Source: Sphingomonas astaxanthinifaciens DSM 22298
Lineage (GTDB): Bacteria; Pseudomonadota; Alphaproteobacteria; Sphingomonadales; Sphingomonadaceae
DNA: 64,000 nucleotides
Direction of reading: 5' to 3'
Assembly: GCF_000711715.1 (NCBI RefSeq)
Contig: NZ_JONN01000001.1
Span: 1,364,001-1,428,000, forward strand
The first letter of the stretch is position 1. The number at the start of each line of letters is the position of its first letter. Below are positions 1-64,000 of the stretch, in pieces. The translations under genes and the position numbers were made by a program. Below the pieces are notes generated by a model. That model saw only the letters and a program-made list of their open reading frames with translations, had not been told where the DNA came from and did no database searches.

Positions 1-963
1 GCCCATCATGTTGCCGCGGCCGGGCTTCTGCCGGACCCGCGCCTCGATCCGCCCGTCGGCGACGGCCTGCCAGTCGACGCTGGCGGGATCGATCACGCGC
101 GCATCGGCGTCCCAGCCGGACAGCACCTCGTAATTCTTGGCCTTGAGCCAGCCGACGCCCTGGCGGAGGACGTTGGGCGCGATGTTGCTGGCGGCGAGGT
201 CGACTGGCACGTTCCAGTAAGGATTGAAGGTCACCTGCCGAAGCGTGCCCGCCATCAGCGGGGTCTTCATCTCGGGCTTCCCGACGACGACCTTCATCCG
301 GTCGACGACCTTGCCCTCGTCGATCATCATCAGCTGCTGGCTGGCGATGTCGACCAGCACGAAGCGGCCGTCGGACGGCAGCAGCCGCGCCCGGTCGAGG
401 CTGCCACGCATCGCCCGGCTCGGCTCGCCAAGGAAGCGGCTGTCCTCGGCCGCGGCGGCCTTGAGCGCGGCATGGATCGGATTGACCTCGGCGGTCCGGC
501 GGACGAGCGCGGCGAGATCGTCGCTCCGCGCCATGCCGGCGAGCACTTCGGCGGGGGTCGGGACCTTGGGCGCGAGCGCCGGGTCGGCGTAGATGACCTT
601 TGCCCCGCCCGGCCAGCGCATCGCCTGCGCGTAGAGGATGAAGGCACTGCTCATCAGCCGCTCGGCCTCCTGGGCGGCGCCGGGCGTGCCGGCCTCGGCG
701 TCGGCCAAAGCCTGCTCGATCGAGGCGGCAAGCTCGGGGCCGTCCTCGAAGCCGTCGAGCGGCGAGGTCTTGAGCGCCGCGGTCAGCGCCCCGATCGCCC
801 GGGGCGACTCGAGCCAGAGGGGCTGGCTTCGGCCGGCATAGAAGGAGGAGACCGCGGCGGCGGTGGGAAGGCTCTCGGCGCTGACGGTAGCGGCAGCGGC
901 CGGAACGGAAAGGGTCAGCGCGGCAATGGCTGCGGCAGCGCCCAGCAAGGAACGACGGAACAC
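1..963 (-). CDS. L,D-transpeptidase (YkuD type), C-terminus outside window
   Basis: Probably a periplasmic L,D-transpeptidase making 3-3 peptidoglycan cross-links. Only the first 321 codons are present; the catalytic His/Cys part lies before base 1. FRRS followed by an Ala-rich hydrophobic stretch (about residues 6-25) looks like a signal peptide. Residues about 25-180 resemble the N-terminal scaffold of YcbB-type enzymes (PLWLESPRAIGAL). YkuD-type strands start near residue 195 (LVDIASQQLMMI, VVVGKPEMKTPLM, TFNPYWNVP). GTG at 963 is chosen because a GAGG lies 11 bases upstream; an in-frame GTG at 975 overlaps that GAGG. Family assignment is firm; the exact subgroup is inference. Confidence 0.85.
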   Translation of the reverse strand, partial: MFRRSLLGAAAAIAALTLSVPAAAATVSAESLPTAAAVSSFYAGRSQPLWLESPRAIGALTAALKTSPLDGFEDGPELAASIEQALADAEAGTPGAAQEAERLMSSAFILYAQAMRWPGGAKVIYADPALAPKVPTPAEVLAGMARSDDLAALVRRTAEVNPIHAALKAAAAEDSRFLGEPSRAMRGSLDRARLLPSDGRFVLVDIASQQLMMIDEGKVVDRMKVVVGKPEMKTPLMAGTLRQVTFNPYWNVPVDLAASNIAPNVLRQGVGWLKAKNYEVLSGWDADARVIDPASVDWQAVADGRIEARVRQKPGRGNMMG

Positions 964-1023
964 GGCAAATCTCACCTCGAAAGAGGAACTTGCCGCGTTT
1001 AACGCCCGGTCAACCGTAAGGGT

Positions 1024-1533
1024 TCAATGCGTGACGCTGCCCCCGATCCAGCGCTCGAGCCGGGCCTTGAAGCCGCGGCGGGGCGGGACGAAGATCGGGG
1101 TCTCGGCGGGCTCCGGCTCGGCCTCGGGATCGTAGAGCTCGAGGTTGCGCGGCAGGCGCGGGCGGAGCGTCTCGCGGCCGCGCATTACGTCCTCGGCCAG
1201 CGCCAGCGCGCGGTGCACGTCGTTGCCGGTGAAGGGCTTGAGAAGGAGCCCCAGGGCGAGGTCGGGCATGGCGAAGCCCGGCGCTCGGCCGGTCACGAAC
1301 AGGCAGGGCACGCCGATGTCGTTCAGCCGCACCGCGACCGAGAAGCCGGTCGAACCGCGGGCGAGGTGGAGATCGACCAGCGCGAGGTCGGGCTCGTCAT
1401 GCTCGAGGATTTCGAGCGCGCTGGCGAGGTCCTCGGCAATCCCGATCACCCGGTAGCGCGGATTGTCCTCGACCAGGTAACGCAGCGTCTCGGCCAGTGG
1501 CCGTTCGTCTTCGACGATCAGGATCTTGAGCAC
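1024..1533 (-). CDS. Single-domain response regulator receiver protein
   Basis: A CheY-like receiver domain fills residues 1-120: acidic pocket VEDE (residues 7-10), phosphoacceptor Asp54 in LALVDLHLA, Thr81 in FVTGR and Lys99 in LLLKPF. A C-terminal tail of about 50 residues is Pro/Glu-rich, then basic, with no recognisable output domain. It probably acts as a phosphorelay intermediate or by protein contact. The start is GTG at 1533, preceded by a strong GGGAGGA. The gene lies downstream of the cell-wall hydrolase gene on the same strand, separated by 135 bases with two palindromes. The partner kinase is not in the window; an HPt protein is encoded at 11.7 kb, but any link is speculation. 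Confidence 0.88.
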   Translation of the reverse strand: MLKILIVEDERPLAETLRYLVEDNPRYRVIGIAEDLASALEILEHDEPDLALVDLHLARGSTGFSVAVRLNDIGVPCLFVTGRAPGFAMPDLALGLLLKPFTGNDVHRALALAEDVMRGRETLRPRLPRNLELYDPEAEPEPAETPIFVPPRRGFKARLERWIGGSVTH

Positions 1534-1620
1534 GTGGGCAATCCTCCCGGCGGCGGGGCCGCCCTGTGGATAAGATTGCCGGGCACCGGACGCCGCGCGA
1601 ATCCCGGATTCGCCACATTA

Positions 1621-1657
1621 TCGGTGAACCGAATGAAACTGACGCCAAGGCGTCAGT
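1621..1657. promoter_or_regulatory. Two adjacent short palindromes between hydrolase and response-regulator genes
   Basis: TCGGT-ga-ACCGA lies at 1621-1632. ACTGACGCC-aa-GGCGTCAGT, a perfect 9-bp dyad, lies at 1638-1657. The larger one sits 12 bases past the stop of the hydrolase gene and could be a weak terminator (read on the minus strand it is followed by TTCATT). It could equally be an operator for the response-regulator gene about 105 bases further on. With only 2 unpaired bases the loop is too tight for a typical terminator, so an operator is at least as likely. Confidence 0.45.
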
Positions 1658-1668
1658 CGTCGCCCTCG

Positions 1669-2409
1669 TTAACTGCGGGCGAAGGCCCGGTAGAAAAGGT
1701 GTGCGCCGATCTTCTCGACCATGGCGAGGCGGCGGCCCCAACTCGGCGCGACATAATCGGCGTGATACCAAAGGACGTCGGAAGGCAGCGCGTCGGCGGC
1801 CTTGCTGACCGCGATGCGGGTGATCGCCTGGGCATAGGACCAGGAAGCGCTCGAGCGGTTGACCGCGGGCATCTTGCCCGAGCGCGGATTGACGAAGCTG
1901 AACTGCCAGGGCTGCTTCACCACCTCGCACCAGCTCGCCGGGTAAAGACCCGAGGCGGCGCGGTTCATGATCACTTCGGCCACCGCGAGCTGGCCGTCAA
2001 ACGGCTCGCCCCGCGCCTCGTGATAGACGGCGATCGCGATGCACTCTTCCTGCTCGCTGAGCGCAGCGCCGTTCATTCGGGCGTACATCAGCGGCCAGAG
2101 CGAGGCGTGGGTCACGGCGGGGCGGACGTCCTGGGCGCCGGTCGGCGGAGTCAGGCCGCTCGCCGGACGCGGGGTGGCCGAGAGGATGGCGGCACGGCCC
2201 TGGGCCGCATTGACCGCAGTGGGAAGCGCCGGGGCCGCAACGCTGGTCGCGGCGATCGGGGTGGACATCGATGGTGCGGCGACGACGGCCGCGCTGGTGG
2301 TCGGCGTCGCGGCGATTGTCGCCAGCTGGGCCGAAACGGGGCTGGCACCGACCAGCAGAAACAGGGAGGCAGTCGCCGGCACGAGGCCGAGCGGCAGTCG
2401 CTTGATCAA
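1669..2409 (-). CDS. Cell wall hydrolase, SleB/Hydrolase_2 family
   Basis: Exported peptidoglycan hydrolase, probably a lytic enzyme acting in the periplasm. From TTG at 2409 the protein begins LIKRLPLGLVPATASLF and ends its signal peptide at SPVSAQ. A low-complexity Ala/Thr/Pro linker of about 80 residues follows, then the SleB-like domain over the last 130 residues. Characteristic parts are CIAIAVYHEARGE (with the likely catalytic Glu), VAEVIMNRA, QFSFVN and VLWYHADYV. An ATG at 2451 is in frame but would add 14 hydrophilic residues before the signal peptide and has GGAG only 3 bases away. TTG is therefore preferred, with moderate certainty. Confidence 0.87.
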   Translation of the reverse strand: MIKRLPLGLVPATASLFLLVGASPVSAQLATIAATPTTSAAVVAAPSMSTPIAATSVAAPALPTAVNAAQGRAAILSATPRPASGLTPPTGAQDVRPAVTHASLWPLMYARMNGAALSEQEECIAIAVYHEARGEPFDGQLAVAEVIMNRAASGLYPASWCEVVKQPWQFSFVNPRSGKMPAVNRSSASWSYAQAITRIAVSKAADALPSDVLWYHADYVAPSWGRRLAMVEKIGAHLFYRAFARS

Positions 2410-2851
2410 TGGGGTCTCTATCCTGTGCGGTCGAGGGGTCCAGCCGCCCATCTACTCCGCACTCTGGTGCGCGGCGGCTGGAGCCTTCGTCCGACTTGCC
2501 CTGGACCCGCCCTCCGCGGATCCGTCGCTCTCGTCTTGTTGGATGGCGAGATACGGAGCGTTCACCGCATGGGAACCCCGCGAGGGGTGAACGGAGCGAG
2601 TCCTGCGGTGAACGACAGGAACATTTCCCGTGCTGGGACAAGGAGTTGGACGAAGCGAGTTACCGGAACGACGAAGCGATCGGGCGCGCGGGGCGGCGAA
2701 GCTCTTACTTGCCCGGAAGTTGCGCGACTCCGCGCGTGGCCCGCGCGGGAAGCTGTGCCCCTCCCCAAGACCGTTAGACAGCTTCTTATTATTGTGCAGC
2801 CGAAGCGCGTAACCGGGAGCTTGGATCAGGTCCGGGGCGACGTGAAGGCCA
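2410..2851. other. Gene-free stretch of about 440 bases with a folded element
   Basis: No credible coding frame is seen; the short frames lack homologous-looking sequence and ribosome sites. The stretch contains the nested stem at 2559-2614, a direct repeat gacgaagcga at 2649-2658 and 2670-2679, and near its end (2823-2843) a truncated copy of the ggatcaggtccgggg repeat that is complete at 5053-5126. On the minus strand it is the upstream region of the cell-wall hydrolase gene, so part of it may be a long 5' leader. Confidence 0.6.
2559..2614. other. Nested inverted repeat; possible structured RNA or leader element
   Basis: CGTTCACCGCA (2559-2569) pairs perfectly with TGCGGTGAACG (2604-2614), an 11-bp stem. 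Inside it, ACCCC-GCGA-GGGGT (2575-2588) forms a second stem closed by a GNRA-type tetraloop when read on the plus strand. A further GGTGAACGGAGCG (2586-2598) partly repeats the arm sequence. It lies about 150 bases upstream of the hydrolase start and about 290 bases past the typA stop. There is no T-run, so it is not a classical terminator. Transcription is unproven. Confidence 0.5.
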
Positions 2852-2892
2852 TTAAAAAACCTCCCCGCCGGATGTCGACGAGGAGGTTCTTG
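2852..2892 (-). terminator. Rho-independent terminator of typA
   Basis: Read on the minus strand just after the typA stop: AACCTCCTCG, an 11-base loop, then CGGGGAGGTT followed by TTTTTAAT. This is a 10-bp stem with one G-U pair and a clear T-run (A-run at 2854-2859 on the plus strand). Confidence 0.85.
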
Positions 2893-2897
2893 CTAAA

Positions 2898-4730
2898 TCA
2901 GGCCGCTTCGCTCTTGCGGCTCTGGCGCTTGCGCTCGTGCGGATCGAGGAAGCGCTTGCGCAGGCGGATGACCTTAGGGGTCACCTCGACCAGCTCGTCG
3001 TCCTGGATGTAGGCAATCGCCTGCTCGAGCGTCATCTTGCGCGGCGGGGTCAGGCGGATGCCCTCGTCCTTGCCGCTGGCGCGGAAGTTGGTGAGCTGCT
3101 TGGCCTTCAAGGGGTTGACCTCAAGGTCCTGCGGCTTGGCATTCTCGCCGATGATCATGCCCTCGTAGAGGTCATCATTGGGCGAGATGAACATGATACC
3201 GCGATCTTCGAGCGCGTTCAGGGCGTAGGCCTGCGCCTTGCCCTTCTCCATCGAGATCAGGACGCCGTTCTGGCGACCCGTGATGACGCCCTTGTGGGGG
3301 CCATATTTCTCGAACAGGCGGTTCATGATGCCGGTACCGCGCGTGTCCGACAGGAACTCGCCGTGGTAGCCGATCAGCCCGCGCGAGGGCGCGCTGAAGG
3401 TCAGGCGGGTCTTGCCGGCGCCCGAGGGACGCATGTCGGTCATCTCGGCCTTGCGCTGGCTCATCTTCTCGACGACCGTGCCGCTGTATTCGTCGTCGAC
3501 ATCGATCACGACGGTCTCATACGGCTCCTCGCGGCCGTTCGGGCCATCCTGGAACAGCACGCGCGGACGGCTGATCGACAGCTCGAAGCCCTCGCGGCGC
3601 AGGGTCTCGATGAGCACGCCGAGCTGGAGCTCGCCGCGACCGGCGACTTCATAGCTGTCGTTGTCGTGCGCGACGGTGACGCGGATCGCGACATTGGTCT
3701 CGGCCTCGCGCTCGAGGCGCTCGCGGATGACGCGGCTCTGGACCTTGTCGCCATCGCGGCCGGCATAGGGGCTGTCGTTGACCGCAAAGCTCATGGCGAG
3801 CGTCGGCGGATCGATCGGGCGGGCCTTGATCGGGGTGGTGACCGACGGTGTCGCGATGGTGTTCGAGACGGTCGCGTTCATCAGGCCGGCGATGGCGATG
3901 ATGTCACCCGCCTGCGCCTGCTCGACCGGAACGCGCTCGAGGCCGTGGAAGGCGAAGATCTTGGTCGCGCGACCTTCCTCGACCTTGTGGCCATCGACGT
4001 CGAGCGCCCGGATCGGCTGGTTGATGTGGAGCGTGCCCGATTCGACGCGGCCGGTGAGGATTCGCCCGAGGAACGGATCGCGGTCGAGCAGGGTGGCGAG
4101 CATCTTGAACTCGCCGTGGATCGGCAGGCCGGGGGCGGGCACGTGGCTGACGATGGTCTCGAACAGCGGCGTCAGGTCGCCGTCGCGAACCGTGTCCTCC
4201 CGCCCGGCATAGCCGTTGCGGCCCGACGCATAGAGCACCGGGAAATCGAGCTGCTCGTCATTGGCGTCGAGGCTGAGGAACAGGTCGAAGCATTCGTCGA
4301 GCACTTCGGCCGGACGCGCGTCGGGGCGGTCGATCTTGTTGACGACGACGATCGGCCTGAGGCCGAGGCCGAGCGCCTTGCCGGTGACGAACTTGGTCTG
4401 CGGCATCGGGCCTTCGGCGGCGTCGACCAGCAGGATCACGCCGTCGACCATCGAGAGGATGCGCTCGACCTCGGCGCCGAAGTCGGCGTGGCCCGGCGTG
4501 TCGACGATGTTGATTCGGGTCGCAGTGCCTTCCGCATCGGCCCACTCGACCGAGGTGCACTTGGCGAGAATGGTGATCCCGCGTTCCTTTTCGAGGTCGT
4601 TCGAATCCATCGCGCGCTCTTCGACGCGCTGGTTGTCACGGAAGGTGCCGGACTGGCGGAAGAGCTGATCGACGAGGGTCGTCTTGCCATGATCGACGTG
4701 GGCGATGATCGCCACGTTGCGGAGTTCCAT
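2898..4730 (-). CDS. typA: Translational GTPase TypA/BipA
   Basis: Ribosome-associated GTPase of the EF-G superfamily, involved in ribosome assembly and stress adaptation. The G domain is complete: [10 protein letters not shown] (P-loop), DTPGHADFG and NKIDRP. It is followed by the EF-Tu-like domain 2, an EF-G-like domain ([10 protein letters not shown]) and the TypA C-terminal domain ([13 protein letters not shown]). At 610 residues it has normal family length. ATG at 4730 (MELRNVAII) is chosen, with AAGGA 8 bases upstream; a frame continues 19 codons further upstream but lacks family similarity. It is divergent from the small gene at 4808 and ends in a strong terminator. Confidence 0.97.
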
Positions 4731-4807
4731 CGGTTTTCCTTGGGAGAGGTTCGCCGCGCCCTTAGTCGAATTGGTGCGTTGCAGCAATGGGAAGCAGGAG
4801 AAATGCC

Positions 4808-5041
4808 ATGCCGCAGGGTGACAAGGGGGCCTATACCGACAAGCAGCGGCGCAAGGCGCGCGACATCGAGAAGAGCTACGAGGACCGCGGGGTGCCGGCC
4901 AGGGAGGCCGAGCGGCGGGCTTGGGCGACGGTCAACAAGCAGGACGGCGGGGGCAGGGAATCGGGCTCGGGCCGATCGCGCGACCGGTCGGCGGCGGCGA
5001 AGAAGGGCTGGGAGACGCGGCGGAAGAAGGCAAAGGGGTAG
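4808..5041 (+). CDS. Small basic conserved protein, often annotated as plasmid stabilization protein
   Basis: A 77-residue hydrophilic, highly charged protein with no signal peptide or membrane segment. The segment EKSYEDRGVPAREAERRAW and a Gly/Ser/Arg/Lys-rich tail match a widespread family of unknown function that databases often call 'plasmid stabilization protein'. Nothing in the sequence supports a toxin or partition role. ATG at 4808 is chosen (MPQGDKG), with GCAGGAG 6 bases upstream. An out-of-frame ATG lies 5 bases earlier. The gene stands alone, divergent from typA. Confidence 0.75.
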   Translation: MPQGDKGAYTDKQRRKARDIEKSYEDRGVPAREAERRAWATVNKQDGGGRESGSGRSRDRSAAAKKGWETRRKKAKG

Positions 5042-5052
5042 TCCTTGTTCGC

Positions 5053-5126
5053 CATGCCGGACTTGACCCGGCATCCGCCATCTTCTCCAGAAGGCGGACG
5101 GACCCCGGATCAGGTCCGGGGTGACG
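5053..5126. repeat. Dispersed palindromic repeat, family B
   Basis: Three small inverted repeats in a row: ATGCCGG..CCGGCAT (about 5054-5073), CCGCC..GGCGG (about 5075-5096) and ACCCCGGA..TCCGGGGT (about 5102-5122). The layout resembles the non-coding 'accccggatcaggtccggggt' repeats scattered through sphingomonad genomes. It fills the whole gap between the small basic gene and the MFS gene, ending 4 bases before the latter's TTG. A truncated relative lies at 2823-2843. Confidence 0.75.
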
Positions 5127-5130
5127 GAGA

Positions 5131-6324
5131 TTGAGGTTGGCTTCACGACATTCCCGCCCCGCCCTTCCCCGCTCGGTCTGGGTGCTGGGGTTCGTCAGCC
5201 TGTTCATGGACCTGTCGAGCGAGATCATTCACGCGCTGCTGCCGCTGTTCATCACGGTGACGCTGGGCGCGAGCGTGGCGGTGCTGGGCGCGATCGACGG
5301 GGTGTCCGAGGCGACCGCGAGTTTCGCCAAGCTCGCCGGCGGGCGGCTGTCGGACCGGCAGCAGAAGCGCAAGCCGTGGATCCTCGCCGGCTATGGCCTT
5401 GCCGCGGTGACCAAGCCGCTGATGGCGCTGGCGACGGGGCCGTGGACGGTGCTCGGCGCACGGCTGGTCGACCGCACCGCCAAGGGCCTGCGCGGGGCGC
5501 CGCGCGACGCGCTGATCGCCGACGATACGCCCGCCGACCAGCGCGGCGCGGCTTATGGCCTGAGGCAGAGCCTCGACACCATCGGTGCGCTGCTGGCGCC
5601 GATCGCCGCGGCGGTGCTGATGGTCGTGCTGGCCGGCGACATCCGCAGCATCTTCTGGATCGCGGTGGTCCCGGCCTTCGTCTCGGTGGCGATCATCATC
5701 CTCTACCTGCGCGAGCCCGAGCGGCGCTCGGGCGAGGCGAAGCCGCAGCCGCTGCTGAGCGGATTCCGCGAGGTCGACAAGGATTGCCGGCGGATCATCC
5801 TCGTCGCCTTCCTGTTCACGCTCGCCCGGTTCTCGGAGAGCTTCCTCGTCCTCAAGGGCGCGGAAGCCGGGCTCAGCCTCGCCACCGCGCCGCTGGTGCT
5901 CGCGGTGTTCAACCTCTCCTACGTCCTCCTGTCCTATCCTGCGGGTGCGCTCGGCGACCGGCGCGATCCCCGGCTGATCCTGAGCGCGGGAATCGCGCTG
6001 CTGATCGTCGGCAATCTGGTGCTGGCGAATTCGACCGGGCTGGTCGGGCTGGTGATCGGCGTGTCGCTGTGGGGGGCGCATATGGCGCTGACCCAAGGTT
6101 TGTTCGGGAAACTGGTGGCGGATGCGGCGCCGGCGCATCTGCGCGCGACGACCTTCGGCCTGTTCCATGTCGCGACCGGCTTCGGGCTGCTGCTGGCAAG
6201 CCTTGGCGGAGGGATGCTGTGGGACCGCGACGGGCCGGCCGCGACCTTCCTGGCGAGCGCGGCCATCGCGGCCGCCGCCGGCGTGATGCTGTGGCTGCTG
6301 CCGAAACCCGCCCCGATTAGTTGA
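5131..6324 (+). CDS. MFS transporter
   Basis: Inner-membrane major facilitator protein of 397 residues with about 12 hydrophobic segments and the signature loop GGRLSDRQQKRKPW between helices 2 and 3 (residues about 69-82). A second motif, DRTAKGLRGAPRDALIAD, follows near residue 115. These sequences resemble MFS proteins with a conserved 'RTGKGLRGAPRDALIAD' element whose substrate is unknown. TTG at 5131 is the only start that keeps the first helix (SVWVLGFVSLFMDLSSEI) fully intact with an N-tail. The ribosome site would lie inside the repeat (GACGGAGA). The 3' end overlaps usg by 8 bases, convergently. Confidence 0.85.
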   Translation: MRLASRHSRPALPRSVWVLGFVSLFMDLSSEIIHALLPLFITVTLGASVAVLGAIDGVSEATASFAKLAGGRLSDRQQKRKPWILAGYGLAAVTKPLMALATGPWTVLGARLVDRTAKGLRGAPRDALIADDTPADQRGAAYGLRQSLDTIGALLAPIAAAVLMVVLAGDIRSIFWIAVVPAFVSVAIIILYLREPERRSGEAKPQPLLSGFREVDKDCRRIILVAFLFTLARFSESFLVLKGAEAGLSLATAPLVLAVFNLSYVLLSYPAGALGDRRDPRLILSAGIALLIVGNLVLANSTGLVGLVIGVSLWGAHMALTQGLFGKLVADAAPAHLRATTFGLFHVATGFGLLLASLGGGMLWDRDGPAATFLASAAIAAAAGVMLWLLPKPAPIS

Positions 6325-6598
6325 TCAGCCACTCGGTCGCGACGTTGCGCCATTCCTGCGGGCCGATCAGCTGGCGATGGTTGAGGCGGATCGAATGCAG
6401 GGTGGCCTCGATCTCGCGCCGCCAGTGATCGAGGAAATGGTGAAGCGCCGGAAAGCCTGGCGCGACGTCGTGATGCTGGAAGGAGAAGAGCTGGAGCAGG
6501 CTCGGATGGTCCGGAAGATAATAATGGACCTCGACCAGGCTCAGTCCATAGCCTTCGAGCTGAAGCTGCAGTTCCGGGGTGACCAGACCCTTGACCAT
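6317..6598 (-). CDS. Usg family protein
   Basis: A 93-residue protein matching the Usg-like family of alphaproteobacteria, named after a gene found near trp genes; its function is unknown. Family hallmarks are the N-terminal LEGYGLSLVEVHYYLPDHP, then LLQLFSFQHHDVAPGFP and LHSIRLNHRQLIGPQEW. There is no signal peptide or membrane span. No trp gene is nearby here. The start at 6598 is preceded by GAGGAGCG. Confidence 0.88.
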   Translation of the reverse strand: MVKGLVTPELQLQLEGYGLSLVEVHYYLPDHPSLLQLFSFQHHDVAPGFPALHHFLDHWRREIEATLHSIRLNHRQLIGPQEWRNVATEWLIN

Positions 6599-6705
6599 AT
6601 GCGCTCCTCGTCTGCCGATCTCCTTAGGCCACCATTGGTTGCGTTTCCGTTCCCAGCGTCAAGCGGGCGCGCTATGAGGGTGAAATCTTCAAGGGGGAGA
6701 TGATC

Positions 6706-7140
6706 ATGGCAGAGGCAAATTATGCGCCCCAGCCGCTCAAGGGCTGGTACTGGCTGGGCGCGATCGCGACGCTCGCCTTCATGGTGATCGGCGTGCTCGG
6801 CTATCTGGCGACGGTGACCGCCGATCCGGCGAGCGTGCCGGCCGACCAGCAGGCGCTGATGGCGGCGATGCCCAAGTGGCAGACGGCGGTCTATGCGATC
6901 GCGGTCTGGTCGGGGCTGGTGGGTGCGATCGGGCTGCTCCTGCGCCGCCGCTTCGCCGTGCCGCTGCTGCTCCTGTCGCTGATCGGCGCGGTCGGGACCT
7001 TCCTGCCCTTCGCCATCGTGCCGCGGGTCCGCGAGCTGGCGACCGAATCGAACGGGGTCGCCGCGGTGATCGTCGTCGGCCTGTGCTGGACGAGCTTCTG
7101 GTTCGCCCGCCATTCGGCGCAGCGGGGCTGGCTGCGTTGA
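6706..7140 (+). CDS. Four-helix membrane protein of unknown function
   Basis: A 144-residue protein with four predicted membrane segments: about residues 14-36 ([19 protein letters not shown]), 58-80 ([17 protein letters not shown]), 84-106 ([20 protein letters not shown]) and 120-138. It looks like small proteins sometimes labelled 'sugar transporter', but no transport motif is visible. ATG at 6706 is preferred: AGGGGGAG ends 6 bases before it, whereas the ATG at 6700 abuts the ribosome site. The TGA overlaps the TTG start of panB, so the two are translationally coupled. Confidence 0.75.
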
Positions 7141-8006
7141 GCACCTTCACCATCGACACCGCGACCAGCCGCGCGACCCCGACCCCGGTCCCGGGCAAAA
7201 GGATGACCGTGCCCGGGCTCAAGGGGCGCAAGGTCGACGGGCGCACCGAGCAGCCGATCGTGATGCTGACCGCCTACACGATGCGGATGGCGCAGTTGCT
7301 CGACCCGCATTGCGAGATGCTGCTGGTCGGCGACAGCCTGGGGCAGGTGATCTACGGCCTGCCCTCGACCGTCCCGGTGACCCTCGAGATGATGTGCAAT
7401 CACGGCGCGGCGGTGGTGCGCGGGAGCTGGCACGCGCTGGTCGCGGTCGACATGCCGTTCGGCTCCTACGAGGCGAGTCCCGAAGCCGCCTTCGCCAGTG
7501 CGGCGCGGGTGATGAAGGAGACGGGCTGCGCGGCGGTCAAGCTCGAGGGCGGGGAAGCGATGGCACCGACCATCCGCTTCCTGACCGAGCGCGGGATCCC
7601 GGTGATCGGCCATGTCGGGCTCACCCCCCAGGCGGTGAATGCGCTCGGCGGCTATGGCGCGCGCGGACGGAGCGAGGCGGAGGCCGCCAAGATCCGCGCC
7701 GACGCGATCGCGGTCGCCGAGGCGGGCGCCTTTAGCGTGGTGCTCGAGGGTGTGATGGAAAGCCTTGCGACTGACATCACCCGCGCCGTCCCCGTCCCCA
7801 CCATCGGGATCGGCGCCTCGGCCGAGTGCGACGGGCAGGTGCTGGTGACCGAGGACATGCTCGGCCTGTTCGAGCGCACGCCGCGGTTCGTGAAGCGCTA
7901 CGACGACCTTGCCAGCCGGATCGGCGCGGCGGTCGCCGACTATGCCGGCGAGGTCCGGGCGCGCAGCTTCCCGACCGCCGACCAGACCTACCGGCCCAAA
8001 GCCTAG
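7137..8006 (+). CDS. panB: 3-methyl-2-oxobutanoate hydroxymethyltransferase
   Basis: First committed enzyme of pantothenate (CoA) synthesis: transfers a hydroxymethyl group from methylene-THF to alpha-ketoisovalerate in the cytosol. Family motifs are present: [30 protein letters not shown] (metal-binding Asp), [19 protein letters not shown] and [11 protein letters not shown]. The start is TTG at 7137, overlapping the upstream stop as TTGA and giving [12 protein letters not shown]; an ATG at 7203 is an alternative that would remove 22 residues. At 289 residues it is slightly longer than E. coli PanB because of this N-terminal extension. Confidence 0.95.
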
Positions 8007-8104
8007 CCGCTCTCTTCAAAACCGGTTAGGACGCCGCCCACTCAAGCTTCCGTTCATCTGAGCCCGGCGATTGACCGGCGCGATTTACCGACGAGGAAAA
8101 TTTC

Positions 8105-8794
8105 TTGGCTCTGGCTCCCGGCGAAACCAGCGAAACCTTCATCCGCGAAGTCGACGAGAACCTGCGACGCGACCAGGCGGAAGCCGTCTTCAAGCGCTAC
8201 GGCAAGCTGTTCATCGCCGCGGCGGTGCTGCTGCTGCTGGCGGTGGGCGGCTACCTCTTCTGGCAGAATCGCCAGACCGAGAAGGCGGCCGCGAACAGCG
8301 AGACCTTCAGCGCGATCCTCGAGGACGTGGGCAAGCGCAACACCGCGACCGCGCCGCAGCGGCTCGACGCGCTGGCGGCCGACGCCAATGGCAGCATGAC
8401 CGGCGCGGCCCGCCTGACCCGCGCCGCGCTGGCCCTGCAGAACGGCGACCGGCAGACCGCCATTGCCCAGTATCGCGAGATCGCCGCCAACGACGACATC
8501 CCGCAGACCTATCGCGACAGCGCCACCATTCGCCTGACCCAGCTCGAATATGACACGCTGAAGCCCGCCGACGTCATCGCCCGGCTGCAGCCGCTGGCGG
8601 TCAAGGACAATGCCTGGTTCGGCACTGCCGGCGAACTGACCGCGCTGGCGATGATCAAGTCGAACCGTCGCCAGGAGGCCGCCACCCTGCTCACCGCCAT
8701 CGCGGGCGAGAAGAGCGTTCCCGAGACCATCCGCGCCCGGGCCGGGGAGCTCGCCTCGGGCCTCTCCATTCCGGCCGCGCCCGCCGCTCGCTGA
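8105..8794 (+). CDS. YfgM-like TPR protein, ancillary Sec translocon subunit family
   Basis: A single-span inner-membrane protein: cytoplasmic N-terminus (FIREVDENLRRDQAEAVFKRYG), one membrane segment at about residues 38-57 (LFIAAAVLLLLAVGGYLFW), then a periplasmic TPR-like domain (TPR_21 family). It lies immediately upstream of bamB and der, the conserved arrangement for YfgM, which associates with SecYEG and periplasmic chaperones. The start is TTG at 8105 with GACGAGGAAAA before it. Only 17 bases separate it from bamB, consistent with an operon. Confidence 0.85.
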   Translation: MALAPGETSETFIREVDENLRRDQAEAVFKRYGKLFIAAAVLLLLAVGGYLFWQNRQTEKAAANSETFSAILEDVGKRNTATAPQRLDALAADANGSMTGAARLTRAALALQNGDRQTAIAQYREIAANDDIPQTYRDSATIRLTQLEYDTLKPADVIARLQPLAVKDNAWFGTAGELTALAMIKSNRRQEAATLLTAIAGEKSVPETIRARAGELASGLSIPAAPAAR

Positions 8795-8811
8795 GGACCG
8801 AAAGACAGAAT

Positions 8812-10131
8812 ATGAAGCGTAACGTCGTCACTATCCTCCTGGCCGCCTCGCTGCTCGCGGGCTGCGGCGTGGTCGGCAAGTCCCGGCCCAAGACCCCCGT
8901 GGTCGGCGACCGTATCTCGGTGCTCGAGACCGATCCCGACGTGCAGGTCGATCCCGCGACCGCCGCCTTGCCCTTCACCTTGCCCGCCGCGGTGGCCAAT
9001 GACAGCTGGACCCAGCCGGGCGGAAGCGCGTCCAAGTCGAGCGGCCATCCGGCGCTCGGGACCACGCTCGGCCAAGCCTTCGACGTCTCGATCGGCCAGG
9101 GCACCAGCCTCGACGAGCGGCTTGCAGGCGGACCGGTGATCGCGAACGGCACGGTCTACACGATCGACACCACCGCCACCGTCCGCGCCTTCGACGCCGC
9201 CACCGGCGGGCTGCGCTGGGCGAGCCAGTTCGGCACCGAGAAGGGCAATTCCAAGTCGCTGTTCGGCGGCGGCGTCTCGGTCGAGGGCAACCGCGTCTAC
9301 GCGACCAACGGCCTCGGCTTCGTCGCGGCGCTCGACACCAGCAATGGCGGCAAGGTGTGGCAGGTCCGCCCCGGCGGCCCCTTGCGCGGCGCCCCGACGG
9401 TGGTCGGCGACACGCTCTACGTGATGAGCCAGGACAACCAGCTCTACAGCCTCAAGACCGCCGACGGCACGCAGAACTGGTCGGCCACCGCCGCGGTCGA
9501 GATCGCCGGCGTGTTCGGCACCGGCGCCCCGGCCTTCGCGCAGGGGACCGTGGTCGCGGGCTTCTCCTCGGGCGAGCTCAACGCCTATCGCTACGAGAAC
9601 GGCCGCGCGGTGTGGCAGGACGCGCTGTCGCGCACCTCGATCTCGACCAGCGTCGCCAACCTTTCCGACATCGACGCCTCGCCGGTGATCGACGGCGGGC
9701 AAGTGTTCGCGCTCGGCCAGGGTGGCCGGATGGTCGCGCTCGACCTCATCACCGGGCAGCGCATCTGGGAATTGAACCTCGCCGGGATCGCCACGCCGTG
9801 GGTCGCGGGCGACTGGGTGTTCGCGGTGACCGACGACGCCAAGGTGATGGCGATCGCCCGCAACACCGGCAAGATCCGCTGGATCAACCAGCTGGCGGCG
9901 TTCGAGAAGCCGAAGTCGCGGCGCGGGCCGATCTCCTATGTCGGCCCGGTGCTGGCGGGCGGACGGCTGATCGTCGCTGGCGACAATGGCGTCCTCATCA
10001 ACATCGATCCGGCGACGGGCGCCTTCCAGAGCCAGACCAATGTCGGCGCTCCGGTCAGCCTGACCCCGGTGGTCGCCAACAGCACGCTTTACGTCCTCGA
10101 CGACAAGGGCCGGCTGCACGCCTATCGTTGA
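8812..10131 (+). CDS. bamB: Outer membrane protein assembly factor BamB
   Basis: Lipoprotein subunit of the BAM complex. The signal peptide ends in a lipobox, LLAGC (residues about 14-18), so Cys18 would be lipidated. The mature protein is an eight-bladed PQQ-type beta propeller with repeated blades such as VYTIDTTATVRAFDAATGG, VYATNGLGFVAALDTSNGG and LYVLDDKGRLHAY. Its 439 residues are longer than E. coli BamB, with an extra N-terminal segment of about 60 residues between lipobox and propeller. Position between yfgM and der supports the call. Confidence 0.95.
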   Translation: MKRNVVTILLAASLLAGCGVVGKSRPKTPVVGDRISVLETDPDVQVDPATAALPFTLPAAVANDSWTQPGGSASKSSGHPALGTTLGQAFDVSIGQGTSLDERLAGGPVIANGTVYTIDTTATVRAFDAATGGLRWASQFGTEKGNSKSLFGGGVSVEGNRVYATNGLGFVAALDTSNGGKVWQVRPGGPLRGAPTVVGDTLYVMSQDNQLYSLKTADGTQNWSATAAVEIAGVFGTGAPAFAQGTVVAGFSSGELNAYRYENGRAVWQDALSRTSISTSVANLSDIDASPVIDGGQVFALGQGGRMVALDLITGQRIWELNLAGIATPWVAGDWVFAVTDDAKVMAIARNTGKIRWINQLAAFEKPKSRRGPISYVGPVLAGGRLIVAGDNGVLINIDPATGAFQSQTNVGAPVSLTPVVANSTLYVLDDKGRLHAYR

Positions 10132-10137
10132 TGACTT

Positions 10138-10270
10138 TCCCTCCCCTCCGGGGGAGGTGGCGGCCGCGCCTGCGGCTGACGGAGGGGCTCTCGGCATCGG
10201 TCGAGGGCCCCTCAGTCGCTTCGCGCCAGCTTCCCCAAGGGAAGCGGCGAAGTGGCGGATGCTTCCTCCT
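10138..10270. repeat. Mosaic palindromic repeat between bamB and der
   Basis: CCCTCCCCTCCGGGGGAGG (about 10140-10158) forms a short hairpin. It is followed by a long imperfect inverted repeat in which GCGCCTGCGGCTGACGGAGG (about 10166-10185) faces GCCCCTCAGTCGCTTCGCGC (about 10208-10227), then TTCCCCAAGGGAA. These resemble the non-coding elements made of 'ctcccc..gggagg' and 'gacggaggggc' modules that are common in sphingomonad intergenic DNA. It separates bamB from der by 156 bases and might act as a processing or attenuation site. Confidence 0.6.
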
Positions 10271-10287
10271 TTCGCTAAAGGCCCTTC

Positions 10288-11640
10288 ATGCCCCTACCCA
10301 TCGTCGCCATCGTCGGGCGCCCGAACGTGGGCAAGTCGACCCTGTTCAATCGCCTCGTCGGCAAGCGCGTCGCGCTGGTCGACGACCGCCCGGGCGTGAC
10401 CCGCGACCGGCGAGTGGGTGATGCCCACCTCCTCGGGCTCGAATTCCAAGTGATGGATACCGCCGGCTTCGAGGACGAGGACCCTTCGAGCCTGCCCGGG
10501 CGGATGCGGCGCCAGACCGAGGCCGCCGTTCGCGAGGCCGATGCCGCCCTGTTCATCGTCGACGCGCGCGAGGGCGTGACGCCGCTCGACGAGGAGATCG
10601 CCCGCTGGCTCCGTGCCGAGGACACGCCGGTGATCGTCGCCGCCAACAAGGCCGAGGGACGGCAGGGCGAAGCGGGACGGATCGAGGCTTTCTCGCTCGG
10701 TTTCGGCGAGCCGATCGCGCTGTCGGCCGAGCATGGCGAAGGGCTGGTCGATCTGTTCGAATCCTTGCGCCCCTATGTCGAGCGCGAGGAGGAAGAGGAA
10801 GAAGAGGAGCTGGCGCCCGAGGATCCGGCGCGGCCGCTCCACCTCGCCATCGTCGGCCGGCCGAACGCGGGCAAGTCGACGCTCGTCAACAAGATGCTCG
10901 GCGAGGACCGGATGATCACCGGGCCCGAGGCCGGGATCACGCGCGATTCGATCAGCCTCGACTGGGAGTGGCAGGGCCGCAAGGTGAAGCTGGTCGACAC
11001 CGCGGGCCTGCGGAAGCGCGCCAAGGTCGAGGACAAGCTCGAGAAATTGTCGGTGATGGACACCCGCCGGGCGATCGACATGGCCGAGGTGGTGGTGCTG
11101 CTGCTCGACGCGACCCGCGGGCTCGAGGTGCAGGATTTGAAGATCGCGAGCCAGGTGATCGACGAGGGCCGCGCCTTGGTGATCGCCTTGAACAAGTGGG
11201 ACGTCGCCGAACATGCCTCGTCGCTGTTCAACGGGGTCAAGGGCGCGCTCGAGGAGGGGCTCAGCCAATTGAAGGACGTGCCGCTGCTGACCGTCTCGGC
11301 GGCGACCGGCAAGGGGATCGACCAGCTGCTGGGCGCGGCCTTCACCATCCGCGAGGGCTGGAACCGGCGTGTCTCGACCGGCGAACTCAACCGCTGGTTC
11401 GAGGCCGCGGTCGAGCAGAACCCGCCCCCAGCCCCCGGCGGCAAGCGGATCAAGCTGCGCTACATCACGCAGGTGAAGGCGCGGCCGCCGAGCTTCGTCG
11501 TGTTCGGGACCCGCGTCGACCAGCTCCCCGAAAGCTATCGCCGCTACCTGCTCAACAGCCTGCGCAAGGCGTTCGACCTCGGCGCGGTGCCGCTGCGGAT
11601 GAACCTGCGCGCGCCCAAGAACCCGTTCGACGAGCGCTAA
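10288..11640 (+). CDS. der: Ribosome biogenesis GTPase Der (EngA)
   Basis: Essential GTPase for 50S subunit maturation, with two tandem G domains and a C-terminal KH-like domain. G domain 1: GRPNVGKSTL, DTAGFED and NKAEG (residues about 8-125). G domain 2: GRPNAGKSTL, DTAGLRKRAKVED and NKWD (about 185-310). An acidic linker EREEEEEEEELAPED joins them. The KH-like part contains RIKLRYITQVKARPPSFVVF. At 450 residues it is typical. It follows bamB as in many proteobacteria, after a repeat-filled gap that may hold its own promoter. Confidence 0.97.
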   Translation: MPLPIVAIVGRPNVGKSTLFNRLVGKRVALVDDRPGVTRDRRVGDAHLLGLEFQVMDTAGFEDEDPSSLPGRMRRQTEAAVREADAALFIVDAREGVTPLDEEIARWLRAEDTPVIVAANKAEGRQGEAGRIEAFSLGFGEPIALSAEHGEGLVDLFESLRPYVEREEEEEEEELAPEDPARPLHLAIVGRPNAGKSTLVNKMLGEDRMITGPEAGITRDSISLDWEWQGRKVKLVDTAGLRKRAKVEDKLEKLSVMDTRRAIDMAEVVVLLLDATRGLEVQDLKIASQVIDEGRALVIALNKWDVAEHASSLFNGVKGALEEGLSQLKDVPLLTVSAATGKGIDQLLGAAFTIREGWNRRVSTGELNRWFEAAVEQNPPPAPGGKRIKLRYITQVKARPPSFVVFGTRVDQLPESYRRYLLNSLRKAFDLGAVPLRMNLRAPKNPFDER

Positions 11641-11700
11641 CGCCCCCTTTACCTCTCGGGCCTAGGGTTTCCTCCCAAGTGGACCGAAGGAAGTAGCAAC

Positions 11701-12138
11701 GTGGACGAAACTGGCGGCGACATCGTCGACTGGGGGCATTTCGAGAAGGCGCGGGCCGAGCTTGGCCCGGGCTTCATCCGGATTCTCTCCTATTTCCGTG
11801 AGGACGGGGTTAAGTCGGTCGCCGCGATCGAGCAGGCGATGCGCGAGGAGAATACCGTCGCGCTGGTGATGCCGGCGCACACGATCAAGGGCGAGGCCCG
11901 CCAGTTCGGTGCCGAGCCGCTGGCCAAGGTCGCCGAACTGATCGAATCGACCGCGCGGCTGTGCATCGAGACGCGCCGCTTCCCGGACGAGCTGGTCGCC
12001 GACGTGGTCAAGATGCGCAAGCTGTTCGACCAGACCATCGCGCTGTTCGACCAGGCCACCAATCCGCTGAAGAGCCGGCCGGGCGCGCAGGGCGGCTTCG
12101 GCCGGCGCGCCAACAACCAGAATTTCGGCCGGATCTAG
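11701..12138 (+). CDS. HPt domain protein
   Basis: A 145-residue histidine phosphotransfer protein. The four-helix HPt core spans residues about 15-110, with phosphoacceptor His60 in PAHTIKGEARQFGAEPL, the canonical H-x-L/I-K-G context. The C-terminal 30 residues are Gly/Arg/Asn-rich and probably disordered. It would carry phosphate between a hybrid kinase and a response regulator; neither partner is adjacent. The start is GTG at 11701, with GGAAGTAG 6-12 bases upstream. The stop overlaps that of the opposite-strand DUF418 gene. Confidence 0.85.
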   Translation: MDETGGDIVDWGHFEKARAELGPGFIRILSYFREDGVKSVAAIEQAMREENTVALVMPAHTIKGEARQFGAEPLAKVAELIESTARLCIETRRFPDELVADVVKMRKLFDQTIALFDQATNPLKSRPGAQGGFGRRANNQNFGRI

Positions 12139-13397
12139 GCCGTCGCAGGCAGGGTCGCGGGGCGCCGCCGCATCGGCTCGAGCCGCCCCCGCGACAGGCT
12201 CCGCCAGGCCCATTCGAGCGGCCCGTAGTTGAAGCGCTCGAGCCAGGGCTTCGACCACAACAGCATGATCGCCCAGACGAGCGGGACGGCGACCGCCCAC
12301 GCCTGCCAGCGCGACAGTTGGGCGTAGAGGCCGAGGCCCCAACCGTAGAAGATGAACGCAGCGATGATGCTGGTGCCCAGATAATTGCTGAACGCGCAGC
12401 GGCCGGCGGCGGCAAGGCGCTGCGACAGCGGTCCGCCCGCGCGCGCCAGCAGGATGATCAGCGCCGCAAAGCCGAACGCCATGATCACCCGGAACGGCGC
12501 CGAGGCGACGATGAACAGGCCGAACACCACCGGCACGTAGAAATGCGTCGCGATGTCGGCGACGACGATCAGGGTGAAGGCGATGGCGCCGATGGTGAGG
12601 CCCCAGACGGCGACCCGGCGGTAGGCCGCGAGGTCCCAGCGTCCGGTCAGGAAGCCGCTCTTGAAGCCGGCCATTCCGAGCAGCATCAGGCCGAGCGTCT
12701 CGGGGCCGGTGACGAGGCTGTTCACGAACGGCTCGGCGAGGCGCCGGGTGACCATGTGGTGAAGGCGGGTGCCTAAGTCCGCGTGGACGGCGATGTCCTT
12801 CGCGATCGTCTCCGGGAAGGGGTAGAACATCAGCCCGAACTGGTTCCACGACCGGATCTGTTCCGCCGTCGCGCCGGGCAGATGCGCGGCCTTGTCGAAC
12901 GTTGCCATGCTGGTGGCGACCGCCGCGAACAGTGCCATGTTGAGCGCGATGAAGACGCTTCCCCAGATCGCCAGCGACCGCGGCGAGCGCTTGCGGAAGA
13001 CGAAGGCGAGCATGCCGGTGAGCGCATAAGCGGCGAGAATGTCGCCGAACCAGATTAGGTAGAAATGGGCGAGGCCGAACAGCAGCAGCACGACCATCCG
13101 GCGATAATGGACCGCCGCTCCCGAGCGCCCGCCGGCCTCCGCCCGCTCGATCACCAGCAGCATCGAGGCGCCGAACAGCATCGAGAAGAGGCTGCGCATC
13201 TTGCCGTCGATCACCACCATGTTGACCGCCCAGAGCAGGAGATCGGCGCCGGTGTGCCCGCCATAGGCCGCCGGATTGAAGTAAGCGCCCTCGATCATCG
13301 CGAAGGCGATCACGTTGACCGAGAAGATGCCCATGACCGCGACGCCGCGGATCACGTCCAGCGAGGCGATCCGCTCGCCCTGCCCCAGTTCGTTCAT
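12135..13397 (-). CDS. DUF418 domain membrane protein
   Basis: An integral membrane protein of 420 residues with about 10 hydrophobic segments and the family start RIASLDVIRGVAVMGIF near residue 8. It contains KMRSLFSMLFGASMLLV and a C-terminal DUF418 block (GRCAFSNYLGTSII and PLEWAWRSLSRG). Members resemble YeiB and acyltransferase-3-like proteins; the function is unknown, possibly surface modification or transport. ATG at 13397 (MNELGQG) is chosen, with GGGGGAAG upstream; a longer frame exists but lacks similarity. Confidence 0.85.
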   Translation of the reverse strand: MNELGQGERIASLDVIRGVAVMGIFSVNVIAFAMIEGAYFNPAAYGGHTGADLLLWAVNMVVIDGKMRSLFSMLFGASMLLVIERAEAGGRSGAAVHYRRMVVLLLFGLAHFYLIWFGDILAAYALTGMLAFVFRKRSPRSLAIWGSVFIALNMALFAAVATSMATFDKAAHLPGATAEQIRSWNQFGLMFYPFPETIAKDIAVHADLGTRLHHMVTRRLAEPFVNSLVTGPETLGLMLLGMAGFKSGFLTGRWDLAAYRRVAVWGLTIGAIAFTLIVVADIATHFYVPVVFGLFIVASAPFRVIMAFGFAALIILLARAGGPLSQRLAAAGRCAFSNYLGTSIIAAFIFYGWGLGLYAQLSRWQAWAVAVPLVWAIMLLWSKPWLERFNYGPLEWAWRSLSRGRLEPMRRRPATLPATA

Positions 13398-13465
13398 TGG
13401 CGCTTCCCCCCAGATGCGTGGCCGGAGGGTAGTCGCCCGCGAGCCCACTGACTAGCGGGCGCGGC

Positions 13466-13948
13466 TCAGTGCGCCTCGGCCGGCTTGGAGTGGAGCTGGA
13501 CGTAGTTCTGGAGGCCCATGCGGGCGATCATCTCGAACTGGGTCTCGAGAAAGTCGATATGGCCTTCCTCGTCCTTCAGCACCTCGGCGAACAGGTCGCG
13601 GGAGACATAGTCGCGAACCTCCTCGCAGACCTGGACCGCCTCGCGATACATCTTGGCGGCCTCATATTCGGCTTCGAGGTCGGCCTTGAGGATCTCCTCG
13701 ACCGTCTCGCCGACGCGCAGGCGGCCGAGCATCTGGAAATTGGGCAGCCCCTCGAGGAACAGGATCCGCTCGGCGAAGCGGTCGGCATGCTTCATCTCGT
13801 CGATGCTCTCGTGCCGCTCATAATCGGCGAGCTTGTGCAGCCCCCAATTGTCGAGCAGCCGATAGTGCAGCCAATATTGGTTGATCGCGGTGAGTTCCGC
13901 CTTGAGCGCTTCGTTGAGCAGCTCGATGACCCTGGGTTCGCCCTTCAT
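13466..13948 (-). CDS. bfr: Bacterioferritin
   Basis: Haem-containing iron-storage protein forming a 24-mer cage in the cytosol. It has 160 residues with ferroxidase ligands Glu18, Glu51 and His54, further Glu/His pairs at about 94 and 127/130, and the haem-ligating Met52 in [10 protein letters not shown]. The C-terminus [13 protein letters not shown] is slightly variable, as usual. The bfd gene lies 53 bases upstream on the same strand, so iron loading (Bfr) and release (Bfd) are encoded together, probably under the iron-responsive promoter before bfd. Confidence 0.97.
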
Positions 13949-14001
13949 GGCCTCGCTTCTATCCTGACGGTGGCCCGGAACGAAGCGCTAACCGCTCGCA
14001 A

Positions 14002-14199
14002 CTAGGCGGCGGCGGCCGGCGGGTTGGCGGCGATGGCGGCGCGTTCCTCGTCGATGATCGCCCGGGCGAAGGGCAGGCAGCTCCCGCACTTGGCCTTCTT
14101 TCCGCAGCGGGCATAGGCTTGGGCGGGCGAACGCGCGCCGGTGCGCGCGGCCTCGCGGACTTGGCTTTCCCGAATCGCATTGCAGACACAAACGATCAT
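14002..14199 (-). CDS. bfd: Bacterioferritin-associated ferredoxin
   Basis: A 65-residue [2Fe-2S] protein that reduces bacterioferritin to release stored iron. Ligand pattern C4-x-C6-x31-C38-x2-C41 (MIVCVCNAIRE and KKAKCGSCLPF) is exactly that of the BFD family; Cys32 is additional. The ATG at 14199 has no Shine-Dalgarno sequence, and a good -10 box ends 8 bases before it, so the mRNA is predicted to be leaderless. It lies upstream of bfr on the same strand. Confidence 0.95.
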   Translation of the reverse strand: MIVCVCNAIRESQVREAARTGARSPAQAYARCGKKAKCGSCLPFARAIIDEERAAIAANPPAAAA

Positions 14200-14207
14200 G
14201 GGGGCAG

Positions 14208-14236
14208 ATGCTAATGGTAATGCGAAGCGTTCGCAA
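14208..14236 (-). promoter_or_regulatory. bfd promoter with overlapping Fur-like dyad
   Basis: On the minus strand: -35 TTGCGA (14236-14231), a 17-base spacer, -10 TAGCAT (14213-14208), then 8 bases to the bfd ATG. The dyad TGCGAA-gcg-TTCGCA (14221-14235) overlaps the -35 box and spacer and resembles Fur-type 7-1-7 boxes. Iron repression of bfd-bfr would follow. The promoter call is reasonable; the regulator is inference. Confidence 0.6.
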
Positions 14237-14268
14237 GAACCTTGTGATCGCCCTCGCCCGCCGCGTCG

Positions 14269-15396
14269 CTAGGCGGTCAGCATCCCCACCATGCGGGCAT
14301 GGTAGTTTACGTCGCCGAACAGCGCGTCGAGCACCTTTTCGCGCTTCATGTAGAGGCCGATGTCATGCTCGTCGGTCATGCCGATGCCGCCGTGCATCTG
14401 GACCCCTTCCTGGACCGCGAGGGCCGAGACGCGGCCGGCCTTGGCTTTGGCGACGTGGCTCATCACACCGGCGCGCTCGTCGCCCTTGTCGAGAAGCTCG
14501 GCGGCCTTGAGCGTCGCGGCGCGAGCGATCTCGATCTCGCCGAACAGGTGCGCGGCGCGGTGCTGGAGGACCTGGAATTCGCCGATCAGCTTCCCGAACT
14601 GCTTGCGCTGCTTGAGATAGTCGAGCGTCATCGCCGAGGCGCCGGCGGCGACCCCGACCAGCTCGGCCGCGGCGCCGGTCCGGCCGGCGCGCATCGCCCG
14701 GCGGAGCGGCTCGAAGCCGTGGTCGACCTCGCCCACCACGGCGTCGGCATCGATCGCGACATTGCTGAGCGTCAGGCGCGCGGCCTTGCTCGCATCGGCC
14801 AGCGTGACGTTCTCGATCTCGAGCCCGGCGGCGTCGCGGGGCACGGCGAACAGGGTCAGGCCCTCCGCCTCACCCGCCGAGCCGGCGGTGCGGGCAGCGA
14901 CGAGGATCACGTCGGCCGAAGCGCCGTGGACCACGAACTGCTTGGTCCCCGAGAGGGAGAAGCCATTGCCCGAGCGCTTCGCCTCGAGCGCGATGGCCCG
15001 GGGCCGGTGGTGCGGGCCCTCGTCGACCGCGATGGCGGCGACGGTTTCGCCGGCGATGATGCCCGGGAACCAGCGCTTGCCCTGCTCGGTGCCCTTCAGC
15101 GCCTCGACCGCGACCAGTGCGGTGGTGAGGAAGGGCGAGGGGGTGAGGTTGCGGCCGATCTCCTCCATCACGAGGGTCGCCTCGGTCGCGCCGAGGCCGA
15201 GCCCGCCCTCCTCCTCGGGAATGGCGAGGCCGGTGAGGCCAAGCTCGGCCATCTGCTTCCACAGGCCGTGGCCGAACCCGTCCTTGCAACCGGTGTCGCG
15301 CCAGTGGCGGAGCTGCTTTTTGATGGTGCCTTCCTCGGCGAGGAAGGAGCGGGTCATGTCGGCAAGTTGGCGCTGGTCGTCGGTAAGGAGGGTCAT
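14269..15396 (-). CDS. Acyl-CoA dehydrogenase, subunit of a probable heteromeric pair
   Basis: FAD-dependent acyl-CoA dehydrogenase fold of 375 residues. The N-terminal helical domain (FLAEEGTIKKQL) is followed by PEEEGGLGLG, the central beta domain, and a C-terminal helical domain containing AHLFGEIEIARAAT and QMHGGIGMTDEHDIGLYMKR. Together with the adjacent gene at 15489 it forms a pair resembling the alpha2beta2 FadE enzymes acting on steroid or bulky acyl-CoA side chains. The start is ATG at 15396 (MTLLTDDQ), preceded by AAGAA; longer in-frame sequence runs into the upstream repeat. The substrate cannot be read from the sequence. Confidence 0.88.
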   Translation of the reverse strand: MTLLTDDQRQLADMTRSFLAEEGTIKKQLRHWRDTGCKDGFGHGLWKQMAELGLTGLAIPEEEGGLGLGATEATLVMEEIGRNLTPSPFLTTALVAVEALKGTEQGKRWFPGIIAGETVAAIAVDEGPHHRPRAIALEAKRSGNGFSLSGTKQFVVHGASADVILVAARTAGSAGEAEGLTLFAVPRDAAGLEIENVTLADASKAARLTLSNVAIDADAVVGEVDHGFEPLRRAMRAGRTGAAAELVGVAAGASAMTLDYLKQRKQFGKLIGEFQVLQHRAAHLFGEIEIARAATLKAAELLDKGDERAGVMSHVAKAKAGRVSALAVQEGVQMHGGIGMTDEHDIGLYMKREKVLDALFGDVNYHARMVGMLTA

Positions 15397-15408
15397 TCTT
15401 TCCCAATC

Positions 15409-15479
15409 CGTTTGTGTCGAGCGAAGTCGAGACACCTGGCCGCTTCATCCGTCCCTCGACTTCGCTCGGGACTAACGGC
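15409..15479. repeat. Dispersed inverted repeat, family A copy 1
   Basis: CGAGCGAAGTCGAG (15418-15431) and CTCGACTTCGCTCG (15455-15468) are a perfect 14-bp inverted repeat with a 23-base centre, flanked by 'cgtttgtgt' and 'ggactaacggcctga'. It lies between the two co-directional acyl-CoA dehydrogenase genes and could form a strong hairpin in their mRNA. Related copies are at 18638, 41028, 42677 and 52948. Confidence 0.85.
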
Positions 15480-15488
15480 CTGAGAGGC

Positions 15489-16646
15489 TTACGCCCCCGG
15501 CAATTGCAGGATGTGCTTGGCGACGATGCCGAGCTGGACTTCGCTCGTCCCCCCCTCGATCGAATTGGCCTTGGTGCGGAGCCATTCGCGGGGGGCCTTG
15601 CCGCCGCGCGAGCGCTCGCTCTCCCATTCGAGCGCGTCCGAGCCGCCCGCGGCCATGATCAGCTCGTGGCGCTTCTTGTTCAGTTCGGTGCCGGCATATT
15701 TCATCATGCTCGGCATGGCGGGATGCGCCTCGCCGGCCTTCAACTGGTCGATGAAATGCTCGCTCATCGCGGCGAAAGCCAATGCGTCGACGTCGAACAG
15801 GGCGACTTCGGCGGCGAGGATGGCGTCGTCGATCTCGCCGAGGCTCTGCGCGAGCGTCTTCGCGCTGCCCGAGCCGAGCCCCATGCCGCTGATCATCTCG
15901 CGCTCGTGGCCGAGGAGATATTTGGCGACGTCCCAGCCGCGGTTCACCTCGCCGACGAGCTGGTCCTTGGGAACGCGCACATTGTCGAAAAAGGTCTCGC
16001 AGAAGGGCGAGTAGCCGCTGATGAGGAGGATCGGCTTGGTCGAGACGCCTTCCGACTCCATGTCGAACAGCAGGAAGCTGATCCCGCCGTGCTTGGATTC
16101 GGTGGAGGTGCGGACGAGGCAGAAGATCCAGTCGGCCTTGTCGGCGTAGCTGGTCCAGACCTTCTGGCCGTTGACGAGATAATGGTCGCCTTTGTCCTCG
16201 GCCTTGGTCTGGAGGCCGGCGAGGTCGGAGCCGGCGCCGGGCTCCGAATAGCCTTGGCACCAGCGAATCTCGCCGCGGGCGATCTCGGGGAGGAAGCGCT
16301 TCTTCTGTTCCTCGGTGCCATATTTGAGCAGCGCCGGCCCGAGCATCGAAATGCCGAAGCTCGATAGCGGATTGCGCGCGCCGATCGCCTTCATCTCCTC
16401 GCGCAGGATCTTGGTCTCGGCTGGCGAGAGCCCGCCGCCACCATAAGCCGCGGGCCAGTCGGGAACGGTCCAGCCCTTCTCGCCCATGACGGTCATCCAG
16501 CGCTTCTGCGCCTCGGACTGGAAGGTGAAGTGGCGACCGCCCCAGCAGGCGTCGTCCTCGGAGCGCATCGGCGTACGCATCTCGGGCGGGCAGTTCGCCT
16601 CGAGCCAGCTACGGGTCTCGGCGCGGAAAGTGTCCAGGTCGGCCAT
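15489..16646 (-). CDS. Acyl-CoA dehydrogenase, subunit of a probable heteromeric pair
   Basis: Acyl-CoA dehydrogenase of 385 residues. Recognisable parts are WPAAYGGGGLSPAETKIL, the FAD-contact region RWCQGYSEPGAGSDLAGLQ, WTSYADKADWIFCLVRT, and the C-terminal NSIEGGTSEVQLGIVAKHIL. Start ATG at 16646 (MADLDTFRAE) follows GAGGAGATT. It is first in a two-gene unit with the dehydrogenase at 14269; the repeat lies between them. The SIEGGTSEVQ ending is typical of FadE26/FadE28-like partners. It probably oxidises an acyl-CoA in the local catabolic set; the substrate is unknown. Confidence 0.9.
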   Translation of the reverse strand: MADLDTFRAETRSWLEANCPPEMRTPMRSEDDACWGGRHFTFQSEAQKRWMTVMGEKGWTVPDWPAAYGGGGLSPAETKILREEMKAIGARNPLSSFGISMLGPALLKYGTEEQKKRFLPEIARGEIRWCQGYSEPGAGSDLAGLQTKAEDKGDHYLVNGQKVWTSYADKADWIFCLVRTSTESKHGGISFLLFDMESEGVSTKPILLISGYSPFCETFFDNVRVPKDQLVGEVNRGWDVAKYLLGHEREMISGMGLGSGSAKTLAQSLGEIDDAILAAEVALFDVDALAFAAMSEHFIDQLKAGEAHPAMPSMMKYAGTELNKKRHELIMAAGGSDALEWESERSRGGKAPREWLRTKANSIEGGTSEVQLGIVAKHILQLPGA

Positions 16647-16690
16647 CACAATCTCCTCGGCGCCGTCGATGCGACAAGCGCCGGGAGGCG

Positions 16691-17278
16691 TCAATGCGGG
16701 CTCGGGGGCGTGTCGATCTTGCTGATGTGCCAGCGGCGCTGCTCGGCGGTCGAGCCGTCGACATCGTTGACCCGGCGGAGGGTCACGACCTGCGGCTCCT
16801 CGAACTTCTCGCCCTTGGCGGTGACGCCATAGGCCTTGACCGGGACGGTCACGTAGATCGAGCCGGCCGCGCCCTCGGTGTCGCCGGGTTTGTACACCTC
16901 GGCATGATATTCGCGGTAGGCGGAAAGGTCGGGCGCGAGGCTGGCGGCGCTGCCCCACAGCTTCTTCGCCTCGGCGAACTTCTTCGCTTCAATGAGCGCG
17001 AAATAGGTCTGCACGATCTGCGCGGCGCCCTGCGCGCTCCTGGGATCGATCGGGCCTTCGCTGACGACCTCGCGTTCTGGTGTCGCCCTACCCGGAGCGG
17101 CGGGAGCGGCGGTGTTGGCCGGCGCCGCCGGCGCGGCCGGGGCTGGCGCGTTCTGGTCGGCGAGATTCTCCTCGACCGGGAGGTTGATCGCGGGCCCCGC
17201 CTCGTTGTCGGGGTTGGCAGCGGGCTGGTTGCTGCAGGCGGCGAGCGCGCAGCTGGCAAGGAGGACAAAGCGTTTCAT
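16691..17278 (-). CDS. Exported lipoprotein of unknown function
   Basis: A 195-residue protein with a type II signal peptide, [16 protein letters not shown], giving lipidated Cys15 in the lipobox ALAAC. A long Ala/Pro/Asn-rich linker (about residues 20-85) precedes a globular part with [29 protein letters not shown] and [14 protein letters not shown]. The shape is a small beta-rich periplasmic domain like NTF2/DUF4864-type lipoproteins, but I do not assign a family. There is no Shine-Dalgarno sequence before ATG 17278, and an EcfG-type promoter ends 9 bases upstream. Confidence 0.75.
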
Positions 17279-17287
17279 CGCGAAGCG

Positions 17288-17313
17288 AACGGTCGTCGCG
17301 CGACGGGGGTTCC
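17288..17313 (-). promoter_or_regulatory. EcfG-type general stress promoter for the lipoprotein gene
   Basis: GGAAC at 17313-17309 and CGTT at 17291-17288 on the minus strand, separated by exactly 17 bases, match the alphaproteobacterial EcfG consensus GGAAC-N16/17-CGTT. Transcription would start about 7-9 bases further on, at or just before the ATG at 17278, so a leaderless message is predicted. Confidence 0.7.
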
Positions 17314-17366
17314 GTGGCCGCTTCCTTTCTGCAACAGCATCCGCCGAGCCAAACTCAAGGGGTGTC

Positions 17367-18623
17367 ATGGACTTCAACCTCACCGACCGTCAGGCCCACT
17401 TCCGCGACCGGGTTCGCGCCTTCATCGAGCGTTACGTCCGCCCGGCCGTTCCCGAACTCGCCGCCGAACTGAACAGCGGCGACCGCTGGCATCATCTCGA
17501 GCGACTCGAACCGCTCAAGGCCAAGGCCAAGGCCGAGGGCCTGTGGAACCTGTTCATGCCGCCGGGCGGGGCCTTGAAACATGTCGACGAGAGCTTCCCG
17601 TTCGAGGGCGAGCAGCTCACCAACCTCGAATATGCGCTCTGCGCCGAGGAGATGGGCCGGGTCGGTTTCGCCAGCGAGGTGTTCAACTGCTCGGCGCCCG
17701 ACACGGGCAATATGGAAGTGCTCCACCGCTACGGGACGCGGGCGCAGAAGGACCAGTGGCTGGCGCCGCTGATGCGGGGCGAAATCCGCTCGGCCTTCCT
17801 GATGACTGAGCCCGCGGTGGCGAGCTCGGACGCGACCAACATCCAGTGCGAGATCAAGCGCGACGGCGACGACTATGTCATCAACGGGCGCAAATGGTGG
17901 TCGAGCGGCGCGGGCGATCCGCGCTGCAAGGTCGCGATCCTGATGGGCAAGACCAATCCCGAGGAGCGCCGCCATGCGCAGCAGTCGATGATCCTGGTGC
18001 CGATGGACGCGCCCGGAATCACGATCGAGCGGGCGCTCACCGTCTATGGCTATGACGATGCGCCGCACGGGCACATGGAGATCGAGCTCAAGGACGTCCG
18101 CGTGCCGGCTGAGAATTTGCTGCTCGGCGAGGGCCGCGGGTTCGAGATCGCGCAAGGGCGCCTGGGACCGGGCCGGATCCACCATTGCATGCGCACCATC
18201 GGCGCGGCCGAGGAAGCGCTCGAGCTGATGGTCCGCCGGCTGCAAAGCCGCACCGCCTTCGGCAAGCGCATCTCCGAGCACAGCGTGTGGGAACAGCGCG
18301 TGGCCGAGGCGCGGATCGAGATCGAATGCACCCGCCTCCTCTGCCTCAAGGCGGCGGACATGATGGACAAGGCCGGCAACAAGGCCGCCAAGGCCGAGAT
18401 CGCGATGATCAAGGTCAAGGCGCCGCGCATGGCGCTCCAGATCATCGACGACGCGATCCAGGCGCATGGCGGCATGGGCGTCAGCCAGGACACCAGCCTC
18501 GCGCACAGCTGGGCGGGGATCCGCACGCTGCGGCTCGCCGACGGGCCCGACGAGGTCCACAATCGCTCCATCGCGATGATCGAATATGGCAAGCACCCGC
18601 CGATCGATCCGATGGTGGCGTAA
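17367..18623 (+). CDS. Acyl-CoA dehydrogenase family protein, ACAD10/11-like
   Basis: A 418-residue acyl-CoA dehydrogenase: [20 protein letters not shown] (FAD/substrate loop), [41 protein letters not shown] and [20 protein letters not shown]. The combination, with [16 protein letters not shown] at the end, is typical of the ACAD10/11-like branch that handles long or branched acyl-CoAs. ATG at 17367 follows AAGGGGTGTC. It is divergent from the lipoprotein gene and heads a plus-strand run with two SDR genes and the FadJ-like gene. Confidence 0.9.
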
Positions 18624-18637
18624 TCACAACCCAATCT

Positions 18638-18706
18638 CGTTCGTGCCGAGCGAAGTCGAAGCACGTTCGCGCCAACGCCCTTCGACGTCGCTCAGGGCGA
18701 ACGGAG
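18638..18706. repeat. Dispersed inverted repeat, family A copy 2
   Basis: GAGCGAAGTCGAAG (about 18648-18661) faces CTTCGACGTCGCTC (about 18680-18693), flanked by 'cgttcgtgcc' and 'agggcgaacggag'. The last bases, ACGGAG (18701-18706), lie 7 bases before the ATG of the next gene and appear to serve as its Shine-Dalgarno sequence. Confidence 0.82.
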
Positions 18707-18713
18707 TTTGAGA

Positions 18714-19493
18714 ATGAGCAGCTCACTTTTCGACCTCACCGGCAAGACCGCCATCGTGACCGGCTCCAGCCGCGGGATCGGGCGGGCGATTGCCGAGGAG
18801 ATGGCGGCGCATGGCGCCAATGTCGTCATCTCGAGCCGCAAGCAGGATGCCTGCGAAGAAGTGGCCGCGGCGATCAATGCGCGTGGCCAGGGGCGCGCGG
18901 TGGCGATCGCCGCGTCCATCTCGGACAAGGAAGCGCTCAAGGAGCTGGTCGAGCGGACCAAGGCCGAGTTCGGGCAGATCGACGTCCTCGTCTGCAATGC
19001 CGCGTCCAACCCCTATTACGGGCCGATGGGCGGGATTACGGACGAGCAGTTCCGCAAGATCATGGACAATAATGTCCTCTCGAACCACTGGCTGACGAGC
19101 TTTGTCGCGCCCGAGATGGTGGCGCGCAAGTCGGGCGCGATCATCATCGTCTCGAGTGTCGGCGGGATCACCAGCTCGACGGTGATCGGGGCCTACAACA
19201 TCTCCAAGGCCGCCGACCTCCAACTGGTCCGCAACCTCGCCGCCGAGTTCGGACCGGCCGGGGTGCGGGTCAATGCGATCGCGCCAGGGCTGGTGCGGAC
19301 CGACTTCGCCAAGGCGCTTTGGGAGAATCCCGAGATCCTCAAGTCCGTGACCAAGGTCTCGGCCCTCAAGCGGATCGGCGAGCCGCGCGAGATCGCGGGC
19401 GCGGCGCTGTTCCTGGCGAGCGAGGCGGGCAGCTTTGTCACCGGCCAGACTCTCGTCGTCGACGGCGGCAGCACCTTCGGCGCGGGGTTCTGA
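18714..19493 (+). CDS. Short-chain dehydrogenase/reductase (SDR)
   Basis: Classical SDR of 259 residues: cofactor motif [13 protein letters not shown] (residues about 17-29), structural CNAAS near 93, catalytic Ser/Tyr/Lys in [15 protein letters not shown] (about 147-167), and C-terminal [12 protein letters not shown]. It resembles DHRS4-like and related NAD(P)-dependent oxidoreductases; the substrate is unknown. ATG at 18714 is preferred to the in-frame TTG at 18708 because ACGGAG ends 7 bases before it. The next SDR gene begins 4 bases after this stop. Confidence 0.9.
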
Positions 19494-19497
19494 GGCG

Positions 19498-20271
<774 letters not shown>

Positions 20272-20344
20272 GCGGCTGCCCCCTTCCCTTTCCCCGACCG
20301 CGGGCTAGGGACCTGTTCACAACATTGTCAGCGAAGGACCAGAC

Positions 20345-22408
20345 ATGACCTCGCCCATTACCACCACTCGCCACGGCCACGTCCTCATCATCTCGTCGAA
20401 CAACCCGCCGGTGAACGCGCTCGGCCATGCGGTGCGCGAGGGTCTGGTGAAGGGGATCGAGGAGGCCGACGCCTCGGACGAGATCAAGGCGGTGGTGATC
20501 ATCGGCGAGGGCGCGACCTTCTTCGCGGGCGCCGACATCAGCGAGTTCGGCACCCCCAAGGCCTTCGCCCAGCCGGTGCTTCCGCAGGTCGTCGACATCA
20601 TCGAGAATTGCACCAAGCCGGTGGTCGCCGCGATCCACGGGACCGCGCTCGGCGGCGGGCTCGAAGTGGCGCTCGCCTGCCACTACCGGGTGGCCGTGCC
20701 GACCGCGAAGCTCGGCGTTCCCGAAGTGAAGCTCGGCCTGCTGCCGGGCGCGGGCGGGACCCAGCGGCTGCCGCGCGCGGCGGGCGTCCAGCATGCGCTC
20801 GAAATGACCACCAGCGGCAATCCGATCGGGGCCAAGCAGGCCGCCGAGATCGGGCTGGTCGACCGGCTGATCGAGGGCGATCTCCTCCAGCATGCGGTGG
20901 CCTATGCGACCGAGGTCGCCGACATCCGCCCGCTGCCCCGGACCAGCGAGCGGACCGACAAGATCGAGGGCACCGATCCCGCGATCTTCGAGCAGTTCGT
21001 CGCCGCCAATCCGCGCGCCTTCAAGGGCTTCGAGGCGCCGATGAAGAACCTCGAGGCGGTCCGCGCCGCGACCCAGCATCCTTATGCCGAAGGCGTGCAG
21101 GTCGAGCGCAAGCTGTTCATGGAGCTGATGGCCGGCACCCAGGCCAAGGCGCAGCAATATTTCTTCTTTGCCGAGCGCAAGGCGGCCAAGATCGAGGGCG
21201 TCGACGAAAGCGTGAAGCCCCGCGAAATCAAGAAGGTCGGCGTGATCGGCGCCGGCACCATGGGCGGCGGCATCTCGATGAACTTCCTCCAGGCGGGCAT
21301 CCCCGTCACCATCGTCGAAACCAGCCAGGAAGCGCTCGACCGCGGCACCGGGGTCATGCTCCGCAACTATGAGGCGAGCGCCAAGAAGGGCCGCTTCACC
21401 GCCGAACAGGTCGGCCAATTCATGGGCGCCCTGAACCCGACGCTCGACTTCGACTCGCTGGCGGACTGCGACCTCATCATCGAAGCGGTGTTCGAGCAGA
21501 TGGAGATCAAGAAGGAGATCTTCGGCCGGCTCGACAAGGTCGCCAAGCCGGGCGCGATCCTCGCGTCGAACACCAGCTATCTCAACATCGACGAGATCGC
21601 CGCCGCCACGAGCCGTCCGCAGGACGTGGTCGGCCTCCACTTCTTCTCGCCGGCGAACGTGATGAAGCTGCTCGAGGTGGTGCGCGGGGCCAAGACCGCC
21701 GACGACGTGCTGGTCACCGCCATGGCGCTGGCGAAGAAGATCAAGAAGGTCGCGGTGGTCGCGGGCGTCTGTTACGGCTTCATCGGCAACCGGATGCTGA
21801 TCCCGCGCCAGACCGAGGCGACCAAGCTCCTCCTCGAAGGCGCGACCCCGGCGCAGATCGACAAGGTCCACACCGACTTCGGCATGCCGATGGGCCCGTT
21901 CCAGATGGCCGACCTCGCCGGCGTCGACATCGGCTGGCACCGCGACCCGAACCGGATCGAGAACATCCGCGACGCGCTCTGCGCGGTCGACCGCTGGGGC
22001 CAGAAGAAGGGCGCGGGCTTCTACGATTACGACGAGAAGCGCCGCCCCAGCCCCTCGCCGACCGTCCAGCAGATCATCGAGGACTTCCGCGCCAAGGCCG
22101 GCGTCACCGCGCGCGAGATCAGCGACCAGGAGATCAAGGAGCGGACGCTCTACACCATGGTCAACGAGGGCGCGAAGATCCTCGAGGAAGGCATGGCCCA
22201 GCGCGCGAGCGACATCGACGTGGTGTGGGTCTACGGCTACGGCTGGCCGGTCTATCGCGGCGGCCCGATGCACTGGGCCGATACGGAAGGGCTCCAGTCG
22301 ATCGTCGACGGATTGCGCCGGTCTGCCGAACATATGGGCGATGATTTCACCTTTTCGGCTTTGCTTCTGGACAAGGCGCAAAAGGGGGAGAAATTCACCG
22401 GTCGCTGA
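20345..22408 (+). CDS. Enoyl-CoA hydratase/3-hydroxyacyl-CoA dehydrogenase fusion (FadB/FadJ type)
   Basis: Bifunctional beta-oxidation enzyme of 687 residues. The crotonase half has the oxyanion-hole segments AGADISEFG and [16 protein letters not shown] and the acid/base region [22 protein letters not shown] linker (residues about 190-295) leads to the NAD-binding half with [18 protein letters not shown] and [12 protein letters not shown], then the HCDH C-terminal domain ([15 protein letters not shown] and [16 protein letters not shown]). The length fits peroxisomal-type or FadJ-like alpha subunits without a thiolase partner nearby. It performs steps 2 and 3 after the local acyl-CoA dehydrogenases. 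SD GCGAAGGA precedes ATG 20345. Confidence 0.94.
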
Positions 22409-22436
22409 GCCTTGAGCGACCGAGGATGAGGCCAAA

Positions 22437-23327
22437 TTGTACTTCGATTCTCACCTGCAGCAGGCAGAGCTCGCGCTCCTGAACGCGCCCTTCGAGGCGG
22501 ACGGCTGGTTGAAGGCCGTCCGCGCGATCGGCGAGGCGACCGGGACCGAAACGGTGCAGCTCGTCGGGGTCGGCGGACCGCTGCATGTGGCGTTCAACGT
22601 GATGAGCGCGCTGCCGCACGATCCGCACGGCCACATGCGCAACATGCGCCTGCTCGGCCCCGACAACTGGCGAATCGCAGTCACCGACAAGGCGATGGCG
22701 ATCCGTCATGAGGAGCATTATCGCGCGCAAGGGGTGGGCCGCGGCAGCACCGACTATGACGATGCGATGAGCGACCTCGACTTCCAGTTCGGCTGCCACG
22801 CAGCGCTGCTGCACGAACCACACAGCTTCACCCGGCTGGGCCTGCTGCGCAGCCGCCGCGAAGGCCCCTGCTCGCCCGAGGTGCTCCAGCGTTTCGCCTG
22901 CCTCGCCCAGCAGGCCGAGCGGGCGATCCGGACCCAGCTCGCGCTTGGCGAGGATGCCGCGCAGCTGATGCTTGGCGGGCTCGACGGACTCCACGAGGCG
23001 ACCTTCCTGCTCGACCGGACGGCCCAGCTGTGCGCGCTCACTGAGGCCGCCGAAGCGGCGCTGAGCGACGGGAGCGGCGTGAGAATCGAGGGCTTTATGT
23101 TCAAGCTCGCCAACGCCGCCGAGGACGCCGCCTTCGGCGCGGCCTTCGCCCGGCTGATCACCAGCGACCCGGCCCACCAGGCGATCATCCACGAGACCAG
23201 GGTCGGCCGCAGCGTCGATTTCCCGCAGGGCCGCTGGCGGCTGGTCGCCGCACGGCTTCCCGAGGCACCGCACGGTTTCGGCTTCGAACCGGCGGTGGCC
23301 GTGACCTTGAGGCCATATTCGAGGTAG
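22437..23327 (+). CDS. Sensor-domain protein resembling LuxR-type regulators, without HTH
   Basis: A 296-residue soluble protein. The body (FEADGWLKAVRAIGEATGTE, LLGPDNWRI, YDDAMSDLDFQFGCHAALLHE, FACLAQQAERAIRTQLALG, FLLDRTAQLCALTEAAEAAL) resembles the N-terminal sensory part of sphingomonad LuxR-family regulators with a PAS-like second half. It ends at AVTLRPYSR, where a helix-turn-helix would be expected, and none follows in any frame. Start TTG at 22437 (MYFDSHLQQAELALL) has GAGGATGAGG upstream. It follows the FadJ-like gene by 28 bases, perhaps in the same operon. The family link is from memory of similar proteins. Confidence 0.55.
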   Translation: MYFDSHLQQAELALLNAPFEADGWLKAVRAIGEATGTETVQLVGVGGPLHVAFNVMSALPHDPHGHMRNMRLLGPDNWRIAVTDKAMAIRHEEHYRAQGVGRGSTDYDDAMSDLDFQFGCHAALLHEPHSFTRLGLLRSRREGPCSPEVLQRFACLAQQAERAIRTQLALGEDAAQLMLGGLDGLHEATFLLDRTAQLCALTEAAEAALSDGSGVRIEGFMFKLANAAEDAAFGAAFARLITSDPAHQAIIHETRVGRSVDFPQGRWRLVAARLPEAPHGFGFEPAVAVTLRPYSR

Positions 23328-23329
23328 GA

Positions 23330-23368
23330 CCTTCTGGCGCGTCCGGCCGTTGCCGCCATTCCAGAAGG
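23330..23368 (+). promoter_or_regulatory. Hairpin sequestering the ribosome-binding site of the cytochrome gene
   Basis: CCTTCTGG (23330-23337) pairs perfectly with CCAGAAGG (23361-23368). The right arm overlaps the Shine-Dalgarno sequence AGAAGGAG (23363-23370) of the cytochrome b561 gene starting at 23380. Folding would hide the ribosome site, so it may be translational control or a weak terminator after the upstream gene. Confidence 0.5.
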
Positions 23369-23379
23369 AGAGCCGACCC

Positions 23380-23976
23380 ATGGCCAGCGCTGCCGCCGCC
23401 GAACCGCAGAACCCGATCAGCCGCTACTCGAACGTGGCGGCGACCTTTCACTGGCTGACGGCGCTCTTCGTCGTCTTCCAGATCTGGCTCGGCTTCAGCC
23501 TCGGCGAGGATGGCCCCCCGGCAGAGCCCGCGTTCAGCTGGCACAAGACGATCGGCGCGCTGATCCTACTCCTGACCTTCGCCCGGCTGACCTACCGGCT
23601 GACCAATCCTCCGCCGCCCTTTCCCGACGACCTGCCGAAGTGGGAGCGGGTCGCCGCGGTGTGGAATCACCGCCTGTTCTACCTGCTGCTGATCGGGCTT
23701 CCGGTCGGCGGCTATCTCGCGGTCTCGGCCTTTTCGCAGGGCAAGCCCACCCCGCTCGTCGGCGGGATCATGCTCCCGACCATCCCCGGCATCCCGAAGG
23801 AATATGGCGAGATCTTCGGCGGGCTGCACGGCGCCGCCGCCTGGGCGCTGATCGTGCTGCTGGTGGTCCACGCCGGCGCGGCGCTCAAGCATCGCTTCAT
23901 CGACAAGTCGCCGGCGAGCGGGCGGATGCCCGGCCTCGCGCTGCCGGGCGAGGAAACGGTGGTCGGCCAGGGCTGA
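23380..23976 (+). CDS. Cytochrome b561 family protein
   Basis: Inner-membrane di-haem cytochrome b of 198 residues with four membrane segments: about residues 25-42 (FHWLTALFVVFQIWLGF), 56-74 (WHKTIGALILLLTFARL), 99-118 (FYLLLIGLPVGGYLAV) and 154-174 (GAAAWALIVLLVVHAGAAL). Candidate haem His residues are in FHW, SWHKT, GLHGAA and VVHAGAALKH. This matches the bacterial CybB-like family that passes electrons from the quinol pool. The ATG at 23380 follows AGAAGGAG, which lies in a predicted hairpin. Confidence 0.88.
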   Translation: MASAAAAEPQNPISRYSNVAATFHWLTALFVVFQIWLGFSLGEDGPPAEPAFSWHKTIGALILLLTFARLTYRLTNPPPPFPDDLPKWERVAAVWNHRLFYLLLIGLPVGGYLAVSAFSQGKPTPLVGGIMLPTIPGIPKEYGEIFGGLHGAAAWALIVLLVVHAGAALKHRFIDKSPASGRMPGLALPGEETVVGQG

Positions 23977-23989
23977 GCCCGGCCGAGGG

Positions 23990-24559
23990 TCAGCCCTCGA
24001 TGATCACCTCGGTGCCCATGGCGGTGAGGCCGTAGAGTTTCTTCGCGAACTCGACCGGGATTCGGACGCAGCCGTGGCTGGCCGGATAGCCGGGCAGCTT
24101 GCCGCCGTGGAAGGCGATGCCCTTCTCGTCGTACATCTGCATGTAGGGCATGGGGGCATTGTCGTACTTGCGGCTGAAGCCCTTCACCTGCTTGCGGAAC
24201 ACCTTCCAGTAGCCGAGCGGCGTCTCGCGCCCCTTCTTGCCGCTCGAAATGGTGGTGAGCCCGACGAGCGTGTCGCCCTTGTAGACGAACATCAGCTGCT
24301 GGAGCCGGTCGATCACCACCTTGGCCGGCGCGTCGGGAATGGTGGGAGTCCAGCGATAGTCGCCCGCCCTGAGCGCGACCGTCCCGAACGCCGCGCGCGC
24401 ATCCTTGGTCGCCTTTGGCGCGTGGCCGTGGGTCCACTGATAGGGGAGCTGCGCTTCCTCTACGGGCGGTGGCGCCTGGACGACCTTGGGCGGGGTGGTC
24501 GCGCAGGAGGCGAGCAGCGAAGCGGCGATGGCGGCCGCAATGAACTTGAACGAGCGCAT
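23990..24559 (-). CDS. L,D-transpeptidase lipoprotein (YkuD domain)
   Basis: Envelope enzyme of 189 residues. The signal peptide MRSFKFIAAAIAASLLASC ends in a lipobox (LLASC), so Cys19 is lipidated. The YkuD domain covers residues about 80-189: VVIDRLQQLMFVYK, LTTISSGKKGRETPLG, and the catalytic block IAFHGGKLPGYPASHGCVRI with nucleophile Cys in SHGCVR. It cross-links peptidoglycan or anchors proteins to it. It is closely similar in the active-site region to the protein encoded at 28730, so the two are paralogues. It is convergent with the cytochrome gene. Confidence 0.93.
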   Translation of the reverse strand: MRSFKFIAAAIAASLLASCATTPPKVVQAPPPVEEAQLPYQWTHGHAPKATKDARAAFGTVALRAGDYRWTPTIPDAPAKVVIDRLQQLMFVYKGDTLVGLTTISSGKKGRETPLGYWKVFRKQVKGFSRKYDNAPMPYMQMYDEKGIAFHGGKLPGYPASHGCVRIPVEFAKKLYGLTAMGTEVIIEG

Positions 24560-24613
24560 GTCGGTTCAGTGCCCGACCCGCGCGGCGGGTCAAGTCACTG
24601 GTAAATGCGAAAT

Positions 24614-26197
24614 TTACCCGCCGATGCCGGCCGTCTCGGGCGGCGGCGCATTGAGGTGGCTCCAGATCGCGCTGACCACCACCGAGCCCTCGCCGACCGA
24701 CGAGGCGACGCGCTTGACCGAGCCCGAGCGGACGTCGCCGACCGCGAAGATGCCGGGGCAGGAAGTGGCGTAAGCCGAGGCCGCGCCAACCTCGGACCCG
24801 GTGCGGACGAAGCCCGCGCGGTCGAGCTCGACCAAGCCCGAGAGCCAGTCGGTGTTGGGCGCGGCGCCGATCATGATGAACAGGGCGCGGCAGCCGACCG
24901 ACCAGTCGCCGTCGGGCGAGCTGACCCGGACGCTCTCGAGATGCGTGTCGCCGTCCAATGCATCGAGCTGGCTGCGATAGTGGATCTCGATTCCCGGCTC
25001 ATGCTCGATCCGCTCGCGTAAGTAGGCGCTCATCGAATCGGCGAGGCTGTCGCCGCGGACCAGCAGATGCACCTTCCGCGCGACCCGCGAGAGATACATG
25101 GCGGCCTGCCCCGCGCTGTTGCCGCCGCCGACCACGATCGCCTCGGTCTGGTTGCAGAAGCGCGCCTCCATCTCGGTGGCGGCGTAGAAGATGCCGGCGC
25201 CCTCGAATTCCTCGAGCCGGGGAATCGGCAGTCGGCGGTACTGGACCCCGGTCGCGACCAGCACCGCGCGGGCGCAGACTCGGTCGCCCTCGTCGAGCGT
25301 GACGCAGAAGCCATCGTCGGTGCGGGAAAGCTGCTCGACCCGGCGCGGCATGGCGAAGCAGGTCCCGAACTTCATCGCCTGGACCTGACCGCGGAAGGTG
25401 AGGTCAGCGCCCGAAATGCCAGTCGGGAAGCCCATGTAATTCTCGATCCGCGAGCTGGTCCCGGCCTGGCCGCCGATCGCATTGTCCTCGACCACCAGCG
25501 CCGCCAGCCCCTCGGCCCCGGCATAGACGGCCGCGGCGACCCCGGCCGGGCCGGCGCCGACGATCAGCAGGTCGCGGACCCGGTCCATGTCGGGCGAAAG
25601 GTCGAGCCCGTAGAGCCGAGCGAGCTTGCGCGGGCTCGGATCCTCGATCACCCGGTCGCCGAAGCGCACGCCGGGCGGGCCGTCGATTTCCTTGAAGGGC
25701 AGGCGGTTGCGGCTGAGGAAGCTCGCGACCCGCTGAACCGCCGGGTCGCCGGCAGGATCGGAGATGAAGACCCCCGAGCGGCCCTGCTCGAAGATCATCC
25801 GCCGCCGCGCCGAGAAGACGGTCAGGACATGATCGCCGATCTCGGGGATGTCGCTCATCAGCTGGAGCATGGCGGCCCGCTGGACCTCGAGCGTGCGGGT
25901 CGGGCGCGAGGCGCGCATCGCCAGCGTCATCGGGCCGCCGGACAGGAAGTTAAGCTCACCGAGGAACTGGCCGGGCCCGAGCCCCGAGGGCATGAGCCGG
26001 CCGCCGCCCTCGGGGTCGACCACCTCGATCTCGCCCTCCTCGACCAGCACGAAGCGCTCCATCGGCTCGCCTGCGTCGAGGACGATGTCGCCGGCCGCGT
26101 AGGAGCACGGGCGGGCGTTGCGGCGAATCGCTTCGAGCTGCTCGCCCGCGAACGGGCGCGGGGTCATGAAGGCGAGGTCGCCGCCGATCGAGTCCAT
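24614..26197 (-). CDS. Cyclic nucleotide-binding domain/thioredoxin reductase-like flavoprotein fusion
   Basis: A 527-residue fusion. Residues about 10-140 form a cNMP-binding-like beta roll (MERFVLVEEGEIEVVDPEG, GQFLGELNFLSGGP), a linker region follows (to about 205), then a TrxB-like flavoprotein: FAD motif DLLIVGAGPAGVAAAVYAG, NAD motif AIVVGGGNSAGQAAMYLS and FAD site FAVGDVRSGSVKRVASSVGEG. The usual redox CxxC of thioredoxin reductase is replaced by AATE (GIFYAATEMEARFC), so it cannot act as a standard thioredoxin reductase. The phosphate-binding cassette also lacks the usual Arg. It probably transfers electrons to another acceptor. Confidence 0.9.
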   Translation of the reverse strand: MDSIGGDLAFMTPRPFAGEQLEAIRRNARPCSYAAGDIVLDAGEPMERFVLVEEGEIEVVDPEGGGRLMPSGLGPGQFLGELNFLSGGPMTLAMRASRPTRTLEVQRAAMLQLMSDIPEIGDHVLTVFSARRRMIFEQGRSGVFISDPAGDPAVQRVASFLSRNRLPFKEIDGPPGVRFGDRVIEDPSPRKLARLYGLDLSPDMDRVRDLLIVGAGPAGVAAAVYAGAEGLAALVVEDNAIGGQAGTSSRIENYMGFPTGISGADLTFRGQVQAMKFGTCFAMPRRVEQLSRTDDGFCVTLDEGDRVCARAVLVATGVQYRRLPIPRLEEFEGAGIFYAATEMEARFCNQTEAIVVGGGNSAGQAAMYLSRVARKVHLLVRGDSLADSMSAYLRERIEHEPGIEIHYRSQLDALDGDTHLESVRVSSPDGDWSVGCRALFIMIGAAPNTDWLSGLVELDRAGFVRTGSEVGAASAYATSCPGIFAVGDVRSGSVKRVASSVGEGSVVVSAIWSHLNAPPPETAGIGG

Positions 26198-26223
26198 GTC
26201 CCTCGCCTCCTAGCTCTTCGAGA

Positions 26224-27783
26224 TCATTCCCACTCGATCGTGCCCGGCGGCTTGGACGTATAGTCGTAGACCACCCGGTTGATGCCCTGCACCTCGTTGA
26301 CGATGCGGGTCGCGACCCGGCTCAAGAATTCGGCGCTGAAGGGATAGACGTCGGCGGTCATGCCATCGACGCTGGTCACTGCGCGAAGGCCGCAGACATA
26401 ATCATAGGTGCGCGCGTCGCCCATCACCCCGACCGTGCGGACCGGGAGGAGCACCGCAAAGGCCTGCCAGATGGCATCGTAGAGCCCGGCATTGCGAATT
26501 TCCTCGAGGTAGATGGTATCGGCCTTGCGTAGGATGTCGCACTTCTCCTTCGAGACCTCGCCCGGGATGCGGATCGCAAGGCCCGGCCCCGGGAAGGGGT
26601 GGCGGCCGACGAAGGCGGGCGGCAGGCCGAGCTCGACGCCGAGCGCGCGGACCTCGTCCTTGAACAATTCGCGCAGCGGCTCGACCAGCTTCATGTTCAT
26701 GCGCTCGGGCAGGCCGCCGACATTGTGGTGGCTCTTGATCGTGACCGAGGGGCCGCCGGTGAAGCTGACGCTTTCGATCACGTCGGGATAGAGCGTGCCC
26801 TGGGCGAGGAAGTCGGCGCCGCCGATCTTCTTCGCTTCTTCCTCGAACACCTCGATGAAGGTCTTGCCGATGAACTTGCGCTTGGCCTCGGGGTCGCTGA
26901 CCCCGGCGAGGCCAGAGAGGAACAGCTCCTCGGCCTGAACGTGGACCAGCGGGATGTTGTAGTGGCCGCGGAATAGCGAAACGACCTGCTCGGCCTCGTT
27001 GGCGCGCATCAGGCCGTGGTCGACGAAGACGCAGGTCAGCTGCTCGCCGATCGCCTCGTGGATGAGTACCGCGGCGACCGCGCTATCGACCCCGCCCGAC
27101 AGGCCGCAGATGACCCGGCCCGAACCGACCTGCGCGCGGATGTCGGCGATCTTCTGCTCGCGATAGGCGGCCATGCTCCACTCGCCCGAGCAGCCGCAGA
27201 TGTGGCGCGCGAAATTGGCGAGGAGCTTGCCGCCGTCGGGGGTGTGGACGACCTCGGGGTGGAACATCAGACTGTAGCGCTTCGCCGCTTCGTTGGTGGC
27301 GATGGCGTAGGGCGCGCCTTCGGAGCGGGCGACCACCGAGAAGCCGGGGGCGAGGCTTTCAACCCGGTCGCCGTGGCTCATCCAGACCTGATGGTTCTCG
27401 CCGACCTGCCAGAGGCCGTCGAACAAGGCGGAGGGCGCGACGACCTCGATGAAGGCCCGGCCGAATTCCTTCTGGTCGGACGTGACGACCTTGCCGCCAA
27501 GCTGCTGGTGGAGCGTCTGCTGGCCGTAGCAGATGGCAAGCAGGGGAAGGCCCGAATCGAACAGCAGCTGCGGCGCGCGCGGGCTGTCTTCCCAGGTCAC
27601 CGACGACGGGCCGCCCGAGAAGATGATCCCCTTGGGCGAAAGGCGGTGGAACGCCTCCTCGGCGGCGTTGAACGGAGCGATCTCGCAATAGACGCCGGCT
27701 TCGCGGATGCGGCGCGCGATGAGCTGGGTCACCTGGCTGCCGAAGTCGACGATGAGGAGGGATTCGGCGGGCTGGACGGTCAA
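26224..27783 (-). CDS. guaA: GMP synthase (glutamine-hydrolysing)
   Basis: Converts XMP to GMP with ATP and glutamine. The glutamine amidotransferase half has [12 protein letters not shown], the nucleophile Cys in LLAICYGQQ, and HPEVVHT. The ATP pyrophosphatase half has the P-loop [26 protein letters not shown] and the dimerisation domain with [13 protein letters not shown], ending [13 protein letters not shown]. At 519 residues it is full length. The downstream gene starts 26 bases beyond its stop. It has its own upstream gap of 82 bases after a terminator. Confidence 0.97.
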
Positions 27784-27803
27784 GGCTCTCGAGGCTCCGC
27801 AGG

Positions 27804-27842
27804 CAAAGGAAAGGGCGCCGCAGCCCTATGGCCGCGGCGCCC
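27804..27842 (-). terminator. Terminator after the Gly/Tyr-rich gene
   Basis: On the minus strand GGGCGCCGC (27842-27834), a 12-base loop, GCGGCGCCC (27821-27813), then TTTCCTTT. A perfect 9-bp GC stem with a T-rich tail, located 24 bases past the stop codon and just before guaA. Confidence 0.75.
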
Positions 27843-27865
27843 TCCTGTCCACTCAGCCTGCCAGC

Positions 27866-28465
27866 TTAGTAGCCGTAGGCGTAACGGTTGCGGTTGATGT
27901 CGAGGTCCGAGATCCGTCCGCTGCGATCGTACTTGCAGTTGAACTGATACTGCGGAGCGCCCGCCTGGCCGTAACCACCGTAGGGCTGGTTGTAGCCGTT
28001 GTTGTAGCCGTAGCCGTAATTGCCGCGGTAGGCGGTGCTGCCGGCCTGGCCGTAGACACGCATGTTGCCATTGCGGGTGCGCTGGACGCGGTCGATCTGG
28101 ACCACGCGGATCGCGCCGGCCTGGTTGTAGCCATAGCCGCCGTAGCCGTTGTTGTAGCCACCGTAGCCGCCATAGCCATTATTATAGCCATAGCCGCCAC
28201 CATTCAGGCGCTGCTCGGCCGCACGGGCACACTGGTCGACCGCGGCGCGCTCGAGGTTGTAATCGTTGCGCCCGTAATAGCTGTTGTAGCCATACGGATT
28301 CTGGCCGCGGAGGATGTTGTTGAGGATGGCACCGGTGATCACGTCACCGAGGCCACCGCCATAACCACCACCAGGATAATATTGAGCCGCGGCCGGAGCC
28401 GCTGCACCGACCGACACTGCCGCAACCGCGGCAGCACCGGCGAGGATCTTCGAAACAGCCTTCAT
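27866..28465 (-). CDS. Secreted Gly/Tyr/Asn-rich repeat protein
   Basis: A 199-residue exported protein. A signal peptide of about 27 residues (MKAVSKILAGAAAVAAVSVG..AAAQ) is followed by GGGYGGGLGDVITGAILNNIL, a conserved short helix, and DQCARAAEQRLNG. Low-complexity tracts built on NNGYGGYGG and NNGYNQPYGG cover roughly residues 90-175, with a VVQIDRVQRTRNGNMRV strand between them and QFNCKYDRSGRISDLDI near the end. The two Cys may form a disulfide. ATG at 28465 has AAGGAG 9 bases upstream; GTG two codons earlier is too close. The role may be envelope or surface structure; no function is assigned. Confidence 0.8.
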   Translation of the reverse strand: MKAVSKILAGAAAVAAVSVGAAAPAAAQYYPGGGYGGGLGDVITGAILNNILRGQNPYGYNSYYGRNDYNLERAAVDQCARAAEQRLNGGGYGYNNGYGGYGGYNNGYGGYGYNQAGAIRVVQIDRVQRTRNGNMRVYGQAGSTAYRGNYGYGYNNGYNQPYGGYGQAGAPQYQFNCKYDRSGRISDLDINRNRYAYGY

Positions 28466-28678
28466 GGCCACGTCTCCTTGAGTTCACTCGAAGCGGGCCC
28501 TCCCGCTCGTGCTAACGCTCATCTTCGATTCGCGATGCATCATGTCTGAATGATGTTGATTGCTGGCGTTCAGCTTTCGGGCCGCCGCCGCAACGATCGA
28601 CCCTTGTGATCGTCCACAATTTTCTTTCGGACCTCAAACTAAATCGCTTGACAATGGTGCAAAAGCGATTCGCGGTTT

Positions 28679-28704
28679 GGAACCTCACCGCTTGGATGCA
28701 CGTT
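28679..28704 (+). promoter_or_regulatory. EcfG-type general stress promoter for the L,D-transpeptidase gene
   Basis: GGAAC at 28679-28683 and CGTT at 28701-28704, with a 17-base spacer, match the EcfG consensus. Transcription would start near 28711, giving a leader of about 19 bases that contains the Shine-Dalgarno ACGGAG. A nearby TTGACA (28648-28653) has no matching -10 box. Confidence 0.7.
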
Positions 28705-28729
28705 TTGCATTCAAACGGAGACACGAAAA

Positions 28730-29278
28730 ATGAAGACTTTTGCTACGCTTGCGGCGGCCATCGCCGTGGCGGTGGCGACCCCGTGCGTCGCCGCCGACCT
28801 CGCCCCGGACGAAAGTAGCACCGCGATCATGGCTGCCGCCTCGGCGGTCGCCGCGGCGCGTGACGAGGCTGCCCCCGTGCTGGGCGACCGCGACCTCAAG
28901 CCCGGCGGTTACTGGTGGAACAGCGCCGGCCCGAGCAGCGGTCCGGTCGAAGTCCGGGTCAGCCTCGAAGAGCAGCGCGCCTATGTCTATCGCGCGGGCG
29001 AACTGATGGGCGTCTCGACCATTTCGTCGGGCAAGCCCGGCAAGGACACGCCCCCGGGCATCTTCCCGATCCTCGAGAAGAAGACGATGCATCGCAGCCG
29101 CAAGTACGACAATGCGCCGATGCCCTTCATGCAGCGGATCGACAATTACGGGATCGCGCTTCACGCCGGCCACATCCCGGGCCGTCCCGCCAGCCATGGC
29201 TGCGTCCGGCTCCCGTCGGCTTTTGCCGCCAAGCTGTTCGGGATCACCAAGGTCGGCGACCGGGTGGTCATCGGCTAA
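28730..29278 (+). CDS. L,D-transpeptidase (YkuD domain)
   Basis: Periplasmic enzyme of 182 residues with a cleavable signal peptide (MKTFATLAAAIAVAVATPCVAA, cleavage near residue 22). The YkuD domain spans about residues 72-182: VRVSLEEQRAYVYRAGELMG, STISSGKPGKDTPPG, KYDNAPMPFMQR, and catalytic IALHAGHIPGRPASHGCVRL with the nucleophile Cys in SHGCVR. It is a paralogue of the lipoprotein enzyme at 23990 but soluble rather than lipidated. The upstream EcfG-type promoter suggests induction under general stress, fitting remodelling of the wall. It is convergent with the prolyl oligopeptidase gene. Confidence 0.93.
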   Translation: MKTFATLAAAIAVAVATPCVAADLAPDESSTAIMAAASAVAAARDEAAPVLGDRDLKPGGYWWNSAGPSSGPVEVRVSLEEQRAYVYRAGELMGVSTISSGKPGKDTPPGIFPILEKKTMHRSRKYDNAPMPFMQRIDNYGIALHAGHIPGRPASHGCVRLPSAFAAKLFGITKVGDRVVIG

Positions 29279-29284
29279 CAGGTT

Positions 29285-29321
29285 CTGGCCGGCGAGGGTC
29301 TCCCCTGCCCTCGCCGGCCGG
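29285..29321. terminator. Bidirectional hairpin between convergent genes
   Basis: GGCCGGCGAGGG (29287-29298) pairs perfectly with CCCTCGCCGGCC (29308-29319) around a 9-base loop. It lies between the stops of the L,D-transpeptidase and prolyl oligopeptidase genes. No T-run follows on either side, so termination may need Rho or rely on the very stable stem. Confidence 0.65.
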
Positions 29322-29326
29322 TTCGC

Positions 29327-31501
29327 CTACTTGATCTCGAGCCCGGTATACTTGGCCATAAAGGCCGAGACGTCGCTCGCCTCCTCGATGATCTTGTCGG
29401 TCGGCTTGCCCGAACCGTGGCCCGCGCGGGTCTCGATCCGGATGAGATGCGGCTGGCCGTTGGGATCGGCGTGCTGGAGCGCGGCGATATATTTGAAGCT
29501 ATGCCCCGGCACGACGCGGTCGTCGGTGTCGGCGGTCGTCACCAGCACCGCCGGATAGCGCACCCCCGCCTTGATGTTGTGATAGGGCGAGTAGCTCAGC
29601 AGGGTCCGGAAATCGGCCTCCTTGTTGGGATAGCCATAATCGTCGACCCAGTAGCGCCCGGCGGTGAAGCGGTCGAAGCGCAGCATGTCCATGACGCCGA
29701 CCGCCGGGTTGGCCGCGGCGAAGAGGTCGGGCCGCTGGTTGACGACCGCGCCGATCAGCAGGCCGCCGTTCGACCCGCCCTGCACCGCAAGCCCGCCCTT
29801 GGGCGTGACCCCAGTCGCGATCAGCGCCTCGCCGGCCGCGATGAAGTCGTCGAACACGTTCTGCTTGTTCTGGAGACGACCGGCGTCGTGCCAGGCCTTG
29901 CCATATTCGCCGCCGCCACGGATGTTGGCCTGGACCCAGGCCCCGCCCTGCTCGAGCCAGGCGAGCCGGGTCGCCGAGAAGCTCGGCGTCAGCGAGATGT
30001 TGAACCCGCCATAACCGTAGAGCAACGTCGGCGCCGGGCCGGTCACGCCCTTCTTGCGGACGATGAACATCGGCACCCGCGTCCCGTCCTTCGAGGCGTA
30101 GAATCGCTGCTCGACGGTGAAGTCGTCGGGATTGAACAGCAGCTTGGGGCTGAACCAGGCCGTGCTCGCGTTCGAGCGGACGTCGTAGCGGTAGATGGTG
30201 GTCGGCCGGTTGAAGCTGGTGAAGGCGTAGAAGGTCTCGGGGTCGTCGAGGTCGCCCGAGAAGCCGCCCGCGGTTCCAAGCCCCGGAAGCTCGATCACGC
30301 GCTCCTTCGCGCCGGCCAGGCTGTGGACCCGGACCTCGGTCGAAGCATCCTTCAGATAGGAGAGGATGAGCTTGCCGCCGACCAGGCTCGACCCGCTCAG
30401 CGTCTCGGGCTGTTCGTCCACGATCACCTTCTTGTTCGGACGGGCGGCGTTGACGTCGATCGCCACGACCTTGAGGCGCGGGGCGCCGTCATTGGTCTGG
30501 AAATAATAGGTCGAGCCGCGATTGCCGATGTAGCTGTAATCGTGGGTGAAGCCGGGGATGAGGGTGCGCGGCTTGGCCCCCTTCTTCTGCCAGTCGAGCA
30601 GCGTGACTTCGTAGCGCTCGTCGGTGCCGCTCGACGAGGTGACGACGAGGGTCGAACCGTCGTCGCTGATCACCGCGCCATGGTTGAGGTCGGGCCGGTC
30701 GGGCGTCGCATAGAGCAGCCGGTCGGCGGCCTGCGCGGTGCCGACGCGGTGGAAATAGACCATCTGGTTCTTGTTGAGCGACACGAAGTCCGCGCCCGCC
30801 GCGCTTTCGGGATAGCGCGAATAGACGAAGCCCTTGCTGTCCTTGGCCCATGAGAGCCCGGAGAACTTCACCCACTTGATCTCGTCGCCGATGACCTTGC
30901 CGCTGGCGACGTCGAGGACCTTCAGCGTCCGCCAGTCCGAGCCGCCGTCCTGGATCGCGTAGAGGAGATATTTGCCGTCCTCGCTCGGCACCCATTCGGC
31001 GAGCGCGGTAGCGCCATCGGTGCTGAACGTGTTGGGGTCGATCAGCAGTCGCTCAGGGCCGTTCAAACTGTCGCGGACGTAGAGCGGCGACTGGTTCTGG
31101 AGGCCGCTGTTGCGCTGATAGAAGTAGCGGTTGCCCTTCTTCACCGGGGTCCCGACCCGCTCGTAATTGTAGAGCTCGGTCATGCGCTTCTTCAGGATGT
31201 CGCGGCCCGGCAGGGTCGAAAGGAAACCGTTGGTGACCTTGTTCTCCTCGGCGACCCAGGCGGCGACCGCCGGATCCTTGCGGACGTCATTCTCGAGCCA
31301 GCGATAGGGATCGGCGACCGGGGTCCCGAACTGGGTCTCGACCACATCCTCGCGGCGGGTCGCGGGATAGACGAGCGCGGGCTCGGCCGGGGTCGTCGCT
31401 TCGGCGGTGGCGGGCGGCGGGGTCATGGCGGCCTCGGGGGGCGGTGTGGTCGAACAGGCGGAGACGATCGGAAGGGTCATCAGCAGGAGGCTCTTGCGCA
31501 T
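29327..31501 (-). CDS. Prolyl oligopeptidase, S9A family lipoprotein
   Basis: Serine peptidase cutting short peptides after proline. At 724 residues it has full family length. The signal peptide MRKSLLLMTLPIVSAC is of lipoprotein type, so the enzyme is anchored in the envelope, unlike cytosolic relatives. A seven-bladed propeller (about residues 120-450) precedes the alpha/beta hydrolase domain: nucleophile Ser in QGGSNGGLLIGA, Asp in TADTDDRVVPGHSF and His in RAGHGSGKP. ATG at 31501 is chosen because it gives the signal peptide. It is divergent from an M20 amidohydrolase and OPT transporter that could process and import its products. Confidence 0.95.
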   Translation of the reverse strand: MRKSLLLMTLPIVSACSTTPPPEAAMTPPPATAEATTPAEPALVYPATRREDVVETQFGTPVADPYRWLENDVRKDPAVAAWVAEENKVTNGFLSTLPGRDILKKRMTELYNYERVGTPVKKGNRYFYQRNSGLQNQSPLYVRDSLNGPERLLIDPNTFSTDGATALAEWVPSEDGKYLLYAIQDGGSDWRTLKVLDVASGKVIGDEIKWVKFSGLSWAKDSKGFVYSRYPESAAGADFVSLNKNQMVYFHRVGTAQAADRLLYATPDRPDLNHGAVISDDGSTLVVTSSSGTDERYEVTLLDWQKKGAKPRTLIPGFTHDYSYIGNRGSTYYFQTNDGAPRLKVVAIDVNAARPNKKVIVDEQPETLSGSSLVGGKLILSYLKDASTEVRVHSLAGAKERVIELPGLGTAGGFSGDLDDPETFYAFTSFNRPTTIYRYDVRSNASTAWFSPKLLFNPDDFTVEQRFYASKDGTRVPMFIVRKKGVTGPAPTLLYGYGGFNISLTPSFSATRLAWLEQGGAWVQANIRGGGEYGKAWHDAGRLQNKQNVFDDFIAAGEALIATGVTPKGGLAVQGGSNGGLLIGAVVNQRPDLFAAANPAVGVMDMLRFDRFTAGRYWVDDYGYPNKEADFRTLLSYSPYHNIKAGVRYPAVLVTTADTDDRVVPGHSFKYIAALQHADPNGQPHLIRIETRAGHGSGKPTDKIIEEASDVSAFMAKYTGLEIK

Positions 31502-31608
31502 GGAAGTCCCTGATATGGGGAGGGAAGAGGCGCGAAAGGCTAGCAGCCGCATGGACAAGCGCAAGGCGCGACTTGCGTCCATAGCGGAACCGGCGCAATC
31601 GCTTGCCC

Positions 31609-32817
31609 ATGACCCTCGTCAACACCGACTTCACCGCGGCCGCCGAGGCCGAATTCGACGCGATGATCGCGCTTCGCCGCGCGATCCATGCCGATCCCGA
31701 GCTGGGGCTGCACTGCACCCGCACCAGCGCCAAGTTGAAGGCCTCGCTCGAAGGCCTTCCGCTCGAGATCCGCGACAGCAAGAGCACCAGCGGCTTCGTC
31801 GCGATCCTGCGCGGCGCCCGCCCGGGCCGGACCGTGCTGCTGCGCGGCGACATGGACGCGCTTCCGATCCACGAGGAGACCGGGCTCGACTTCGCCTCGG
31901 CGACCGACGGCAAGATGCACGCCTGCGGCCACGACACCCATTCGGCGATGCTGTCGGCGGCGGCGCGGATCCTGTGCGCGAGCCAGGCCAGCCTCGAGGG
32001 CACGATCGTCTTCATGTTCCAGCCGGGCGAGGAAGGGCATCACGGCGCCCGCTTCATGATCGAGGACGGGCTGCTGGATGATCCCGTGCCCGACGCCGCC
32101 TTCGCGCTGCACATCTGGCCGACCATGCCGGGCGGGCAGGTCACCAGCCGGGCGGGCGCCTTGCTCGCTTCGACCGACGCGCTCAACGCCACCATCCGCG
32201 GCCGCGGCGGTCATGCCGCCATGCCCTATGACGCGATCGATCCCATCCCCGTCGCTTGCCAGGCGGTGACCGCGCTCCAGACGCATATCGCGCGGCGAAT
32301 CGCCTTCTTCGATCCGGCGATCCTGACCATCACCCAGATCCATGCGGGCAGCGCCTACAACGTCATCCCGGAAACGGTGGAGCTGAAGGGCACGCTCAGG
32401 ACGCTGTCCGACAAGGTCCGCGCCGAGGGCAAGGCCGCGTTCGAGAGAATAGTGACCGACGTCGCCCGCTCGGCCGACTGCACCGCCGAGATCCGGATCG
32501 ACCAGGGCTACCCCGCCTGCAAGAACGACCCGCGCGCGGTCGCGCTCGCGGCCGATATCAGCCGCGACCTGTTCGGCGCGGACGCCTTCGTCGAGATGCC
32601 GAGCCCGATCATGGGCGGCGAGGATTTCGCCTACGTTCTCCAGCGCGTGCCGGGCTGCATGGCCTTCATCGGCGTCGCCCCGCCCGAGGAGGCGACGCCC
32701 GAGACCCGGCCCGGCCTCCACCATGCGAAGATGACGGTGCACGAGGAGTGGCTGACCCGCGGGGTTGCGCTTCACTGCGCCTTCGCCACCCGCTTCCTCG
32801 CCAGCGGCTGGGAGTAA
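31609..32817 (+). CDS. M20 family amidohydrolase/peptidase
   Basis: Zinc-dependent amidohydrolase of 402 residues, of the type acting on N-acyl amino acids or small peptides (IAA-amino acid hydrolase/hippurate hydrolase group). Metal-binding parts are GDMDALPIHEETGLDF, MHACGHDTHSAML, FQPGEEGHHGARF and PSPIMGGEDFAY. A dimerisation domain with RGRGGHAAMP lies in the middle. ATG at 31609 is preferred over an in-frame TTG two codons earlier. Only 6 bases separate its stop from the OPT transporter gene, so the two are in one unit. Confidence 0.9.
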   Translation: MTLVNTDFTAAAEAEFDAMIALRRAIHADPELGLHCTRTSAKLKASLEGLPLEIRDSKSTSGFVAILRGARPGRTVLLRGDMDALPIHEETGLDFASATDGKMHACGHDTHSAMLSAAARILCASQASLEGTIVFMFQPGEEGHHGARFMIEDGLLDDPVPDAAFALHIWPTMPGGQVTSRAGALLASTDALNATIRGRGGHAAMPYDAIDPIPVACQAVTALQTHIARRIAFFDPAILTITQIHAGSAYNVIPETVELKGTLRTLSDKVRAEGKAAFERIVTDVARSADCTAEIRIDQGYPACKNDPRAVALAADISRDLFGADAFVEMPSPIMGGEDFAYVLQRVPGCMAFIGVAPPEEATPETRPGLHHAKMTVHEEWLTRGVALHCAFATRFLASGWE

Positions 32818-32823
32818 GCGGTC

Positions 32824-34818
32824 ATGAAGGAACTCACCCTCCGCGGGATCATCCTCGGCGCGCTGCTGACGATCCTGTTCACCGCCGCCAACGTCTATCT
32901 CGGCCTCAAGATCGGGATCACCTTCGCGACCTCGATTCCGGCCGCGGTCATCTCGATGGCGGTGCTGAAGCTGGTCCGCGACGCGACCATCCAGGAAAAC
33001 AACATCGTCCAGACGATCGCCTCCTCGGCGGGAACGCTGAGCGCGATCATCTTCGTCCTGCCCGGCCTGATCATGGTCGGCTGGTGGACCGGGTTCCCCT
33101 ACTGGCTGAGCGTCGCCGTGATCGGCATCGGCGGCATCCTCGGCGTCATGTATTCAGTGCCGCTCCGGCGCGCGCTGGTGACGGGGAGCGACCTTCCCTA
33201 CCCCGAGGGCGTCGCCGCGGCCGAGGTGCTCAAAGTCGGCGCGGGCGTCGGCGGGGCCGAGGAGAACCGCCGCGGGCTCAACGCCATCATCATCTCGTCG
33301 GTCGTCTCGGCCTTCTATTTCATGTTCGCCAAGACGCGCGTGGTCGCCGAGGCGGCGGAGAAGAGCTTCCGGCTGGGCGCCGGCGCGACCAGCGCCTCGG
33401 CCAGCCTGTCGATGGCGCTGATCGGCGTCGGCCACCTCGTCGGCTTGGGCGTCGGCATCGCGATGATCGTCGGGCTGCTGATCGCCAAGGTCGGGCTGCT
33501 GCCGTGGCTGACCGCCGACCAGGTCGCGGGCGGCGGCGCGATCGACGAGATCGTCTCGACCACCTTCCGCCAGCAGGTCCGCTTCATCGGTGCCGGCACC
33601 ATCGGGGTCGCCGCGATCTGGACCTTGCTCAAGATCATCGGCCCGATTCTGAAGGGCATCCGCGAGGCACTTGCCGCCAATCGCGCCCGCCACGGCGGCG
33701 AGACGCTGGCACTGACCGAGCGCGACCTTCCGATCACCATCGTCGGCGGGACGATCGTCGTGGCGATGATTCCGATCGCGCTGCTGCTTGCGGCCTTCGC
33801 CCAGTCGGGGCCGATCGCCTCGGCGGAAGGGATCACGCTCACCCTGTCGATCCTTTACATCCTGGGCGCCGGGATCGTGATCGCCTCGGTCTGCGGCTAC
33901 ATGGCGGGGCTGATCGGCGCCTCGAACAGCCCGATCTCGGGCGTCGGCATCCTCTCGGTCCTCGGCATCGCGCTGATCCTCGCAGCCTTGTTCGGGCAGG
34001 GTGCTGGCGACGGGGCGGACACCAAGGCGCTGGTCGCCTTCGCCCTGTTCGTGACCGCGATCATCTTCGGCGTCGCGACCATCTCCAACGATAATCTCCA
34101 GGACCTCAAGACCGGCCAGCTGGTCGGTGCGACGCCGTGGAAGCAGCAGGTCGCACTGGTGCTTGGAAACATCTTTGGCGCGCTGGTCATCCCGCCGATC
34201 CTCGAGCTCCTCAACAGTGCCTTCGGCTTCCAGGGCGCGCCCGGGGCCGGGCCGAATGCGCTCGCTGCCCCGCAGGCCGCGCTCATCTCGGCGATCGCGC
34301 AGGGTGTGCTCGGCGGAAGCCTCGACTGGAACCTGATCGGAATCGGCGCGGGCATCGGCGTCGCGGTGATCATCGTCGACGAAGTGCTGCGCGGGACGAC
34401 GAGCAAGTACAGCCTACCCGCGCTGGCGGTCGGGATGGGCATCTACCTGCCGATGGACCTGACCCTGCTGATCCCGATCGGCGCACTACTCGGCTGGCTC
34501 TACAATCGCTGGGCCGAGAAGCAGTCGAACTCCGGCTTTGCCGAGCGGATCGGGACGCTGATGGCGACCGGCCTGATCGTCGGCGAAAGCCTGATGGGCG
34601 TCGCCTATGCGGCGATCGTCGCCGGGGCCGAGCGCGCCGGCAGCGAGAATGCCGGCGAAGTGCTGGCACTGGTCGAGGATTTCCCCTGGGCGGTGCCGCT
34701 CGGCATCCTCCTGTTCACCGCGCTGGTGCTCGGCCTCTATGCCTGGACCCGCGGCGCGGCGAAGGGGGCACCGGTGCAGGATGAGCCGCTCGAACCGAGT
34801 GAGGCGACCTACCGATGA
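32824..34818 (+). CDS. OPT family oligopeptide transporter
   Basis: Inner-membrane oligopeptide transporter of 664 residues with about 15 hydrophobic segments. It begins with [28 protein letters not shown], the OPT-family opening, then [18 protein letters not shown] and [18 protein letters not shown], all characteristic. A later segment, [16 protein letters not shown], is also conserved. It probably imports peptides by proton coupling. Together with the upstream M20 enzyme and the divergent prolyl oligopeptidase it suggests a peptide-scavenging module. The stop overlaps the queF start by 4 bases (ATGA). Confidence 0.93.
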
Positions 34819-35267
34819 GCCTCAATCCCAGGTTCCTCGGGCAGAACAGCACGCTGCCCGCGTCGCCGGACGAGGCGACGCTCGACTATGTGCCCAATCC
34901 GCGTGTCGGCTCGCTCTATCTCGTCCGCTTCGCCGCGCCCGAGTTCACCTCGCTCTGCCCGGTGACCGGCCAGCCCGACTTCGCGCATCTCGTGCTCGAT
35001 TATGCGCCGGGCGAGACGATCGTCGAGTCCAAGAGCCTCAAGCTGTTCCTCGGCTCGTTCCGCAACCATTGCGGCTTCCACGAGGACGTGACGGTCGGGA
35101 TCGGCCAGCGCCTGACGCAAGAGATGAAGCCCCGGTGGCTGCGCATCGGCGGCTACTGGTATCCGCGTGGCGGAATCCCGATCGACGTCTTCTGGCAGTC
35201 GAGCGCGCCGCCCGAAGGTCTGTGGGTGCCCGACCAGGGCGTGGCGGGATATCGCGGGAGAGGGTGA
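34815..35267 (+). CDS. queF: preQ1 synthase, NADPH-dependent 7-cyano-7-deazaguanine reductase
   Basis: Reduces preQ0 to preQ1 in queuosine synthesis for tRNA modification. The 150-residue length identifies the unimodal (short) QueF type. The catalytic Cys48 and Asp55 lie in [11 protein letters not shown], the QueF motif in [15 protein letters not shown], and the substrate-binding Glu/His in CGFHEDV. The ATG overlaps the end of the OPT gene (ATGA) and the TGA overlaps the next start (TGATG), so it is embedded in the operon. No other queuosine gene is in the window. Confidence 0.96.
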
Positions 35268-36094
35268 TGGACGATCTGGTCTCGGTCGAATGGCTGGCGG
35301 CGAACCTTCGGGCGGCCGACCTCGTCGTCCTCGATGCGAGCTGGCACCTCCCCGCCGCCAATCGTGATCCCCGCCAGGAATATGAGGCGCGCCACATTCC
35401 GGGTGCGCGCTTCTTCGACATCGACATGCTGGCCGATCATGACGCCGCGACGAGCCACATGCTGCCGAGCGCCGAAGCCTTTGGCGCGGGGATGGAGGCG
35501 CTGGGAGTCGGGCGCGACGACCGGATCGTCGTCTACGACGACAGCGCGCTCCGGACCTCGGCGCGGGCCTGGTTCATGCTCCGCCATTATGGCGCGCGGC
35601 AGGTGGCGATCCTTGACGGCGGCTTGGCCGCCTGGCTGGCGGCGGGCCAGCCGGTGACCGACGCTCCGCCGCCCGGGCGCCCGGCCCGCTTCGCGGCTAC
35701 CGCGCAGCCGGGCGAGGTGGTGACCAAGCGCGACCTGCTGCAAGGGGTCGGAGTGCCGGTCGCCGACGCGCGCGGCCCCGGCCGCTTCGCCGGGTCCGAG
35801 CCCGAGCCGAGGCCCGGGGTCGAGCCAGGCCACATCCCGGGTGCCAGGAATCTCCCCTTCAGCGCGCTCTATGGCGAGGATGGCCGCTTCCGGCCCGTGG
35901 CCGAGCTTCGGCGGGCCTTCGCAGCGGCGGGAATCGATCCCGAGCGGCCGTTCGTCGCGACCTGCGGATCGGGGGTCACCGCCAACAGCCTGATCTTCGC
36001 CGCGCGGCTGATCGGCAACCGCGACACGCGGCTCTATGACGGCAGCTGGAGCGAATGGGGGTCGGACCCGCAGACGCCCAAGGAACAGGGTTAG
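35267..36094 (+). CDS. sseA: Sulfurtransferase (rhodanese / 3-mercaptopyruvate sulfurtransferase)
   Basis: Two-domain rhodanese of 275 residues. The inactive N-terminal domain has the family segments DASWHLP and YEARHIPGARFFDID, with VYDDSALRTSARAWFML. The C-terminal domain has GHIPGARNLPFSAL and the active loop CGSGVTAN with nucleophile Cys233. A CGSGVTA loop points to 3-mercaptopyruvate rather than thiosulfate as donor. It starts at ATG 35267, overlapping the queF stop by one base. It is convergent, with a 4-base overlap, with the small gene at 36091. Confidence 0.92.
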   Translation: MDDLVSVEWLAANLRAADLVVLDASWHLPAANRDPRQEYEARHIPGARFFDIDMLADHDAATSHMLPSAEAFGAGMEALGVGRDDRIVVYDDSALRTSARAWFMLRHYGARQVAILDGGLAAWLAAGQPVTDAPPPGRPARFAATAQPGEVVTKRDLLQGVGVPVADARGPGRFAGSEPEPRPGVEPGHIPGARNLPFSALYGEDGRFRPVAELRRAFAAAGIDPERPFVATCGSGVTANSLIFAARLIGNRDTRLYDGSWSEWGSDPQTPKEQG

Positions 36095-36447
36095 GCGCGG
36101 CCCGCGAAGAGGGCTTCGATCCCGGCAAGGTCGCGGCGAAGGCTTTCGCCGAGCACGTCCAGCGCGGCCGGATTCGGGGTCTCGCCCGCGCTTTCCGCCC
36201 CGAGCAGCGCCTCGATCCCCGCCGCGGCGGCCCCGGCGGCGCGGATCGAGCGGCCGTCGACGCAGCGCTGGACCGGTGCCGGTGCGAGCGGAAGCAACTC
36301 CTCGAAAGCGATAGTCGCGGGATCACGGCGAGGCCGGCCCTCGAACATCTCGACCAGAGCGAGCGCCTGGCGAACGCTGCGCAGGCGGGCGACCGCCTCG
36401 GCATAAGGCGCCGTTTCGGCCGGCTGCTCGGGCTGGAAGTGGATCAT
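36091..36447 (-). CDS. Hypothetical protein
   Basis: A 118-residue soluble protein rich in Ala, Glu and Arg, predicted mostly helical. No signal peptide, membrane segment, metal motif or recognised domain. Visible segments are AVARLRSVRQALALVEMFEG and LDVLGESLRRDLAGIEALF, both amphipathic. It lies downstream of the DNA-binding protein gene at 36511 on the same strand (63-base gap with a small hairpin). Its stop overlaps that of sseA. Codon use matches the neighbours, supporting a real gene. Confidence 0.6.
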   Translation of the reverse strand: MIHFQPEQPAETAPYAEAVARLRSVRQALALVEMFEGRPRRDPATIAFEELLPLAPAPVQRCVDGRSIRAAGAAAAGIEALLGAESAGETPNPAALDVLGESLRRDLAGIEALFAGRA

Positions 36448-36478
36448 GCGACTCGGAAGTAAGCGCGCATGGTTGAGG

Positions 36479-36500
36479 AAGGGTGAATCCTCACCCCTCC
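36479..36500 (-). terminator. Possible weak terminator after the winged-helix gene
   Basis: On the minus strand GGGTGA-ggat-TCACCC (36496-36481) followed by TTCCTC. The stem is 6 bp and the tail only partly T-rich, so readthrough into the gene at 36447 is likely. Confidence 0.35.
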
Positions 36501-36510
36501 CCGGTATTGA

Positions 36511-37062
36511 TCAGGCGGCCGCGGTCTCGAGGTCGCGGAGGATCCAGCCGCGCTGCGGAATGGTCTCGATGAACTCGGCTCCGCCGCTCGCCATCCTGAG
36601 CTTCTTGCGCAGCTTGGAGATGAAGACGTCGATGATCTTGGGCTGCGGCTGGTCGTCCGAGCGGCGGTAGAGATGCTTCAGAAGCATCGTCCGCGTGACG
36701 ACATTGTTGCGCGCGAATGCGAGCAGCTCGAGCACGCGATATTCCATCTCGGTGATGGCGATCGGGTGGCCGTCGATGCGGATCAGGCGCTGAACCTGGT
36801 CGACCGCCATGCGACCGCCGCACAGGGTCGGCGGAAGCTCCGAGCCGGCCGCCTTGAGGCTGGCGAGCAGCTTCGAGGCGACGTCGTCGGCATCGTCGCG
36901 CGCGCCGAGGCTGACCGGCGCCCCGATCAGCTGCTGCTGCAGGTCGGCGACCAGCGCATGCGCTTCCTCGGCCATCTTCTGACCTTCCTCGAAGCGCTTG
37001 CGCGAACGCTCGAGCAGCGCCTCGACCTCGACCAGGCGGGCGGAAATCGTATCGTCAGCCAT
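36511..37062 (-). CDS. Winged-helix DNA-binding protein with CtrA-like C-terminus and no receiver
   Basis: A 183-residue protein. Residues about 85-178 form an OmpR/PhoB-type winged helix very like that of the cell-cycle regulator CtrA: AITEMEYRVLELLAFARNN, VVTRTMLLKHLYRRSDDQPQPKIIDVFISKLRKKL and EFIETIPQRGWILRD. The usual receiver domain is absent. In its place residues 1-50 are a charged helix (LVEVEALLERSRKRFEEG..AEEAHALVADLQQQ), probably a coiled coil for dimerisation. It therefore cannot be controlled by Asp phosphorylation. It may bind CtrA-like sites (TTAA-N7-TTAA); this is inference. Start ATG 37062 has GGGAGGGTG upstream. Confidence 0.85.
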   Translation of the reverse strand: MADDTISARLVEVEALLERSRKRFEEGQKMAEEAHALVADLQQQLIGAPVSLGARDDADDVASKLLASLKAAGSELPPTLCGGRMAVDQVQRLIRIDGHPIAITEMEYRVLELLAFARNNVVTRTMLLKHLYRRSDDQPQPKIIDVFISKLRKKLRMASGGAEFIETIPQRGWILRDLETAAA

Positions 37063-37088
37063 GTATCACCCTCCCCTGGTTCACGCGT

Positions 37089-37508
37089 CTACGGGGTCTG
37101 CACCGAGGCGACCTGGCCGTCGCTGGCGGGCGCCGCGAGGATGGTCTGGGTCATCGGCCCCTTGTCGACCACCGCGGTGTCCGGGCTTCCGGCGACCGAG
37201 CGGGCGCCGAGCGCGGTGCGGTCGGCACCGGCCTTCTCGAGCAGCTGGCTCTCGCTCTGCGGGCGCGGCGCGGGACCGCCGAACAGGGTCTGGACCGCCT
37301 GCTGCTGCGCGCCCTCGGCCGACAGCGAGGCCGTGCCCGGCTTGGGCGGGGTCAGGCTGTAGTCGGGCGGGATCACCAGCGGCGCGTTGCGCGCCACGCG
37401 GAACTCGTCGAGCTTGGCGCCGCCCCCACCGCCGATGCCGAAGACGCCGCAGCCGGAAGTGGCCAGCGCCGCCGCGGTCAGGGTGAGGAAGGTCAGGGAC
37501 TTACGCAT
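37089..37508 (-). CDS. bamF: DUF3035/BamF-type lipoprotein
   Basis: Outer-membrane lipoprotein of 139 residues. The lipobox SGC at about residues 17-19 follows a short signal peptide (MRKSLTFLTLTAAALAT). The conserved DUF3035 block is DEFRVARNAPLVIPPDYSL. In Caulobacter this family is a subunit (BamF) of the BAM complex. The ATG at 37508 overlaps lspA by 8 bases; a TTG two codons upstream is also possible (GGAG lies 4 and 10 bases away respectively). Order ileS-lspA-bamF is the usual alphaproteobacterial arrangement, coupling signal peptidase II to a lipoprotein substrate. Confidence 0.85.
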   Translation of the reverse strand: MRKSLTFLTLTAAALATSGCGVFGIGGGGGAKLDEFRVARNAPLVIPPDYSLTPPKPGTASLSAEGAQQQAVQTLFGGPAPRPQSESQLLEKAGADRTALGARSVAGSPDTAVVDKGPMTQTILAAPASDGQVASVQTP

Positions 37509-38001
37509 CGTCAAGCTTCTCCGTGGGGTTCGGTTCGCGAACCAGGAAGGCCCGCAATATCAGGATCGCGACGCCGATGCTAATGCTGGCGTCGGCGACA
37601 TTGAAGACCAGAAATGGGCGAAAGTCGCCGATGTGAAGGTCCAGGAAGTCGAACACATAGCCAAGCCGCGCGCGGTCGACGATGTTGCCGAGCGCGCCGC
37701 CCAGCACCATGCCGAGCGCGATCCGGTCGCCGCTCTTCTCCTCGCGGGTCAGCCACCAGGCGACCACCAGCGCAATGACGCTGGTCCCGGCGACGAGCAG
37801 CCAGCGCGTGGTGTCGCTCCCGGCGGTCAGGAGCCCAAGCGAAATGCCCATGTTGTGGACGCGGGTCAGCGCGAAGAAGGGCAAAAGGTCGATGCTCTGC
37901 CCGAGCTCGGTCAGGCCGAGCGGGCCGGCGACGAACCACTTGATCAGCTGGTCGACGAGAAAGATCGCGCCCGCCAGCGCGAAGCCTGCCTTGCCCTTCA
38001 T
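37501..38001 (-). CDS. lspA: Lipoprotein signal peptidase (signal peptidase II)
   Basis: Membrane aspartyl protease that removes prolipoprotein signal peptides. It has 166 residues and four membrane segments. The two catalytic Asp residues are in GNIVDRARLGYVFDFLDL and FNVADASISIGV. The N-terminal FLVDQLIKWF is conserved. ATG at 38001 overlaps the ileS stop (ATGA). At least four predicted lipoproteins in this window (BamB, BamD, BamF and the L,D-transpeptidase at 23990) would be substrates. Confidence 0.95.
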   Translation of the reverse strand: MKGKAGFALAGAIFLVDQLIKWFVAGPLGLTELGQSIDLLPFFALTRVHNMGISLGLLTAGSDTTRWLLVAGTSVIALVVAWWLTREEKSGDRIALGMVLGGALGNIVDRARLGYVFDFLDLHIGDFRPFLVFNVADASISIGVAILILRAFLVREPNPTEKLDDA

Positions 38002-40982
38002 GCCACCACCTCGGTGCACCGGTCACACAAATCGCCATCCTCCACGACTTCGGGCAGGTGCCGCCAGCAGCGGCCGCATTTCTTGTAGTCGACCCGGTGG
38101 GCGACGACCGCAGGGCCATGTTCGACCCGGCCGGTGTCGATCATCACTTCCGAGACGATGAACAATTCGGCAAGCTCGTCCGAGGAGAGCATCGGCCGGT
38201 CGGCATCGTCGGGCAGCCCGATCGCGACCCGCGCCTCGAGGCTCGAGCCGATCACCTTGTCGCGCCGCATCGGCTCGATCTCGGCGGTGACCTGCTCGCG
38301 AAGCGCCCGGTAGGTCGCCCAGATCTCGAGCAGCCGCGCGTCCGCGGCGTCGGGGAGGACGGGCCATTCCTCCAGGTGGACGCTCTGGGCGTCGGGATAG
38401 CGGGTGGCCCACACTTCCTCAGTGGTGAAGACCAGCACCGGGGCGAACCAGCGGACGAGCGCGTGGAACAAGGCATCGAGGACGCTGCGATAGCTGCGCC
38501 GCTTCACGCTGCCATAGGCCTCGCAATAGAGGCAGTCCTTGCGGATATCGAAGTAGAAGGCGCTGAGGTCGTTGTTGCAGAAGTCGCCGAGCGCGCGGGC
38601 GTAGCCGTTGAAGTCGTAGGCAGCGACCGCCTCGCGCAGGTCGGCGTCGAGCTTGCTGAGGAGCGCCAGCATGTAGCGCTCGAGCTCGGGCATCTCACTG
38701 ACGTCGGTGATCCGTTCGGCTTCCTCGAAGCCCTCGAGCGCGCCGAGGAGATAACGGAAGGTATTGCGGATCTTGCGGTAGCTGTCGGAAACGCCGGCGA
38801 GGATCTCCTTGCCGATGCGATGGTCCTCGGTGAAGTCGACGGATGCGACCCACAGGCGCAGGATGTCGGCCCCGGTCTCCTTCATGAGGTCGAGTGGATT
38901 GACCGTGTTCCCCAGGCTCTTGGACATTTTCATGCCCTTGGAATCCATGGTGAAGCCGTGGGTCAGGACCGTGTCGTAGGGCGCCCGGCCGCGGGTGCCG
39001 CAGCTTTCCAGCAGCGAGGACTGGAACCAGCCGCGATGCTGGTCCGAGCCCTCAAGGTAGAGGTCGGCGGGCCAGCGCTGCTCGGGCCAGTGGCCGCTCT
39101 CCAGCGTGAAGACATGGGTGCAGCCGCTGTCGAACCAGACGTCGAGGATGTCGGTGACCTGCTCGAAGTCGTCGGGATGGCGCCAATCTCCATTAACCTT
39201 TCGAGCAGCCACGACGATGTCGCCATCGTCGTCATGTATGCCATTGAGGAGAAACGCCGCATTCCCTGCCGTCCAGGCATCCACCCCCTTCTCGCGCACG
39301 GCGGCGACGATGCGGGCGTTGACCTCCGGGTCGACCAGATACTTGCCGGTCTTGCGATCCACGAAGAGCGTGATCGGCACGCCCCAGGCGCGCTGGCGGC
39401 TGAGCACCCAGTCGGGGCGGCCCTCGACCATCGAGCCGATCCGGTTGCGGCCCTTGTCGGGGACGAAGCGGGTGTCGGCGATCGACTGGAGCGCGAGTTC
39501 GCGCAGCGTCGGCGAGCCGGCATGGGCCTCCTCGTCGATCGCGGCATTGCCACCCTCGCCTTCCCAGCGCTGTTCGGACTTCGACAGCGCCGGCAGGTGA
39601 GCGAGCGGCCGGTCCATCGCGACGAACCATTGCGGGGTGCAGCGGTAGATGACGCGGGCCTTGGAGCGCCACGAGTGCGGGTAGCTGTGCTTGAAGTCGC
39701 CCGCGCTCAGCAGCGCGCCGGCTTCGCGCAGATCGGTGAGGATCGGACCCTCGGGACCGTTGAACTTGGTGTTGATGACCGAGCCCTGCCCGCCCAGCCA
39801 CAGCCAGTCCTCGCGATAACGCCCATCGCCCTCGACCGCGAAGACGGGGTCGATGCCGACCGCCTTGCACGCCTCGAAATCCTCCTCGCCATGATCGGGC
39901 GCCATGTGGACGAGGCCGGTGCCGGCGTCGGTGGTGACGTGCGGCGCCGGGATCAGCGGGCGCGGCTTGGCGAAGAAGCCGCCGAGATGGTGCATCGGGT
40001 GGCGGGCGATGCTGCCGGCGAGATCGGAGCCGTGCACGAAGCGGTCGATGCTCCAAGCACCCTTAAGCTCCGGCGCGTCCGCACCTCTCAGCGACGGATC
40101 AACGCGATCTTGGAAAGCGCTCACAAGATCCGTAGCGACGAGATAACGCCCGAGCGTCCTTCCGTCGTGATCGCGGAGGCTCGTCAAAGAGTAGTCGACC
40201 CCATCACCATAGGCGATCGCCTGATTGACCGGGATCGTCCACGGCGTGGTCGTCCACACCACCGCATGGGCACCGACCAGCTCCGGGATCGGGCTCTCGA
40301 CGATTTCGAACGCCACGTCGATCTGGGTCGAGACGACGTCCTCATATTCGATTTCGGCTTCGGCCAGCGCGGTCTTTTCGACCGGGCTCCACATCACCGG
40401 TTTGGCGCCGCGGTAGAGCTGGCCGCTTTCCGCGAACTTGGTCAGCTCGGAGACGATGGTCGCCTCGGCCTCGAAGCTCATCGTGAGATAGGGCTTCTTC
40501 CAGTCGGCGAGGATGCCGAGACGCTGGAACTGGCCGCTCTGCACGTCGACCCAATGCTGGGCGTAGGCGCGGCATTCGGCGCGGAACTCGGCCGGGGGGA
40601 CCTCGTCCTTGTTGCGCTTCTTCTTGCGATACTGCTCCTCGACCTTCCACTCGATCGGGAGGCCGTGGCAGTCCCAGCCCGGCACGAACGGCGCGTCCTT
40701 GCCGAGCAAGGACTGGGTGCGGACCGCGAGATCCTTCAGCGTCTTGTTGAGGACGTGGCCGATGTGAATGTCGCCGTTGGCGTAGGGCGGGCCGTCGTGA
40801 AAGATGAACTTGCTCCGGCCGGCGCGGGCCTCGCGCAGCTTGGCATAAAGGTCATCGGCCTGCCACTTGGCGAGGATCGCCGGTTCCTTCTGCGGCAGGC
40901 CGGCCTTCATCGGGAAGGCGGTCTTCGGCAGGAAGACGGTGTCGCGCCAGTCGCGCTTTTCGGGGAGAGTCTCGTCGGCCAT
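37998..40982 (-). CDS. ileS: Isoleucine-tRNA ligase
   Basis: Charges tRNA-Ile, with editing of valine. Full length at 994 residues: HIGH-type motif GDIHIGHVLNKTL, KMSKS motif MKMSKSLGNTVNP, tRNA-binding C-terminal domain and a terminal zinc site CGRCWRHLPEVVEDGDLCDRC. Compared with typical sequences it carries extra segments around residues 280-310 (QDRVDPSLRGADAPELKGAW) and 580-605 (NGIHDDDGDIVVAARKVNGDW). Both have lower GC and use codons such as ATA, CGA and GGA that are rare around them. ATG at 40982 precedes MADETLPEKRDW. Confidence 0.96.
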   Translation of the reverse strand: MADETLPEKRDWRDTVFLPKTAFPMKAGLPQKEPAILAKWQADDLYAKLREARAGRSKFIFHDGPPYANGDIHIGHVLNKTLKDLAVRTQSLLGKDAPFVPGWDCHGLPIEWKVEEQYRKKKRNKDEVPPAEFRAECRAYAQHWVDVQSGQFQRLGILADWKKPYLTMSFEAEATIVSELTKFAESGQLYRGAKPVMWSPVEKTALAEAEIEYEDVVSTQIDVAFEIVESPIPELVGAHAVVWTTTPWTIPVNQAIAYGDGVDYSLTSLRDHDGRTLGRYLVATDLVSAFQDRVDPSLRGADAPELKGAWSIDRFVHGSDLAGSIARHPMHHLGGFFAKPRPLIPAPHVTTDAGTGLVHMAPDHGEEDFEACKAVGIDPVFAVEGDGRYREDWLWLGGQGSVINTKFNGPEGPILTDLREAGALLSAGDFKHSYPHSWRSKARVIYRCTPQWFVAMDRPLAHLPALSKSEQRWEGEGGNAAIDEEAHAGSPTLRELALQSIADTRFVPDKGRNRIGSMVEGRPDWVLSRQRAWGVPITLFVDRKTGKYLVDPEVNARIVAAVREKGVDAWTAGNAAFLLNGIHDDDGDIVVAARKVNGDWRHPDDFEQVTDILDVWFDSGCTHVFTLESGHWPEQRWPADLYLEGSDQHRGWFQSSLLESCGTRGRAPYDTVLTHGFTMDSKGMKMSKSLGNTVNPLDLMKETGADILRLWVASVDFTEDHRIGKEILAGVSDSYRKIRNTFRYLLGALEGFEEAERITDVSEMPELERYMLALLSKLDADLREAVAAYDFNGYARALGDFCNNDLSAFYFDIRKDCLYCEAYGSVKRRSYRSVLDALFHALVRWFAPVLVFTTEEVWATRYPDAQSVHLEEWPVLPDAADARLLEIWATYRALREQVTAEIEPMRRDKVIGSSLEARVAIGLPDDADRPMLSSDELAELFIVSEVMIDTGRVEHGPAVVAHRVDYKKCGRCWRHLPEVVEDGDLCDRCTEVVA

Positions 40983-41027
40983 TTGGCGGGGGCTCTAGCG
41001 GCCTATGGCCGTTTCGCAAACAACCAG

Positions 41028-41097
41028 TCGTTCGCCCTGAGCGACGTCGAAGGGCGCCGGCGCAGTCGTGCTTCGACTTCGCCCAGCACGAACGGCC
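41028..41097. repeat. Dispersed inverted repeat, family A copy 3
   Basis: GTTCGCCCTGAGCGACGTCGAAG (about 41030-41052) faces CTTCGACTTCGCCCAGCACGAAC (about 41071-41093). The arms match the other copies with several changes. It fills the gap between ileS and ribF (both on the minus strand) and ends 7 bases from the ribF stop. Confidence 0.78.
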
Positions 41098-41104
41098 TTT
41101 GTTA

Positions 41105-42028
41105 TCAGGGCTGGAGGAGCGCCCGCGCCTCGGCTTCGTCGCGCCGCATCTGCTCGGCCAGCGAGTCCATGTCCTCGAAGCGGCGCTCGGGCCGGAGGAA
41201 GTGGCGCAGCGCGACCTCGATCTCCTGGCCGTAGAGGTCGCCCGACCAGTCGAACAGATAGGTTTCGAGCAGTTCGACCGGTGGCTCAAAGGTCGGGCGG
41301 ACCCCGACATTGGCGACCCCGGCCTGCTCGCGCCCGTCGGGCAGCCGGACCGTCACGGCGTAGATGCCATAGGCCGGGCGCTGGTAATCGGCGAGGACCA
41401 TGTTGGCGGTCGGGTAGCCGAGTTCGCGGCCGCGCTTGTCGCCGTGCTGGACGGTGCCGCGGATGGCGAAGGGGCGGGTCAGGAGCCGGGTCGCAGTGGC
41501 GGTGTCGCCTTGGGCCAGCGCGCGGCGGATGCGGCTCGAGCTCACCGCCTCGTCGCCGTCCGCGACGGGGCCCACCGCCTCGGCGGCAAGGCCGTGCGCC
41601 GCCCCCACCGCGCGCAGCACCGCGGCATTGCCGCCGCGGCGGGCGCCGAAGGTGAAGTCCTCGCCGGTCACCACCGCGGCCGCGCCCACCTGCTCGCGGA
41701 GCATGGCCACGAAATCCTCGGCGCTGGTGGCGGCGAGCGCGGCGTCGAAGTCGAACACGAGGCAGGCGTCGGCGCCGGCGGCGGCGAACAGCTCGGCCCG
41801 CTGGTCGAGGCTGGTCAGCCGGAATGGCGCGGCGTCGGGCTTGAAGAAGCGCACCGGATGGGGATCGAAGGTCGCAACCAGCGCGGGCCGCCCCCCATGC
41901 GCCGCCCGCGCGACCGCGCGCCCGACCACGGCCTGGTGGCCGAGGTGGAAGCCGTCGAAATTGCCAAGGGCGACGACCGAGTCCCGGAAGGAGTCCGGAA
42001 TGCCGTCGCGCAGGGAGAGGCGCTTCAT
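41105..42028 (-). CDS. ribF: Bifunctional riboflavin kinase/FAD synthetase
   Basis: Makes FMN from riboflavin and FAD from FMN. The N-terminal nucleotidyltransferase domain (residues about 15-180) has VALGNFDGFHLGHQAVV (HxGH signature), VATFDPHPVRFF and SSSRIRRALAQGD. The C-terminal kinase domain has GKRGRELGYPTANM-like KRGRELGYPTANM, YGIYAVTV and GVANVGVRPTF, with catalytic Glu in ETYLFDW. 307 residues is normal. It is the neighbour of ileS, a common pairing. ATG at 42028 is divergent from the ribosomal operon. Confidence 0.96.
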   Translation of the reverse strand: MKRLSLRDGIPDSFRDSVVALGNFDGFHLGHQAVVGRAVARAAHGGRPALVATFDPHPVRFFKPDAAPFRLTSLDQRAELFAAAGADACLVFDFDAALAATSAEDFVAMLREQVGAAAVVTGEDFTFGARRGGNAAVLRAVGAAHGLAAEAVGPVADGDEAVSSSRIRRALAQGDTATATRLLTRPFAIRGTVQHGDKRGRELGYPTANMVLADYQRPAYGIYAVTVRLPDGREQAGVANVGVRPTFEPPVELLETYLFDWSGDLYGQEIEVALRHFLRPERRFEDMDSLAEQMRRDEAEARALLQP

Positions 42029-42107
42029 GTCGCCCGGGGCTGTAGAAGAGAGTGGGGCGAACCGCTAGTTCCCCCGTCGTCCGGTGCGGATCGATGCCCC
42101 ACCCCCG

Positions 42108-42136
42108 TTGACTCTCCGCCCTCCCGGACATATCTG
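42108..42136 (+). promoter_or_regulatory. Sigma-70-like promoter of the rpsM-rpsK-rpoA-rplQ operon
   Basis: -35 TTGACT (42108-42113), a 17-base spacer, -10 TATCTG (42131-42136). Start of transcription would be near 42143, leaving a leader of about 140 bases before rpsM. The same -10 hexamer with a 17-base spacer occurs before the tRNA-Pro gene. No other candidate in the 256-base ribF-rpsM gap fits as well. Confidence 0.7.
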
Positions 42137-42284
42137 GCCCGCATCCCGTTCCTCCGGTCCCGGCGGCGCTCTCGTTGCGTCCGCCGTTTTGGCGTTAGTC
42201 AGGATCCGGAATGCGGGTGTCAGCGAAGAGATGGGTCGGCGTCGTGCCGGCCTGTGGAGCTAACTCGAAGGAAAACGACACCAC

Positions 42285-42653
42285 ATGGCTCGTATTGCCG
42301 GGGTCAACATCCCCACCAACAAGCGCGTCGAGATCGCGCTTACCTACATCCACGGCATTGGTCGCACCAAGGCCAAGGAAATCGCCGCCAAGCTGAACAT
42401 CGCGCCCGAGCGCCGCGTTCAGGACCTGACGGACCAGGAAGTCCTGTCGATCCGTGAGACCATCGACGCCGATCACACGGTCGAGGGTGACCTCCGCCGC
42501 GAGACCGCGATGAACATCAAGCGGCTGATGGACCTGGCCTGCTACCGTGGCCTGCGCCACCGCAAGGGCCTGCCGGTCCGCGGCCAGCGCACGCACACCA
42601 ATGCGCGCACCCGCAAGGGCAAGGCCAAGCCGATCGCCGGCAAGAAGAAGTAA
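42285..42653 (+). CDS. rpsM: 30S ribosomal protein S13
   Basis: Head protein of the 30S subunit contacting the P-site tRNA and forming the B1 bridges. 122 residues: [20 protein letters not shown] at the start, [20 protein letters not shown] near the end, and a basic tail [12 protein letters not shown]. It is first gene of the operon here; in most alphaproteobacteria secY and adk lie just upstream, but ribF is divergent instead. ATG at 42285 follows GAAGGA about 10 bases upstream. Confidence 0.98.
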
Positions 42654-42676
42654 GCTTCTTTCTCGTCGCAGCTTCA

Positions 42677-42708
42677 CGTCCTTCGAGCTTCGCGCTCGGG
42701 ACGAACGG
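42677..42708. repeat. Degenerate half copy of family A repeat
   Basis: CCTTCGAGCTTCGCGCTCGGGACGAACGGAT resembles the right arm and tail (cttcgacttcgctcgggac..aacggag) of the family A repeat, with insertions and changes; the left arm is missing. It sits between rpsM and rpsK. Confidence 0.5.
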
Positions 42709-42724
42709 ATAAGGATAGTAGGAT

Positions 42725-43114
42725 ATGGCACGCGAACCCCAGCGCCTTCGGCGCCGCGAGCGCAAGAACATCTCGGCTGGCGTGGCTCACGTCAACGCGA
42801 GCTTCAACAACACCATGATCACCATCACCGACGCGCAGGGCAATGCGATTGCCTGGTCGAGCGCCGGCATGATGGGCTTCAAGGGCAGCCGCAAGTCGAC
42901 CCCCTATGCCGCGCAGGTCGCGGCCGAGGACGCGGGCCGCAAGGCTGCCGACCATGGCGTCCGCACCCTCGAGGTCGAGGTCAAGGGCCCGGGTTCGGGC
43001 CGCGAGAGCGCGCTTCGTGCCCTCCAGGCCGTCGGCTTCCAGATCACCTCGATCCGCGACGTGACCCCGATCCCGCACAACGGTGTCCGTCCGAGCAAGC
43101 GCCGCCGCGTCTGA
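42725..43114 (+). CDS. rpsK: 30S ribosomal protein S11
   Basis: Platform protein of the 30S subunit near the E site. 129 residues: [58 protein letters not shown] and the C-terminal [18 protein letters not shown], all highly conserved. Second gene of the operon. The gap to rpsM holds the half repeat, and the ribosome site is probably AAGGA or TAGGAT just before ATG 42725. Confidence 0.98.
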
Positions 43115-43151
43115 CGCGGGCCGAAGCTCACCGCACTGAACTGAACCTCCA

Positions 43152-43171
43152 GGGGACCGGACGCGGTCCCC
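43152..43171 (+). other. Intercistronic hairpin before rpoA
   Basis: GGGGACC-ggacgc-GGTCCCC is a perfect 7-bp stem with a 6-base loop, ending 14 bases before the AAGGAAG ribosome site region of rpoA. No T-run follows. It could be an RNA processing or stabilising element. Confidence 0.55.
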
Positions 43172-43190
43172 GCTCTGCCAAGGAAGCAAA

Positions 43191-44273
43191 ATGGCCGTCA
43201 ACGCAAAGAACTGGCAGGAACTGAAGAAGCCCAACGCGCTCGAGCGCAAGGCCGCCGGCGATGCCCGCCGCAAGGCCGTGTTCGTCGCCGAGCCGCTCGA
43301 GCGCGGCTTCGGCATGACGCTCGGCAACTCGCTGCGTCGCGTGCTGCTCTCCAGCCTCCAGGGCGCCGCGATCACCTCGATCAAGATCGAAGGCGTGCTG
43401 CACGAGTTCTCGAGCCTCGCCGGGGTCCGCGAGGACGTTACCGACATCGTCCTCAACGTGAAGCAGATCGCGCTGAAGTTCGAGGGCGAGGGTCCCAAGC
43501 GCCTCCACCTCACCGCGACCGGCCCGGGCGAAGTCACCGCCGGCCAGATCCAGACCTCGGGCGACATCGAGATCACCAACCCCGAGCTGGTCATCTGCCA
43601 CCTCGACCAGGGTGCGACGCTCAACATGGAGCTGACCGCCGACATCGGTAAGGGCTATGTCGCGGCCGCCGCGAACCGCCCGATCGACGCGCCGATCGGG
43701 CTGATCCCGATCGACGCGCTGTACAGCCCGGTCCGCCAGGTCGCCTACAAGGTCGAGAACACCCGCGTCGGCCAGGAACTGGACTACGACAAGCTGACGC
43801 TCACCATCGAGACCGATGGCACCGTCAGCCCCGAGGAAGCCGTCGGCTATGCCGCGCGCATCCTCCAGGACCAGCTGGCGCTGTTCGTCGGCTTCGACGA
43901 CCAGAGCTACCGCGCGGCCTCGCCGATGATCGGCCAGGCGATCCCGTCGGCCCCGATGGGCGGCGGCGCGGTGCCCGAGACCACCGACACCAACCAGCTC
44001 AACCGCTACCTCCTCAAGAAGGTGGACGAGCTCGAGCTGTCGGTCCGTTCGGCCAACTGCCTGAAGAACGACAACATCATCTACATCGGTGACCTCGTCC
44101 AGAAGACCGAGGCCGAGATGCTCCGCACGCCGAACTTCGGCCGCAAGTCGCTGAACGAGATCAAGGAAGTCCTTGCCTCGATGGGCCTGCGCCTCGGCAT
44201 GGACATCCCGGGCTGGCCGCCCGAGAACATCGAAGAGATGGCCAAGAAGCTCGAGCAGGAAATGCTCGGCTAA
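43191..44273 (+). CDS. rpoA: DNA-directed RNA polymerase subunit alpha
   Basis: Assembles the polymerase core through its N-terminal domain and contacts UP elements and activators through its C-terminal domain. 360 residues. [23 protein letters not shown] and [16 protein letters not shown]. The linker (about residues 240-270) is Pro/Gly/Thr-rich ([18 protein letters not shown]), longer than in E. coli. [24 protein letters not shown] and [14 protein letters not shown]. Third gene of the operon, flanked on both sides by intercistronic hairpins. Confidence 0.98.
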
Positions 44274-44279
44274 GCCTCT

Positions 44280-44301
44280 GGCCCCGGCTTCGGCCGGGGC
44301 C
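44280..44301 (+). other. Stable intercistronic hairpin with TTCG loop between rpoA and rplQ
   Basis: GGCCCCGGC-ttcg-GCCGGGGCC is a perfect 9-bp stem closed by a C(UUCG)G tetraloop. A second small stem, AGGGC-ggt-GCCCT, follows about 10 bases later. No T-run, so it is probably not a full terminator; it may protect the rpoA mRNA 3' end or reduce readthrough. Confidence 0.65.
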
Positions 44302-44385
44302 GACAGGGTCAGGGCGGTGCCCTCAATCACCGCCTGGCTGGACCTACCTCATACGGGGTCCTGACGAACGAGAAGGAAGAATATC

Positions 44386-44811
44386 ATGCGTCATCGCGTC
44401 GGCGGCCGTAAGCTGCAGCGTACCTCGGCCCATCGCGCGGCCCTGTTCCGCAACATGGCGGCGGCCCTCATCAAGCACGAGCAGATCACCACCACCCTCG
44501 CCAAGGCGAAGGAGCTTCGCCCCTATGTCGAGAAGCTGGTGACCCTCGCCAAGAAGGGCGGCCTGTCGAACCGCCGTCTCGCCCATGCGCGCCTCCTCGA
44601 CGACGCCCAGCTGGTGAAGCTGTTCGACGTCCTGGCCGAGCGTTACGCGGGCCGCAACGGCGGCTACACCCGCGTCATCAAGGCCGGCATCCGTCAGTCG
44701 GACGCCGCCCCGATCGCGATCATCGAGTTCGTCGACCGCGACGTCAGCGCCAAGGGCCAGGACTCGGGTCCGGTCATGGGTGACGACGAGGACGATCAGC
44801 TCGCCGCCTGA
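44386..44811 (+). CDS. rplQ: 50S ribosomal protein L17
   Basis: Large-subunit protein near the exit tunnel. 141 residues: [46 protein letters not shown] and [26 protein letters not shown]. The last 20 residues are acidic ([14 protein letters not shown]), a common alphaproteobacterial extension. Last gene of the operon, followed within 20 bases by a strong terminator. AGAAGGAAG precedes the ATG. Confidence 0.97.
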
Positions 44812-44830
44812 GGCGACAGCCCAACATGAG

Positions 44831-44871
44831 AAAGGGGCCGCTCCGGGACGACCGGGGCGGCCTTTTCTTTT
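44831..44871 (+). terminator. Rho-independent terminator of the rpsM-rplQ operon
   Basis: GGCCGCTCCGG (44836-44846), 5-base loop, CCGGGGCGGCC (44852-44862), then TTTTCTTTT, preceded by AAAG. Textbook stem and T-run 20 bases past the rplQ stop. The A-tract upstream may let it also terminate transcription from the opposite side. Confidence 0.88.
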
Positions 44872-44897
44872 GCGCTCCTGCCCCGGCAGGAGAATGG

Positions 44898-45347
44898 TCA
44901 GCGGCGCGGATAGCCCGGCTGGGGAAGATTGGCGGTGGCGCGTTCGATCTCGTCGCCGGCGCGGTTCAGCGCGTCGCGAATGACCGGCAGCGCCCGAACC
45001 ATCGCCTGGCCGCCCGCCTTCATCGCGCCCTTGCTCTGCTCGATGTCCTGCGACAGCTCGCGCTCATTGGTGCCGGTGACCGAGCGGACGGTCTTGCGGC
45101 GGTCCTCGCGCGTGGCCGGGCGGTTCTCGACCGCGGCTTCGACCTCGCCGACCGGCAGGTCGAGGAAGGCCTTGGTCAGCGCACCGACCATGTTGCCGAC
45201 CTGGTCGAGCGTACGGTCGTCGAGGATCTCGGGCGGGATCCCGGACTGCGCCGCAGGCGGGGGCGGCGGAACGGCGGGCCGTCCGGTCTGGGCCGCCGCG
45301 GGAACGGCAATGGCGCTCAGCAGCGCCAGGGCAAGCAAGCGTCGCAT
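44898..45347 (-). CDS. Exported hypothetical protein
   Basis: A 149-residue protein with a signal peptide (MRRLLALALLSAIAVPAAAQ), a Pro-rich linker PAVPPPPPAA, then a helical region: DDRTLDQVGNMVGALTKAFLD, TREDRRKTVRSV, ELSQDIEQSKGAMKAGGQAM and DALNRAGDEIERATANL. No catalytic motif. It is probably a periplasmic protein typical of sphingomonads; the function is unknown. ATG 45347 is used; a GTG three codons upstream directly follows GAGGAT and is possible. Confidence 0.7.
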   Translation of the reverse strand: MRRLLALALLSAIAVPAAAQTGRPAVPPPPPAAQSGIPPEILDDRTLDQVGNMVGALTKAFLDLPVGEVEAAVENRPATREDRRKTVRSVTGTNERELSQDIEQSKGAMKAGGQAMVRALPVIRDALNRAGDEIERATANLPQPGYPRR

Positions 45348-45420
45348 GGCTTTCACATCCTCGAATCGATCAATCGAACGAGTTAGTTAGCACTTCATCC
45401 TTGGCCTTGCCTGAACGAGG

Positions 45421-46221
45421 CTAGCGGACCGCCAGCCAGGCCAGCGCCCCTGCCCCGGCCACGATCCGGTACCAGGCGAAGGGCGCGAAGCCGTAGCGGG
45501 TGACGATCGCGATGAAGGCCTTCACCACCACCACCGCGACCACGAACGAGACGAGCGCACCAAGTGCGATCCACTGGACCATGCCCGTGCCCAGCTGGTC
45601 GTGGTGCTTGGCGAGCTGGAGCACGGTCGCGCCGGTGAGCGTCGGCACGGCGAGGAAGAAGCTGAATTCGGCGGCGGTGCGCCGGTCGACCCCGAAGCTC
45701 ATCGCGCCGAGGATGGTCGCGCCCGAACGGCTGACGCCCGGGACCATCGCCAGGCACTGGACGAGGCCGACCGCGATCGACTGCTTGAGGCTGACCCCGC
45801 TGATTCCACCCGTGGGCTCGGTCCTGGCGAAGCGCTCGACCAGCAGGATGCCGATGCCGCCGATGATCAGCGCCCAGGCGACTACCGCGGCATTGCCGAG
45901 CAGAGATTCGATCACGTCGTCGAGCGCGAGCCCCACCACCACCGCGGGGGTGAAGGCGACGAGCAGGTTGCGGGTGAAGATGACCGCCCCCTTCTCCCAG
46001 CCGAGCAGGCCGCGGGCGACGGTCCAGAAGGTCCGCCAGTAGAGCACCACGATGGCGAGGATCGCGCCGGGCTGGATGGCGATGTTGAACAAGGCCCAGC
46101 GGTCGGCGTCGAAGCCCATCAGCTCGGTCGCGAGGATCAGGTGGCCGGTCGAGGAGACGGGAAGATATTCGGTCAGCCCCTCGACGATGCCGAGGATCAC
46201 CACCAGCCAGAGGATCGGCAT
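45421..46221 (-). CDS. uppP: Undecaprenyl-diphosphate phosphatase
   Basis: Recycles the lipid carrier for peptidoglycan and other envelope polymers by dephosphorylating undecaprenyl diphosphate. 266 residues with about eight membrane segments and the two BacA/UppP motifs EGLTEYLPVSSTGHLIL (residues about 14-30) and MVPGVSRSGATI (about 155-170). It lies 3 bases downstream of the NDUFA9-like gene on the same strand, so the two are probably co-transcribed. Confidence 0.96.
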   Translation of the reverse strand: MPILWLVVILGIVEGLTEYLPVSSTGHLILATELMGFDADRWALFNIAIQPGAILAIVVLYWRTFWTVARGLLGWEKGAVIFTRNLLVAFTPAVVVGLALDDVIESLLGNAAVVAWALIIGGIGILLVERFARTEPTGGISGVSLKQSIAVGLVQCLAMVPGVSRSGATILGAMSFGVDRRTAAEFSFFLAVPTLTGATVLQLAKHHDQLGTGMVQWIALGALVSFVVAVVVVKAFIAIVTRYGFAPFAWYRIVAGAGALAWLAVR

Positions 46222-46224
46222 CGT

Positions 46225-47178
46225 CTAGTCCGCGCTCACCTGGGTCCGACGGCTGGCGAAGCGCCCGCCCTCGTGGAAGCGGTCGAGCCATTCGGGCGCG
46301 ACGGCGGCGAGCGGGGTCGGCTGGATGCCGAAGGCCTCGAGCCCGGGGCCGGTCGCGACATTGTCGCGCTGGAGCATGATCCACTGGTCACGGCTGAGCG
46401 GCGCGCCGGGCAGGAACCCGAGCCTGCTCATCGCGTCGCCGACGAAATCGGGCAGGTCGATGATCTCGGGCGAGCGGCCGGCGGCGGTCGCGATCGCACG
46501 GTTGAGTTCGTGCATGGTCATGACATCGGGCCCACCAAGCTCGAATGTCTCGCCGCCGAACCGGCCCGGATCCTGCGCCGCCTTGGCGACCGCTTGGCCG
46601 AGGTCGCGGACGAAGATCGGCTGGAACTTGGTCCTGGCCCCCAGCACCGGAAGGACCGGCAGGCGGCTCATGCCGGCGAAGCGGTTGGTGAATTGGTCTT
46701 CCTGGCCGAACACCACGCTCGGGCGGATGATGGTCGCCCGGGGATAAGCGGCGCGGACCGCCTGCTCGCCCGCCGCCTTGGTCCGGGCATAGGCCGAGCC
46801 GCTGTCGGCCGAGACGCCGATGGCCGAGACGTGGACCAGGCTCTCAACGCCGTTTGAGGCGGCCAGTTCGGCGATCCGGCCCGGCGCCTCGCCATGGATC
46901 GCGGCAAGCCGGCCGTCGAAGGCACCGACGAGATTGATCACTCCCCACGCGCCCTCGACCGCGGCCGCGAGACTGTCCGGACGGGTGAAGTCGGCGCGGA
47001 CGAGGTCGAGCTGCCCGACCGCCGCCAGCGGCTGAAGGAAGAAGGCGTTGCGGGGGGTGCGCTGCGCGACCCGGACCCGGACGCCGGTCTTGAACAGGGC
47101 CTCGCAGACGTACCGGCCGATGAAGCCGCCGCCGCCGAAAACCGTGATGATGCGATGCTGCCAGGGGGAGCCGTTCAT
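46225..47178 (-). CDS. NAD(P)H-binding protein, complex I NDUFA9-like family
   Basis: Atypical short-chain dehydrogenase fold of 317 residues: Rossmann motif VFGGGGFIGRYVCEALFKTG at residues about 12-31, VINLVGAFDG, HVSAIGVSADSGSAYARTKAAGE, and FGQEDQFTNRFAGMSR. These match bacterial proteins related to the NDUFA9 subunit. Members may act in lipid or quinone metabolism; the true substrate is unknown. ATG 47178 (MNGSPWQHRI) follows GGGGGAG. A longer frame would run back into the tRNA promoter region. Confidence 0.85.
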   Translation of the reverse strand: MNGSPWQHRIITVFGGGGFIGRYVCEALFKTGVRVRVAQRTPRNAFFLQPLAAVGQLDLVRADFTRPDSLAAAVEGAWGVINLVGAFDGRLAAIHGEAPGRIAELAASNGVESLVHVSAIGVSADSGSAYARTKAAGEQAVRAAYPRATIIRPSVVFGQEDQFTNRFAGMSRLPVLPVLGARTKFQPIFVRDLGQAVAKAAQDPGRFGGETFELGGPDVMTMHELNRAIATAAGRSPEIIDLPDFVGDAMSRLGFLPGAPLSRDQWIMLQRDNVATGPGLEAFGIQPTPLAAVAPEWLDRFHEGGRFASRRTQVSAD

Positions 47179-47230
47179 GCATGGGGCCCTAGCGCCGGAG
47201 GGCGGGAGCGACAAGGCAGTGCGAGCAGAG

Positions 47231-47259
47231 TTGACAGCGTGGCCCGAGGCCCCCTAGGG
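47231..47259 (+). promoter_or_regulatory. Promoter of tRNA-Leu
   Basis: -35 TTGACA (47231-47236), 17-base spacer, -10 CTAGGG (47254-47259), followed by a GC-rich discriminator. The tRNA begins 43 bases further on. The -35 is perfect while the -10 is poor, so moderate confidence. Confidence 0.5.
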
Positions 47260-47302
47260 GCGTCCGCCTACCAGCGAGAAACTGCTCGCGAACAGCTCCT
47301 GT

Positions 47303-47389
47303 GCCCAGGTGGCGGAATTGGTAGACGCACCAGCTTCAGGTGCTGGCGCTCGCAAGGGCGTGGAGGTTCGAGTCCTCTCCTGGGCACCA
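47303..47389 (+). tRNA. tRNA-Leu (anticodon CAG)
   Basis: 87 bases including the encoded CCA. Acceptor stem GCCCAGG/CCTGGGC followed by ACCA, D arm with GGTAGACGC, anticodon arm CCAGC-TTCAGGT-GCTGG with CAG at positions 34-36, a long variable arm (GCGCTCGCAAGGGCGT), as in class II leucine tRNAs, and TpsiC arm GGTTCGAGTCC. It reads CUG, the main leucine codon in GC-rich genomes. Confidence 0.97.
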
Positions 47390-47436
47390 TTTCTCGCGGG
47401 CCGAGCGCCGCGGTCTCCCAAACGACGGTTCCGCGC

Positions 47437-48354
47437 CTAGCGCAGGAAGTTCACCAGGCTGAGGTTCGAAAGCCGGCTGAAGACGGTGTAGCTCGCCTGG
47501 AGCGTCGTCTGCTGCTGGGTGAGCGTGCTCGCCACCTCGGCCATGTCGGCATCCTCGTTGCGCGCGACCAGCCGTTCCATGATCAGTGCCCGGTCGGCCG
47601 CGCGGTCGGTCATGCTCTCGACCTGCGCCTGGCGCCGCCCGACCTCGGCCCGGACGGCGCGAAGGCTCTTCATGCCATCGTTGATCTGGCCCACCGCCTG
47701 GCCCAAAGCGGCAAGCTGCGCGGGTGTCGGGGCATCGGGGATCGGGCCGATCCCGGCGAGTGTCCGGAACGCATCGTACAGTCCCGCACCAAGCGCGCTC
47801 GCAGTCGTGCCGTAGGCGATGTCATAGCCCTCGGCGACGCGGGCGCTGGCCTCGACATTGTCGTTGGCGAAGGCATTGGCGGTCGGAACGCCGGCGCTCG
47901 CCGCAAGGCTGGCGGGGACGAAGGGCGCGGTGTCGGTGCGCGACCCGGCGAACAGGAAGGTCCCGCCCTCGTCGCTGTTGAGCGCGGTGCGGAAACGCTG
48001 GAACGTCTCTTCCGCCAGTTCCTGAAGCCCCTCGGCACGGCCGGTCGCCGAGGCTTCGAGGAGCTTGGTGCGGAGGTCGTTCATCGCCTCCTCGATCCCG
48101 CCGATCTGGGTGTCGACCAGCGCCAGCGTGGTGCCGACCCGCGCCCCCACCGCGGCATGGGCTTCCTGCCGCGCGAGTAGCGTCCGCGCCGACAGGTTGC
48201 GCATCGTCTCGATCCCGAGCGAGGCGAAATCGGGCGCCTTCTTGCCCGTCGCCAGCTGCTGCTGGGTCTCGGCCAGCCGCCGCTGCGAGAAGGCGATCGA
48301 TTCGAACAGGGTCCGCTGCATCGGCACGGTCGCCACCCGATTCCATCCGCTCAT
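47437..48354 (-). CDS. flgL: Flagellar hook-associated protein 3 (FlgL-like flagellin family)
   Basis: Hook-filament junction protein. 305 residues with flagellin-type ends: N-terminal RVATVPMQRTLFESIAFSQRRLAETQQQLATGKKAPDF-type helix (MQRTLFESIAFSQRRLAE) and C-terminal LTQQQTTLQASYTVFSRLSN followed by LSLVNFL. The centre contains GTFLFAGSRTDTAPF. Its ATG overlaps the end of the partial flgK by 4 bases, the normal flgK-flgL order. The gene itself appears intact. No other flagellar gene is in the window, so its function is doubtful. Confidence 0.9.
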   Translation of the reverse strand: MSGWNRVATVPMQRTLFESIAFSQRRLAETQQQLATGKKAPDFASLGIETMRNLSARTLLARQEAHAAVGARVGTTLALVDTQIGGIEEAMNDLRTKLLEASATGRAEGLQELAEETFQRFRTALNSDEGGTFLFAGSRTDTAPFVPASLAASAGVPTANAFANDNVEASARVAEGYDIAYGTTASALGAGLYDAFRTLAGIGPIPDAPTPAQLAALGQAVGQINDGMKSLRAVRAEVGRRQAQVESMTDRAADRALIMERLVARNEDADMAEVASTLTQQQTTLQASYTVFSRLSNLSLVNFLR

Positions 48355-48794
48355 CGCCGCATCATCCCGATCAGAGTGTCGTACATCTCGGTTGCCGTGG
48401 TCATCACCCGGGCGGCCGCCGAATAGCTGTTCTGGAGCGTGACGAGACTGGCCAGTTCCTCGTCGATGTTGACGCCCGAATAGCTGTCGCGGCGGTTGAC
48501 CGCGTCGGCCTTGCGCGCGGCCATGTCGTTCAGCCGATCCTTGGCGCCCGCCGAATCGAGCCCGGCCTGGCCGAGCACGTAGCTTGCGAAATTCTCGATC
48601 CCCGAGACCCGTCCGCGGCCAAGGTCGACCGCCGCGCGGAGCTGGTCGACGAAGGCATTGGCGCCGCGATTGTCGCCCGCACCGGATGCGGCGCCCGACA
48701 GGTCGGGGCCGGCAACAAGGGCAAGGAAAGCGACCAGCATGACCGCAAGGTGCACCTGGCACCGTCGCCAGGCAAGCAGGCGCGAGGCCGGCAA
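48351..48794 (-). pseudogene. flgK: 3' remnant of flgK (hook-associated protein 1)
   Basis: Only the last 100-120 residues of FlgK are recognisable: GDNRGANAFVDQLRAAVDL, FASYVLGQAGLDSAGAKDRL, and the family-specific C-terminus SYSGVNIDEELASLVTLQNS, then YSAAARVMTTATEMYDTLIGMM. A full FlgK has 450-650 residues and starts with a SxxxAxxAL rod motif, absent here in all frames up to the endolysin gene. The first ~45 codons of the open frame do not look like FlgK. The frame could still be translated from a TTG at 48794, but a truncated gene is the best reading. Confidence 0.75.
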
Positions 48795-48813
48795 GAGAGT
48801 CCTGTCCTACACA

Positions 48814-48828
48814 TAACCGATTAGGTTA
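48814..48828. promoter_or_regulatory. Dyad upstream of the endolysin gene
   Basis: TAACC-gatta-GGTTA is a perfect 5-bp inverted repeat with a 5-base centre, 44 bases before the endolysin ATG and next to TTTATAG (48831-48837), a possible -10 element. The AT-rich character contrasts with the surroundings. A regulator binding site is plausible; which regulator is unknown. Confidence 0.45.
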
Positions 48829-48871
48829 GCTTTATAGCGACTCGGAAGCCCCCGTATCGAGGAATGACATC

Positions 48872-49441
48872 ATGACCGGAAGCGCCTCGTCCTTCGACGT
48901 CCAGACCTTGATCGAAGAACTGATGGCCCGCGAGGGGGATTTTGTCGACCATCCGGCCGACAAGGGCGGGGCGACACGCTTCGGAATAACCGAAGCGGTT
49001 GCCCGGGCCCATGGCTACGACGGCCCGATGGCGCTTCTCCCGCGGGACGAGGCGGCGGCCATCTATCGTCGCCTCTACTGGCTCCGTCCGGCTTACGACC
49101 AGGTCGCCCGCCGCGCCCCGCGCGTTGCCGCCGAACTGTTCGACACCGGGGCCAACATGGGACCGGGCGTCGCCACCACCTTTCTCCAGCGCGCACTCAC
49201 CGCCTTGAACCGGAATGGCAAGGATTATCCGGATCTCGAGCCCGACGGTCGGGTCGGTGCCGCCACCCTCGCCGCGCTCGACGCCTATCTCGCGCTGCGC
49301 AAGGAGGAGGGCGAGACGGTCCTCCTCCGCGCGCTCGAGGCGCTGCAGGGCGAACGCCATCTCCGCCTGGCCGAGAAAAGACCCGCAAACGAGGCCTTTC
49401 TCTATGGCTGGCTCGCGAACCGGAGCGGTGATTCCGACTGA
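48872..49441 (+). CDS. Glycoside hydrolase family 108 endolysin (N-acetylmuramidase)
   Basis: Peptidoglycan-cleaving lysozyme of 189 residues. The GH108 domain (residues about 10-100) has LIEELMAREGDFVDHPADKG with likely catalytic Glu in REGDF, then GGATRFGITEAVARAHG and IYRRLYWLRPAYDQV. The C-terminal part has LFDTGANMGPGVATTFLQRAL and the PG_binding_3-like region DGRVGAATLAAL. No signal peptide, so export would need the holin encoded 52 bases downstream. This endolysin-then-holin order is that of the lysis genes of the Rhodobacter gene transfer agent. ATG 48872 has GAGGAATG upstream. Confidence 0.9.
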   Translation: MTGSASSFDVQTLIEELMAREGDFVDHPADKGGATRFGITEAVARAHGYDGPMALLPRDEAAAIYRRLYWLRPAYDQVARRAPRVAAELFDTGANMGPGVATTFLQRALTALNRNGKDYPDLEPDGRVGAATLAALDAYLALRKEEGETVLLRALEALQGERHLRLAEKRPANEAFLYGWLANRSGDSD

Positions 49442-49492
49442 GACGCGACTCGCGCACCCCGTGACTTTTGTGACCTTTGTCAGGAACTGCTC

Positions 49493-49906
49493 ATGCCCAT
49501 CATCGAAGCCATCGTCGGCCCCGTCGCCAAGGTCATCGACAAAATCATTCCCGATCCCCAGGCGCGCGACCGCGCCAAGCTCGAACTGCTCAAGCTCGAG
49601 GGCGACCAGGAGATGGCCGCGATCGCCCAGCAGATGCAGGCGATCGTGGTCGAGGCGCAGTCGGCCGACCCGTGGACGAGCCGGGCGCGCCCGAGCTCCC
49701 TCTACGTGATGTACGCGCAGATACTGTGGTCGATCCCGATGGGGCTGATCGCCGCCGCCAACCCGGCCACCGCCGCCGCCATCGGTACCGGCATGACCAG
49801 CTATCTGCGCGGCCTGCCGAGCGAACTCTACACGCTCTTCGGCACCGGCTATCTCGGCTACACCGCCGCCCGGACCTGGGGGAAGATGCGCGGGGTCGAG
49901 CGCTAG
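49493..49906 (+). CDS. Three-TM holin of the GTA type
   Basis: A 137-residue membrane protein: an amphipathic N-terminal helix (MPIIEAIVGPVAKVIDKIIP), a charged segment (residues about 20-62), then membrane segments at about 68-90 (LYVMYAQILWSIPMGLIAAANP) and 90-130 (AAAIGTGMTSYL, FGTGYLGYTAARTW). It fits the family called 'holin of 3TMs, for gene-transfer release'. It would permeabilise the inner membrane so the endolysin can reach the wall. Paired with the GH108 endolysin it forms a complete lysis module. No spanin gene is seen. Confidence 0.85.
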   Translation: MPIIEAIVGPVAKVIDKIIPDPQARDRAKLELLKLEGDQEMAAIAQQMQAIVVEAQSADPWTSRARPSSLYVMYAQILWSIPMGLIAAANPATAAAIGTGMTSYLRGLPSELYTLFGTGYLGYTAARTWGKMRGVER

Positions 49907-49998
49907 GCATCCGCGGGCATCTTGCCCCTTTGGTCCACTCGTGGAACGATCTTCCCGGTCTCGCCTTCTAGAAGGGCATCAGGGAGGACGTTTCACGC

Positions 49999-51465
49999 TT
50001 GGGGCAGCTACTGGAACCGGGGCGCAATTGCTGGCGGATCGAGCAGGCCGATCGGGCGTTGGTGATCGTCGACGCCTGCGACTATTATCGCATCATCCGC
50101 GAGGCGATGCTGCGCGCCAGGCATCGCATCATGATCATCGGCTGGGATTTCGACCCCCGAATCGAACTTGACCGCACCGAGAGCGACCAGAGCCTTGGCG
50201 ACTTCCTGCTGGAGCTGGCGCGAACCAAGCCGGACGTCCCGATCAAGATCCTCAGCTGGCGGGTCGGAGCGCTCAAGCTCGCGTTGCGCGGATCGGCACT
50301 GCTCTGGCTTGCCCGCCTGACCTGGACCAAGGCGATCCGCTTCGTGATGGACGGCGCCCATCCGGTCGGCTGCTCGCACCACCAGAAGATCGTGGTGATC
50401 GACGATTGCTTCGCCATTTGCGGCGGGATCGACATGACCGGCGACCGCTGGGATCGCTCCGCCCACGCCGACCACGACCCCGACCGCAAGCGTCCCGACG
50501 GCTCCGAATATGGCCCGTGGCACGATGCCACCATGGCCTGCGAGGGGGCGCTCGCCTCGGGCCTTGGCGAACTTGCCCGCGAACGCTGGGCGCATGCCAC
50601 CGGCGAAACGCTCGCGCCGATCGCCTGCCATGACGAGATCTGGCCCGACCACCTCGAAAGCCAATTCGAGGGCAGCCGCTTCGCCATCGCGCGCACCGTC
50701 GCCGCCTATCAGGACTGGAAGGAGGTCCGGGAGATCGAGGCGCTGACCCTCGACCTGATCGCCGCGGCCAAACGCTTCATCTACGCCGAGAACCAGTATT
50801 TTACCTCGCCCAAGATCGCCGCCGCGATCCTTCGCAAGATGGAAGAGCCCGACCCGCCCGAGATCGTGCTGGTCAATCCGATCAAGGCCGACGGCTGGCT
50901 CGAGCAAGTCGCGATGGACGCCACCCGTCTGCGCCTCATGGAAATCATCGGCGCGCACGACCCCGGCAACCGCTTCCGCATCTTCACCCCAAAGACCGAG
51001 GGCGGGGACGACATCTACGTCCATGCCAAGCTGATGATCGTCGACGATCGGCTGCTCAAGATCGGCTCGGCGAACATGAACAATCGCAGCCTCGGACTCG
51101 ACAGCGAATGCGACGTGGCGCTCGACGCCAGGACCGATGCCGAGCGGTCGGCGCTGACGGCCCTGAGGACGCGATTGATGGCCGAGCACCTCGGCCGCGA
51201 TGAAGCCGAGGTCGCGGCGAGCTTCGCTCGCACCGGTTCGCTCCTCGCCACCATCGCCGAACTCACCGACCCCGCCGGCCGGCGGCTCGAGCCTTTGCCC
51301 TTTGAGAAGCCGACCGGCACCGCCAAGGCGATCGCCGAGACCGAACTGCTCGACCCCAAGAGCCCCGATGCCATGTTCGAAGGGATGACCAAGCGCACCC
51401 TGTTCACCGACCTTCGCGGCCGCTGGCACGGCTGGCGCGACCGTCACCGCAAGGCGAAAGGCTGA
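49999..51465 (+). CDS. Phospholipase D-like protein with two HKD motifs
   Basis: Member of the PLD superfamily, 488 residues. First catalytic motif HHQKIVVIDDCFAICGGID (residues about 127-145); second VHAKLMIVDDRLLKIGSANMNNRS (about 337-360). No transmembrane helices at the N-terminus, so it is not a classical cardiolipin synthase; it resembles soluble bacterial PLDs acting on phospholipid head groups. The start is TTG at 49999, with AGGGAGGACG upstream. Its stop overlaps the next start (TGATG), so it is in an operon with the esterase. The distance to the holin gene is 92 bases. Confidence 0.9.
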   Translation: MGQLLEPGRNCWRIEQADRALVIVDACDYYRIIREAMLRARHRIMIIGWDFDPRIELDRTESDQSLGDFLLELARTKPDVPIKILSWRVGALKLALRGSALLWLARLTWTKAIRFVMDGAHPVGCSHHQKIVVIDDCFAICGGIDMTGDRWDRSAHADHDPDRKRPDGSEYGPWHDATMACEGALASGLGELARERWAHATGETLAPIACHDEIWPDHLESQFEGSRFAIARTVAAYQDWKEVREIEALTLDLIAAAKRFIYAENQYFTSPKIAAAILRKMEEPDPPEIVLVNPIKADGWLEQVAMDATRLRLMEIIGAHDPGNRFRIFTPKTEGGDDIYVHAKLMIVDDRLLKIGSANMNNRSLGLDSECDVALDARTDAERSALTALRTRLMAEHLGRDEAEVAASFARTGSLLATIAELTDPAGRRLEPLPFEKPTGTAKAIAETELLDPKSPDAMFEGMTKRTLFTDLRGRWHGWRDRHRKAKG

Positions 51466-52385
51466 TGGCGAGGCCGTCGCGTCAGGCGCCGTGGCGCAAC
51501 ATCCCCCGTGCCGCGGCCGAACTGGTCGACCGCTTCGGCTGGAACCCGGTCTCGCTCCTCAACCGGATCGATCGCCTGACCCCGGGCCGCGGCGACCGGG
51601 CGCGCAAGGCAGGCGAGGACGTCAAGTTCGGCCCCCACGCCCGCCATCACCTCGACATCTGGGTCCCTTCGCACCCGACCTCGGCGCGGCTTCCGGTGGT
51701 GATCTTCTTCTATGGCGGCGGCTGGCACTCGGGCGAGCGCGGCGATTATGGCTTTGCCGGCGCGGCCTTCGCGGCGAACGGCTTCGTCGCGGTGGTGCCC
51801 GACTACCGGCTGGTGCCCGAGGTCCGCTATCCCGACTTCCTCGACGATGCCGCGCTGGCGCTCAAATGGGTCTGGAACAACATCGCTCACTATGGCGGCG
51901 ATCCGACCCGGATCAGCGTCGCCGGCCATAGCGCGGGCGCATATATCGCCGCGATGCTGGCGCTCGACCCGCGCTGGACGGACTCGGTCAAGCTGCCGAG
52001 GAACACGGTCAAGGCGGGCGTGCTTCTCTCGGGGCCGTTCGACTTCGCTCCCTTTCGCGAGTGGCGCGGCCGGGCGACCTTCGGGAGTTTTCCCGACCCG
52101 TTCGAAACCCAGCCGGTCAATCACGTCCGCGCCGACGCCCCGCCCCTGCTGCTCCAGCACGGCAGCGCCGACCGACTGGTCTATGCCAAGAACAGCCGCA
52201 GCCTTGATGACGCGCTGACCAGGGTCGGCGCGCCGCACGAGATGAAGATCTACCGCGGCTGCGACCATGCCGGGACCGTGGTCGCCCTCTCCCGCCCCTT
52301 TCGCGGCCGCTATCCGGTGCTTGCCGACGCGGTCGCTTTCTTGCGCTCGGTGCTCGGCGTTCCCACCTCTCCGCCAACCAAGTGA
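51465..52385 (+). CDS. Alpha/beta hydrolase (carboxylesterase, hormone-sensitive-lipase-like)
   Basis: A 306-residue esterase. Oxyanion-hole segment [20 protein letters not shown] (residues about 78-97), nucleophile Ser in [15 protein letters not shown] (about 148-162), Asp probably in HGSADRLV and His in [10 protein letters not shown]. The N-terminal 70 residues carry a charged stretch. It may cleave lipid esters, which would suit its coupling to the PLD-like gene. No signal peptide is evident. ATG at 51465 overlaps the upstream stop. Confidence 0.88.
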
Positions 52386-52396
52386 GCGGGACAACA

Positions 52397-52933
52397 ATGG
52401 AACAATGGCACGGCACCACCATCCTCGGGGTGCGCAAGGACGGCCGCACGGTGATCGCCGGCGATGGACAGGTCAGCATGGGCAATACCGTTATGAAGCC
52501 CAATGCGAAGAAGGTGCGGCGGCTGGGCCGTGACGGCCAGGTGATCGGCGGCTTCGCCGGCGCGACCGCCGACGCCTTCACCCTGTTCGAGCGGCTCGAA
52601 AAGAAGCTCGAGGCGAGCCAGGGCCAGCTGCTGCGCGCCGCGGTCGAGCTCGCCAAGGACTGGCGGACCGACAAATATCTCCGCAACCTCGAGGCGATGA
52701 TGATCGTCGCCGATGCCGAGGTGATGCTGGTCATCACCGGCAATGGCGACGTGCTCGAGCCCGAGGGCGGGATCGCCGCGATCGGCTCGGGCGGGCTCTA
52801 CGCCTTGTCGGCGGCGAAGGCGCTCGCCGACTATGAGGGGGACCCCGAAAAGCTTGCCCGCCGCGCGATGGCGATCGCGGCCGAAGTCTGCGTCTTCACC
52901 AACGACCGGCTGACCGTGGAGACGGTCGGCTAG
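52397..52933 (+). CDS. hslV: ATP-dependent protease subunit HslV
   Basis: Proteasome-like threonine peptidase of the HslUV complex. 178 residues. The catalytic Thr follows MEQWHG and is exposed by removal of that propeptide (TTILGVRK). Conserved parts are [33 protein letters not shown] and [17 protein letters not shown] 52397 gives the short propeptide usual for the family; GTG at 52382, overlapping the upstream stop, would add five residues. The hslU gene follows after a repeat element. Confidence 0.96.
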
Positions 52934-52947
52934 GCTCACCCCATCGC

Positions 52948-53017
52948 CGTTCGTGCCGAGCGAAGTCGAGGCACCCAAGCGCGAACGGCCCCTCGACTTC
53001 GCTCGGGACCAACGGAG
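52948..53017. repeat. Dispersed inverted repeat, family A copy 4, between hslV and hslU
   Basis: CGAGCGAAGTCGAG (about 52957-52970) pairs with CTCGACTTCGCTCG (about 52992-53005), flanked by 'cgttcgtgc' and 'ggaccaacggag'. The terminal ACGGAG (53012-53017) lies 7 bases before the TTG of hslU, the same spacing as copy 2 before the SDR gene. Confidence 0.85.
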
Positions 53018-53024
53018 CTCTACC

Positions 53025-54323
53025 TTGAATTCTGACCTGACCCCCAAGACCATCGTCGCCGCGCTGGACAACCACATCATCGGCCAGGCCGACGCCAAGC
53101 GCGCGGTCGCGGTCGCGCTTCGCAATCGCTGGCGGCGCCAGCAGCTCGGGCCCGAGCTGCGCGAGGAAGTCACGCCCAAGAACATCCTGATGATCGGGCC
53201 GACCGGATGCGGGAAGACCGAGATCAGCCGCCGATTGGCGAAGCTTGCCGACGCCCCCTTCGTAAAGGTCGAGGCGACCAAGTTCACCGAGGTCGGCTAC
53301 GTCGGGCGCGATGTCGAGCAGATTGCCCGCGATCTCGTCGAGGAAGCCGTCCGGCTCGAGAAGGAGCGCCGCCGCGAGCGGGTCCGCGCCGCCGCCGAGG
53401 AGGCGGCCATGGACCGGCTGCTCGACGCGCTGACCGGCAAGGGCTCGAGCGAAGCGACACGCGCCAGCTTCCGGGACCGCTTCTCCGACGGCAGCCTCGA
53501 CACCGCCGAGGTCGAGATCGAGGTCGCCGAGGCGCCGAATATGCCGTTCGACCTGCCGGGCCAGGGCGGGGTCGGCATGATCAATCTCAGCGAGATGATG
53601 TCGAAGGCGATGGGCAGACCGCCCAAGAAGCGGCGCAAGCTCAAGGTGCCGGCGGCCTTCGCCAAGCTGACCGAGGAAGAGGCCGACAAGCGCCTCGACC
53701 AGGACGACATCACCCGTGTCGCGCTGGCCGACGCCGAGGCCAACGGGATCGTCTTCCTCGACGAGATCGACAAGATCGCGGTCAGCGACGTGCGCGGCGG
53801 CTCGGTCAGCCGCGAAGGCGTCCAGCGCGACCTCCTGCCGCTGATCGAGGGGACGACGGTCGCGACCAAATATGGGCCGCTCAAGACCGACCACATCCTG
53901 TTCATCGCGAGCGGCGCCTTCCACGTCGCCAAGCCCGCCGACCTCCTGCCCGAGCTTCAGGGCCGGTTGCCGATCCGGGTCGAGCTGAAGGCGCTGACCG
54001 AGGGGGATTTCGTCCGGATCCTGTCGGCAACCCGCGCCAGCCTGACCGAGCAATATCGGGCGCTGCTGGCGACCGAGGGAGTGAGCATCACCTTTGCCGA
54101 CGAAGGCATCCGCGCGCTCGCCCGGATCGCCGCCGAGGTGAACGAGAGCGTCGAGAATATCGGCGCGCGGCGGCTTCAGACGGTGATGGAGAAACTGCTC
54201 GAAACCGTCAGCTTCGAGGCCGAGGACCGCAAGGGCGAAAGCCTCACCGTCGACGCGGCCTTCGTCGAATCGCAGCTCGCCGACCTTGCGCGCAACACCG
54301 ACCTCAGCCGCTACGTGCTCTGA
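53025..54323 (+). CDS. hslU: ATP-dependent protease ATPase subunit HslU
   Basis: AAA+ unfoldase feeding HslV. 432 residues: [20 protein letters not shown], Walker [16 protein letters not shown], pore loop GYVGRDVEQ, Walker [13 protein letters not shown], sensor region [12 protein letters not shown], and the C-terminal [11 protein letters not shown] that inserts into HslV. The intermediate domain is of normal length. The start is TTG at 53025 ([10 protein letters not shown]), with ACGGAG 7 bases upstream supplied by the repeat element. The frame runs further upstream through the repeat, but without similarity. Confidence 0.96.
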
Positions 54324-54393
54324 TGTTCTTGTAATGTTCCGTCGCCTCGCGCATTCTCCCCGCCATCGAATCGAACGGCAGGGAGAATGGGCG

Positions 54394-54798
54394 ATGGCGG
54401 CGGAACAGGGCGGATGCCTGTGCGGAGCGATCCGCTTCGAGGTGCGCGACGGGGCCCAGCCGGTTCACCATGCGCTTTGCCATTGCCGCGACTGCCAGCG
54501 CGCCAGCGGCGCACCCGCCAACAGCTGGAGCCTGTTCGCGAAGGGCGGTGTGACAATCACCGGTGAACCGAAGGGCTATCGCAGCAGCGAACATGCGGAG
54601 CGCCAGTTCTGCGCCACCTGCGGGACCAGCCTGTTCTACCTCAACGACCAGATCTTCCCCGGCCAGATCGACATCCAGTCGGCGACCTTCGACAATCCCG
54701 ACGCCTTTCCGGTGCAGGGGCAGATCCAGACCGCCGAGCGGATCGGCTGGATGGGCCGGCTCGACAGCCTGCCCTCGTTCGAGCGCTATCCCGGCTGA
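54394..54798 (+). CDS. GFA family zinc-binding protein
   Basis: A 134-residue member of the GFA/CENP-V family, named after glutathione-dependent formaldehyde-activating enzyme. Zinc ligands GCLCGAIRFEV, CHCRDCQRASGA and FCATCGTSLFY give the usual seven-Cys pattern. Most members are of unknown activity. ATG 54394 is used because AGGGAGA lies about 7 bases upstream. The 3' end overlaps the opposite-strand DUF2459 gene by 13 bases. Confidence 0.9.
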   Translation: MAAEQGGCLCGAIRFEVRDGAQPVHHALCHCRDCQRASGAPANSWSLFAKGGVTITGEPKGYRSSEHAERQFCATCGTSLFYLNDQIFPGQIDIQSATFDNPDAFPVQGQIQTAERIGWMGRLDSLPSFERYPG

Positions 54799-55481
54799 GA
54801 CGAATCGGCGCGGCGGTAGCGCCAGGTGAGGCCCTCGACGAAGGGGGACCAGAGGCTGGTCTTCACGCCCGCAAGCCGGAGCTTGTCGGCGACCCACTGG
54901 TTGCAGGTCTGGACCGCGCTTGCCCGGCCGCGGCCGCGATAAAAGGCGTCGTCGTCGCCATAGCCCGGATGGTCGAGTCGCCGCGGCGGGCCGTCGAACT
55001 CGGCCCGGACCGCCGCCCACAGCCGGCGATATTCCTCGGGCCGCAGGCGGATCGCGACGAGGTCCCTGCCCGGTTCGGCGGTGCGATCGACGTGAAGCAC
55101 CCGCTCTCCCCCGGCCAGCGCATGAAAAGCGGTGGCGGCGGTAAGGTCGCGCCATGCGGGGGTGTCGAGATACACTCGCCGCTCACCCGCGCCGAAGCCG
55201 AACCAGCGTGCCTCGAACGGCGGCGCGGCGAAATCGCTCTCGGGAAGCAATGGCCGCCAGTCGAGGCCCTGCGCCCTTGCCGGCATCACGATGTCGGTGT
55301 GGACGCCGTTCGAGCGGAGATAGATGGTGGTCCCGTCCTCCGCCTCGCGCCAGTCGGCGTTCACGGGCACGAGCGCGCCGGCCAACGCCGCCCCAAGATA
55401 GAGAATCGGCACCGCCAGCACCGCGAGGAGAGCGCGGCCAAGCCAGCCCTTTCGCCTCTTTTGTCGCCCCCGCCGTGCCAC
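54786..55481 (-). CDS. DUF2459 family protein
   Basis: A 231-residue protein with a basic N-terminus (RRGRQKRRKG), one hydrophobic segment at about residues 15-35 (ALLAVLAVPILYLGAALAG) acting as signal anchor, and a periplasmic domain of the DUF2459/TIGR02117 type: TIYLRSNGVHTDIVMP, FGAGERRVYLDTPAW, VLHVDRTAEPG and QTCNQWVADKLRLAGV. The papain-like Cys/His arrangement suggests hydrolase ancestry, but activity is unknown. GTG 55481 is the start; anything further upstream would enter the divergent tRNA-Pro promoter. Confidence 0.8.
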   Translation of the reverse strand: MARRGRQKRRKGWLGRALLAVLAVPILYLGAALAGALVPVNADWREAEDGTTIYLRSNGVHTDIVMPARAQGLDWRPLLPESDFAAPPFEARWFGFGAGERRVYLDTPAWRDLTAATAFHALAGGERVLHVDRTAEPGRDLVAIRLRPEEYRRLWAAVRAEFDGPPRRLDHPGYGDDDAFYRGRGRASAVQTCNQWVADKLRLAGVKTSLWSPFVEGLTWRYRRADSSQPG

Positions 55482-55497
55482 CCTTGTCCGTCTCGCC

Positions 55498-55526
55498 TTG
55501 CCTATTCGTTCGGCGCTGACTATCTG
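55498..55526 (+). promoter_or_regulatory. Promoter of tRNA-Pro and probably yajC-secD-secF
   Basis: -35 TTGCCT (55498-55503), 17-base spacer, -10 TATCTG (55521-55526), start expected near 55533, about 30 bases before the tRNA. The -10 is identical to that of the rpsM promoter. It is divergent from the DUF2459 gene, whose GTG is 17 bases away. Confidence 0.65.
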
Positions 55527-55563
55527 CGCCGCTCGTCGCCCGACGCAAGGGCGGCACTTCGGT

Positions 55564-55640
55564 CGGGGCGTAGCGCAGCCTGGTAGCGCATCACACTGGG
55601 GGTGTGGGGGTCGCTGGTTCGAATCCAGTCGCCCCGACCA
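55564..55640 (+). tRNA. tRNA-Pro (anticodon GGG)
   Basis: 77 bases including CCA. Acceptor CGGGGCG/CGCCCCG then ACCA, D arm GCGCAGCCTGGTAGCGC, anticodon stem TCACA/TGTGG with loop CTGGGGG (GGG anticodon), and TpsiC arm CTGGTTCGAATCCAG. yajC begins 33 bases after the CCA, with no terminator between, so the tRNA is probably processed from the sec operon transcript. Confidence 0.95.
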
Positions 55641-55673
55641 TTTCTTCTTCGCTTTGAAAGTCCAGTCCACGCG

Positions 55674-56018
55674 ATGCCCGACTTGAGCCTGATCCTCGCC
55701 GCAGCCGCTGCTCCAGCCGCTCCGTCCGGTGCGACCGCCTTCCTGATCCAGACTTTCCCCTTCCTGCTGATCTTCGTGATCTTCTATTTCCTGATGATCC
55801 GCCCGCAGCAGAAGCGCGTGCGCGAGCATCAGGCGATGATCGACGCGGTCAAGAAGGGTGACGACGTGATCACCGCCGGCGGAATCCGCGGCCGGGTGAC
55901 CCGGGTCGTCGACGAGCGCGAGGTCGAGGTCGAGATCGCACAGGGCGTTAAGGTCCGTGTGGTGAAGTCGACCCTGACCCAGATCCTCGGCGCCCCGACC
56001 AAGCAAGCGAACGACTGA
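55674..56018 (+). CDS. yajC: Preprotein translocase subunit YajC
   Basis: Small single-span partner of SecDF, 114 residues: an N-terminal Ala-rich stretch, the membrane segment FPFLLIFVIFYFLMIRPQQ (about 28-46), and a cytoplasmic domain (KKGDDVITAGGIRGRVTRV, with VVKSTLTQIL). The TGA overlaps the secD start (TGATG). No obvious SD precedes ATG 55674 (GTCCACGCG); the weak site could reflect low expression. Confidence 0.95.
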   Translation: MPDLSLILAAAAAPAAPSGATAFLIQTFPFLLIFVIFYFLMIRPQQKRVREHQAMIDAVKKGDDVITAGGIRGRVTRVVDEREVEVEIAQGVKVRVVKSTLTQILGAPTKQAND

Positions 56019-57610
56019 TGTTCGATCCGCCGAAGTGGAAGATCTGGACGATCTTCCTCGCGATCGCCCTCGGCGTCGCCTTCGCCATTCCGAGTTTCTT
56101 TCCGCGCAGCGAAGTCGCCACCTGGCCGAAGTTCGCCCCGCGGACCCAGATCGCCTACGGGCTCGACCTTGCCGGCGGCAGCCAGCTGCTGCTCGAAGCC
56201 GACCTTGCCGACGCCACCCGCCAGCGGCTCGCCGCCATGGAGGACAGCGTTTCCCAGGAGCTTCGGCGCGAGCCGCGGATCCAGGCCGGCGACATCTCGG
56301 TCGCCAACGGCCAGCTGAGCTTCATGCTGCGCGACCCCACCCAGCTCGACGCTGCGGTGGAGCGGGTCCGCACCCTGACCCAGGGCGTCGGCCTGACCGG
56401 CACCCGCACCTGGAACGTCAGCACCCAGGACGGCAACCGGGTCATCATGGTCCCGACACCCGAGGGCAATGCCCAGGCGGTCAAGGAAGCGATGACCGTC
56501 GCCCGCGACGTCGTCCGCCGCCGCATCGATCCGTCGGGCACCCGCGAAGTCACCGTCATCAATCAGGGCTCGAACCGGATCCTGGTGCAGGTCCCGGGGA
56601 TCGACGATCCCGAGGCGCTGAAGCGCCTGATCGGCCAGACCGCCCGGCTCGAGTTCAAGCTGGTCGACCAGCGCGCCGATCCGGCCCAGGTCGCGCAGGG
56701 CCGCGCGCCCGCCGGCAGCCAGGTCCTGCCGATGGCCGATGGCCAGGGCAATATCGCAGTCCAGCGCCGCGTGATGGTCTCGGGCGAGCAGATCGCCAGC
56801 GCGCAGCAGACCTTCGACCAGCAGACCGGCGCGCCCAACATCACCATCCGCTTCGATTCGGCCGGCGCCAAGCGCTTCGGCCGGACCACGACCGAGAATG
56901 TCGGCAAGCCCTTCGCCATCATTCTCGACAACAAGGTGCTGTCGGCGCCCAACATCAACGAGCCGATCCTCGGCGGCACCGCAACCATCAGCGGCGGCTT
57001 CACGGTCGAGACGGCCAACGAGCTCGCCATCTCGCTGTCCTCGGGCAAGCTGCCGGTGAAGCTCGATCCGATCGAGGAGCGGACCGTGTCGCCCGACCTC
57101 GGCAAGGATTCGATCCAGTCGGGCCTGATCGCCTCGGCCATCGCGATCTTCGCGGTGATGTTCTTCATGGTCATCACCTATGGCCGCTTCGGCTGGTATG
57201 CGAACCTCGGGCTCGTCATCAACGCGCTGCTGATCCTCGGCATCATGGGGATCTTCGGCTCGGCGCTGACGCTGCCGGGCATCGCGGGCTTCGTGCTGAC
57301 GATCGGTGCGGCGGTCGACGCCAACGTGCTGATCAACGAGCGCATCCGCGAGGAGCAGCGGCGCGGCCGCAAGATCCTCGACGCGATCGAGACCGGTTAC
57401 AAGGAAGCCTCCACCGCCATCTTCGACGCCAACATCACCAACGTCATCGCCGCCGCGCTGATGTGGTATTTCGGCTCGGGCCCCGTGCGCGGCTTCGCCA
57501 TCGTCCTCCTGATCGGCATCGTCACCTCGGTCTTCACCGCGGTGAACTTCACGCGCCTGCTGGTCGCCCTGTGGGTCCGCAAGAACCGCCCGCGCGAACT
57601 GCATATCTGA
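56018..57610 (+). CDS. secD: Protein translocase subunit SecD
   Basis: Uses the proton gradient to complete protein export through SecYEG. 530 residues with six membrane segments: TM1 (IFLAIALGVAFAIPSF), the family motif YGLDLAGGSQLLLEADL, the large periplasmic P1 domain (about residues 60-350), and five C-terminal helices including AVMFFMVITYGRFGWYANL, TIGAAVDANVLINERIREE and FGSGPVRGFAIVLLIGIV. 11 bases separate it from secF. Confidence 0.97.
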   Translation: MFDPPKWKIWTIFLAIALGVAFAIPSFFPRSEVATWPKFAPRTQIAYGLDLAGGSQLLLEADLADATRQRLAAMEDSVSQELRREPRIQAGDISVANGQLSFMLRDPTQLDAAVERVRTLTQGVGLTGTRTWNVSTQDGNRVIMVPTPEGNAQAVKEAMTVARDVVRRRIDPSGTREVTVINQGSNRILVQVPGIDDPEALKRLIGQTARLEFKLVDQRADPAQVAQGRAPAGSQVLPMADGQGNIAVQRRVMVSGEQIASAQQTFDQQTGAPNITIRFDSAGAKRFGRTTTENVGKPFAIILDNKVLSAPNINEPILGGTATISGGFTVETANELAISLSSGKLPVKLDPIEERTVSPDLGKDSIQSGLIASAIAIFAVMFFMVITYGRFGWYANLGLVINALLILGIMGIFGSALTLPGIAGFVLTIGAAVDANVLINERIREEQRRGRKILDAIETGYKEASTAIFDANITNVIAAALMWYFGSGPVRGFAIVLLIGIVTSVFTAVNFTRLLVALWVRKNRPRELHI

Positions 57611-57621
57611 GGCGCTGACCC

Positions 57622-58584
57622 ATGAAACTGCTCAAGCTCGTTCCCGACAACACCAACATCGACTTCATGCGGGTGCGCAACATCGCGCTCGTGCTGTCGA
57701 TCCTGGTGACCATCGCCAGCCTGTCGCTGGTGGCGGTCAAGGGGCTCAACCTCGGGATCGACTTCGTCGGTGGCCAGGTCGTTCGCGCGACCTTCGCCCA
57801 GCCGGTCAACATCGAGGACCTGCGCGGCCGCATCAACGCGCTCGAGGTCGGCGAGGCGAGCATCCAAGACTTTGGCGACAGCCGCACCTACCAGGTGCGC
57901 CTGCCGAGCCCGCCGGGCGATCCCGCCGCCTCGGCCCGGATCATCGGCCAGGTCCGCGGCACGCTCGAGAAGAACTATCCGGGCGTGAAGGTCGGTGCCG
58001 GCGAGGCGGTGTCGGGCAAGGTGTCAGGCGAGCTTGCCCGCGACGGCCTGCTCGCAATCAGCCTCGCGATGCTGGGCATCGCCATCTACATCTGGTTCCG
58101 GTTCGAATGGCAGTTCGGCGTCGGCGCCCTGGTCACCCTGTTCCACGACGTCTCGATGGTGCTCGGCTTCTTCGCGCTGACCCAGCTCCAGGTCGACCTC
58201 AACATCGTCGCGGCCTTCCTCGCGATCGTCGGCTATTCGCTCAACGATACCGTCGTCATCTACGACCGGATCCGCGAGAATCTGCGCAAGTATCGCAAGA
58301 TGCAGATGCTGCAGATGCTCAACCTGTCGCTGAACGAGACGCTGTCGCGCACCATCGTCACCTCGGGCTCGATCATGCTCGCGCTGGCGATGCTGCTGAT
58401 CTTCGGTCCGGACGTCATCTTCGGCCTGACGATCGCGATCCTGCTCGGCACCTTCGTCGGCACTTATTCGTCGATCTACATCTCGGCGCCGATCCTGGTC
58501 TGGCTGGGGGTTCGTCCCGACAGCTTCCTCAAGGCCGAAGACAAGGCACCGGCGGTGGCCGGCGGCGACGGCGCGGTGGTGTAA
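57622..58584 (+). CDS. secF: Protein translocase subunit SecF
   Basis: Partner of SecD, 320 residues with six membrane segments. The motif LNLGIDFVGGQVVRATF follows TM1, and the C-terminal half has FFALTQLQVDLNIVAAFL, the D/N-rich AIVGYSLNDTVVIYDRIREN and TSGSIMLALAMLLIFG. A small Ala/Gly-rich tail (AVAGGDGAVV) ends the protein. ATG 57622 has GAGGCG upstream, at the end of secD. Confidence 0.97.
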   Translation: MKLLKLVPDNTNIDFMRVRNIALVLSILVTIASLSLVAVKGLNLGIDFVGGQVVRATFAQPVNIEDLRGRINALEVGEASIQDFGDSRTYQVRLPSPPGDPAASARIIGQVRGTLEKNYPGVKVGAGEAVSGKVSGELARDGLLAISLAMLGIAIYIWFRFEWQFGVGALVTLFHDVSMVLGFFALTQLQVDLNIVAAFLAIVGYSLNDTVVIYDRIRENLRKYRKMQMLQMLNLSLNETLSRTIVTSGSIMLALAMLLIFGPDVIFGLTIAILLGTFVGTYSSIYISAPILVWLGVRPDSFLKAEDKAPAVAGGDGAVV

Positions 58585-58652
58585 GGCGGCGTTCAGACGA
58601 CCGCCTCCATCTCCGCTTGGCCTCCCCTTTCGACTGTCCTAGAAGGCCGCTC

Positions 58653-59447
58653 ATGCTGAAGCCCTCCCGTCCGTTACTCGTCCTCCTGACCCTTGCGGTG
58701 GCGCTGCCCGTCGCGGGGTGCGCCCGTAACCGGACCAAGGCCGACACCGCCTATGTCGCGCGCGACGTCAACACGCTCTACGCGCTCGCCAAGAGCCGGC
58801 TCGACCGCCGCGACTACCAGCAGGCGGCCAAGATCTTCGACGAGGTCGAGCGCCAGCATCCCTATTCGGTCTGGGCCCGCCGCGCGCAGCTGATGAGCGC
58901 GTTCAGCTATTACATGGGCGAGCAATATCCCGACGCGGTCAGCTCGGCCCAGCGCTTCCTGACGATCCACCCGGGCAACAAGGACGCGCCCTACGCGAAC
59001 TATCTGATCGCGATGAGCTACTACAACCAGATCTCGGACGTGACCCGCGACCAGAAGATCACCGGCCAGTCGAAGGACGCCTTCGAGGAGCTCATCCGCC
59101 GCTATCCCGAAAGCCGCTATGCGGCCGATGCGCGGCTCAAGCTTGACCTCATCAACGACCAGCTCGCCGGCAAGGAAATGGAAGTCGGGCGCTACTACCA
59201 GCGCTCGGGCAACTGGCTCGCCAGCGTCAATCGCTTCCGTGAGGTGGTCGACAAGTATCAGACCACCACCCACGCGCCTGAAGCGCTGATGCGGCTGACC
59301 GAGAGCTATCTCGCGCTCGGCATTCCCGACGAGGCGGTCAAGTCCGCCGCCGTGCTCGGCCGCAACTACCCCGGCACGGTCTGGTACGAGCGTGCCTACG
59401 CCCTGATCCGCAAGCACGTGCCCAACGCGCCGCAGAGCGCGGCCTGA
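58653..59447 (+). CDS. bamD: Outer membrane protein assembly factor BamD
   Basis: Essential lipoprotein of the BAM complex. 264 residues: signal peptide and lipobox LPVAGC (Cys about 23), then five TPR-like helical hairpins (LYALAKSRLDRRDYQQAAKIF, FLTIHPGNKDAPYANYLIAMS, ELIRRYPESRYAADARLKLD, SVNRFREVVDKYQTTTHAPEAL). The position upstream of recN is conserved in sphingomonads and other alphaproteobacteria. A 68-base gap to secF contains TTGGCC-N17-TAGAAG, a possible but weak promoter. Confidence 0.96.
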   Translation: MLKPSRPLLVLLTLAVALPVAGCARNRTKADTAYVARDVNTLYALAKSRLDRRDYQQAAKIFDEVERQHPYSVWARRAQLMSAFSYYMGEQYPDAVSSAQRFLTIHPGNKDAPYANYLIAMSYYNQISDVTRDQKITGQSKDAFEELIRRYPESRYAADARLKLDLINDQLAGKEMEVGRYYQRSGNWLASVNRFREVVDKYQTTTHAPEALMRLTESYLALGIPDEAVKSAAVLGRNYPGTVWYERAYALIRKHVPNAPQSAA

Positions 59448-59469
59448 CGGAGGGCCGGGGGCCCGCGCC

Positions 59470-61122
59470 ATGCTGAGGCAGCTCGTCATCCGTGACGTGG
59501 TGCTGATCGACCGGCTGACCCTCGACTTCGGGGAAGGGCTCGGCGTCCTCACCGGCGAGACCGGCGCGGGCAAGTCGATCCTGCTCGATTCGCTCGGTCT
59601 CGCGCTCGGCATGCGCGCCGACAGCGGCCTCGTCCGGGCCGGGCAGGACGGTGCCGCGGTCACTGCCGAATTCGAACTTGGTGCCGACCATCCCGCGCTC
59701 GGCCTGCTCGACGAGGCCGGGGTCGACCGCGACGGCGACGAGCCGCTTATCTTCCGCCGTACGCTCAAGGCCGATGGCGGCAGCCGCGCCTTCCTCGCCG
59801 GGGCTCCCGTTCCCGCCGCGACCCTGCGCGAGATCGGATCGAGCCTGGTCGAGATTCATGGCCAGCACGACGATCGCGGCCTGCTCAATCCCAAGGGCCA
59901 TCGCGCGATGCTCGACAGCTTCGGCCGGGTCGACACCGCGCCCGTCGCGCGGGCCTGGACCCGGCTTACCGACCTTCGCCAGGAACTGGACCAGCTCCGC
60001 CGAAAGCAGGACGATGCCGACCGCGACCGCGAGTTCCTCGAGCATAGCGTCGCGGAATTGCGCAAGCTCGAGCCCGAGGAAGGCGAGGAGCAGGCGCTGG
60101 CCGACAAGCGCGCGGCGATGAAACAGTTCGCGCGGATCGCCGACGATCTCGACGGGCTGCAGGGGCTGTTCACGGGCTCCGAGGGCGGGCTGTCGCAGCT
60201 TCGCCAGGCCGCCCGTCGGCTCGAACGGATCACCGATGCCCATCCCCTGCTGGCAGAGGCGCTCGCCGCGCTCGACCGCGCGATCATCGATGCCAGCGAG
60301 GCCGAGGACAAGGTGGAACGCGCACGGGGAGAGCTCGATTTCTCGCCTGACGACCTCGAGGCGGCCGAGGCCCGGCTGTTCGAGCTTCGCGGTCTTGCCC
60401 GCAAGCATCGGGTCGAGCCCGACCAGCTGCCCCAGCTGCTGAGGCAGATGGAGGAAGCGCTCGACACGGCCGAGGGCGGATCCGCACGGATCGCCGAGCT
60501 CGAGCGCGCGCTCGACGTCGCCGAAAGCGACTATGCCGCCGCCGCTGCCGCTCTCACCGAGACCCGCGCAGTCGCCGCCGCGCGGCTGGACGCAGCGGTC
60601 GCGGCCGAACTCGCCCCCTTGAAGCTCGAGGCCGCGCGCTTCCGTACCGTGGTCGCGCCGGGCGAACCCGGACCCAATGGTGCCGACCGGGTCGAGTTCG
60701 AGGTCTCGACCAATCCCGGCGCCCCGTTCGGCGCGCTGATCAGGATTGCCTCGGGCGGCGAACTGTCGCGCTTCATCCTCGCCTTGAAGGTCGCCTTGGC
60801 CGAGGAAGGCAGCGCCTCGACCATGATCTTCGACGAGATCGACCGTGGGGTCGGCGGGGCGGTGGCGAGCGCGATCGGCGAGCGGCTCGCGCGGCTGGCG
60901 CAGCGCAGCCAGCTCCTCGTCGTCACCCACAGCCCGCAGGTCGCCGCCCGCGCGGCGCATCATTACCGGATAGAGAAGAACCACGGCGAGGACGGCACCC
61001 GGACCACGGTGCGCCTGCTCTCGCCCGACGAGCGGCGCGAGGAGATTGCGCGGATGCTGTCAGGCGCCGCAGTCACCGACGAGGCGCGGGCGCAGGCCGC
61101 GCGGCTGCTCGAAACTGCCTGA
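59470..61122 (+). CDS. recN: DNA repair protein RecN
   Basis: SMC-like ATPase for double-strand break repair. 550 residues: Walker A VLTGETGAGKSILLDSLGLAL, Q-loop region EIHGQHDDRGLLNPKGH, two coiled-coil arms (about residues 155-360, rich in Glu/Arg/Ala), signature IRIASGGELSRFILALK and Walker B STMIFDEIDRGVGGAVASAIG. It lies 22 bases after bamD, so probably in the same transcript; no GTTC-N7-GTTC LexA box is visible in front of it. Confidence 0.96.
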   Translation: MLRQLVIRDVVLIDRLTLDFGEGLGVLTGETGAGKSILLDSLGLALGMRADSGLVRAGQDGAAVTAEFELGADHPALGLLDEAGVDRDGDEPLIFRRTLKADGGSRAFLAGAPVPAATLREIGSSLVEIHGQHDDRGLLNPKGHRAMLDSFGRVDTAPVARAWTRLTDLRQELDQLRRKQDDADRDREFLEHSVAELRKLEPEEGEEQALADKRAAMKQFARIADDLDGLQGLFTGSEGGLSQLRQAARRLERITDAHPLLAEALAALDRAIIDASEAEDKVERARGELDFSPDDLEAAEARLFELRGLARKHRVEPDQLPQLLRQMEEALDTAEGGSARIAELERALDVAESDYAAAAAALTETRAVAAARLDAAVAAELAPLKLEAARFRTVVAPGEPGPNGADRVEFEVSTNPGAPFGALIRIASGGELSRFILALKVALAEEGSASTMIFDEIDRGVGGAVASAIGERLARLAQRSQLLVVTHSPQVAARAAHHYRIEKNHGEDGTRTTVRLLSPDERREEIARMLSGAAVTDEARAQAARLLETA

Positions 61123-61138
61123 GGACAGGGAACGCATC

Positions 61139-61849
61139 ATGACCGAACGGACCATCACGCACGACTTCAGGGGCGAGGCGTTGGAAAGCATCTTCGTCGA
61201 CACCGGCGGAGCGGCGCGCGGTACGGTCATCATCGTGCCGACGGTCGCCGCGATCAGCGACCTCGAGCTGCGCTTCGCCCGCGATCTTGTCGAGCGGGGC
61301 TATCATTGCCTCATCGCCGACTTGTGGGGGCGCCGCTTCAGCCTGCCCGACGAGCGCGACGTCGCCTTCGCGCACATGGGCCGCCTCAAGGGCGACCGCG
61401 CCGCGCTGCGCGACCGGCTGCTCGCCATCGTCGATGTCGCGAAGGCGCAGGACGGGGTCGACCCGGCCCGGATCGCGGCAATCGGCTTTTGCTTCGGCGG
61501 GCTGTGCGTGCTCGACCTCGCCCGCTCAGGGATCGACATCGCCGGGGTCGCGAGCTTCCACGGCCTGTTCGATGCGCCCGGCCTGCCGCCGCAGCCGATC
61601 AGGGCCAAGGTCGTCGCCTATCACGGCTGGAACGATCCGATGGTCCCGCCCGAGGCGGTGGTCGCACTCGCCGCCGAGCTCACGCAAGCCGGCGCCGACT
61701 GGCAAATCCATGGCTATGGCAATGTCGGCCACGGCTTCACCAATACCCATGCCGACCGCATCGGCGTGCCCGGGGTCGCCTACAACCAGCTGGCCGCGCG
61801 CCGTAGCTGGACCGCGCTCGCCGATTATCTGGACGAATTGTTCGGCTGA
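61139..61849 (+). CDS. Dienelactone hydrolase family protein
   Basis: Alpha/beta hydrolase of 236 residues: VIIVPTVAAISDLELRFARDL, DLWGRRFSLPD, nucleophile Cys in IAAIGFCFGGLCVLDLA (the DLH family's Cys instead of Ser), Asp in YHGWNDPMVPPEAV and His in GYGNVGHGFTN. The family covers carboxymethylenebutenolidase and other esterases; the substrate is unknown. ATG 61139 follows GGACAGGGA. It is 16 bases downstream of recN and just ahead of the DUF1697 gene. Confidence 0.88.
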   Translation: MTERTITHDFRGEALESIFVDTGGAARGTVIIVPTVAAISDLELRFARDLVERGYHCLIADLWGRRFSLPDERDVAFAHMGRLKGDRAALRDRLLAIVDVAKAQDGVDPARIAAIGFCFGGLCVLDLARSGIDIAGVASFHGLFDAPGLPPQPIRAKVVAYHGWNDPMVPPEAVVALAAELTQAGADWQIHGYGNVGHGFTNTHADRIGVPGVAYNQLAARRSWTALADYLDELFG

Positions 61850-61850
61850 A

Positions 61851-64000
<2,150 letters not shown>

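Follow-up and report, generated by a model that had tools for sequence, protein, structure and literature searches.

It is debated why bacteria retain gene transfer agents (GTAs), particles whose release is lethal to the producing cell; lysis genes usually serve a particle. In the GTA of Rhodobacter capsulatus (RcGTA), the endolysin and holin genes rcc00555 and rcc00556 are described as lying outside the head-tail cluster (PMC3423380, PMC9638019, PMC6363796), and the activator GafA is reported to bind its own promoter plus the lysis promoter (PMC6363796). DUF6456 is given as an annotation of GafA homologues (PMC9638019), and gafA homologues are counted in 196 of 208 alphaproteobacterial genomes (PMC9765227). 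The Caulobacter GTA (CcGTA) is likewise released by dedicated host-lysis genes, namely LypABC, and the available part of that account states that no holin-endolysin homologue was found in the genome (PMC13236601). Sen1395 is treated in a paper on TtsA, a muramidase on which the secretion of typhoid toxin depends (PMC6996933).

The lysozyme-holin pair considered here lies at C1:1412872 in Sphingomonas astaxanthinifaciens DSM 22298, within a window of 64,000 nucleotides (C1:1364001-1428000), which is the whole stretch of DNA that was analysed. Because of its family, its place and its promoter, we regard it as a GTA-type lysis module, and very probably as a lysis cassette for the release of an alphaproteobacterial GTA, located at a conserved site apart from the head-tail genes and now orphaned. 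The features of the locus and its two syntenic anchors are as follows:

48802..48811, + strand: promoter core element CTGTCCTACA, the sole CT[GT]TCCTACA in the 64-kb window
48815..48827, + strand: inverted repeat AACC-N5-GGTT, right after the core (looser pattern in 58 of 75 loci)
48872..49441, + strand: GH108 muramidase (endolysin), 189 aa, without signal sequence (Pfam, PHROGs, solved structures)
49493..49906, + strand: GTA_holin_3TM holin, 137 aa (PF11351, 5.4e-29)
52382..54323, + strand: hslV-hslU, syntenic anchor, context outside the module (tblastn)
55740..57607, + strand: yajC-secD matches, second syntenic anchor, context (tblastn)

The first-pass annotation had placed the locus at 48872..49906, coordinates that omit the promoter elements at 48802-48827, and had described a signal-less GH108 lysozyme gene followed after 51 bases by a three-TM holin gene. 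Both ORFs are intact, and the 51 bases between them stand, as does the missing signal sequence, a simple hydropathy scan having found no hydrophobic segment in the lysozyme; the same scan shows only weak segments in the holin, for which the three-TM label rests on the family. The lysozyme matches PF05838 (4.1e-23) and PF09374 (PG_binding_3, 2.4e-18) in Pfam and endolysin in PHROGs (6.5e-42), and its closest solved structures are 6v3z, aligned over residues 12-184, and 6v40. The holin matches PF11351 over model positions 2-123 of 123, i.e., over its full length, and holin in PHROGs (2.3e-27). One GH108 gene and one PF11351 match were counted in the genome (2.53 Mb, 99.97% complete). In searches of this genome, no match to GTA_TIM, capsid, portal, TIGR02217 or TerL falls inside the 64-kb window, and the earlier statement that these 64 kb contain no structural phage gene holds for all five. 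As in an RcGTA-type lysis module, the endolysin gene adjoins a PF11351 holin gene and both lie away from head-tail genes (rcc00555/rcc00556 being compared by description), here 1.15 Mb from a relic head-tail cluster (C1:256944). Unlike in RcGTA, the particle genes are broken, no full-consensus CtrA site was found, and the pair has hslVU and yajC-secD as neighbours. CcGTA differs in its lysis proteins, LypABC taking the place of a GH108 endolysin and PF11351 holin as present here.

The core CT[G/T]TCCTACA stands upstream of the lysozyme gene in 75 of 82 loci (L054, one base off, being scored as a miss), and 58 of the 75 core-bearing lysis loci have the pattern [AG][AG]CC-N5,6-GG[TA]T no more than 28 bases from the core, compared with 0.36% after shuffling. 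The 2.41 Mb of collected loci hold 92 distinct core copies, 77 of them before a lysozyme gene, nine before a homologue of the DUF6456 gene, one before a solitary holin gene and five elsewhere. Since these loci were partly picked for a lysozyme, 77 is not an unbiased share; more telling are the presence of the core before nine of 12 DUF6456-gene homologues, the remaining three carrying near variants (by eye), and the fact that just five copies are unassigned. In the promoters of the DUF6456-gene homologues, the inverted repeat precedes the core, and its pattern is found in seven of the nine, the exceptions being L109 and the present genome. Here the core occurs at both places, before the lysozyme gene and, 62 bases ahead of the start, before the DUF6456 gene (C1:254341-254817; PF20057, 1.4e-37), which lies 2.1 kb before the GTA portal gene and is divergent from an XRE-type regulator gene. 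Such a divergent XRE-type gene also accompanies the homologue in L040, L131 and L135 and was not seen in L136; Pfam confirms the domain in the proteins of this genome and L135 only. In the 500 bases that precede the portal gene, the core was absent from all six loci (only 75 bases being available in L141), and it was likewise absent upstream of TerS in 16 loci, with L135 (one mismatch, other strand) and L140 (the lysis site itself) as exceptions. The core also differs from the sites published for Caulobacter, which are ACTATG (GafY) and GGAA-N4-TTCC (RogA).

As read from sequence, the promoter element is common to the lysis pair and the GafA/GafY-type (DUF6456) gene, which parallels the binding of the RcGTA lysis promoter by the DUF6456-domain activator GafA. 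The lysis pair looks like part of a GTA regulon, and the targets predicted here by analogy, the activator's own promoter and the lysis promoter, are the same two as those of R. capsulatus GafA. The activator, once made, or its divergent XRE partner would act at CTGTCCTACA / AACC-N5-GGTT, and this action would switch on the lysozyme-holin pair. The holin would then open the inner membrane, the cytoplasmic muramidase would pass and cut the wall, and the cell would lyse. In ancestors, such lysis would have freed GTA particles; in the present genome, where the known particle genes are broken, the pair persists as an orphan with both its control elements and its coding sequence intact. The element may offer a way to trace the Sphingomonadaceae GTA regulon by sequence, and the available portions of the literature on GTAs of this group hold no description of it or of these lysis genes.

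The gene order in the window is lysozyme-holin-PLD-esterase-hslVU-yajC-secD. Scanning a single genome from each species returned 258 lysozyme relatives, the best 80 loci of which were analysed, several of them ending early at contig ends; their records bear names from Sphingomonadales, apart from one MAG labelled just as Pseudomonadota. Among these best 80 of 258, tblastn detected the holin in 66, HslV and HslU downstream of the lysozyme in 55 and 52, and SecD and YajC in 40 and 39, respectively. GTA-probe matches occur in four of the 80, and TerS-TerL only in Sphingomonas arenae (L007/L141), which has a complete set of GTA genes and where TerS-TerL (L007) directly adjoins the lysis pair in divergent orientation. 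Other genera of the family can have the PF11351 holin without this lysozyme, and in at least six of ten such loci (L101-L104, L107, L109) a solitary holin gene lies between secD-yajC and aroQ. To judge from these gene orders, synteny is conserved and the pair has been kept as a module by vertical descent within Sphingomonadaceae.

Descent from a prophage, although phage records contain relatives of both proteins (502 for the lysozyme, 14 for the holin), is therefore highly improbable: the best phage identities are 63% and 54%, the best 80 of 258 relatives lie in the Sphingomonadales-named records (and the one MAG) with HslV adjoining in 55, each genome has a single holin match among the matches listed, and neither phage neighbours nor a variable insertion site emerged from the 80 loci searched with GTA probes. 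The pair shares its protein classes with phage endolysin-holin-Rz/Rz1 cassettes, and seven relatives possess holin-like and Rz/Rz1-like genes; unlike such cassettes, it occupies a site that appears vertically inherited, has no phage neighbours in these searches and bears a putative GTA-type promoter element. The first-pass annotation, which had denied that the pair is a prophage scrap and proposed a synteny comparison across Sphingomonadales, is supported on this point by the 55 loci (best 80 of 258) with HslV beside the lysozyme, by the promoter element common with a GTA-activator homologue and by the TerS-TerL adjacency in S. arenae.

The GTA itself is broken in the present genome. Its single portal (PF04860) and single HK97 capsid (PF05065) genes are mutually adjacent, and the capsid ORF continues in frame into DUF2793, with PF05065 reaching residue 359 and PF10983 beginning at 353. 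In the clusters of four relatives (L093-L096), about 9-11 kb with the tail genes separate the capsid from DUF2793, and a similar outer-membrane gene comes next; the fusion of the two in this genome therefore indicates that the tail genes have been deleted here. Neither TIGR02217 nor GTA_TIM has a match in the genome, and the only TerL match, isolated at C1:840834 and with about 47-50% identity to most of the GTA TerLs in the comparison, is interrupted by a stop codon, while the capsid::DUF2793, portal and protease ORFs remain open. The genome search for a GTA head-tail cluster proposed in the earlier note has thus yielded a relic without tail genes, and not the working structural cluster that an RcGTA-type system would have. 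The claim that the pair is the lysis module of a GTA survives as to type; since the genome's GTA is broken, the pair is not here the lysis module of a working one. With the GTA broken and the pair intact, the lysis module has outlived its particle. Tblastn with the probes of one cluster found remnants of other extent in 11 relatives (L128-L133, L135, L136, L138, L139, L143), and these differences indicate that GTA clusters have been broken in several different ways.

Across 199 family genomes, the association between holin and GTA is only moderate. GTA_TIM (PF13547), matched in one of the 199 and there below cut-off, is nearly absent from the family and hence uninformative, and TIGR02217 and the capsid of this genome were used as markers instead, counted as present at E <= 1e-36 and E <= 1e-80, respectively, with "neither" denoting no match whatever. 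PF11351 was found in 152 of the 199 genomes (one match each among the matches listed), including 103 of the 124 with capsid and TIGR02217, 15 of the 21 with a partial set (this genome included) and 34 of the 54 with neither (Fisher p 0.006 for 103/124 vs 34/54, uncorrected for kinship), leaving 21 of the 124 GTA genomes without a PF11351 holin. Genomes with a GTA (28/124) and those with neither marker (10/54) have a close lysozyme (E <= 1e-55) at about the same frequency. In four GTA-less genomes (G012, G036, G056, G068), a homologue of the DUF6456 gene preceded by the core lies at a distance of about 5-9 kb from the holin gene. GTA genes were scored in 44 of the 80 lysozyme loci, and TIGR02217 is present in 25 of these 44 lysozyme-bearing genomes, one of them below cut-off.

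If the GTA broke only recently, the pair and its promoter may simply have had no time to decay, a passive persistence that we consider a real possibility, although one open to doubt. The capsid::DUF2793, portal and protease ORFs, still open, look as they would after a recent break, and no PF11351 holin accompanies the lysozyme in nine of 19 genomes without TIGR02217 compared with two of 25 with it (the genomes being non-independent, and L015 having 611 bases after the lysozyme); the holin is also broken in two more genomes without the marker, L012 (stop near the end) and L019 (frame changes). Other results speak against passive persistence. In eight of the nine holin-less genomes without the marker (L006, L009, L010, L014, L015, L017, L022, L025), the lysozyme gene is followed by the gene of a related 2-TM, holin-like protein, conserved and without a family, whose frame is open in seven and lacks a start and looks shortened in L014; L009, from S. 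alba, has neither GTA tail nor capsid genes. Seven of the eight also have an Rz-like gene in which an Rz1-like lipoprotein gene is nested, an assignment made mainly from gene layout, the spanin (Rz/Rz1) profile match being weak (best 0.0016); in L015 the Rz-like gene begins and the contig then ends. Nor was relaxed selection seen on the orphaned lysozyme. Among pairs with dS < 1.5, median dN/dS is 0.19 (0.08-0.42; 195 of 210 pairs) without the tail marker and 0.22 (0.07-0.41; 275 of 300) where the marker is present, dS being near saturation in many pairs; the full distributions were used because nine hand-picked pairs gave 0.06-0.26 and the lowest-dS pairs up to 0.42. Scaled to HslVU, the lysozyme evolves no faster in the 17 lineages without the marker than in the 15 with it (p 0.12, in the direction opposite to relaxation), the ratios being inflated at several GTA-positive tips whose HslVU branches, near zero, were floored at 0.01. 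Deviations at 79 conserved lysozyme columns amount to 0.86 per sequence without and 0.92 with the marker, and the promoter core is kept in 20 of 21 and 22 of 25 loci, respectively. As the loci were chosen for holding a lysozyme, its intactness is partly ascertainment, and since large parts of the branches may be older than the loss of the GTA, the constraint seen in relatives fits continued use but does not prove it.

The activator-lysis circuit may instead have been re-purposed and kept for a benefit of its own (DNA, vesicle, enzyme or nutrient release through the lysis of a small number of cells, or type 10-like secretion aided by holin and muramidase), which seems conceivable but rather unlikely. 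This would fit the PF11351 holin in 34 of 54 genomes with neither marker, the activator homologue with core near the holin in the four GTA-less genomes, and the cassette versions bearing spanin-like genes, and the nearest solved relative, Sen1395 from the TtsA typhoid toxin secretion paper (PMC6996933), resembles the present lysozyme as a GH108 muramidase of a type 10-like system without a phage. Unlike in the TtsA/Sen1395 systems, no conserved cargo gene adjoins the pair (PLD in three and esterase in 15 of the best 80 of 258 loci), and the promoter element appears common with a GTA-activator homologue; moreover, most branches may largely predate GTA loss. That the pair frees another particle encoded elsewhere in the genome, such as a tailocin or a second GTA, would agree with the usual role of lysis genes and with the lone interrupted TerL at C1:840834, but is improbable, given that the sole HK97 capsid and portal, the two families searched, both lie in the relic. 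A broader and more speculative proposal, which we judge unlikely while worth stating, is that the Sphingomonadaceae GTA regulon has repeatedly been stripped to activator and lysis cassette, with activator-controlled suicide lysis kept by selection and even re-equipped with other holins and with spanins. If true, this would amount to programmed lysis without particles, the structural genes having been lost via different internal deletions, and a clade with repeatedly broken particle genes but persisting regulator-linked lysis could separate the effect of lysis from that of gene transfer.

For the orphaned GTA release cassette that we favour, control by CtrA was considered and found no support. 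The first-pass annotation had linked the pair to a receiver-less CtrA-like DNA-binding protein encoded in the window. Such a protein exists, namely a Trans_reg_C protein without receiver domain at 36511-37062 (- strand; PF00486, 8.5e-16, residues 98-174 of 183), Pfam having returned nothing CtrA-like for the window ORFs 36673-37359 and 36055-36459, the gene being on the other strand. Its link to the pair is not supported: among 81 upstream regions scanned for the full TTAA-N7-TTAA consensus, none has a site with fewer than two mismatches, the RcGTA-type promoter site thus being absent here in that form, and the 10 sites with two mismatches fall below the 17.6 in mononucleotide-shuffled sequence.

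Several smaller observations concern the surroundings of the pair and its relatives. A C-terminal FlgK fragment (147 aa, 48351-48794, - strand) ends 8 bases before the lysis promoter core, with the FlgL gene (47437-48348, - strand) next to it. Both are absent from the available flanks of the 80 related loci (tblastn, best 80 of 258), so a rearrangement probably joined them here, and the idea of a flagellar muramidase, suggested by these neighbours, was dropped. L029, L030, L035, L037, L042, L046, L048, L049 and others have short holins of about 81-94 aa, which match roughly residues 50-137 only, and in L100-L104, L107 and L109 the solitary PF11351 holin gene lies near yajC-secD with a DUF6456-gene homologue about 5-9 kb off. 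Most of the 11 cluster remnants retain TerS-TerL and DUF2793, and in several of them pieces of distant genes abut or overlap; in relatives that keep TIGR02217 (L140/L007, L142, L144), TerS-TerL is separated from the capsid cluster. Further core copies stand ahead of other genes, at L074:4608, before a gene with a TerS match, at L020:2627, before an HTH gene similar by eye to that of L074, and at L006:2818. Finally, GANTC, the CcrM methylation motif, was counted within 60 bases of the core over the core-bearing lysis promoters (e.g., 48802-48861 in the window) and occurs in 17 of 20 GTA-negative and seven of 22 GTA-positive loci, as well as in 11 of 33 loci not scored for GTA.
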